Below, piece after piece: positions 1 through 33,523 of a stretch of DNA of 33,523 nucleotides. The position numbers and the translations under genes were made by a program. The stretch is from NCBI GenBank assembly GCA_903789415.1, contig CAIFEG010000003.1, forward strand, positions 1 through 33,523, written 5' to 3'. Each line of letters begins with the position of its first letter. The first letter of the stretch is position 1. Under the pieces are notes generated by a model that saw nothing but the letters and a program-made list of their open reading frames with translations, was not told where the DNA came from and did not search any database. The DNA comes from an uncultured Eggerthellaceae bacterium. GTDB lineage: Bacteria; Actinomycetota; Coriobacteriia; Coriobacteriales; Eggerthellaceae.

Positions 1-34
1 CAGCTGAGTGTGAGAGGGATTCTTTGCTGTATTG

Positions 35-63
35 TTGAAGTTAGGAATCAAATCACGTATAAT
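35..63 (+). promoter_or_regulatory. Sigma-70-type promoter for yhdT-panF
   Basis: A TTGAAG box at 35-40 is followed by a 17-bp spacer and a perfect TATAAT at 58-63. The yhdT start codon lies 34 bases further on. This is the best housekeeping promoter match found by eye in the window. No operator is evident. Confidence 0.65.
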
Positions 64-97
64 TGTGAACAATGTACCCGTAATTTGAAAGAGAAGA

Positions 98-400
98 ATG
101 TCAAAGCAAACTCCCAGTTATGCGCAAAAAATAAACCACGCAGCCTATGAAGCAAAAGTAGCCGGTGTGGGCTTGTTGCTCACGATTATCGTTTGGTGCG
201 TCTTGGGATTTGGCCTTTCAAATGTAGATGTCGCATTCTTCGGAATTCCCCTATGGGTATGGGCTGGATGCCTTGGCACCTGGGCATTTGCGATTATTTT
301 TTCAATCTACATGGCGCGCCATGTGATCAGTGACGTTCCACTTGATAGCCCAGAAGACCCCACAAAAGAAGCACAGCAAACGGAAAGTAGTCAACGATGA
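98..400 (+). CDS. yhdT: YhdT family small membrane protein (DUF997), partner of PanF
   Basis: This is a 100-residue protein with two hydrophobic segments, at about residues 22-43 and 50-72, and a short charged tail. The pattern of an N-terminal His-Ala-x-Tyr-Glu-Ala stretch, then Val-Trp, then Gly-Ile-Pro-x-Trp, then an Asp-Val-Pro-Leu motif after the second helix matches the YhdT/DUF997 family. That family is regularly encoded just before the sodium/pantothenate symporter and is regarded as its small companion. The stop overlaps the panF start as ATGA, so the two are probably translationally coupled. The ribosome binding site is weak and purine-rich (GAGAAG directly before the ATG). The family assignment is firm, but the biochemical role is known only by association. 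Confidence 0.8.
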   Translation: MSKQTPSYAQKINHAAYEAKVAGVGLLLTIIVWCVLGFGLSNVDVAFFGIPLWVWAGCLGTWAFAIIFSIYMARHVISDVPLDSPEDPTKEAQQTESSQR

Positions 401-1899
401 ATTTTCTTGTGCTTCTACCCCTCATACTATTTTTAGCGCTGGCAATGCATATCGGCTGGCGTGCGCGTCACCAGTCCCAGGGAAACGGAAGTTTTATTTC
501 CGATTACTACATCGGAAATCGCACCTTGGGCGGCTTTGTGCTGGCCATGACAACGATTGCCACATATGGTTCCGTGAGCTCATTTGTAGGCGGACCAGGA
601 CAGGCATGGAGCGTGGGCTTTGGATGGCTGTATATGTCAGCCGTCCAAGTGACGGGACTCTTCTTGCTGTTTGGTATTCTTGGAAAAAAGATGGCACTGG
701 TCTCGCGGCGCATCAATGCGGTCACGGTGATTGATGTTTTACGCGCGCGTTTTGGATCTGATGCGCTTGCGGTTACGGCCGCGGTCATCATGGTGGTCTT
801 CTTTATCTCCACGATGGTTGCTCAGTTCGTGGGCGCGGCGAACCTTTTCCAAGCAGTCACGGGGTATTCCTATACCTGGGGACTCGTGATCTTCGGCATC
901 GCTGTCATTCTGTTCACGACCGTCGGTGGCTTCCGCGGAGTTGCGTTTACCGACACGCTCTGTGGTATCGTCATGCTTGCGGGCATCGTCATTTTGGGCT
1001 GGTCAATCTTTAGCGCTGGTGGCGGACTCACCAACATTATGGACACCATTCGCCAGCAGGATCCCGCCATGCTCACACCCACCGACAACGGTGGCATGCC
1101 GCTCGGGCTTTATTTTACGCAGTGGCTTTTAGTGGGCGTTTTTACGTTTTCGCTTCCCCAGTCGGTCGTGCGTACCATGGGATTTCGCGACACGCACGCC
1201 ATGAAAAATGCCATGGTTTCTGGCACGGTGATCATTGGAGCCATGATGATCGGAGTGACGGCACTCGGCGTATTTTCGCGTGGAATTCTTACCGAACCAC
1301 TTTCTACCTATGGAACCGTGGACAATATTATTCCTGCGGTGATTGCTGCCACCATGCCTCCATGGCTTGCAGGAATTGAAATTGTCGGCCCCATTGCAGC
1401 ATCTATTTCAACAGTGTCTTCGCTGTTGATTGCCGCATCATCGGCGCTGATCAAAGACTTATGGCTGCATCATTGCCAGGTCAAGAAAAAACAGGTCAAA
1501 GAGCACACGATTGAACGCTCCAGCCAATACATCACCTTCGGAATTGGCGTCATCGTTTTTCTGTGCGCCATCAATCCTCCATCGGTCATCTGGCGCATCA
1601 ACATGTTTGCATTCGGCGGACTTGAAACGGCGTTCTGCTGGGTGCTGCTTTTGGGACTTTTCTGGAAACGTGCGAATGCGACCGGTGCACTCATTTCCAT
1701 GATCGGCGGCGATGTTGTCTACTGTCTGTGTATGGCGATCGGATTCCGCCCCTTCGGACTCCATCAAATTGTAATTGGAGCTGTCATTTCGCTCATAGGT
1801 ATGATCGTTGGATCACTCATAGGAAAACCGTCAAGTAAATTCGCGATGGATGTCTTTTTCCCGCAAGAATCTTATAGTAAAACGGAACAACAACACTAA
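397..1899 (+). CDS. panF: Sodium/pantothenate symporter PanF
   Basis: This 500-residue integral membrane protein of the sodium:solute symporter (SSS) family would import pantothenate, the coenzyme A precursor, with sodium. About 12-13 hydrophobic segments are visible along the length. The N-terminal region carries the SSS pattern of a Tyr-Tyr-Ile-Gly-Asn-Arg stretch followed by a Gly- and Ser-rich helix (Ala-Thr-Tyr-Gly-Ser-Val-Ser-Ser-Phe). A Gly-Gly-Phe-Arg-Gly-Val motif appears near residue 178, and a Ser-Leu-Pro-Gln motif near residue 253 is typical of PanF. Length is close to that of E. coli PanF. Its position directly behind yhdT with a 4-bp overlap supports PanF over other SSS members. 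A 160-bp gap with a tandem repeat follows, and no terminator hairpin was found. Confidence 0.88.
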   Translation: MNFLVLLPLILFLALAMHIGWRARHQSQGNGSFISDYYIGNRTLGGFVLAMTTIATYGSVSSFVGGPGQAWSVGFGWLYMSAVQVTGLFLLFGILGKKMALVSRRINAVTVIDVLRARFGSDALAVTAAVIMVVFFISTMVAQFVGAANLFQAVTGYSYTWGLVIFGIAVILFTTVGGFRGVAFTDTLCGIVMLAGIVILGWSIFSAGGGLTNIMDTIRQQDPAMLTPTDNGGMPLGLYFTQWLLVGVFTFSLPQSVVRTMGFRDTHAMKNAMVSGTVIIGAMMIGVTALGVFSRGILTEPLSTYGTVDNIIPAVIAATMPPWLAGIEIVGPIAASISTVSSLLIAASSALIKDLWLHHCQVKKKQVKEHTIERSSQYITFGIGVIVFLCAINPPSVIWRINMFAFGGLETAFCWVLLLGLFWKRANATGALISMIGGDVVYCLCMAIGFRPFGLHQIVIGAVISLIGMIVGSLIGKPSSKFAMDVFFPQESYSKTEQQH

Positions 1900-1938
1900 C
1901 GAATCAAGACGATGAATGCGTGCTCTTGCTTCCTGGAA

Positions 1939-2014
1939 CTTGCGGCCTTCAGGTTTCGGCTTTCGGCTTTTAGTTTTGGCTTGTGGCCTTCAGGTTTCGG
2001 CTTTCGGCTTTTAG
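1939..2014. repeat. Two-copy 41-bp-period direct repeat
   Basis: Two 35-bp copies lie at 1939-1973 and 1980-2014. They differ at one base (C versus T at the fifth position) and are spaced at a 41-bp period. Each copy itself contains the near-duplicate TTTCGGC-TTTCGGC. The array fills most of the gap between panF and the ABC-F gene and shows no coding potential. A shorter CAGGATG duplication lies just downstream at about 2019-2036. Confidence 0.85.
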
Positions 2015-2059
2015 CCTCCAGGATGCTTTCAGGATGACGCTATAAGAGGAAATTGCACT

Positions 2060-3886
2060 ATGACGGTTATGCTTTCTTGCAATAATGTCCGCATGGATTA
2101 CCCCACCAAATCGGTTTTTTCTGATTTATCGCTGGGCGTCAACACCGGCGACAGGATTGGAATTGTCGGAAGCAACGGCGATGGAAAATCCACCCTACTC
2201 AATATTTTGTCGCGGCGCGTAGCCCCGACGGATGGCGACGTTGTCTATAACGGAACTTCAACCGTGGGTGTTTTAAGTCAAAGCGATGATTTCAACGACG
2301 ACGACACCGTCGATTCGCAGCTTGGCGCTTCCGGGCAGGCGTACACCTGGAAGGCTGATCGGAACGCCCGTACCATCGTCAACACTCTCTTGCGTGATGT
2401 GAGCCTGGACGCAACCATTGGCACACTTTCGGGAGGACAACGGCGGCGACTTGACTTGGCACGTCTTCTGATTGGCGACTGGGATATTTTGATGCTCGAC
2501 GAGCCAACGAATCACCTGGATATCGGTGCAATCAACTGGCTTGCACAGCACTTAAAAACGCGCTGGCATGAGGGCGAAGGCGCGCTGTTGGTGGTTACCC
2601 ACGATCGGTGGTTCTTAGATGAAGTATGCCAGTCGATGTGGGAAGTTCACGATGGCGAGGTCGAGCCCTTTGAAGGTGGATATTCTGCCTACATCATGCA
2701 ACGCGTCGAGCGCGAACGGTTGCGCCAGCAAGCGCTTACCAAGCGCAAAAATGAACTTCGCAAAGAGCTTGCATGGTTATCCCGTGGCGCACAGGCGCGC
2801 AGAAGCAAGCCGAAATTCCATGTTGAGGCAGCTCAAAAGCTTATTGCCGATGAACCCCCTGTGCGCAATTCCATCGAGCTGAAGCAAATGGCAACGGCAC
2901 GATTGGGCAAACAGGTCGTGGATCTGCAAGATGTATGTATGACGCGCGGCGGGAAGACACTCTTCGAGGATGTGACTTGGAGTATCGGTCCCGGTGACCG
3001 TATCGGAATTCTAGGTGAAAACGGCGTTGGCAAATCAACATTGCTCCAAATAATCCAGGGAAAACTCAAGCCCACCTGGGGTCATGTCAAAATTGGCAAA
3101 ACGGTTAAATTCGGCGCCCTTACACAAAACCTCGACGAGCTTAAAGATATTCAGGACGACGTGGTGCGCGAAGTGTGCAAACGCTACAACTCGTATTACG
3201 TGGTCGATGGGAAGAAAACCTCCCCCGTACAACTGTTGCAACGCCTGGGCTTTTCCTCAGATCAGCTCAACGCTCGCGTGAAAGATCTATCCGGGGGTCA
3301 GCGACGGCGCATGCAGTTTCTATTCACGCTGTTCGATGAGCCAAATGTTTTAATCTTAGACGAGCCAGGAAACGACATGGACACCGACATGCTTTCGGTA
3401 ATGGAAGATTTGCTCGATTCATGGCCGGGAACGCTCATTTTAGTCAGCCATGATCGCTATATGCTCGAGCGCGTCTGCGACATGGAGTACGCAATTATCG
3501 GCACCCATGTGCGCTCATGTCCTGGTGGCGTTGATGAGTACTTACGCCTGCTAGAAGAAGAAACGGCACATCCCGTGCCGAAACAACCCGCAAAGCAGTC
3601 AACAACTCCCACCGCCGAACGCAATAAGGAGTTAAAGGCCAACGGAAAGCTCACCAGTGGCGAGGCGTATGAGCTACGCAAAAAAGTGGCAAGCGCACAA
3701 CGTAAAGTAAACACGCAAGAAAAACGGGTGGCGAAAGCCCAGCAAGCGCTCGCCGATGCCGATCCGTTTGATTTTGCGAAGCTTGAAGAGTTGCAAAAGA
3801 ATATCGACGCCGAAAAAGCTCGGCAGGAAAAACTTGAAGACGAGTGGCTTGAGCTTGAAGAAAAACTCGAAGAAGGAACCGAGTGA
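2060..3886 (+). CDS. ABC-F family ATP-binding protein (Uup-like, duplicated ATPase)
   Basis: This is a 608-residue soluble protein with two ABC ATPase domains and no membrane segments, the ABC-F layout. Domain 1 has Walker A (GSNGDGKST) at residues 37-45, an SGGQRRR signature near 127, and Walker B ending in DEPTNHLD. Domain 2 has Walker A (GENGVGKST) near 319-327, another SGGQRRR, and the variant EPGNDMD in place of EPTNHLD, which I associate with the actinobacterial Uup-like branch. A charged, Lys/Glu-rich helical C-terminus (about residues 535-608) resembles the Uup coiled coil that binds nucleic acid. ABC-F proteins act on the ribosome, in translation factor or antibiotic protection roles, or in genome stability for Uup. 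Which applies here cannot be decided. AGAGGA sits about 9 bases before the ATG. Confidence 0.85.
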   Translation: MTVMLSCNNVRMDYPTKSVFSDLSLGVNTGDRIGIVGSNGDGKSTLLNILSRRVAPTDGDVVYNGTSTVGVLSQSDDFNDDDTVDSQLGASGQAYTWKADRNARTIVNTLLRDVSLDATIGTLSGGQRRRLDLARLLIGDWDILMLDEPTNHLDIGAINWLAQHLKTRWHEGEGALLVVTHDRWFLDEVCQSMWEVHDGEVEPFEGGYSAYIMQRVERERLRQQALTKRKNELRKELAWLSRGAQARRSKPKFHVEAAQKLIADEPPVRNSIELKQMATARLGKQVVDLQDVCMTRGGKTLFEDVTWSIGPGDRIGILGENGVGKSTLLQIIQGKLKPTWGHVKIGKTVKFGALTQNLDELKDIQDDVVREVCKRYNSYYVVDGKKTSPVQLLQRLGFSSDQLNARVKDLSGGQRRRMQFLFTLFDEPNVLILDEPGNDMDTDMLSVMEDLLDSWPGTLILVSHDRYMLERVCDMEYAIIGTHVRSCPGGVDEYLRLLEEETAHPVPKQPAKQSTTPTAERNKELKANGKLTSGEAYELRKKVASAQRKVNTQEKRVAKAQQALADADPFDFAKLEELQKNIDAEKARQEKLEDEWLELEEKLEEGTE

Positions 3887-3925
3887 GTAGACTGCTGGTC
3901 GCTCTTCATTCTTTTCTATGGTGTG

Positions 3926-4807
3926 CTACAGGCCAATCTCTTCCGTTCCCGTCTTTCCCAAGACCACATACGTGCGAAATCCGGCTTTCTTCGCCAGCTC
4001 TTCTGCTTGGGGAAACCAATATCGCAGCGTCGACTTGTCATGAGCGTCGCTGGAAAAGACAATTCGTCCGCCACCGTCGTGAATTGCCTTGAGAATTTCA
4101 AACGATGGGTAGGGCGTGGTGCGATAGCCACGGGATATGGCACCGGTATTGATTTCGAACGGGACACCCAAAGGTAAAAGCGACTTTAGCGCGCCCCTCC
4201 ACGCCGCAACATAGCGCGGATGGTGTTCATCAAAAAGCGGCGTCTGCTCTTGGAATTTCGTGATGAGATCAAAGTGTCCAATAATCTGGCAGTGTGTTGT
4301 GCGAACCACATCGGCTTCTTCACGGAAAAAGTCTTCGATCAGGCCGTATATATCCCCGTCATATAACGTGTGCGCCGCCCACCTGAGCACATCGGCGGTT
4401 TCGTCAACAGGCACATAGCAGCCGCCGTCGGCAAACTTGACGACCTCAGGCGCCGTTGCGGTAAGTTGCTCGCCCGCAGCCGCATCCAGCTTTTTAAATA
4501 CATAATGCACGGATCCCACCGCGTAGTCGAACGCAGTCGTATCCTGCTTCGAAAAATAATCCAGCTCCAGGCCGCACAGAATCTGAAGTTGATCTTTATA
4601 TCTGCTTGCCAGCCCGCGGACATCGCGCGCGTAACGCATCGCTGTCTGCGGATTCATCGCATAGCTCGTATCAAACGGGGTATATGCATGCCCCGAAAAG
4701 CCGAGCCGCGTCATGCCTTCGTCGATTGCCTGGCGAACAATCTCTTCGGGAGTATTCTTACCATCACAGTAGGTCGTATGCGTGTGAAAGTTTGTCGTAA
4801 TGGACAT
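3926..4807 (-). CDS. hisJ: Histidinol-phosphatase, PHP superfamily (HisJ/HisK type)
   Basis: This 293-residue enzyme would remove phosphate from L-histidinol phosphate, the penultimate step of histidine synthesis. The N-terminus carries the PHP metal site His-x-His (FHTHTTYCDG, residues 7-16). Further metal-ligand motifs follow: GFSGH, a GLELDYF stretch, VGSVHYV, GHFDLI, and a C-terminal FSSDAH. The open frame extends upstream to 4927. I chose 4807 because the His-x-His then lies near the N-terminus as in the family, and AGGGAGA (4814-4820) sits 6 bases before the ATG. It follows hisIE across a 194-bp gap filled with repeats, so it may be the last gene of the operon or have its own promoter. 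It supplies the phosphatase step, because HisB here has no phosphatase domain. Confidence 0.88.
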   Translation of the reverse strand: MSITTNFHTHTTYCDGKNTPEEIVRQAIDEGMTRLGFSGHAYTPFDTSYAMNPQTAMRYARDVRGLASRYKDQLQILCGLELDYFSKQDTTAFDYAVGSVHYVFKKLDAAAGEQLTATAPEVVKFADGGCYVPVDETADVLRWAAHTLYDGDIYGLIEDFFREEADVVRTTHCQIIGHFDLITKFQEQTPLFDEHHPRYVAAWRGALKSLLPLGVPFEINTGAISRGYRTTPYPSFEILKAIHDGGGRIVFSSDAHDKSTLRYWFPQAEELAKKAGFRTYVVLGKTGTEEIGL

Positions 4808-4845
4808 CGAGTATCTCCCTTGGCACGTATGCAGAATTACGGAAA

Positions 4846-5001
4846 CAAAATTTGATGGCAGGTGCCGATTAACGTTGCTGGCAGGCCCAACTAATATTGA
4901 TGACAGGTGCCAACTTTTTGGCGGCACGCCCGATTAATATTGATGGCAAGCGTCAACTGATTTTGGCGGCACGCCCGATTAATATTGATGGCCGGCGTTA
5001 G
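4846..5001. repeat. Degenerate ~45-bp tandem repeat between hisIE and hisJ
   Basis: About three and a half degenerate units fill the gap. The last two share an exact 32-bp core at 4916-4947 and 4961-4992, a period of 45. Each unit alternates an ATTGATGGC-type half with a TTGGCGGCACGCCC-type half. Earlier units (from about 4846) are more diverged. The array ends at the hisIE stop codon. No spacers or protein-like reading are seen. Confidence 0.8.
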
Positions 5002-5661
5002 TTAATCCGTCATCTTTTCCTGTTTGACCTTATGGTCAATAACATGGCGACGAGCAAGCTCATCGTGAATATCTTTAAGCGAGATATCCATGTCGATCAT
5101 CAGAACAAGCACATGGTATGCCAAGTCAGAAATCTCATAGATGGTTTCAGCCTTATCGTCGGTGGCTCCAGCGATGACAACCTCGGTGGATTCTTCGCCG
5201 ACCTTCTTTAAGATCTTTTCGCGGCCCTTCTGGAAGAGATAGGTAGTGTATGAACCTTCTTTTGGAGAGGTGCGACGACCATCGATGAGCTTCATCAACC
5301 CTTCGATGGTGAAATCCTCCAGGTCAGGGTTTTTCCACAACGGATTATGGAAACAAGAATATTCGCCCGTATGGCACGCGGGGCCGTCGGCAACGACCAC
5401 GACCTCTAAGGAATCCTTGTCGCAGTCGGCAATAAGCGATACGACATGCTGATAGTTACCGCTGGTCTCTCCCTTGCACCACAGTTCCTTACGCGAACGG
5501 CTCCAATACGTGGCCAAGCCCGTCTCGATGGTTTTTTCGATGCTTTCGCGATTCATGTATGCCTGCATGAGCAGCTTGTGGCTTCCCGCCTCAATAGTTA
5601 CGGCTGGGATCAGGCCATTCTCGTCAAATTTCAGCTCGTCTATATTAAACGATGTCTCCAT
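5002..5661 (-). CDS. hisIE: Bifunctional phosphoribosyl-AMP cyclohydrolase / phosphoribosyl-ATP pyrophosphatase
   Basis: This 219-residue fusion would catalyse the second and third steps of histidine synthesis. The N-terminal HisI domain (about 1-110) has the ATYWSRSRKELWCKGETSGN segment, an Asp-Cys-Asp run, and a PACHTGEYSCF segment carrying zinc-binding cysteines. The C-terminal HisE domain (about 120-212) is an all-alpha MazG-like pyrophosphatase with the pattern GSYTTYLFQKG and then KKVGEEStEVV. The start is set by AAGGAAGG about 7 bases upstream. The gene lies 22 bp after hisF. Many actinobacteria keep hisI and hisE separate, so the fused form here is of the type common in proteobacteria and Firmicutes. 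The assignment is firm. Confidence 0.93.
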   Translation of the reverse strand: METSFNIDELKFDENGLIPAVTIEAGSHKLLMQAYMNRESIEKTIETGLATYWSRSRKELWCKGETSGNYQHVVSLIADCDKDSLEVVVVADGPACHTGEYSCFHNPLWKNPDLEDFTIEGLMKLIDGRRTSPKEGSYTTYLFQKGREKILKKVGEESTEVVIAGATDDKAETIYEISDLAYHVLVLMIDMDISLKDIHDELARRHVIDHKVKQEKMTD

Positions 5662-5683
5662 GATTTTCCTTCCTTAAGAAAAC

Positions 5684-6457
5684 CTATTCCGCGTCTCTCG
5701 TGATTCGTACGTTAATGCCTTCCTTGCGCAGCTCGCGTTTGAGCTCCGGGATTTCCACTTCGCCAAAGTGGAAAATCGAAGCCGCGAGTCCCGCATCCAC
5801 CTTGGGAATCTTCTTGAAAAGTTCTACAAAGTCTTCGATACATCCCGCGCCACCGCTCGCAATCACCGGCACGTTTACCGCATCGCATACTTTTTGTAGA
5901 AGTGGCAGATCAAAACCTTGTTTTACCCCATCGGTATCGATGGAGTTCACCACCACTTCGCCTGCGCCCAAGTCAACACCGCGCTTGATCCATTCGATGG
6001 CATCCATTCCCGTATTGTCGCGACCGCCGCGCGAAAATACCTGATACGTTCCATCTACCAGGGAAATGTCTACAGAAAGGACAACGCACTGGTCGCCATA
6101 TTTTTCTGCCGCCTGCCGAATGAGATCGGGATTGCGAATAGCTCCCGAGTTCACGCTCACCTTGTCGGCGCCGCACTTGAGCACACGATCGAAATCCTCA
6201 ACCGTACTGATGCCACCACCAACGGTCAGCGGAATGAAAATTTTGGACGCAACCTGGCGAAGAATGTCGGTAAACAGCTTTCTGCCTTCTGCCGATGCGG
6301 TGATGTCGTAGAACACCAGCTCATCGGCACCGGCACGACTGTAATATTGTCCCAGTTCAACCGGGGATGATACATCGGAAAGCCCTTTAAATTTCACGCC
6401 CTTGACCACGCGGCCATCCTTCACATCCAGGCAAGGAATGATTCGTTTTGTGATCAT
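5684..6457 (-). CDS. hisF: Imidazole glycerol phosphate synthase, cyclase subunit HisF
   Basis: This 257-residue (beta/alpha)8 barrel pairs with HisH. It would use ammonia from HisH to turn PRFAR into imidazole glycerol phosphate and AICAR. It begins with the family pattern ITKRIIPCLDVKDGRVVKG. The two catalytic aspartates are visible as Asp11 and Asp130 (LSVDIS). Phosphate-binding glycines appear in TVGGGI and near the C-terminus in VIASGGAG. Length is standard. The ATG overlaps the hisA stop as ATGA. A strong AGGGAGGAAC ribosome binding site (6461-6470) lies inside the 3' end of hisA, so the two are tightly coupled. Its glutaminase partner, hisH, is two genes upstream. Confidence 0.96.
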   Translation of the reverse strand: MITKRIIPCLDVKDGRVVKGVKFKGLSDVSSPVELGQYYSRAGADELVFYDITASAEGRKLFTDILRQVASKIFIPLTVGGGISTVEDFDRVLKCGADKVSVNSGAIRNPDLIRQAAEKYGDQCVVLSVDISLVDGTYQVFSRGGRDNTGMDAIEWIKRGVDLGAGEVVVNSIDTDGVKQGFDLPLLQKVCDAVNVPVIASGGAGCIEDFVELFKKIPKVDAGLAASIFHFGEVEIPELKRELRKEGINVRITRDAE

Positions 6458-7287
6458 GATGTTCCTCCCTGTCGTGGAGATTGTTGCAACTGCGTAGATT
6501 GTTGCAACTGTGCAGATTCCTCCGAAATGTTTGTACGCCGATTTCCCGAACCAGATTGTTGATCTACGGAATCACCGGCAAGCTGGAGAGCTTTCTTCAG
6601 ATCGATTGCCCCCGTGTAGTAGGCCTTACCGATAATCGCGCCATACATCCCCATGTCTTTTAAGGCTTGCACATCTTCCAAACTGGAAACGCCGCCGCTC
6701 GCCACGAAGTTCATTGTAGGAAATTTGGCTGTGAGCTGCTGATACATCTGTCTGTTCGTTCCGTTCATGGCCCCATCGCGCGAAACATCGGTGCAGATAA
6801 TGGTGCGAACGCCCAGGTTTGCCATCTGTGAGCAGAAATCATCCAAGGTATAGCGCGATGTTTCTTTCCATCCCTTGATGGCAACAAACCCATCTTTAAT
6901 ATCGGCACCCACGGCAATCTTTTCGCCATACGCTTTTGCAGCCTGCGCCACCAGATCCTGATTGGTGACTGCCGCCGTTCCTAAAATGACGCGGCTAAAC
7001 CCCGCATCGATATAGGAGCGAATGACATCCATGGAGCGGATTCCGCCGCCGATTTCAGCCTTGAGTCCCGTATCGTTGAGGATCTCAAGCGCGGTTTCCA
7101 TATTCGGCGTACCGCCATCACGTGCGCCCTGAAGATCTACCAGGTGAATCCACCGTGCTCCCGTTTCCCGGAACTTTTTCGCCGTATGCACGGGATGTTC
7201 ATCGTAGACGGTCATCTGCTGATAGTCGCCCTTATACAGACGCACCGCTTTGCCGTCATACATATCTATCGCCGGAAGAATTACCAT
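6454..7287 (-). CDS. hisA: HisA ProFAR isomerase with an added repetitive C-terminal tail
   Basis: This 277-residue (beta/alpha)8 isomerase would convert ProFAR to PRFAR. The family start pattern LPAIDMYDGKAVRLYKGDY is present, with catalytic Asp8 and Asp129 (VGADIKDG) and phosphate sites AEIGGGIR and VASGGVSS. The open frame reaches 7428, but the upstream 47 residues are unlike HisA. I take the ATG at 7287, 10 bases past the hisH stop and with an AGGGG ribosome binding site. The barrel ends near residue 237. About 40 further residues are low-complexity (Gln, Ser, Asn) and contain the duplicated hexapeptide QLQQS-x, encoded by an 18-bp DNA repeat at 6478-6513. HisA proteins are usually about 240 residues, so this tail is an oddity probably made by repeat expansion. 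Confidence 0.94.
   Translation of the reverse strand: MVILPAIDMYDGKAVRLYKGDYQQMTVYDEHPVHTAKKFRETGARWIHLVDLQGARDGGTPNMETALEILNDTGLKAEIGGGIRSMDVIRSYIDAGFSRVILGTAAVTNQDLVAQAAKAYGEKIAVGADIKDGFVAIKGWKETSRYTLDDFCSQMANLGVRTIICTDVSRDGAMNGTNRQMYQQLTAKFPTMNFVASGGVSSLEDVQALKDMGMYGAIIGKAYYTGAIDLKKALQLAGDSVDQQSGSGNRRTNISEESAQLQQSTQLQQSPRQGGTS
6478..6519. repeat. 18-bp tandem repeat inside the 3' end of hisA
   Basis: Two 18-bp units (AGATTGTTGCAACTG plus CGT or TGC) lie at 6478-6495 and 6496-6513, followed by a 6-bp partial third unit. They are in frame with hisA and encode the duplicated Gln/Leu/Ser hexapeptide of its tail. The array sits just upstream of the hisF ribosome binding site. Confidence 0.85.
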
Positions 7288-7297
7288 GTGCGCACCC

Positions 7298-7906
7298 CTA
7301 CATTTCCGCAAAGTTCCGTAGAATCCGAAGCCCCACCGTGCCACTCTTTTCAGGATGGAACTGGCTGCCCATGACGTTGCCGCGTGCAACCGCAGCGGTA
7401 AGTTCTGCGCCGTACTCGGTGGTTGCAAGAATATTTTCCGACGGCGTTATCGCACTGTATGAATGGACAAAATACACGCAGTCCCCGTCCTCAATGCCCG
7501 CAAGCAGCGGATGCGCTTTGCGGATATTCAGGCTGTTCCAGCCAATGTGCGGAACTTTCAAATCGCGGGGAATGCGCTCTTTAATGTCGCGCACTTCTCC
7601 TGGGATAAGGCCCAGGCCTTCATAGACACCGTTTTCGAAACTCTTGTCGAAAAGAAGCTGCATCCCAAGGCAAATCCCCAACAACGGCTTGCCCTCGGAA
7701 GCTTGCTCGCGGACCAAGTTTCCCAGATTGTCCTTGGCGAGGAGTTCAGTGGCATCGCGGAATGCACCTACGCCAGGAAGAATGAGCTTATCAGCCCGGC
7801 GTATTTCCTCCGGATCTCTGGTAACCGTCGCCTCTCCTCCGATTGCCTTGACCGAAGACATCAGGGAGAACAGATTTCCCAGTCCATAATCAATAATTGC
7901 GATCAT
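7298..7906 (-). CDS. hisH: Imidazole glycerol phosphate synthase, glutaminase subunit HisH
   Basis: This 202-residue class I glutamine amidotransferase would supply ammonia to HisF. The start IAIIDYGLGNL is diagnostic of HisH. The nucleophile Cys79 lies in LLGICLGMQLLF. The other two members of the triad, His184 and Glu186, lie in SQFHPEKSG near the C-terminus. The oxyanion-loop PGVGAF motif appears at residues 44-49. Length is normal. It sits 9 bp after hisB and 10 bp before hisA. The annotation is firm. Confidence 0.96.
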   Translation of the reverse strand: MIAIIDYGLGNLFSLMSSVKAIGGEATVTRDPEEIRRADKLILPGVGAFRDATELLAKDNLGNLVREQASEGKPLLGICLGMQLLFDKSFENGVYEGLGLIPGEVRDIKERIPRDLKVPHIGWNSLNIRKAHPLLAGIEDGDCVYFVHSYSAITPSENILATTEYGAELTAAVARGNVMGSQFHPEKSGTVGLRILRNFAEM

Positions 7907-7915
7907 GCGACACTC

Positions 7916-8503
7916 CTAAAGCACACCTTTGGTGGAAGGAATTTCGCCTTCGCGCCCCGGCTCAATGGCAACCGCCTGGGCCAGTGATCGCCCAAAGCTC
8001 TTGAACATTCCCTCCAGGATATGGTGGGTGTTTTGCCCGGCCAACTGTCTGATATGCAAGGTAATGTTTGCGTTTCGCACAAGTCCGGCCATGAATTCGC
8101 GCGCCAATTCGGTATCGAAATCCCCCACTTTTTGCGTGAGGTTTTCTAGTCGATAATCCAAAAATGCGCGACCGCTTATGTCCACCACGGTAAGAATAAG
8201 CGCTTCATCCATCGGCAGAATCTTTTCACCATAACGTGCTATGCCCGCACGATCGCCAAGCGCCTTGTTAAGCGCCTGACCCATGGTAATTCCCACATCT
8301 TCAACAAGGTGGTGGTAATCGACATATGTATCGCCCGATGCCTTGATGGTCAGATCAAATCTTCCATGAGAAGCAAAGAGGGTAAGCATATGGTCTAAAA
8401 ACCCACAGCTTGTCGAAACATCTGTCTTTCCGGTTCCGTCCAGGTTTAACTGCAGGTTGACCTTCGTTTCGGCGGTCTGTCTATCTATCTGTGCACTTCT
8501 CAT
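7916..8503 (-). CDS. hisB: Imidazoleglycerol-phosphate dehydratase HisB (monofunctional)
   Basis: This 195-residue manganese-dependent dehydratase would convert imidazole glycerol phosphate to imidazole acetol phosphate. Metal-binding histidine motifs are visible: GFLDHMLTLFASHGRFDL, then DYHHLVEDVGI, then NTHHILEGMFKSFGR. There is no N-terminal HAD phosphatase domain as in E. coli HisB, which agrees with a separate PHP phosphatase at the end of this locus. The frame extends to 8578, but I chose 8503. There the ATG overlaps the hisC stop as ATGA, AAGGAG (8515-8520) lies 11 bases upstream, and the length fits the family. The assignment is firm. Confidence 0.95.
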   Translation of the reverse strand: MRSAQIDRQTAETKVNLQLNLDGTGKTDVSTSCGFLDHMLTLFASHGRFDLTIKASGDTYVDYHHLVEDVGITMGQALNKALGDRAGIARYGEKILPMDEALILTVVDISGRAFLDYRLENLTQKVGDFDTELAREFMAGLVRNANITLHIRQLAGQNTHHILEGMFKSFGRSLAQAVAIEPGREGEIPSTKGVL

Positions 8504-9561
8504 TTTTCTACGATCTCCTTCAACGTGGCAACCAGCGTGTCCATCTGCTCCGGCGTTCCGATGGTGATGCGCACCCAATCGGCAATGCGAGGCTGATTCC
8601 AGTGGCGCACGAGAATTCCGCGCTGTTTTAGCTCGCGGTATATGTCTTCCCCAGCAAACCCGGGGACCTTAGCGAAAATGAAATTAGCTTTTGAAGGAAG
8701 GACTGTTGCTCCCAACGCCGAAAGCGCTTTTTCGGTCTGTTCCCTGGTCGCCTCAATTTTCTTACAATTTGCGGCGTAGTAACCGTTTTCATCGATGGCG
8801 GCTTCGGCCAGAATCAGCGAAAGTGCGTTTACGTTGTACGGATTTGTGGAGTACTGGATCATCTCCAGGTCGCGAATGACGCTTGCATTGCCGATCGCAA
8901 AGCCCAGTCTGCCTCCGGCAAAGCTGCGCGATTTGGAGAACGTCTGGGACACCAGCACGTTATCAAATTCCTTGATCAACGGCACCGATGTTTCCGCCCC
9001 AAAATCCACGTATGCCTCATCTACCAACACGATGCGGTCGGTATTCGCCTTAGCAATTTTTGCGATGTCGTCGAGCCCCAGCGCAAGCCCCGTAGGAGCA
9101 TTCGGGTTAGGAATGACCACATTGGCAGGTTCTGCACAAAACGCATCAACGTCTATCGTCATGTCATCTGCCAGCGGCACTTCGCGGTAATTGATGCCAT
9201 GAAGTGCAGCGATGACCTTGTAGAAGCTATAGGTGATATCCGGAAACAGCAGGGTTTCGTCATCATCGGTGAAGGCTAGAAACGCGAAATTGAGGATTTC
9301 ATCTGAGCCGTTGCTCAAGAAAACGTTCTCTTCGTTGACGCCATAGAGCTTCGCAATCTTTGTTTTCAGGCGATGTCCCGTAGGGTCAGGGTACAGACGA
9401 AGGCGCTCCATGTCGGTCTCTTTTAAGGCTTTGACCACCCCCGGTGCCGGAGGATACGGAGATTCATTCGTGTTCAGCTTGATGTATTCACGATCCTGCG
9501 GCTGTTCACCGGGAGTATAAGCCTCGAAATCCTGATAGCGTTTCCTTAGGAATCTGCTCAT
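8500..9561 (-). CDS. hisC: Histidinol-phosphate aminotransferase HisC
   Basis: This 353-residue PLP-dependent class II aminotransferase would transfer an amino group from glutamate to imidazole acetol phosphate. The expected motifs occur in order: LNTNESPYPP near the N-terminus, SNGSDEIL for cofactor phosphate binding, PNPNAPTG, VDEAYVDF, and the Schiff-base lysine Lys210 in SQTFSKSRSFAGGRLGFA. The C-terminal GILVRHW and WVRITIGT segments match HisC. An AAGGAG ribosome binding site precedes the ATG. It lies 42 bp after hisD and overlaps hisB. Bacteria may also use HisC for tyrosine and phenylalanine transamination, but the operon makes histidine the main role. Confidence 0.95.
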   Translation of the reverse strand: MSRFLRKRYQDFEAYTPGEQPQDREYIKLNTNESPYPPAPGVVKALKETDMERLRLYPDPTGHRLKTKIAKLYGVNEENVFLSNGSDEILNFAFLAFTDDDETLLFPDITYSFYKVIAALHGINYREVPLADDMTIDVDAFCAEPANVVIPNPNAPTGLALGLDDIAKIAKANTDRIVLVDEAYVDFGAETSVPLIKEFDNVLVSQTFSKSRSFAGGRLGFAIGNASVIRDLEMIQYSTNPYNVNALSLILAEAAIDENGYYAANCKKIEATREQTEKALSALGATVLPSKANFIFAKVPGFAGEDIYRELKQRGILVRHWNQPRIADWVRITIGTPEQMDTLVATLKEIVEK

Positions 9562-9603
9562 CGCAACTCCTTCTGCCTTTCCTTCTTGAGCGCTTGTACC
9601 GCG

Positions 9604-10878
9604 TTAACGGTTGTTACTACGAATCAGTGCGCTGCGAGCGTGGCCACTTAGGCCTTCCGCCTCAGCAAAGCGGGCAATCTTTTCCGCTGCGGCATCAAGG
9701 GCATCAGGCGTGTAGTAGGAATACTGCATGCGCTTGACGAAATCATCCACGCCGAGTGGGCTCGAGAATACCGCTGTTCCGCTTGTTGGCAGCGTGTGAT
9801 TTGGACCCGCATAATAGTCGCCCAAAGCCTCCGGACAATCGCGACCCAAGAAGACCGATCCCGCATTTTTGACCTCTTCGAGATACTTAAACGGATCGTC
9901 GACGCACAGTTCGAGGTGTTCAGGGGCAATTTCGTTGGCAACATCGATCGCCTTGTCAAGATTGTCCGTAACAATGATTTTCCCGTTGTGCTCGATCGAC
10001 GCGCCCGCGATTTCTTTACGCGGCAAGACCGACAGTTGTTTATCCACTTCAGCTTGCACCTTTTTGGCGAAATCAGCCGAGTCGGTGATCAACACCGCAC
10101 TGGCATACTTGTCGTGTTCCGCCTGAGAGAGCAGATCGGCCGCCAAAAAGTCGGGGCGCGTTTTATCGTCGGCAACGACCAAAATCTCGGAAGGACCAGC
10201 GATCATATCGATAGCCACCTGACCAAAGACCTGCTTTTTCGCCTCGGCGACAAATGCATTACCGGGGCCGACGATCTTGAAGACGCGTGGCACGGTTTCG
10301 GTTCCATAGGCCAAAGCCGCGATAGCCTGCGCACCCCCAACCTTAAAAATCTGGGTCACACCAGCGATGTGAGCAGCCGCTAAGATGTTCGGGTTCACCT
10401 TGCCACCCGTGGCAGGGGTAGTCATGACAATCTCTGAGCAACCAGCCAGTTTTGCGGGAATGACGTCCATCAGCACGGTGGAAGGATATGCTGCTGTACC
10501 ACCAGGCACATAGACGCCCACCTTTTCAATCGGCATGACTTTCTGCCCCAGGACCACACCGTTTTCCTCTTTAAGTTCGAAGCCCTCGCGCACTTGATTG
10601 CTGTGGAAGCGACGAATGTTTTCGGCGGATTCTTTGATCACGTCGAGCAGTTTTGGATCGACCGTCTCAAACGCTTCATCGATTTCTTCTTTGCTTACCT
10701 TGAAGTCGTCCTGGTCGTAGTGATCGAACTTCGCGTTGTATTTTCTGATCGCGGCATCCCCGTTTTCACGAACGTCCGCGATGATATCTTTAACCGTATC
10801 CTCAACATCGGCGGGCATGGTGTTCCGCTTGAAGATCTCTTGTTTCTTGTCATCACTGTATTTCATTATGCGCATCAT
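9604..10878 (-). CDS. hisD: Histidinol dehydrogenase HisD
   Basis: This 424-residue zinc enzyme would carry out the last two steps, oxidising L-histidinol through the aldehyde to L-histidine with two NAD+. Family landmarks are visible: VYVPGGTAAYPSTVLM, a KVGGAQAIAALAYGT segment, the signature KIVGPGNAFVAEAKKQVFG, DMIAGPSEILVVAD, an AEHD motif, a second HLELCVDD motif and the C-terminal SGHARSAL. Length is normal. The start at 10878 has AAAGGA upstream. Internal ATGs at codons 2 and 5 would change little. It stands 53 bp after the HisZ-HisG fusion, the second widest gap in the operon. Confidence 0.96.
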   Translation of the reverse strand: MMRIMKYSDDKKQEIFKRNTMPADVEDTVKDIIADVRENGDAAIRKYNAKFDHYDQDDFKVSKEEIDEAFETVDPKLLDVIKESAENIRRFHSNQVREGFELKEENGVVLGQKVMPIEKVGVYVPGGTAAYPSTVLMDVIPAKLAGCSEIVMTTPATGGKVNPNILAAAHIAGVTQIFKVGGAQAIAALAYGTETVPRVFKIVGPGNAFVAEAKKQVFGQVAIDMIAGPSEILVVADDKTRPDFLAADLLSQAEHDKYASAVLITDSADFAKKVQAEVDKQLSVLPRKEIAGASIEHNGKIIVTDNLDKAIDVANEIAPEHLELCVDDPFKYLEEVKNAGSVFLGRDCPEALGDYYAGPNHTLPTSGTAVFSSPLGVDDFVKRMQYSYYTPDALDAAAEKIARFAEAEGLSGHARSALIRSNNR

Positions 10879-10931
10879 GAGCTGGTCCTTTCTGCCGTAT
10901 GCTGTGCTTTGTACCTATGTATGCGTTATGC

Positions 10932-12575
10932 CTATTTAGTATCTCGAGCTTTCGCCAAAGCTGAAACGATGGTTTCAATTTCTGCCGACTTAAAGTTGTA
11001 GATCGCTTTGTTTGCGATGAAGCGGGCACTGATGTCCACGATTTTTTCTTTTTCTTCCAGGTTGTTTGCGCGAAGCGTGTTGCCGGTCTCCACGATATCC
11101 ACGATGACGTCGGAAAGTCCCAACAGCGGCGCGATCTCGATTGAGCCGTTCAGCTTGATAATGTCAATGTCGCGACTACGCTCGCCGTAATAATTGGAAG
11201 CGATGCGTGGGAACTTCGTCGCTACACGAAGCGTCTGGTCGGTATCTTCTTCCCATCCTTTTGGCGCGGCAACCATCATGTGACATTTCCCGATGCCCAA
11301 ATCCAGAAGTTCGTAGACATCGTTTCCGCCTTCAAGTAGCACGTCTTTGCCTACGATGCCTACATCGGCGGCACCTCGTTCAACATAAATAGCCACATCA
11401 GAAGGTTTAACCCAGAAGAAACTGATGCCCGCGTCACGGTTCGTAAAAATAAGCTTACGACCGGGATTTAAAAGCTCAGGCGCCTCATAACCTGCAGCCG
11501 CAAACATGTGATAAACCTGCTCGCCTAAACGGCCCTTCGGAAGTGCCACATTGATCATCTGCTTGCCTGGGCGCGACCCGTTTGGCTGACCGTCCGTCTC
11601 ACTTGTGCCGATGATCGCCGGGCTTGTTGCCGGCTTTGAAGCTCGTCCGTTTTCTTCCAGCAACGAGATATCGACAGAAAAGCCGATTGCTCCGCCCCGC
11701 TTCCCCATCTTTTTCATGAGGTTATCGTAGCGGCCACCGGAAAGTACATCGTACGGGACGCCCTTGACGAATCCTTGGAAGATCACGCCATCGTAGTAGC
11801 CCATATCATTGACCATGGAGAAGTCAAAGCGAATGGTTCCGTGCCGGGCAAGTCCATTCTCTTTTAAGGAACTATGGATTCGGCGAAGCTCCTGAACTGC
11901 CGCTTCCATCTCTTGGTTCATCGACAGATCTTCGATAGAATCAAGCACTTCATCCATAGTGCCGCTGATGGTGATGAGCTCCTGCAACTTGTCGATCATG
12001 AACTTGCTGACGCCGTGATCCTTGCAAATTGCCGCAGCCGTGTGAAAATTCTTGTTTCCCACAGCTTTCAGAACATTTTCCTCAACCTCACCTGGCAAAC
12101 CGAGGATAGAAACAAAACCACGAACAATACCCATGTGAGAGATCGTAAGGACATAATTATCCGAAATGGATTTCAGGCTTTTTACCGCCAGCTGCATCAC
12201 TTCAAAAACATGATCTTCGGTAAGATCACCGATGCACTCGATGCCGGTCTGGTCGATTTCGCGAAAATCTCCACTGCCACGACTCGTGCGATATACCTGG
12301 TCATCGTAGCAATACCGTTCAACCGTATGCGGCGTATACTGGCTGTTCTTCGCGATAGATAGGGTAACGTCAGGCTTTAAGGCCATGATTCGTCCATGAT
12401 TATCGGTAAACGTGATGATTCCATCATTGCCGAGAAAGTCTCTGTTCTGACTATAGAGCTGGTAGTCTTCAAACTTTCCCGTCTTGAAAAGCTGGTAACC
12501 ATTGCTCCGGTACAGATCCCTTAAATCATATATGGCTTTTTCGCTTCTACTGAGAATGGACGCATAATCCTTCAT
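10932..12575 (-). CDS. hisZG: HisZ-HisG fusion: ATP phosphoribosyltransferase, regulatory and catalytic parts in one chain
   Basis: This 547-residue open frame joins two normally separate subunits of the first enzyme of the pathway. Residues 1 to about 310 resemble HisZ, a histidyl-tRNA-synthetase-like protein, with the motif-2-like stretch YRTSRGSGDFREIDQTGIE and GVPYDVLSGGRYDNLMKKMG. Residues 340-547 are a short-form HisG beginning INVALPKGRLGEQVYHMF, with GIVGKDVL and the C-terminal SDVIVDIVETGNTLRANNL for PRPP binding. The linker (about 311-339) is Ser/Pro/Gly-rich. Short HisG lacks its own histidine-sensing domain and needs HisZ, so a tethered pair makes sense. An ATG at codon 340 (11558) has no convincing ribosome binding site. 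The start overlaps the upstream stop as TAATG, with GGAG nearby. Confidence 0.92.
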   Translation of the reverse strand: MKDYASILSRSEKAIYDLRDLYRSNGYQLFKTGKFEDYQLYSQNRDFLGNDGIITFTDNHGRIMALKPDVTLSIAKNSQYTPHTVERYCYDDQVYRTSRGSGDFREIDQTGIECIGDLTEDHVFEVMQLAVKSLKSISDNYVLTISHMGIVRGFVSILGLPGEVEENVLKAVGNKNFHTAAAICKDHGVSKFMIDKLQELITISGTMDEVLDSIEDLSMNQEMEAAVQELRRIHSSLKENGLARHGTIRFDFSMVNDMGYYDGVIFQGFVKGVPYDVLSGGRYDNLMKKMGKRGGAIGFSVDISLLEENGRASKPATSPAIIGTSETDGQPNGSRPGKQMINVALPKGRLGEQVYHMFAAAGYEAPELLNPGRKLIFTNRDAGISFFWVKPSDVAIYVERGAADVGIVGKDVLLEGGNDVYELLDLGIGKCHMMVAAPKGWEEDTDQTLRVATKFPRIASNYYGERSRDIDIIKLNGSIEIAPLLGLSDVIVDIVETGNTLRANNLEEKEKIVDISARFIANKAIYNFKSAEIETIVSALAKARDTK

Positions 12576-12904
12576 TATTCATTCTCCAACCTGTCCAAAA
12601 CCATACGGTAGCCACCCGGGCCGTAATTTAGGCAGCGATTGACGCGGCTGATGGTAGTTGAGCTCATGCCGGTCTCCTGGCTAATTTCGTTGAAAACTTT
12701 GCCGCTGGAAAGCATTTTTGCTACCTCGAGCCGACGAATAAGATCGTTGAACTCGCTAATGGTGCACACATCCTGGAAAAATGCATCACATTCCTCAGGA
12801 TTTTTCAGGGAGAGCACAGCTTTATAGAAATTTTCTTTGTAGTCTTTTTCCTTCTCGCCTTTGCTCGTGGCCTCTTTCCGAGAATTTTGCTTTTCTTTTT
12901 CCAT
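12575..12904 (-). CDS. YerC/YecD family TrpR-like DNA-binding protein, probable his operon regulator
   Basis: This 109-residue protein has a highly charged Lys/Glu N-terminus followed by a TrpR-like helix-turn-helix. The diagnostic stretch runs from NFYKAVLSLKNPEECDAFF through SEFNDLIRRLEVAKML to EISQETGMSSTTISRVNRCLNYG. YerC-type TrpR homologues have been linked to control of histidine genes in Gram-positive bacteria, and here the gene heads the his operon. It overlaps the hisZG start by one base (TAATG). The frame can be extended to a TTG at 12937, but the ATG at 12904 is preferred, with a GGAAGG run about 10 bases upstream. Probable function is histidine-responsive repression of its own operon, which is inference from family and position. 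Confidence 0.85.
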   Translation of the reverse strand: MEKEKQNSRKEATSKGEKEKDYKENFYKAVLSLKNPEECDAFFQDVCTISEFNDLIRRLEVAKMLSSGKVFNEISQETGMSSTTISRVNRCLNYGPGGYRMVLDRLENE

Positions 12905-13119
12905 CTTGCGCTTGCCTTCCCGTAATGCTTTTCTCAATAGCGAGACAACTTGCTTTTGTTGATACTATCTACTGAAGCTGCTGACGTTGCCTGTTGCCTT
13001 TATCTGATTTCTCGTTCTTGATGCTTTGATACGTTATCACTCTACTGTGCTAAAGTACACACGCACAGAGCAGAGCTACACAGATCCACCACAGTTTCGA
13101 TGATCTTGAGCACGCCGAA
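12905..13119 (-). promoter_or_regulatory. Upstream region of the histidine operon with candidate promoter and operators
   Basis: This stretch lies upstream of the regulator gene. On the minus strand, a weak TTTAGC and TATCAA pair with a 17-bp spacer could be a promoter. Its -10 box overlaps a perfect inverted repeat, TGATA-CGT-TATCA (13027-13039 on the plus strand). A second, nearly matching site, TGATA-C-TATCT, lies at 12960-12970, closer to the gene. Two copies of one inverted half-site make these candidate operators for the TrpR-like regulator. No T-box or His-rich leader peptide was recognised. Confidence 0.35.
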
Positions 13120-13218
13120 CATGGCATACGCCCGTTTCATGGCGTTTACCCGTTTCATGGCGTTTATCCGTTTCATGGCATTCGTCCGGTTTATTCGCTT
13201 TATGGCATTCGTCCGTTT
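13120..13218. repeat. 18-bp tandem repeat array, five units
   Basis: Units starting CATGGC or TATGGC lie at 13120, 13138, 13156, 13174 and 13201. Their common pattern is CATGGC-N5-CCGTTT with modest variation, and a 9-bp fragment (13192-13200) interrupts before the last unit. The array lies in the non-coding gap between the divergent his operon and the GT2 gene. Minus-strand frames through it read as repeated hexapeptides, but I do not regard them as genes. Confidence 0.85.
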
Positions 13219-13342
13219 TCCTCTCTGAGAATTGCGAGAAATAGGGACTAATTGTTGCTCCACGCACATAGGATTTTCGAAAAGCTTGTGCGAAATATCC
13301 ACGTGTATCCGTACAATATGGCAAGAACGATATACTAACGAA

Positions 13343-13362
13343 GAGCATTACCGCCAATGCTC
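13343..13362 (+). promoter_or_regulatory. Hairpin in the leader of the glycosyltransferase gene
   Basis: GAGCATT and AATGCTC form a perfect 7-bp inverted repeat around a 6-base loop, about 44 bases before the GT2 start codon. It is not followed by a T-run, so it is more likely an operator or leader hairpin than a terminator. A TATACT at about 13331-13336 just upstream could be a -10 box, but no good -35 box was found. Confidence 0.3.
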
Positions 13363-13405
13363 ACGTTTGATCGCATTAATTGCCAATATTGATCAGGAAG
13401 TTTTT

Positions 13406-14407
13406 ATGGCTACAACATCGCAACAACACTACACCGCTGCCGATATTGATGGCAGTGTTGCAGTTCTAATTCCTTGTTACAACGAGGCAGTTACTATTGC
13501 AAAAGTCGTTGACGATTTTAAGCGCGAATTACCAAACGCAACCATTTATGTGTATGACAATAATTCCACCGACAACACTGCCCAAATTGCACGCGAACAC
13601 GGTGCCGTTGTACGCCATGAGAGCCGCCAAGGCAAAGGCAATGTTGTACGCCAAATGGTTCGAGACATTGATGCCGATTACTACTTGATGGTCGATGGCG
13701 ATGACACCTATCCTGCAGAATCGGCTGTGGATTTGCTCATGCCCCTTGTGAACGACGAAGCCGATATGTCTGTTGGCGACCGACTTTCAAATGGCAGTTA
13801 TGGAAAAGAAAATAATCGAGCATTCCATGGGATGGGCAATAATCTCGTTCGCTGGCTCATCAAAGTTATTTACGGGTTTAGTTTCACCGATGTAATGACG
13901 GGCTATCGCGCGTTTAACGAAGTGTTCGCAAAAACCATGCCCGTCATCCGCAGCGGTTTTGAGATTGAAACCGAACTCTCTATTCATGCAGTTGACAAGC
14001 GTTGGAGAATCGCTCAGATTCCTATTCAATATCGTGACCGTCCAGAAGGAAGCTTCTCAAAACTTTCCACGTTTAGTGATGGATGGAAAGTACTTAAATG
14101 CATCGGCAGCTTATTTAAAGATTATCGTCCCATGACACTGTTTGGAATTGTGGGTTTAATACTGGTGATCATTGGACTGTGCGTTGGTATTCCAGTGATT
14201 GCCGAGTTCAATGTCACGAGACTCGTACCACGTCTTCCATCTGCACTTCTGGCCGTGGCGATTGTATTCTGCGGACTTATGAGTTTTGTTTGCGGACTCA
14301 TCTTGGACACAAACGTGAAGAATAACCGAAAGAGTTACGAGATCCAGGTCACACGCGCATACGAAATTTACGGCAAAACCATCAACGCGAAAAAACAAGA
14401 TAAATAA
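13406..14407 (+). CDS. GT2 family glycosyltransferase, DPM1-like with C-terminal membrane anchor
   Basis: This 333-residue protein has an N-terminal GT-A domain and two C-terminal membrane helices (about 244-266 and 277-300). It belongs to the group that moves a sugar from a nucleotide sugar to a polyprenyl phosphate or related acceptor. Visible motifs are VLIPCYNEAVTI (residues 19-30), the nucleotide-site YDNNSTDNTA, the metal-binding DGD at 97-99, and TGYRAFN. The frame opens earlier at 13232, but the start at 13406 is chosen for AGGAAG 5 bases upstream and a normal N-terminus. It stands alone, so donor and acceptor are unknown. A probable role is in envelope glycan or lipid-linked sugar synthesis at the inner membrane face. 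Confidence 0.87.
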   Translation: MATTSQQHYTAADIDGSVAVLIPCYNEAVTIAKVVDDFKRELPNATIYVYDNNSTDNTAQIAREHGAVVRHESRQGKGNVVRQMVRDIDADYYLMVDGDDTYPAESAVDLLMPLVNDEADMSVGDRLSNGSYGKENNRAFHGMGNNLVRWLIKVIYGFSFTDVMTGYRAFNEVFAKTMPVIRSGFEIETELSIHAVDKRWRIAQIPIQYRDRPEGSFSKLSTFSDGWKVLKCIGSLFKDYRPMTLFGIVGLILVIIGLCVGIPVIAEFNVTRLVPRLPSALLAVAIVFCGLMSFVCGLILDTNVKNNRKSYEIQVTRAYEIYGKTINAKKQDK

Positions 14408-14413
14408 TTGTGA

Positions 14414-14488
14414 CGCCACATGCAGGGTGCAACGCTTTTCAGGCTGCAACGTTTCTTTATGTGTTGATCTGTTATGTGGCGCTTTTTT
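14414..14488 (+). terminator. Probable intrinsic terminator after the glycosyltransferase gene
   Basis: CGCCACAT (14414-14421) pairs perfectly with ATGTGGCG (14474-14481). The second arm is followed by C and then six T residues (14483-14488). The loop is long (52 bases), which weakens the call, but the T-run placement after the stem and the position just past the gene stop fit a terminator. It would act on the plus strand only. Confidence 0.45.
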
Positions 14489-14535
14489 ATGTGTTGTCCT
14501 TTTGTGTAGCCCTTATGCATGCCGCAGTCTGTGCG

Positions 14536-15435
14536 TTATGCCCTCGCCTGCGGCGCGTGATTCATCTCTTGCGCAAGTAGATTCCGCACGTTATCTCGGT
14601 ATTCAGGGCGTATCAAGTAGTAGCACAGCGATTCAACTTGTGTTTGGAACACGGTACCCCGCCCTACAATCTTAAATGCACTGATGCCATACCGCTGGTG
14701 GATCTCCTGCACTTCTTCGCAGGTAAATTGCGTTGGATGACCAGGCTTATGGTCAAAGAAATCGGGACGATTTGCCCTGCACGCAAACGGCTCAATGGTG
14801 CCTTGTAATTGATTTAAACTGTTGTGCTTATAATGTTCCTGCCGGTACGGACAGTGTGGCATGCAAAATTCGTTTACCATGACCTCGAGTTTTTCAGGAT
14901 GAGCAACCTTGCGCAAAAACGAATCATCCTTGTTGTGATTGTAATCAAGCACCACCCAATCATAGTGATCAAGCATGCGATTAAGCTCATCGACGCCCGA
15001 AAGCGCCCGCGTCGTCGAAAGAATGATGGGCATGTGATAGGTGGAACGAATATAGTCACCTATCTCATCGGCATAGACAATGACCTGACCATGGTGACGC
15101 GATGCAGCTTCAAGAATCGTGTGTACATACGGGTCTTTGAGAGAATTCAGATCAGCAAACATGTTGGTAAACGTCAGCCGCGGCTTGATTCCGTATTCAT
15201 CAAGCACGGAAAACGTCCATTCAATGCGCTCAGCGGACCAGCGTGGTTGAATGTAGGTACGACCACCATTTAAGGGGCAATCGGGGAAATTCCCGTATAT
15301 TTCTGCAATGGTGACGTCAGGCTGTGCCCAATCAGGATGCGCCGCCATGACTCGGGCGAAAAACAAGTTCAGCCCAAGGCCTTGCGTAAAATCTGGAATT
15401 TCATACGAGATCATCTCTACGCCTTTCCCTCGCAT
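14536..15435 (-). CDS. U32-peptidase-like barrel protein of unknown function
   Basis: I do not recognise a specific function for this 299-residue soluble protein. The fold pattern of alternating strands and helices, the segment KLEVMVNEFCMPHCPYRQEHY, and a later cysteine in PFACRANRPDF recall the U32 'peptidase' group (YhbU/YhbV, UbiU/UbiV). Members of that group hold a 4Fe-4S cluster and act in oxygen-independent hydroxylation or RNA modification. The cysteines in CMPHC plus one or two others could form such a cluster, which is inference. The start is uncertain. The ATG at codon 8 (15414) also has AAAGG at good spacing. It is the last gene of the minus-strand respiratory accessory run, 86 bp after the four-cluster ferredoxin, so membership of that operon is likely but not certain. 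Confidence 0.6.
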   Translation of the reverse strand: MRGKGVEMISYEIPDFTQGLGLNLFFARVMAAHPDWAQPDVTIAEIYGNFPDCPLNGGRTYIQPRWSAERIEWTFSVLDEYGIKPRLTFTNMFADLNSLKDPYVHTILEAASRHHGQVIVYADEIGDYIRSTYHMPIILSTTRALSGVDELNRMLDHYDWVVLDYNHNKDDSFLRKVAHPEKLEVMVNEFCMPHCPYRQEHYKHNSLNQLQGTIEPFACRANRPDFFDHKPGHPTQFTCEEVQEIHQRYGISAFKIVGRGTVFQTQVESLCYYLIRPEYRDNVRNLLAQEMNHAPQARA

Positions 15436-15521
15436 CCTGACGTTTCCCTTTCATAAATGCACGCTTTTTCGAGATTGCTATTTTCTGCCATTGTTCAGCG
15501 CACGAATCAGCTACAAGGCGC

Positions 15522-16781
15522 CTAGAACATTCTCATCTGAAGATCGCTGCCAATGACCTGATGATATTTAGTAAACATCGATTCAGGCTTGTTCGCTTGC
15601 CACGAAGGCTTTTCCATGGGCAAGTGGATTTCTTTCTTGGTTAAGATATCGGAAAGCGGCACATCCTCATGAACCGATAGCGCATCTTTCGGGCATACTT
15701 GCTCGCACGCGCGGCATTGCAGACATTTATAGGGAGTGTGAGAAACACCCCATTGCTGATCCTCGTCCACACGAGAAAGCGCTCCTGTCGGACAGAACAC
15801 CGTGCACATGCGACAACCAACACACAAGGACGTGTCTATGGTGACTCTACCAAACACCCGTGAAGAAACCGGTGCATCGGGAAGAGGATGGGGGCCTTCT
15901 GATGTTTTCACAATGTGTCTTAAGTAATTCAGCAATCGTACGCGCCGCATGGGCAAATGATGACTTAAGGTGCCGTGCGAATTCACTTTTTTCAGATATG
16001 CATTGTGCGTATTGTCTGCATTCTCACTTTCTGAATCTTCATCATCACACACGGATTCTTTGTCAAGTGCATCGTCATGCTCTAATACGGAAGTTTGAGA
16101 AATCGCTTCAGATTCCGCGCCGATCTGCGCTTGGACCTCCAACGATACGTCTGTCATTCCGTCAAACGTAACAATTTTCATATGAGATCTGCATGCTGAA
16201 AGAAGCGAACGTGCGCTCTCCACCACCTGCTCGCACATTTTTTCGCCTTGCGCATACACACAGGTCTTGCATGGTCCTTTCACCAGGCGCAGCTCTCTTG
16301 ATCCGTATGCGGCACACGCAACAATCAGTGATTCATCGACGCGCCCCAAGCACGGCGTGCTACGCACCTTGTGCTCAATTTCTTTTTGGATTTCTTCTTC
16401 TGCTTCTTGCGGATGCTGTTCATGCGTCCTATGTACATGCGCCTCGATTGCTTTGTCGCATGCAATGACCGGATGGCCTTTTGTGGCCACAATTGAGCGC
16501 TTCAACGCCGCAACAATTTCTTTATCATCAGGAGAGATGATATCAATTGCCTCGCTTGGGCACGCCGTCGCACACGTGCCACACCCGATGCATTTATCCA
16601 CATCACACGCTATTCCTTCATCGGTCATATGAAGTGCACCCGATGCGCAAGATTCAATACAGCGTTGGCATAACGCATTGCGATTGCGAACCGAAATGCA
16701 ACGCTCAGGATAGACGGCAAGGTGCTGTTTATTCATGGTAGTAAGGGTAGAAACCATGCTGTCATTAAGAGTCACGATCAT
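15522..16781 (-). CDS. Four-cluster ferredoxin-type protein with MvhD-like central region
   Basis: This 419-residue cytoplasmic iron-sulfur protein would carry electrons. Two N-terminal 4Fe-4S motifs involve Cys28/38/41/45 and Cys64/67/70/74. Two C-terminal motifs involve Cys320/323/326/330 and Cys353/356/359/363. The middle (about residues 140-200) has a CLGRVDESLIVACAAYGS stretch followed by PCKTC and further cysteines. This recalls the MvhD subunit that links hydrogenases to heterodisulfide reductase. A very acidic linker (about 215-265) follows. The start at 16781 overlaps the napH-like stop as ATGA. The frame stays open to 16952, but those residues lie inside the upstream gene. Function is probably electron delivery to or from the NapGH-like proteins, and the partner is unknown. 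Confidence 0.75.
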   Translation of the reverse strand: MIVTLNDSMVSTLTTMNKQHLAVYPERCISVRNRNALCQRCIESCASGALHMTDEGIACDVDKCIGCGTCATACPSEAIDIISPDDKEIVAALKRSIVATKGHPVIACDKAIEAHVHRTHEQHPQEAEEEIQKEIEHKVRSTPCLGRVDESLIVACAAYGSRELRLVKGPCKTCVYAQGEKMCEQVVESARSLLSACRSHMKIVTFDGMTDVSLEVQAQIGAESEAISQTSVLEHDDALDKESVCDDEDSESENADNTHNAYLKKVNSHGTLSHHLPMRRVRLLNYLRHIVKTSEGPHPLPDAPVSSRVFGRVTIDTSLCVGCRMCTVFCPTGALSRVDEDQQWGVSHTPYKCLQCRACEQVCPKDALSVHEDVPLSDILTKKEIHLPMEKPSWQANKPESMFTKYHQVIGSDLQMRMF

Positions 16782-17704
16782 TCGCCTTCTTTGGTACCGG
16801 ACAAGATTGTTGGGGAACTTTCTTGTTCTGTGAATATCGGTTTTCCGGAATTTGAGGCAGCGCCTTGAGAAGCTTCTTTCTTCTTGGGAAGGAACGGGAA
16901 TGTGATTGCACTTGCCGGACACACCTCGGCACATGCGCGGCACTTCGTGCATTCGCTCAACGTGGCGTGACTTTTTGTAATGTCATGCAAATTAATGTCC
17001 ACATGGCACGCACGTTGGCATGCACCACACTTAATTCCTTTGGCAGTTTCCAGGCAGGACGACTCGTCAACGGTGGGAAGAAGCGTCTTGTTGCCCGCGC
17101 TAAAAAGCGAATAGAGCGCGCCAAGCGGGCATAATCGATTGCACCAATGAGGCAGAAGCACTACTTCAGCGATGAGCACTCCCAAAAATAAAATGATGGT
17201 CCACGTGGTTTCTCCGAATACGAAAAGCCGCATGACCAGCAAGACCAGTGCAAACGTAATGCCGATGGGACACATCAGACAAAAAACGGGAAAACCCAAG
17301 ATCAATGTAGAGCCTATGGCTGCCAAAAGTATGGCGTAGCGTGTGTCAAAACGCAGGGTGCGTGCGCGTTTGAGAACGGGAGCGCGATCAATCGGACGCT
17401 GACGTTGTTTCCTCCCTTTCGGATTCGTCATAAAATGCACCGGACAAAGCCAACTACAAAAAACGCGACCAAGTAAAAGACAGATGGCCAGCACCACAAT
17501 CACGCTAATGAGCGCCTGTGGAATCGCAGTTCGCTGCGCAATCATAGAAAGAATGGCACCGAGTGGGCAGGCAAGCGTGATGGTATCCCATCCCACCGCG
17601 CATACATTGCCAATTCCGCCGCGCGTGAAAAAGCCAATCGCACAAATAGCAACGAAAGCAAGCATCACAAGAAAGCGTGCACGTGTTGATTTTAATTTTC
17701 TCAT
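16778..17704 (-). CDS. NapH-like membrane quinol-linked ferredoxin protein
   Basis: This 308-residue membrane protein of the NapH/YccM type passes electrons between the quinone pool and iron-sulfur partners. About five hydrophobic helices occupy residues 10-220. Between them are the conserved paired cysteine motifs of the family: FCSWLCPVHF, FCLMCPIGI and WCNRLCPLGAL. The C-terminal cytoplasmic part has two ferredoxin motifs, CGACQRACHVD and CTKCRACAEVCP. A GGAGGTG ribosome binding site lies inside the end of the preceding napG-like gene, 3 bp away, and its own stop overlaps the next gene. No napA or napB is present, so NapH here probably serves the molybdoenzyme encoded nearby or another terminal reductase. 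Confidence 0.85.
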   Translation of the reverse strand: MRKLKSTRARFLVMLAFVAICAIGFFTRGGIGNVCAVGWDTITLACPLGAILSMIAQRTAIPQALISVIVVLAICLLLGRVFCSWLCPVHFMTNPKGRKQRQRPIDRAPVLKRARTLRFDTRYAILLAAIGSTLILGFPVFCLMCPIGITFALVLLVMRLFVFGETTWTIILFLGVLIAEVVLLPHWCNRLCPLGALYSLFSAGNKTLLPTVDESSCLETAKGIKCGACQRACHVDINLHDITKSHATLSECTKCRACAEVCPASAITFPFLPKKKEASQGAASNSGKPIFTEQESSPTILSGTKEGE

Positions 17705-17707
17705 GTC

Positions 17708-18364
17708 TTATCGCACCTCCAGCGGGTGAACGGTAATGGCGCGATCGGTCTCCCCTTCGGTGATAATGCCCGTTCGCAGCGAAATACATGAATATTCACA
17801 TGCACCGCATCCGTTACAAATTGTCTCGTCGACAACGGGAATATGATCCTCATCTAAGGAAAGTGCACCATAGGGACACGCATCGACACATGAGTGACAG
17901 CCTGTTCCTCGTACGGCCAGGCACCATTCGGGCACCAAGCGGGCGACGCCGATCACCGTGTTTTGCGGCGTAATGTTGTCTCCGTGAAGTGCCAAGGTTG
18001 GACACGCCGCTATGCAGCGCGGACCACCTTCCACGTCTTCGCAGAAGTTGCACCATCCCGCTTTAAAATCCATGCGTGGCGTGCGCATACACATGATTCC
18101 ATCTTCGAGATGCGCAGGTGCAATGGCGTTTTGTGGGCATACTTCACGACATTTTTCGCAATGAATACACGCGCTCAAAAGATGCGTTTCGTCTTGACCT
18201 CCCGGGGGTCGATTGAGTGCGGAGCGAGGCGCAAAGGTAGCGCCACAGCCTAAGGCAAGAACGGCGCATGATCCCACAATGCCAAGGGTAAATTCCCTGC
18301 GGCTTATTGAAGGAGATCCTTTTCCCTGATGATTTGTATCATCGTGCGTTTTCTTATCCATCAT
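17708..18364 (-). CDS. NapG-like Tat-exported ferredoxin
   Basis: This 218-residue protein has a twin-arginine signal (SRREF at 21-25 followed by a hydrophobic stretch) and four 4Fe-4S motifs. The clusters begin at CIHCEKCREVCP (66-77), CNFCEDVEGGPRCIAACP (105-122), CLAVRGTGCHSCVDACP (148-164) and CNGCGACEYSC (183-193). The order and unusual insertions match NapG. It would act outside the membrane as an electron carrier with the NapH-like protein, whose gene starts 3 bp downstream. AAAGGAG lies 5 bases before the start and overlaps the torD stop. Physiological partners are not clear because no periplasmic nitrate reductase genes are in the window. Confidence 0.87.
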   Translation of the reverse strand: MMDKKTHDDTNHQGKGSPSISRREFTLGIVGSCAVLALGCGATFAPRSALNRPPGGQDETHLLSACIHCEKCREVCPQNAIAPAHLEDGIMCMRTPRMDFKAGWCNFCEDVEGGPRCIAACPTLALHGDNITPQNTVIGVARLVPEWCLAVRGTGCHSCVDACPYGALSLDEDHIPVVDETICNGCGACEYSCISLRTGIITEGETDRAITVHPLEVR

Positions 18365-18375
18365 GGATGCTCCTT

Positions 18376-19185
18376 TTATCCCTTTACTGCGGGAGCTTCT
18401 TGAGCCGTTTGCGTAGCCTTCGCAGAAGCGGTTTCTTCATCGGAAGGAGCTTGATTTGCGTTCACATCTTCCAGAGCACTTTCACGGGCATCATCTGAAG
18501 GATCATCCACGTCGTTATCCTCTAGAAGTTCATTTAAGAACTCCAAGTCATTTTCGAGGAAGCCCGAAGTGAGCAGCCCAACGCCGCGATAGAAATCAGT
18601 AAGCGCAAATTTTTTGATATCATCTGCCATCATGGGATACCAGCTGCAAAGATGATCCTGCAAGAAATTTCGTTGCTTCATAAGATACGAAAGGCACGTT
18701 TCGGTGTCTCCTTTTTCATATGCGTTTAAGGCACGCTCACCGATGATCTGCTCATATTCAAGCTCAAGAGAAATATGATCCTCTCCCTCGCCCCATGATT
18801 CGGTCTTCTCAAGGCCCTCTGAGCGATAGATCACCAGCACTTCATCGCGTGCATCTTGCATCAAAAGACGGCGAGGGCTGGTATATACACTTTCGTAGGG
18901 ATACGCTGCAGAATATGCATCATTCCCCAGTCCAATAAAGGCATGCACGTAGTCCTTTGCTAAATCCTGCAACACACTTTCATTTCCACGAGAAAGATAC
19001 TGCCTGATGAGTTTGTATCCCTCGTCAACATCTTTATTTCCCGTTTCAGCCGGATACTTCATGGTCATAAGCGTGTCCAAGAAATCCTGATCGACTTCCA
19101 CACGAAAAAGCCGTGCAAGAAACTGATAGGTCGCTCTGCGTCCGCGCAACACCGAAGCAAAATCAATCGTATTGTTTTCAGCCAT
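18376..19185 (-). CDS. TorD/DmsD family molybdoenzyme chaperone
   Basis: This 269-residue, mostly helical protein is of the TorD family, cytoplasmic chaperones that hold a Tat-signal molybdoenzyme until cofactor is loaded. The family traits are a helical N-terminus (RRATYQFLARLF), an AYPYESVYTSPRRLLMQDARDEV stretch after an acidic helix, and a later DHISLELEYEQ... segment with an NFLQDHLCSW motif. The C-terminal 50 residues are acidic and low complexity, longer than usual. The frame has an ATG at 19194, but the ATG at 19185 keeps AGGAG at a usable distance (11 bases against 2). It is the clearest link between this operon and the reductase at 24395, which has a Tat signal. Confidence 0.85.
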   Translation of the reverse strand: MAENNTIDFASVLRGRRATYQFLARLFRVEVDQDFLDTLMTMKYPAETGNKDVDEGYKLIRQYLSRGNESVLQDLAKDYVHAFIGLGNDAYSAAYPYESVYTSPRRLLMQDARDEVLVIYRSEGLEKTESWGEGEDHISLELEYEQIIGERALNAYEKGDTETCLSYLMKQRNFLQDHLCSWYPMMADDIKKFALTDFYRGVGLLTSGFLENDLEFLNELLEDNDVDDPSDDARESALEDVNANQAPSDEETASAKATQTAQEAPAVKG

Positions 19186-19199
19186 TGTTATCATTTCTC

Positions 19200-20195
19200 C
19201 TACGCAAATACCTGTTTAAATGCTTTGGCACCATCGTCGGTAAGCTGCCACGTTCCTTGCCAGCGGGCCGCGTTACAACGCTCGAGCCGCCCCAAGAAAT
19301 ATGTGCAGAACCTGCGTGGTTCTTTTAACAGCGGGTCGGAATCAACAGCTTTGTTTAAATCTGCCACCGCACAACCGCCGTCGACATTCATAAGGTTGTA
19401 TATGCGCTCATAAATAGGCAGATATTGCTCTTCTTCGGTGATTACTTGAACAATAGGATCCGTGCCAATATTCTTATCAACGGCCTCTATGCCGGCAGCT
19501 GTTGCAATGAAGCGTTCTTTGGGAGCTTGCTCAATAACTTCAGCTTGTTCTTCAAAGACCGAAGAATCTATGGAAAGATCTTCCACATCAATTTGCTCTT
19601 CGCCTTCGATATCGGCTTCTACCTCTTCTTGCTCTTCAGGCATTTCATTTTCATCAACTTCGACGTCCCGCACTTCGGGATTCGTGCATTCGATGGCCCC
19701 TGCCTTTTCGAGCAGTTCGATGAGTCTGCTCGTCTCATATACGCTCCCGCCTTGGGGATATTCCGCATCTACGGACGCTTCAATTTCCGATGCCGTCTTT
19801 TCGCCCGACTGGCACGCTTGCACCACGGCGAGAATGCGATACTTCTGCCCTGCGATACCCTTCAACAGGTTTTCGATACGCTCAGACGCGGGGAGTTCAA
19901 CGGGTTCGGGAATAACGCTTTTATCAGCATCAGGAATGGGCATTTGATAATCATTTGGAGGCTCTTCCTTATTGTCTTCCTCGACAACGTCGGCATCTTC
20001 TAAAGGATCAAAGTCATCATCGAGCTGGAAGAGATCTTCGTCGTCGGCATAATCATCATCTGTGAGCGGATCTTCGCTGGCGAATTCGTTCTCACCGGTA
20101 CGTTGATCTTCGGTGGCAAATTGGTCCTCACCCGTACGTTGATCTTCATTAGCGCATTGGTCTTCGCTAGTAAACTGATTTTCTTCTTCGTTCAT
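19200..20195 (-). CDS. Acidic protein with winged-helix-like segments and hexapeptide repeats
   Basis: I do not recognise a named family for this 331-residue protein. Residues 9-44 are six tandem hexads with the pattern x-x-Glu-Asp-Gln-x, followed by a strongly acidic stretch to about residue 85. Two segments look like winged helices: about 105-180 (an ILAVVQACQSGEKTASEIE helix-turn-helix-like region ending AGAIEC) and the C-terminal 80 residues (ending in a WQLTDDGAKAFKQVF wing). Between them is another acidic linker. The start at 20195 has AAGGA 8 bases upstream and overlaps the preceding stop as ATGA. A location between the pseudo-helicase and torD suggests a role in maturation or regulation of the respiratory system. 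DNA or protein binding is inference. Confidence 0.6.
   Translation of the reverse strand: MNEEENQFTSEDQCANEDQRTGEDQFATEDQRTGENEFASEDPLTDDDYADDEDLFQLDDDFDPLEDADVVEEDNKEEPPNDYQMPIPDADKSVIPEPVELPASERIENLLKGIAGQKYRILAVVQACQSGEKTASEIEASVDAEYPQGGSVYETSRLIELLEKAGAIECTNPEVRDVEVDENEMPEEQEEVEADIEGEEQIDVEDLSIDSSVFEEQAEVIEQAPKERFIATAAGIEAVDKNIGTDPIVQVITEEEQYLPIYERIYNLMNVDGGCAVADLNKAVDSDPLLKEPRRFCTYFLGRLERCNAARWQGTWQLTDDGAKAFKQVFA
20064..20171. repeat. 18-bp-period repeat encoding acidic hexapeptides
   Basis: Six 18-bp units lie in frame in the 5' part of the acidic protein gene. A 36-bp super-unit is also visible: two copies share the core CGTACGTTGATCTTC on the plus strand. Each unit encodes x-x-Glu-Asp-Gln-x or a close variant. 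Confidence 0.8.
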
Positions 20196-21970
20196 TTTTG
20201 AGATCCTTCCCCGCCTCCGACGGCTAGATATTGGCATGGCACTACGCGTGCCATTTGTTTTTTGTTGTGTACATAAATGCGCGACACACGCATGTTCAGC
20301 GTCACGGCGTTTTCAATGCGATCGTGATCAAACAAGGTGCAATAGACGCGTTCACTCGCGCGCGAGAGAAGATCGCGATATAAACGTTCATCGCGTGCAC
20401 GCGCTTTGTTTTTGTGGTCGATCGTAAAGGAATCGCTTAATGCATCATTTTTTGGAATAAACCCACCGATCATGCCCGTAATGATTTCTGCTTTGCAGTA
20501 GAGCGCGTGGCACACATCGTATGGAGCAATCTGCACTCCTGTCCCGTGGACGCACGCGTGCTTTGGCAATGCATGTGTATATAACCGCTGAAGCGAAATT
20601 CCTGATGCGTCTTCATCTATATATGTTTGCTGCTTGTCGGTAAGCGAAATATCCGCGCGCGCAAACGCTTCAACAGCATCTTTGGCTGTTTTAGCTTGGG
20701 AGAGATCATCTCGCAGTGCATCGAGTTCATCTAAAGACGCATTGATTTTAGAGAACGCCTTGGTATCAGAGGGATTTGCGCGCATTTGTTTAAGCGCTTG
20801 GATAAGGCCACAATCATCGTGGTCACGCGAATACGCCAGGACTTCCAAAAATGGTTCAGAGCACATAAGCCAATCGCCGCAACCAATCCAGGTGCGGAGT
20901 GCGACAAGATCGTTTGGATCTTTCTGAAGTTTTGCGAATGCGGCGAGTTTTATCTTTCCGCATGTTTCCGTGTGGCGCGGATCACCATGCACCTTTTCAT
21001 CATTGGAAAGATAGGCATGTGGCATTCCCGCTTTGTCGAGCTGCTTCCCAATTTTATTTGCCCATATGCCATTGGGAACAGCGATAAGAATATCGTTTGC
21101 GTCTGTCCCTTGTTGCTGCTCAGAGTCCACAATGTCTTTGATACCCGCAAACTCTTCTACCGGTGTTGCAAATGAAATGGTCTTTTGTTTTGCGGAATGC
21201 TGCGGCGCGGCAATGGTAAATGTTTCTACGCTTGCCTGATCGGCCCACAACGTAAGTCCCTCATGAAATGGGTAATCTTCGTCGGGTGAAGTTTCTGCTT
21301 CGATGCAACCGAAAACCGTCATGGTATTGTGCGAAATCGTTTGCAGAAGCCGCTGAGAAGACTTGCTCATTGCTCCAAAATCGACCGCCACAATATACGA
21401 AGGTGCGCTTGCATCTGGCACAGCATCAAGGCCCTCGCAGGCGCGCAACGACGCTTCTTCAGGGACAACTGCCTTCCGAATGCGCAAATTTTCGGTGAAA
21501 ATGGCATAAACCTTTTTCTCTTCTTGGTTTACCAGCCAATAATCATCATCGGTGGCGCAGTCGGCCAGACTCTTAAAAAAGAATTTCATCATTTCGCGCA
21601 GGCGATGAGGAGCCACACCACAAACTTTCACGTCTTCCATTAAGACATCAAGTTCGTTGCCATCTAACACACGGCCCGAACGCCCTGTTGCGGCAATCAC
21701 CCGACTGTCATTGAGGATTTGTGTCGCGATATCACGTACCCAGTGCACCGAAGCATGTTCGTCATTTTGAAGCAGCAAGCCCAAGCGTGCCGCAGACCAC
21801 CGATCAGCGCAGACCACACACACCTGTTGCCCCGCTGCCTCATGAGTCTTGACGCACGAAACTACCGCATGCGCACAATCGGTCGCAGAATCATGCAGTA
21901 CACAAGCATTTTGTTGAGATGAAAAATATGAAGAAAGTTCCTCTACAGAAGGAACTGATTGAGCACTCAC
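20192..21970 (-). CDS. UvrD-like pseudo-helicase (Walker motifs lost)
   Basis: This 592-residue protein has the layout of a UvrD/AddB-type superfamily 1 helicase but not its catalytic residues. At the Walker A site (about 24-33) the usual GxGKT is replaced by HDSATDCAHA. The Walker B site (194-199, VAVDFG, then a SSQRLLQ helix) has Asp-Phe where Asp-Glu is needed. Near the C-terminus, IITGMIGGFIPKNDALS and ARDERLYRDLLSRASERVYC mimic UvrD motifs V and VI (ERRLFYVALTRA), again altered. I take a GTG start at 21970, preceded by GGAGG at 5 bases. The ATG at 21982 has no spaced ribosome binding site. It heads the accessory operon, so it may act as a scaffold or binding protein rather than a motor. 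The ancestry call is from motif pattern only. Confidence 0.6.
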   Translation of the reverse strand: MSAQSVPSVEELSSYFSSQQNACVLHDSATDCAHAVVSCVKTHEAAGQQVCVVCADRWSAARLGLLLQNDEHASVHWVRDIATQILNDSRVIAATGRSGRVLDGNELDVLMEDVKVCGVAPHRLREMMKFFFKSLADCATDDDYWLVNQEEKKVYAIFTENLRIRKAVVPEEASLRACEGLDAVPDASAPSYIVAVDFGAMSKSSQRLLQTISHNTMTVFGCIEAETSPDEDYPFHEGLTLWADQASVETFTIAAPQHSAKQKTISFATPVEEFAGIKDIVDSEQQQGTDANDILIAVPNGIWANKIGKQLDKAGMPHAYLSNDEKVHGDPRHTETCGKIKLAAFAKLQKDPNDLVALRTWIGCGDWLMCSEPFLEVLAYSRDHDDCGLIQALKQMRANPSDTKAFSKINASLDELDALRDDLSQAKTAKDAVEAFARADISLTDKQQTYIDEDASGISLQRLYTHALPKHACVHGTGVQIAPYDVCHALYCKAEIITGMIGGFIPKNDALSDSFTIDHKNKARARDERLYRDLLSRASERVYCTLFDHDRIENAVTLNMRVSRIYVHNKKQMARVVPCQYLAVGGGEGSQK

Positions 21971-22080
21971 GTTGACCTCCATCCTGTCTTTAGGATGGAG
22001 CCCCTGCCTGAAGCCCCCTAAGCTCCATACAAGTGCTATTACCTAGAAAGTATTACCCACAAAAAATGTGATGTCTACAA
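21971..22080. promoter_or_regulatory. Leader region with a 7-bp inverted repeat
   Basis: ATGGAGC (21995-22001) and GCTCCAT (22022-22028) form a perfect stem around 20 bases, just upstream of the pseudo-helicase gene. There is no T-run, so a terminator for the preceding regulator gene is unlikely. On the minus strand TTGTAG and TAATAC with a 19-bp gap could be a weak promoter for the accessory operon. Confidence 0.3.
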
Positions 22081-22611
22081 TCATTCCAAATTCGAATACA
22101 TAAGCCGTAAGGCTTGCTCTTTGCTGGACACCTGAAGCTTTTTATATGTCTCCCCCAGCATCTGAGCAACATGATCGCGTGAAATTCCCTGTTCAGAGCC
22201 TATTCTATCGATGCTATACCCCGACAGATATAAAACAAGGACGCCGATTTCTTCCGGGTCTAAACCCTTTTTTGCACCAACCTTACGGCACGCATATTTG
22301 AGATATGCATCTGGACCAGAAACGTCGGTGCGTATCGTTTCGCCGTAATGGCCGCGTACCTGTTTGATTTCATCGCGCGCAGCCTGCAAATCTTCAAGGA
22401 TTTGCACCGAGTGTTTCAGCAGCACATTCCCCTCTTTTGTCATGCGCACTCCCTGTTTGGTACGAACGAAAAGGTCACAGTCGAAGGTGCGTTCAAGCAC
22501 TGCAATGTGCTTGCTTAAGGTGGATTGCGTCATATGTAATTGACGTGCGGCTTCGGTGAAACTTTTGCAGTCAGCAAGAACTGAAAATTCGCGAAGATAT
22601 GAAACGTCCAT
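22081..22611 (-). CDS. Two-headed regulator: LysR-type HTH joined to a LuxR-type HTH
   Basis: This is a 176-residue cytoplasmic protein. Residues 1 to about 62 are a LysR-type winged HTH (YLREFSVLADCKSFTEAARQL, then TQSTLSKHIAVLERTFDCDLFVR, then MTKEG), followed by the linker helix usual in LysR dimers (to about 88). In place of the 200-residue LysR ligand domain, residues 117-176 form a LuxR/GerE-type HTH (LDPEEIGVLVLYLSGYSIDRIG, then ISRDHVAQMLGETYKKLQVSS). No ligand domain is left. The ATG at 22611 is preferred over 22620 because GAGGA is then 9 bases upstream. It overlaps the LuxR gene (ATGA region), and the pair probably controls the divergent reductase. Confidence 0.8.
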   Translation of the reverse strand: MDVSYLREFSVLADCKSFTEAARQLHMTQSTLSKHIAVLERTFDCDLFVRTKQGVRMTKEGNVLLKHSVQILEDLQAARDEIKQVRGHYGETIRTDVSGPDAYLKYACRKVGAKKGLDPEEIGVLVLYLSGYSIDRIGSEQGISRDHVAQMLGETYKKLQVSSKEQALRLMYSNLE

Positions 22612-22616
22612 GATGA

Positions 22617-24080
22617 TCATTCCTCATTCGCGATTTTTTCAGCGAGGTCAATTAAAGCCTGACGATTTTCTGCACCCGTCTTTTTATAAATATGACGAAT
22701 GTGGGTGCTTACGGTTCCTTGGGAGATAAAAAGTGTTTCCTCGATACGAGAAATTGTCCTGCCTTGTATAAGCATGGGCAAGACCTCGCCTTCGCGCGGA
22801 GTTAAGCCATACCTCTTTGCAATAATGGCACATACGCGCTTTGAGCTTGGTGAGCGGTGTCTATGTATTTCAGTCTTTTGCGCGGTTTGCTCTGCATTAG
22901 GCTGAGCAGGTGCGATATGGAAGAAATCGTTGAAGAAAAACAGGTGCACGAAGAATAACCACAAAACTGAAATGAGCGTTATCAAAGGCAGCATGTCTTG
23001 CGCAGGGTTGGCTCCTATTGCGTTTGCCAAGAGCTCACCGACAACTTCACCACCATACACCGCTGCATAGCTCAACGCTAAAAGTTTTGTAATACCAAGT
23101 CCAAATGTTTTGTTGAGTTTGACACAAGCGGCAAACAGCACCACAGAAAATGCGAGATAACCTGCAAAAATAAGGTATCCGGCAAAACTTGAACGATCCC
23201 GTAAAAACAGAGTACTCAAGCATCCTGCGCAAAATACAAAAATAGCGATGCGATATACCCACGAAAGATTGTCATGACGAGGTTTCACACATATTGCCAG
23301 AACACACGCCATCATGACCATTCCGCCAATAAATAAGAATATGCCGTATTCATCGGCAACTTCAAATGATCGATATCCGGTGAAAACGTCAAAAAATCCA
23401 GCAATAAGCCCAAACGAAACGACCCCGATGGTTCCTTTCAATAAAAGCAGCGAAATATGTTTCGGCACCTGGCCAGGTAAAATATTGTCAACAGGATGTT
23501 CGACCGTTCGCGAGGAATGCCACAGAAGAACACCCGATACCGCTGGCATGGCAGCAACAACAATGTCGGCAAAAATGCTTGGCGTTGCATTTAAGACAAG
23601 CCCAATCGCAAACGCAAGTAAAACTCCCAGAGTAAGTTCTATGATGCTTTCACGCTCAACGTCAGAAAAAAGCTCGAGCCAGCAAACAAAAAGAGCCGCA
23701 GATCCAAGCCCTGTAGCCAGTGCACATCCACCGAGTGCCAAGATTCCAACGGTATCAGAAAGATTAATAAAGAAACCGACAATAGTGCCCACGGTCATCG
23801 CCGCAGCCGCAAGGATAATGATGAGGTGGTTCTGCCGCATCACCTCATCACGACGCGCAACAATGCCAATAAAAATGAGCATAATCGTCGCTGAGCTTAA
23901 CGATACGAACATATTCATATAGAGCGAAGAGCGGATATCGGCGCTCATGAGATAGGGCACAATACTATAGAAAAGCATAAATACCCAAACTCGATCGCAT
24001 GCAAAACCAAGTGTGCGTTCGAGCGAAAGTGATTTTGTTTGAACTATTCGCCCGGATGGCGACGCAGTTCCATCACTCAT
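22617..24080 (-). CDS. Multi-pass membrane LuxR family regulator
   Basis: This 487-residue protein has a short N-terminal tail, about 12 hydrophobic helices (about residues 30-390) and a C-terminal LuxR HTH (about 421-487). The HTH reads YGLTPREGEVLPMLIQGRTISRIEETLFISQGTVSTHIRHIYKKTG. Such transporter-like LuxR proteins are abundant in Eggerthellaceae, typically next to molybdoenzyme genes, and are thought to sense a substrate at the membrane. The frame extends to 24236, but GAGGGGG six bases before 24080 and a normal N-terminus favour that start. It is divergent from the reductase at 24395 and overlaps the LysR-LuxR gene. The inducer is unknown. A respiratory substrate of the neighbouring reductase is the natural guess. 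Confidence 0.85.
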   Translation of the reverse strand: MSDGTASPSGRIVQTKSLSLERTLGFACDRVWVFMLFYSIVPYLMSADIRSSLYMNMFVSLSSATIMLIFIGIVARRDEVMRQNHLIIILAAAAMTVGTIVGFFINLSDTVGILALGGCALATGLGSAALFVCWLELFSDVERESIIELTLGVLLAFAIGLVLNATPSIFADIVVAAMPAVSGVLLWHSSRTVEHPVDNILPGQVPKHISLLLLKGTIGVVSFGLIAGFFDVFTGYRSFEVADEYGIFLFIGGMVMMACVLAICVKPRHDNLSWVYRIAIFVFCAGCLSTLFLRDRSSFAGYLIFAGYLAFSVVLFAACVKLNKTFGLGITKLLALSYAAVYGGEVVGELLANAIGANPAQDMLPLITLISVLWLFFVHLFFFNDFFHIAPAQPNAEQTAQKTEIHRHRSPSSKRVCAIIAKRYGLTPREGEVLPMLIQGRTISRIEETLFISQGTVSTHIRHIYKKTGAENRQALIDLAEKIANEE

Positions 24081-24394
24081 AAAAGTCCCCCTCGAAAAAA
24101 TTTCCCTCACAAAAATAATACCAGGCAATGTGCAGAAATGATTTGCAAACCATGGAACGTATTGTATAAAGAAATGCATTTTCTTGAATCTTACCTGTTC
24201 ACAGCGTCTCATAATTACGGCCGACCGAAAGATCATAACTTTTTATGATGCCGTTTCGCCCACTTACGCCTTCTGTTTGATAGGCAAAACCTCTTTATTT
24301 TCGTACCTTTACGACATTGCGTTGAACCCCCTAACACTCTGCTATCAACGCAGTCAAAAAAAGAAAAAGGGAGAGAAAGAAAAGGAGGAGATAC
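24081..24394. promoter_or_regulatory. Divergent promoter region between the regulators and the reductase operon
   Basis: This 314-bp gap holds no gene. It contains two strong inverted repeats. The first, 24232-24249, is ATCATAA-CTTT-TTATGAT and includes a T-N11-A core as in LysR boxes. The second, 24318-24352, is an 8-bp perfect pair TGCGTTGA...TCAACGCA around 19 bases. Candidate boxes for the plus strand (TTGAAC, 15 bp, TATCAA) overlap the second repeat. For the minus strand, TATTAT at about 24115-24120 could be a -10. AAGGAGGAG immediately precedes the reductase start. Confidence 0.5.
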
Positions 24395-27300
24395 ATGGGT
24401 GATTTAACTATGTCGCGTCGAACGTTTCTAAAAACCGCGGCAATAACCGGTGCAGCGGCAGCTGTTTTAGGAACGTCTGAGAAAAGCGCCTTGGCAGAAG
24501 ATACGTATCCAGAAGTTTCTGGCCAAGATACCGTGGAAGTTAAAACATGTTGCCGTGGTTGCGGCAAAATGGAATGCGGCGTTAAAGTTATTGTCCAAAA
24601 CGGACGTGCCATCCGTGTTGAAGGCGACGAAGGCGCATTTCAATCAATGGGTAACTGTTGTACGAAATCGCAATCGTCAGTCCAAGCAGCATATCATCCA
24701 GATCGTCTGCACTACCCCATGAAGCGCACCAATCCAAAAGGCGAAGAGCCTGGTTGGGTACGCATCTCGTGGGATGAAGCAATGAACACCATCGTTGAGA
24801 ATTTCCAAGACATCATTGCGAAATACGGTGGCGAATCCATTGCTTGCCAGGTAGGCACCTCTCGTGTTTGGTGCATGCATTCTGAGTCCATCTTGAAAAA
24901 CATGCTGGGAACCCCAAACAACATTGAGGCATGGCAGATTTGTAAGGGACCACGCCACTTTGCAACCACAATGGTTGACCAGTTTGCTATGAGCTGGATG
25001 GAAACGATCACGCGTCCGCGCGTCTATGTACAGTGGGCAGGAGCTTCAGAGCTGTCCAACTACGACGATAGCTGCCGTACTACCGTTGATGTCGGTACTC
25101 GTGCTGACTATCACATCAGTGTTGACCCACGTATGGCAAACTTTGGTAAAGAAGCTGACATCTGGCAGCATCTTCGCCCGGGCACTGATGGCGCATTGGC
25201 ACTGGCATGGACCAATGTCATCATTCAAAAGCATCTTTATGATGATCTGTACGTAAAGAAATGGACGAATGCACCATTTTTGGTATGCGAAGACTTCGAT
25301 CAGGATTGGATGCAGCAAAACGGCTTCCCTTCAGTGCGTACCGATGGTTCATATTGGCAGGTGACAACCCACCTGTTAAAGGAAAGCGACATCAGAGAAG
25401 GCGGCAGTCCATTCAAGTTCCTCGTCTACGACAACAACTGGCAACAGCTTGCCGCGCAGGGTGTAACCCACGAATACGGTGCGTTCACCTGGTTCAATGC
25501 AGACCAGGAAGCACGCATCGATAATACCGGTGGATTCTGGGAAGGCGAAAACTACGAAAGTGTCGCCGCACGTGAAACGGGAAAAGAAGCCAACCAAGCA
25601 AATCTTTTACCCGGCCAGATCCAGGGTTGGGTGCCTGATCTTCTTCCATTTGATCCTGCAATTGACCCTGCGCTTGAAGGTGAGTTCCAGATCACGCTTA
25701 AGGATGGCCGCAACGTTACGGTCAAGCCCGTGTGGGAATACTACAAAGCACGTGCTGCCGAATATGATTTGCAAACCGCAGAAGAAATTACCGGTGTTCC
25801 CGCCGATGATATTGAGCGTGCTGCTACGATTTACGGCACACGTCTGGATCCTTCGACCGGTTACGGCAACGGCGGTATTCAGTATATGCTCGCCCAAGAG
25901 CATGCGTGCAACGCGATTCAGAACAGCCGTGCGCTCGACAACTTGGTAGGTATTACCGGAAACATGGATACCCCAGGCGGAAACCGTGGACCAACCATTG
26001 TCCCAATCGACGGCGACTTGCAAGGATTTTCTGCATGGGCACCTGGTGCAAGCACCCCTGCTCCAGAAATTAACCAGAAGCAGATCGGCGACCAAAAGTT
26101 CCCACTTTTGTCCTGGTGGCAATATTGGTGCGACGGTCCAACTATCTACGATGCAATGATCACCTCCGATCCATATCCTGTGCGTGCGCTTTGGAACGAA
26201 TCAGGTGACTTCTTGTCATTCGCGAATACCACCCGTGCATGGGATGCACTTTGCAGTCTGGATTTCATGGTTGACTTGAACCTGTGGCACACCCCTTCCA
26301 CCGATGCAGCCGACATTATTCTTCCTGTTGCCCACTGGATTGAGCTTAATTCTCCACGTGCAAGCCAGGGTTCAGCAGGAGCTATGGGTGCAACCGTAAA
26401 ATGCGTCCAGCCACCTGCAGAAGCAAAATACGATCCTGAAATTGTCATGGATTTGGCTCGTCGTATGAACTGGAAATGGACCAATGAGCCAGGCAACGAA
26501 TGGCCTGATATTAATTGGCAGTTAGCCGATGCAATCAAAGAGCTGAGCGACGACGAAACCACCTGGACCGAATACCACGTGCATAACGGCCAAGTTAGCT
26601 TTGATCGCCATGGCGTTGAGCTTGCAAACCTTACCCCGAAATATAAGACCTGGGATGAATACGTCGCAGCCTTCCAAGAACATGGCTGGTGGCAAGCGAA
26701 AGAGATCGACCCACGCAACTGGGGCACCTACCGTCGTTATCAGACAGGCGCACTCCGCGCACGCGATCGTGTGTGGGCTCGTCTGGACTACACCTCTGGC
26801 AAAGGCATCGGCGACTGGAAACCAGGGTTCTTTACTCCAACAATGAAGCAGGAGCTTTGGTCAACCGTCATGGAAAGCCATGAGCCTGATCATCCAGAAT
26901 GGTTCTTGCCAAGCTGGACCGAACCACCTCATGGACCAAAAGATGGCGATCGTATCAAGGAATATCCACTCACCGCAACAACAGGACGTCGTATTCCTGT
27001 CTACTTCCACTCAGAGCATCGCCAGCTTCCGTGGTGTCGTGAGCTTTGGCCGGTACCTCGTATCGAGATCAACCCAGAAACCGCAGCTGATTATGGTATT
27101 GAACAAGGCGACTGGGTATGGATTGAAACTGAATGGGGCAAGATCCGCGAAGTTGCCGACCTGTACTACGGCGTCGATAAAGATGTCGTGAACTTGGAAC
27201 ACACCTGGTGGTATCCAGAGCTTTCCATGGATGCAGGCCACGGATTCCAACTTTCTGCCGTAAACCAGTTGATCGACCATCATGCTCAAGATCCAATTTG

Positions 27301-27469
27301 TGGTGCATCTAACTTGCGTGCCTATCAGGTAAAAATCTATAAGGCAACCCCTGAGAACAGCCCATTCAACAACCCTGTTCCATGCGGCTCTGATGGCACC
27401 CCAATCATTCACACTTCGGACGATCCCCGCCTGAAGGAATGGCTGCCTGACTATGAAGGGAGGGATTAA
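24395..27469 (+). CDS. Tat-exported molybdopterin oxidoreductase, DMSO reductase family (catalytic subunit)
   Basis: This is a 1024-residue catalytic subunit. A twin-arginine signal (SRRTFLK, residues 7-13) precedes a cleavage region near residue 35. A 4Fe-4S site uses Cys in CCRGCGKMEC (52-61) and NCC (88-89). By comparison with formate dehydrogenase, Cys183 in QICKGPRHF aligns with the molybdenum ligand, so this belongs with cysteine-ligated members rather than serine-ligated DMSO reductases. The C-terminal dinucleotide-binding domain (about 860-1005) has YFHSEHRQLPWCRELWP and WWYPE, as I recall for the acetylene-hydratase-like and catechol dehydroxylase-like clade of Eggerthellaceae. It is the first gene of a three-gene operon with FeS and membrane subunits. 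The substrate cannot be assigned. The start is supported by AAGGAGG. Confidence 0.85.
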   Translation: MGDLTMSRRTFLKTAAITGAAAAVLGTSEKSALAEDTYPEVSGQDTVEVKTCCRGCGKMECGVKVIVQNGRAIRVEGDEGAFQSMGNCCTKSQSSVQAAYHPDRLHYPMKRTNPKGEEPGWVRISWDEAMNTIVENFQDIIAKYGGESIACQVGTSRVWCMHSESILKNMLGTPNNIEAWQICKGPRHFATTMVDQFAMSWMETITRPRVYVQWAGASELSNYDDSCRTTVDVGTRADYHISVDPRMANFGKEADIWQHLRPGTDGALALAWTNVIIQKHLYDDLYVKKWTNAPFLVCEDFDQDWMQQNGFPSVRTDGSYWQVTTHLLKESDIREGGSPFKFLVYDNNWQQLAAQGVTHEYGAFTWFNADQEARIDNTGGFWEGENYESVAARETGKEANQANLLPGQIQGWVPDLLPFDPAIDPALEGEFQITLKDGRNVTVKPVWEYYKARAAEYDLQTAEEITGVPADDIERAATIYGTRLDPSTGYGNGGIQYMLAQEHACNAIQNSRALDNLVGITGNMDTPGGNRGPTIVPIDGDLQGFSAWAPGASTPAPEINQKQIGDQKFPLLSWWQYWCDGPTIYDAMITSDPYPVRALWNESGDFLSFANTTRAWDALCSLDFMVDLNLWHTPSTDAADIILPVAHWIELNSPRASQGSAGAMGATVKCVQPPAEAKYDPEIVMDLARRMNWKWTNEPGNEWPDINWQLADAIKELSDDETTWTEYHVHNGQVSFDRHGVELANLTPKYKTWDEYVAAFQEHGWWQAKEIDPRNWGTYRRYQTGALRARDRVWARLDYTSGKGIGDWKPGFFTPTMKQELWSTVMESHEPDHPEWFLPSWTEPPHGPKDGDRIKEYPLTATTGRRIPVYFHSEHRQLPWCRELWPVPRIEINPETAADYGIEQGDWVWIETEWGKIREVADLYYGVDKDVVNLEHTWWYPELSMDAGHGFQLSAVNQLIDHHAQDPICGASNLRAYQVKIYKATPENSPFNNPVPCGSDGTPIIHTSDDPRLKEWLPDYEGRD

Positions 27470-27471
27470 TC

Positions 27472-28110
27472 ATGACCAAGAAAGCGATTATCACAGACTT
27501 AAACCGCTGTGTCGGATGTCTTGCATGCAGTGTCGCTTGCAAAGCCATGAACAACGTCCCGATTGGCTGCTATTGGAACAAGGTCGTTCGAATTGGACCA
27601 AACCCTGTTCCTGGCGGTTCAGGACAATGGCCCGATGTGTACATGTACTTTTTGACCATGGGGTGCCAGCATTGCGAAGACCCCGAATGTGTAAAGGTTT
27701 GCCCTACCGAGGCATCACATATCGCTGAAGATGGAACTATCCAGATCGACAGAAACAGATGTATTGGCTGTCAGTTCTGTGTTATGGCCTGCCCTTATGG
27801 TGTCCGTTATCTCGATCCTGATGAGCGTGTTGCTGAAAAATGCACCCTGTGTGAGGAACGTTTAGTGCAGGGATTGTTACCCGCATGCGTTGCTCAATGC
27901 AGCGGAAATGCACGCTGGGTGGGCGATCTCGATGAGGGCCTTGATTCATTCGTGGGCACTTATGACCCTCTTGGAAAACAGCGCAAAATGGTTGATTTTA
28001 TCGAGCCATTTGAAGAAAGCGACATACACCATCTCCCTGATGCAGGAAACCACCCAGGATTTGCCTATATCTTAAGGGACCATGAGTGGCAGGGAGGCGA
28101 TGACCAATGA
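27472..28110 (+). CDS. DmsB-like four-cluster iron-sulfur electron transfer subunit
   Basis: This 212-residue subunit would pass electrons from the membrane subunit to the molybdoenzyme. All four 4Fe-4S motifs are visible: CVGCLACSVACK near residue 14, GCQHCEDPECVKVCP near 64, CIGCQFCVMACPYGVRY near 97, and CTLCEERLVQGLLPACVAQC near 124. It carries no signal, as usual for DmsB-type subunits exported by riding on the Tat signal of the catalytic subunit. GGGAGGG lies 7 bases before the ATG, and the gene follows the reductase stop by 2 bases. The stop overlaps the next start as ATGA. Confidence 0.92.
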   Translation: MTKKAIITDLNRCVGCLACSVACKAMNNVPIGCYWNKVVRIGPNPVPGGSGQWPDVYMYFLTMGCQHCEDPECVKVCPTEASHIAEDGTIQIDRNRCIGCQFCVMACPYGVRYLDPDERVAEKCTLCEERLVQGLLPACVAQCSGNARWVGDLDEGLDSFVGTYDPLGKQRKMVDFIEPFEESDIHHLPDAGNHPGFAYILRDHEWQGGDDQ

Positions 28111-28976
28111 CAGTACAGTGGCCTCTGGTAATATTTACCCTTTTCTTGTGCATAACAAGCGGTATTCTGGGTGGCATTTCAATCATGGCACTACAGAATA
28201 AAGGCGAAAATGTCCGACGCAAGGCAATCGTCGCTTCTGCCATTACCCTTGTTGCAGGTGGCATCGCATCTTTCATGCACCTTCAGCACTGGGAGCGAAT
28301 CTTTAACGGATTCGGCCACATCACAAGCGGAATTACCCAAGAGCTTATTGGTGTTGTCGTCCTTGCCGTACTCATCATCATTTGGTTCATCTTCATCCAA
28401 AGCAAGAAGAAAATCGGCCGTGCCCTCCCCATCGTGACGCTGATTTGCGCTATTGGCATGATCGTAGTAACAGGACATTCCTACTTAATGGAAGGTCGCC
28501 CCGGTTGGAATATTGGCCTCCTCCTCTTCTACCTGGGCAATGGATGCCTTTGGGGCGGCCTGGCAGTTTGGCTTCTTGAAGCTATTTCAGAAGGGAGCGA
28601 TTTCAAAGCTGACGATGTGAAGATTGCTTTTTGGGGCACACTCATCCAGCTTATTTGCGAAGTACTCTATATTCCGTTTTTGGCTTCAGCGCATATCGCC
28701 GACTTCGGTTACTATGCCAACGTGTATTCGATGACTACAACGCCTTTGCACATTGATTCACTTGCCACATATGCAGTTGCTGGTCCTGGCGCTTTAATGT
28801 TCTGGATCTCAATTGTTGCGACGCTTATCGTATTGGCTTGCACCATTGCCGCAAAGCGGAAAGCTGGTTCAAACAAAGTATTGCTGACCGTAGCTATCAT
28901 TTGTGCAATCGTTGCATCCATCACCTTCCGCGTACTTTTGTACCAGGTCGGATTCTCGCTGACCGTGATTTATTAA
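28107..28976 (+). CDS. DmsC-like membrane anchor / quinol oxidase subunit
   Basis: This 289-residue membrane protein has about eight hydrophobic helices and the DmsC pattern: an N-terminal ITSGILGGIS helix, an FMHLQHWERIFNGFGHITSGITQE stretch between the second and third helices, and a GHSYLMEGRPGWN loop. It would oxidise menaquinol in the membrane and feed electrons through the DmsB-like subunit to the molybdoenzyme. The start overlaps the dmsB-like stop as ATGA, and AGGGAGG lies about 10 bases upstream. The intact three-subunit set makes a full respiratory reductase. A terminator follows at 29091-29127. Confidence 0.88.
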   Translation: MTVQWPLVIFTLFLCITSGILGGISIMALQNKGENVRRKAIVASAITLVAGGIASFMHLQHWERIFNGFGHITSGITQELIGVVVLAVLIIIWFIFIQSKKKIGRALPIVTLICAIGMIVVTGHSYLMEGRPGWNIGLLLFYLGNGCLWGGLAVWLLEAISEGSDFKADDVKIAFWGTLIQLICEVLYIPFLASAHIADFGYYANVYSMTTTPLHIDSLATYAVAGPGALMFWISIVATLIVLACTIAAKRKAGSNKVLLTVAIICAIVASITFRVLLYQVGFSLTVIY

Positions 28977-29058
28977 AATGACAAGGATTTGGATGTTTCC
29001 TTGTTGTTGAACGATTCAAGACGAAAGATTCATGTCCCCTTTTGAAAACATCCCTTAA

Positions 29059-29082
29059 AGACGCCATGTTCGTCTGGCGTCT
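29059..29082 (+). promoter_or_regulatory. Hairpin downstream of the reductase operon
   Basis: AGACGCCA and TGGCGTCT form a perfect 8-bp stem with an 8-base loop. It stands just before the stronger terminator and lacks a T-run of its own. It may add to termination or protect the 3' end of the transcript. Confidence 0.5.
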
Positions 29083-29090
29083 CCCACAAG

Positions 29091-29130
29091 ACCGGCTGAC
29101 CATTCCCCTCCTGATCAGCCGGTTTTTATT
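29091..29130 (+). terminator. Intrinsic terminator of the reductase operon
   Basis: ACCGGCTGA (29091-29099) pairs perfectly with TCAGCCGGT (29115-29123) across a 15-base loop and is followed directly by TTTTATT. It lies about 115 bases after the dmsC-like stop. This is the clearest terminator in the window. Confidence 0.85.
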
Positions 29131-29261
29131 GACCTTTTTTCGGTTGTTTTTCGGTCTTTTTCGGTTGTTTGTCTAATTGTTTGGGTAATTGATAAGTTGC
29201 TTTAGGCTACTTGTTGGACATATGGCTACTTGCTAGACATACGGCTAATTGTTAGACGATG
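29131..29261. repeat. Tandem repeat region at the 3' end of the MscS gene
   Basis: Two sets are visible. At 29135-29170, a T-rich TTTTCGGTTGTTT-type motif recurs two to three times. At 29205-29223, 29224-29242 and 29243-29261 there are three 19-bp units starting GGCTA and containing TTG-x-T-x-GAC. The last unit overlaps the stop codon and final six codons of the minus-strand MscS gene. Looser copies (GTCTAATTGTTTGGGTAATT) bridge the two sets. Confidence 0.75.
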
Positions 29262-30036
29262 CGTCGGCATCTTTTGCATACGCACGTTTTACCACCGGAT
29301 CAATCGCACGCACAATCGCGTCGATAAGCTTCTCACGACCAATAGATTTGCGGTATGCAACCGCGGTGATCGTTCCTTCGATTCCGGTAGATTTTTCGCC
29401 GACAAAGCTCACACGCAACGAATTCTTTTTCAGCTTTGTTCCCACCGCTTTATCGACGGCATTTGTTGCATCTTTAGTAAATGTTTCAACATCGCAGGTA
29501 AGCGGCAGGGCAAACGGCACAGAGACGCTATAGGTATTGCCGAGCTGCGTGAGCACATTCTTGTTCATCAGCGCATTCGGTACCTGAAATTGCACGCCTG
29601 AATCATCGACAAGCGTGGTTTCGCGCCAGTTGATGTCTTTGACGCGTCCCTTCTGCCCCAAAACTTCGATATAGTCTCCTGGTTTTGCAAGCTGCCCGAG
29701 CGAAACCTGGAGTCCACCGATCAAGTTCGAAAGCGTGTCTTGAAAGCCCAGAGAAATCGCGATGCCTCCAACGCCCAGGGCGGCGATAAGCGCAGCTGCA
29801 TCGTAGTTAAAGCACACGCGCAACAGCACGCCTATGCCGATAAGCCAGATGCATGCGCGCGCGATATTTATGAAAATCGAGCTTGCAGGAACCGCCGTAG
29901 CGGGGCTGTTGAGTACACGTCGTAAAAGCTTGGTGACCAGGCGATCAACCACATAAGTGATGGCGATGATAATAACCGCATTTATGCAGGTCAAAAAAAT
30001 TGGATGAGAAGTAATGAATGTTAATATCGCCTGCAT
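29245..30036 (-). CDS. Small-conductance mechanosensitive channel, MscS family
   Basis: This 263-residue membrane protein would open under membrane tension to release solutes during osmotic downshock. There are three N-terminal helices (about 8-30, 50-72 and 78-105). The pore-lining third helix shows the family's Gly/Ala pattern, ALIAALGVGGIAISLGFQDTLSNLIGG, which leads into the beta domain with GDYIEVLGQKGRVKDINWRETTL and an FQVPNALMNKNVL motif. Length is close to E. coli MscS (286). An AAGGACG ribosome binding site precedes the ATG. The last six codons lie inside a 19-bp DNA repeat unit. It is alone on its strand here; the DUF4430 genes lie 273 bp upstream. Confidence 0.9.
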   Translation of the reverse strand: MQAILTFITSHPIFLTCINAVIIIAITYVVDRLVTKLLRRVLNSPATAVPASSIFINIARACIWLIGIGVLLRVCFNYDAAALIAALGVGGIAISLGFQDTLSNLIGGLQVSLGQLAKPGDYIEVLGQKGRVKDINWRETTLVDDSGVQFQVPNALMNKNVLTQLGNTYSVSVPFALPLTCDVETFTKDATNAVDKAVGTKLKKNSLRVSFVGEKSTGIEGTITAVAYRKSIGREKLIDAIVRAIDPVVKRAYAKDADASSNN

Positions 30037-30309
30037 AAACGTCCTTTTCTAAACCGTGCGTGGCATGGTTTTCTTGCACACTAAGCACAAATTATACTGT
30101 TTGTGTGCACGCGCAGGCATAAACATTACGCTCAGGACATTTCGCATCCACGCAAGCAACAACTTATAACTTATTTGATTTCGTTTGATTCTCACCGTCA
30201 CCAGCAAGGCAACTTGTGAGGCATACCCGCATCATTCGATTAACTTAGGTGCAAAAAATTTTACGAAAAATTTTATGACATCCTTTGCAAGACCTTGTGC
30301 GAAAAAACG
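30037..30309. other. A/T-rich gap between the MscS and DUF4430 genes
   Basis: The 273-bp gap has no convincing gene. It holds a near-repeat AAAAATTTTACG / AAAAATTTTATG at about 30254-30278 and a short imperfect dyad GCAAGACCTTGTGC near 30287-30300. No clear terminator or promoter was recognised. Confidence 0.5.
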
Positions 30310-31386
30310 TTAGCCACGCGTATAGAACCACGAAACCGTATCGCCATTGCTCAGTTGATAGTTTGACGCACTCGTGTTTGGCTCACTTCCATTGACTGCA
30401 TACAGCCATCCACTTCCCGATCCAAACTGCTTTTCAGCAACGCCGCCAATGCCTACCACATAGATGCCATACACGGAATTGCGCGCATTGACACTGTATC
30501 CGCTTTGCTGTGCTCCTGCGACAAGCGCATCGTAGGCGGTCGATCCTGCAGGAAGGGTGACCTGCGTAGAGAAGCCCACCGATCCATCGGCTGCAGAGCT
30601 ATCTACCGAAACACTTACACGAACCTCATTTTGCGTTTGACTCGGAGTTGCCGGAGTGCTGTTCTGGTTGTTAGTTGCACTTGGAGCGCTCGAAGAAGAG
30701 TCTGATGGACTGCTCGACCCCGAATTGTCTGGACCACTACCTGATATCGTAGGTGCAGCCGATGATCCCGCTGTGCCTGCTTGAGATTGATCTTGTGCAG
30801 AATCCTGGCCTTGCGAGGCTGCAGATTCAGCAGCCCCCGACTGGTCTGCTGTTCCCGATCCCGCATCCGAAGATTCGTTTTGATCGGAGGCATTTTCATT
30901 GGTCCCGTTATCGGTGCTATCGCCATCTTCTGCGTTGTCAGTTGCCTCACCGTTCGATTGGTCATCGTTTTGTTCAATTGCCGGTGTTTCGTTTGCTTGC
31001 TCAATACCTTCGTGAACACTTTGGGTCCACAATGCCAATGCCGATAGCGCAATAACTACCGCGGAAACGACGGCGATAATGGATGCAATGGCCCGCGTTC
31101 GCTTTGCATGCGGATTTTTTTGAGATGCAGTCGGCGATTCCCCCACAGTCTCCGTGGCTGGTGCCGTTTTCGCCGCATCGGCTGATACTTCCTTCGCATC
31201 AGCCGATGGTTTGTTCGCCGCTGCAGATTGCGCAGGTTTGTTTTCTGTTGGAGATTCCGCAACTTCTGAATCTTCCGACTGCCTGGGCATCTTAACCGTT
31301 TTGTCACTGTCTATCTGTGTGTTATGCGTCTTCTTCTTGCCAAGCTGGGGCTGATCCTGGCCTGGAGCAATTCGATTTTGGGGCAT
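30310..31386 (-). CDS. Membrane-anchored DUF4430 surface protein
   Basis: This 358-residue protein has a cytoplasmic N-terminus of about 100 residues rich in Ala, Lys and Pro, then one membrane helix (about 101-122, IASIIAVVSAVVIALSALAL). A long Ser/Gly/Asp/Asn-rich linker follows (about 125-255), and then a C-terminal DUF4430-like domain (about 258-358, from VRVSVSVDSS to DTVSWFYTRG). In the database family this domain resembles the C-terminal domain of transcobalamin and intrinsic factor, so a small-ligand or cobalamin role is possible but untested. The ATG at 31386 has AGGAAG 10 bases upstream. A GTG at 31392 is the alternative. It follows the larger DUF4430 gene by a few bases, so the two form one operon. 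Confidence 0.75.
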   Translation of the reverse strand: MPQNRIAPGQDQPQLGKKKTHNTQIDSDKTVKMPRQSEDSEVAESPTENKPAQSAAANKPSADAKEVSADAAKTAPATETVGESPTASQKNPHAKRTRAIASIIAVVSAVVIALSALALWTQSVHEGIEQANETPAIEQNDDQSNGEATDNAEDGDSTDNGTNENASDQNESSDAGSGTADQSGAAESAASQGQDSAQDQSQAGTAGSSAAPTISGSGPDNSGSSSPSDSSSSAPSATNNQNSTPATPSQTQNEVRVSVSVDSSAADGSVGFSTQVTLPAGSTAYDALVAGAQQSGYSVNARNSVYGIYVVGIGGVAEKQFGSGSGWLYAVNGSEPNTSASNYQLSNGDTVSWFYTRG

Positions 31387-31400
31387 GGTCACTCAGCTTC

Positions 31401-33523
31401 CTACTTACGCGAACGAGCGAACAAATAAATGGCGATGATAAGTCCCGCAATGCCTACGCAAATACCCACAATCGGCAGCCACGACCATCCATTATTTGCA
31501 TTTTGGGTCTGCTCATCATTTTGCGAATTGCTCGCGTGGTGGGATCCCTGAGAACTATTCTCCTGAGAAGCATTTTCTGTCGAACTTTGCTGGTTCGAAG
31601 GCTGGCTTGCAGAGTCAATTTGCTGTGCCGCATTTTCGAGTGTTTGCTGCGTTTCGGGATTGTCTGTCTGATATGACACTGCTCGCACGACGTTTCCAAG
31701 ATACGAACCTTCTGGTGTGCCTTGCCCTTCCTCGTTAATGGCCGGAGAACCTCCTGGGTTTGCAGGCGAGTTGGATGTGTCTCCACCAGACCCCGCCGAT
31801 TGATCGCCAGGATTTGGTGTAGGTTGGGGTTGGGGTTGGGGTTGGGGTTGCGGTTGCGGTTGTGGCTGTTGATTGCCATCATGATTGCCGTCTTGATTCC
31901 CTGTGGAGTCAGCAGCGAGCTTAAACAACGTCCCCGAATCGTTGACGTAGTAAAGATTTCCCTGAGCATCAGCTACAATGGAAGCCATGCAGTATTGCTG
32001 CTGCGATTCGTCCGGCGTAAACAGCACCGACGCTTCGGTATCCCCCATCTTATAGACATACACGCCTCCCGGTTTGTAGTTTGATGTGAAATACGAGTAA
32101 AGACCGTCGGACCGTTGAACTATCAGAGGTGTTGCTTTTATCTCTCCTTGAATATCCGTGTTTCCAGAAGTTGTCGTCACCGTGCGAACTAACTTGAGAT
32201 TTTCATCAAAAATTCCGAGAATTCCTGGAACGTATTTTTTATTGGCCGTATTATCAATCGTACTTCCGCCCACAAATACGTATGTCTTGCCATCTGATGC
32301 CTTTGCAAGAGGAACCGTTCCTGTCGAGTAGTCTGCAAACTTCCCCTGTGCAACCTCAGAAATAGTTCCATCAGAAGACACACGTAATTTATGTACGACA
32401 CCATCGGTTGTCGTCAAGAAGAAGCTTGATCCATCGGATGACGAAACCGCGGTGCTTCTGCAGCCTACAGATGCATCTCCACCATTTATTGCAAATGTTG
32501 CTTTAGGGGTGCCGACTTTTCCTTGGTCGGTCGATATTGGGAATGTAGAAACATTGCCCTTGTCGTCGGCCATAACGATCCACCCATTGACTTTTGTGGC
32601 ACCTGACCAGTAATATCCCGCGCTTGTATTTCTGTAACTCCAATTCGTATGCCCATCTTTAAGCGATACGGAATAGAAGTATCCGTCTGATGAACCCTCA
32701 GAGCTCGGTGACGTACTGGCAAAATATACGTTCTCCCCATCAACGAACGGTGTCTCAAGCGATTGTTGGGCGCCATCCGCACCTGCAGTGAGCGCATCAG
32801 TAGTCCAAACCTTAGTTAAATTATCGAGCGTTAGTGCTTCCACACGACCTTCGGATAACGGCACAAGGATGAGATCATTTGCGATTCGCATCCGCGAAAT
32901 AGAATTAATTGGAGAGTCAAGCTTTGCTGTGCGCTCAACCTTTCCTGTTTGTGCATTAAGCTTTTGAATTTGATTTCCAACTACAACGTAGAGCGAATTT
33001 CCGTATACAACTGGAGAGCTTAAGCTAATTCTCCAGTTGTTTGCGTCTTTCATCGATTTTGTCCACGCGGTATGCGCATTGCGAGTCGGCGTATTGACAG
33101 CATTCGTTGAATTGCCTGTAGCAAAACCACTCCATGTGCTGTTGTCAGAATCATGAGAAGGATTATCTGGTGTTACCGGTTGATCGGGTGTATCAGGAGT
33201 ATCGGGGTTAGGATTAACCGGCTTAAATGCATCATCCAGTGAGGCACCGTATGCCGAGTAATACCATACGACGCTGTCACCTGCTTTTAAGGTGACGCTA
33301 CCTGCACCTACCTCAGAAGCCGTACCGTTTACAAAGAGCTGCCAGTACTTGCCTGTTGTCTGGTCATATCCGATTTCATCGGTAGATCCTGGAGCTGCAA
33401 TCGAGTTGAGATAGTAACCGTATGTTCCCTGGCCACTTGTGTGTTTTAACCCAGCTTGATTGAGCACTTGCTCGGTAAGGTCGGCAGCAGTTGAACCTTC
33501 AGAGACGGTATAGCTTGCTTGAG
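31401..33523 (-). CDS. Partial surface protein: DUF4430 domain, beta-propeller, C-terminal anchor
   Basis: This gene runs off the right edge of the window. The frame stays open through 33523 and at least 707 residues are visible. In the visible part a DUF4430-like domain (ending VVWYYSAYG) comes first, then a Pro/Asp/Thr linker. About 400 residues follow with PQQ-like beta-propeller repeats, seen as recurring blades of the type SPVVYGNSLYVVVGNQIQKLNAQTG and TPFVDGENVYFAS. After these come a Pro-Gln dipeptide run, a Ser/Gln/Asn-rich stalk, and a C-terminal membrane helix (WSWLPIVGICVGIAGLIIAIYLFA) with an Arg-Ser-Arg-Lys end. The layout suggests an extracellular, C-terminally anchored binding protein. 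The signal peptide and any repeats further upstream are outside the window. Confidence 0.75.
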   Translation of the reverse strand, partial: QASYTVSEGSTAADLTEQVLNQAGLKHTSGQGTYGYYLNSIAAPGSTDEIGYDQTTGKYWQLFVNGTASEVGAGSVTLKAGDSVVWYYSAYGASLDDAFKPVNPNPDTPDTPDQPVTPDNPSHDSDNSTWSGFATGNSTNAVNTPTRNAHTAWTKSMKDANNWRISLSSPVVYGNSLYVVVGNQIQKLNAQTGKVERTAKLDSPINSISRMRIANDLILVPLSEGRVEALTLDNLTKVWTTDALTAGADGAQQSLETPFVDGENVYFASTSPSSEGSSDGYFYSVSLKDGHTNWSYRNTSAGYYWSGATKVNGWIVMADDKGNVSTFPISTDQGKVGTPKATFAINGGDASVGCRSTAVSSSDGSSFFLTTTDGVVHKLRVSSDGTISEVAQGKFADYSTGTVPLAKASDGKTYVFVGGSTIDNTANKKYVPGILGIFDENLKLVRTVTTTSGNTDIQGEIKATPLIVQRSDGLYSYFTSNYKPGGVYVYKMGDTEASVLFTPDESQQQYCMASIVADAQGNLYYVNDSGTLFKLAADSTGNQDGNHDGNQQPQPQPQPQPQPQPQPTPNPGDQSAGSGGDTSNSPANPGGSPAINEEGQGTPEGSYLGNVVRAVSYQTDNPETQQTLENAAQQIDSASQPSNQQSSTENASQENSSQGSHHASNSQNDEQTQNANNGWSWLPIVGICVGIAGLIIAIYLFARSRK
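31821..31870. repeat. Hexanucleotide repeat encoding Pro-Gln
   Basis: GGTTGG/GGTTGC units (plus strand) are repeated about seven to eight times. They encode the Pro-Gln run between propeller and stalk of the surface protein. Because the unit is 6 bp, length changes would stay in frame. Confidence 0.85.

Follow-up and report, generated by a model that had tools for sequence, protein, structure and literature searches.

The dopamine-dehydroxylase locus of gut bacteria includes a regulator that has so far been without an assigned role. As described in the main text of PMC9734109, the E. lenta locus comprises dadh, the gene for a 12-transmembrane (12-TM) LuxR activator, DadR (Elen_0473), and the gene for DadS (Elen_0474). 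DadS is presented there simply as a 'LysR-type regulator', and the main-text passages on it mention neither a missing effector domain nor a GerE-like domain. What kind of protein is DadS, and which part of the locus might it control? We approach these questions from a 33,523-nucleotide stretch of an uncultured Eggerthellaceae genome (contig CAIFEG010000003.1, assembly GCA_903789415.1; hereafter the window), whose relevant features are collected in Table 1. An initial annotation of this DNA had noted, next to a multi-pass LuxR protein, a regulator that joins a LysR-type to a LuxR-type DNA-binding domain (DBD) and lacks a ligand domain.

Sequence comparison identifies the window gene as the ortholog of DadS (Elen_0474), because of the shared locus layout, the pattern of Ser506 and Arg506 in the reductase, and an enzyme that is 84% identical. 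It has dadR on one side and dadhD-F on the other, runs divergently from dadhABC, and matches its E. lenta counterpart both in this placement relative to dadR and the accessory genes and in architecture; the multi-pass LuxR neighbour is indeed the DadR ortholog. The same gene order is common to all 12 DadS loci and agrees with the order dadh, dadR, dadS in the main text of PMC9734109: a reductase operon (a Tat-exported molybdopterin enzyme with Fe-S and membrane subunits) is divergent from the membrane LuxR gene, dadS, and then accessory genes for a helicase-like protein, a hypothetical protein and a TorD chaperone. Position 506 of Dadh is Ser in one locus (G095), in agreement with the polymorphism of E. 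lenta DSM 2243, whose Dadh is the published Ser506 variant (PMC9734109, main text), and Arg in every other locus, the window included.

Table 1. Features of the dad locus in the window (positions in nucleotides of the window, or in residues of DadS where stated).
Feature	Position	Strand	Remarks
dadhF homolog, TorD-like chaperone	18379..19194	-	homology
dadhE homolog, hypothetical	19203..20237	-	listed ORF; true start probably internal
dadhD homolog	20195..21970	-	UvrD/PcrA-helicase-like; GTG start 21970; named DadhD in PMC11887054
Conserved leader, hairpins by dadhD ribosome-binding site	21968..22028	-	sequence conservation
Putative accessory-operon promoter	22049..22077	-	directly downstream of box; sequence conserved across dad loci
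Predicted DadS operator ATTC-N7-GAAT	22083..22097	.	ATTCCAAATTCGAAT; 4/5 arm pairs; overlaps dadS 3' end
dadS ortholog	22081..22611	-	176 aa, ATG at 22611, single intact ORF
DadS, LysR DBD	residues 1-61		
DadS, linker helix	residues 59-87		
DadS, disordered linker	residues 88-100		
DadS, degenerate GerE-like domain	residues 102-176		
dadR ortholog, membrane LuxR, C-terminal GerE	22617..24080	-	start by homology
Predicted DadR operator ATCATAA-N4-TTATGAT	24232..24249	.	sole exact copy in window genome
dadh (dadhA) ortholog	24395..27469	+	Tat-exported molybdopterin enzyme, 84% identical to E. lenta Dadh, Arg506

Several observations on the other genes of the locus may be recorded here. Arg506, as found in the window Dadh, is the form correlated with dopamine metabolism among E. 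lenta strains. The dadh gene of Raoultibacter timonensis (G117; L126 11593-15741, L204 4234-8350) repeats about residues 588-941 in tandem and so forms a 1382-aa frame, whether genuinely or through an assembly error. The DadhD homolog has no Pfam match, and the profile of its family gives a weak match to UvrD/PcrA helicases (E 0.003), in spite of the respiratory-operon setting.

A search for the same architecture across the class Coriobacteriia, as the initial annotation had suggested, recovered it in 12 Eggerthellaceae genomes from 6 genera, including Raoultibacter timonensis, Rubneribacter badeniensis, Paraeggerthella hongkongensis and Gordonibacter sp. An230; outside the family there was no DadS match at E 1e-30 in samples of the class (398 genomes) and the phylum (396 genomes), each with one genome per species. 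Presence in 6 genera rules out confinement to the gene's own genus. Family members share about 40-45% identity, and 11 of the 12 are intact. In the twelfth (G096; L128, about 9470-10040) the gene is split by a frameshift in its GC-rich linker, which may be real or a sequencing error. Two dad-type loci, those of G065 and G112, are without DadS. Other short LysR ORFs (L131, L132) and a LysR gene at the end of contig L129 proved not to be hybrids.

The architecture first read from the window is confirmed: DadS consists of a LysR DBD and linker helix followed directly by a LuxR/GerE-type fold, with the effector domain missing. Pfam assigns residues 6-61 to HTH_1 (E 7.7e-20) and residues 119-170 to GerE (E 1.2e-5; 25.2 bits for the whole protein, cut-off 23.5; 22.8 bits for the domain alone and 22.2 in a search of its own genome), and this second domain scores higher with GerE than with unrelated helical domains. 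No match to LysR_substrate (PF03466) is among the Pfam families listed for 11 DadS members, the window protein included; DadS is thus LysR-derived, not a complete LysR-type transcriptional regulator. That the GerE assignment reflects real homology follows from a profile-profile comparison (hhalign) of 9 DadS C-termini with 5 DadR GerE domains (probability 98.2, E 3.9e-14, 67 columns). The E. lenta DadS scores just 12.1 bits against GerE, which may be why the domain went unremarked in earlier work; it is absent among the 90 matches listed for a GerE search of the E. lenta genome, all of at least 37.7 bits. AlphaFold2 models reach a pLDDT of 82.6 for whole DadS and 93.2 for the C-terminal domain alone (six family members). 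In the predicted fold, residues 1-88 resemble CbnR_DBD, taken from the CbnR DBD-DNA complex, with Z 15.5; for residues 109-175 the structural matches are StyR, RcsB and NarL, at Z about 10 (9.8 for the NarL-DNA structure 1je8). The possibility that a frameshift has cut a normal LysR gene here, raised with the initial annotation, is ruled out: the window gene has no frameshift, and 11 genomes keep the architecture free of stops, with G096 the only frameshifted member.

The N-terminal LysR end of DadS is apparently kept and working in DNA binding. DadS shares the winged HTH, the linker helix and a (predicted) palindromic T-N11-A-type box with LysR-type regulators such as CbnR and BenM, but has a GerE-like domain where these carry a LysR_substrate effector domain. 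The GerE-like domain shares the four-helix HTH fold and the dimer helix of LuxR/FixJ/NarL GerE domains; these keep their recognition-helix contacts, whereas DadS has lost them and is acidic (mean domain charge -5.7). The TVxxH motif of the recognition helix (scored as TVxxH/Y, with A accepted in place of T and either A or T in place of V) occurs in every one of 31 ordinary GerE domains (from the E. lenta and window genomes) and of 11 DadR proteins, but in none of the 11 intact DadS. Window DadR has the canonical helix TVSTHIRH, a GerE domain found by Pfam, and 39-41% identity to other DadR proteins. The mean charge of the recognition helix is -1.6 in DadS versus +2.2 in the GerE domains and +2.0 in DadR. 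Identity to DadR drops most in this helix (0.23, versus 0.55 for other GerE domains), is slightly reduced in helices 1 and 2, and is hardly reduced in the dimer helix (0.39 versus 0.41). By these sequence measures the GerE-like domain is degenerate, its DNA-contact residues gone in all 11 members and its LuxR dimerising helix retained. The initial annotation had reasoned, from one chain with two HTH folds, that a DadS dimer would present four DNA-binding heads and could loop or bridge the divergent promoter; four such heads are unlikely because the recognition helix has lost its contact residues and reversed its charge.

Where did such a protein come from? The domains closest to the DadS C-terminus belong to three proteins of 387-389 aa (in G021, G066 and G036) that combine HTH_1, LysR_substrate and a GerE-like C-terminus, a count that may be low, as only 3 sequences went into the family profile. 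These three-domain proteins share the reductase setting and the predicted box of DadS, but keep the effector domain that DadS is without. In the nearest LysR loci, ordinary or three-domain, of which 12 were examined (L020-L031), the LysR gene adjoins a Dadh-like reductase gene and is divergent from it; the G021 and G066 proteins fall among these, and the third, that of G036, comes from another family. The same reductase accompanies all three; genes like dadhD, dadhE and dadhF lie on the three-domain protein's side of it in G021 and G036, and no DadR-like protein was found in the three-domain loci. In a tree of GerE domains, the three-domain and DadS domains form one clade (support 99/98), apart from DadR and the other GerE domains, which rules out that the domain was copied from neighbouring dadR. 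DadS looks like a three-domain protein minus its effector domain. Its ancestor would have been a one-component regulator (LysR DBD, effector and GerE-like domain) of the kind still standing alone in the sister loci, and the effector domain would have been lost in loci where sensing falls to DadR, the 12-TM LuxR protein.

This ancestry bears on the idea that DadS works mainly by contacting DadR, its GerE-like domain pairing with the GerE domain of DadR via the dimer helix and thereby either tethering this membrane regulator to the locus or antagonising it. An acidic domain with a conserved dimer helix and a lost recognition helix would suit that role, as would the fact that dadS always adjoins dadR in an operon-like pair. 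The GerE-like domain is, however, already carried by three-domain relatives at loci without DadR and clusters with them rather than with DadR, and hence did not arise for DadR; moreover, DadR-dependent dopamine metabolism was unimpaired when dadS was deleted (PMC11887054). We regard contact with DadR as the main activity of DadS as possible but unlikely. Somewhat less probable still is a hand-over of sensing in which the ligand domain was shed on arrival of the 12-TM LuxR protein and the GerE-like domain became a docking surface for DadR; membrane-bound DadR would then act at the accessory operon through a domain that already did not read DNA.

Two distinct dyads in the locus point to separate operators for the two regulators. 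The first, ATCATAA-N4-TTATGAT, lies between dadR and dadh and is the sole exact genomic copy in 6 of 8 genomes tested; dad loci that lack DadS have it as well, as an exact copy or with 1-3 mismatches, and no three-domain locus has it. The simplest reading of this distribution is that it belongs to DadR. A further dyad, TTATNCTANTTTNAGNATAA, is found upstream of dadR in the dadR-dadh region of most loci among L118-L126, and is absent from that region in the window and in G129, which is why no regulator was assigned to it.

The second dyad, ATTC-N7-GAAT, is found at the dadS 3' end in all 12 loci with this gene (homologous loci, as in all our counts across them, and not independent observations), once per region except in G129; the window copy has one arm mismatch. 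It recurs about 8 bp ahead of the start codon in all three three-domain genes, with a chance of occurrence in these promoters of about 0.02, 0.01 and 0.008 (jointly about 1.6e-6), and also in two additional loci (L025, L026), where it lies between a LysR gene and its reductase. Five dad-type contigs without detected DadS, 4 of them short or partial, do not have it. E. lenta has one more ATTCC box (L227), which falls within the gene of a paralogous reductase and was discounted as a chance occurrence. The simplest reading of this co-distribution is that the box belongs to DadS and its relatives. Its position, upstream of the accessory operon, does not favour the proposed bridging of the divergent promoter: the window's divergent region is without this LysR-type box, and G129 is the only locus with a copy there in addition to that at the dadS end, a pattern in favour of bridging. 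Together with the lost contact residues, this makes a four-headed, bridging DadS dimer highly improbable.

Directly downstream of the box, the putative accessory-operon promoter has a -35 hexamer TAGACA (22072-22077), a 17-bp spacer and a -10 hexamer AATACT (22049-22054), the hexamers being assigned by eye. The leader that precedes dadhD (ATGAAGC...GCTTCATCC...GGATGGAGG) is strongly conserved over 21977-22028, also in L118-L127 and L226, and has hairpins that could cover the ribosome-binding site; no Rfam family matches it, and it occurs as well in G065, a locus without DadS.

Published data constrain what DadS might do at this promoter. Dopamine is reported to co-induce the accessory genes dadhD-I, with dadhD-H indispensable for dopamine metabolism by a plasmid-borne dadh cluster in Gordonibacter urolithinfaciens (PMC11887054). 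Deletion of dadS from the same plasmid-borne cluster left dopamine metabolism unaffected (PMC11887054), so DadS is not an essential activator in that assay, although a role might be hidden by transcription reading through from dadRS, or by the plasmid's copy number. The level of DadR protein rises with dopamine (PMC9734109, main text). Based on the co-induction, the deletion result and the rise of DadR, we propose that DadS tunes the accessory operon, its amount following that of DadR. Dopamine would be sensed by DadR, acting through ATCATAA-N4-TTATGAT on dadh and on its own operon, and DadS would be made together with DadR because DadR acts on that operon. A LysR-type dimer of DadS would occupy ATTC-N7-GAAT at the dadS 3' end, a short way ahead of the accessory -35, and tune the dadhD-I promoter (helicase-like protein, TorD chaperone, ferredoxins), more likely as an activator because the box lies at about -48, ahead of a weak -35. 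The GerE-like domain would not read DNA, and may serve in oligomerisation or protein contact instead. DadS would be dispensable where read-through or plasmid copy number provides the accessory genes. The architecture, the orthology, the degeneracy of the GerE-like domain, the sister proteins and the shared distribution of the boxes come out of the computation itself, and from these we infer DadS binding, the direction of control and the part played by the GerE-like domain; taken as a whole, the model of a sensorless, formerly three-domain DadS, supplied along with DadR and tuning the accessory operon through its box, is in our judgement somewhat better supported than not. Counting against it are, besides the deletion result, the G065 and G112 loci without DadS, the frameshift in G096, the mismatch in the window box and the second box in G129.

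Some of the same facts would also suit a DadS that is a decaying, functionless remnant left after DadR took over sensing: its absence from the G065 and G112 loci and frameshift in G096, its low-complexity linker of varying length, and its dispensability in the G. urolithinfaciens assay (PMC11887054). Against decay, however, DadS is intact in 11 genomes of 6 genera; dN/dS is 0-0.3 in the DBD (mostly 0.06-0.35 in the C-terminal domain, unreliable in pairs with very low dS); and the operator dyad within dadS is conserved using codons that are otherwise in the minority in these GC-rich genes. We consider a mere remnant improbable, and favour tuning of the accessory operon.

New here are the reading of DadS as a LysR protein without a sensor, its LuxR fold that would not read DNA, its three-domain relatives, and the separate predicted operators of DadS and DadR. 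Together these make the question of how the dad locus is controlled directly testable on short DNA fragments.
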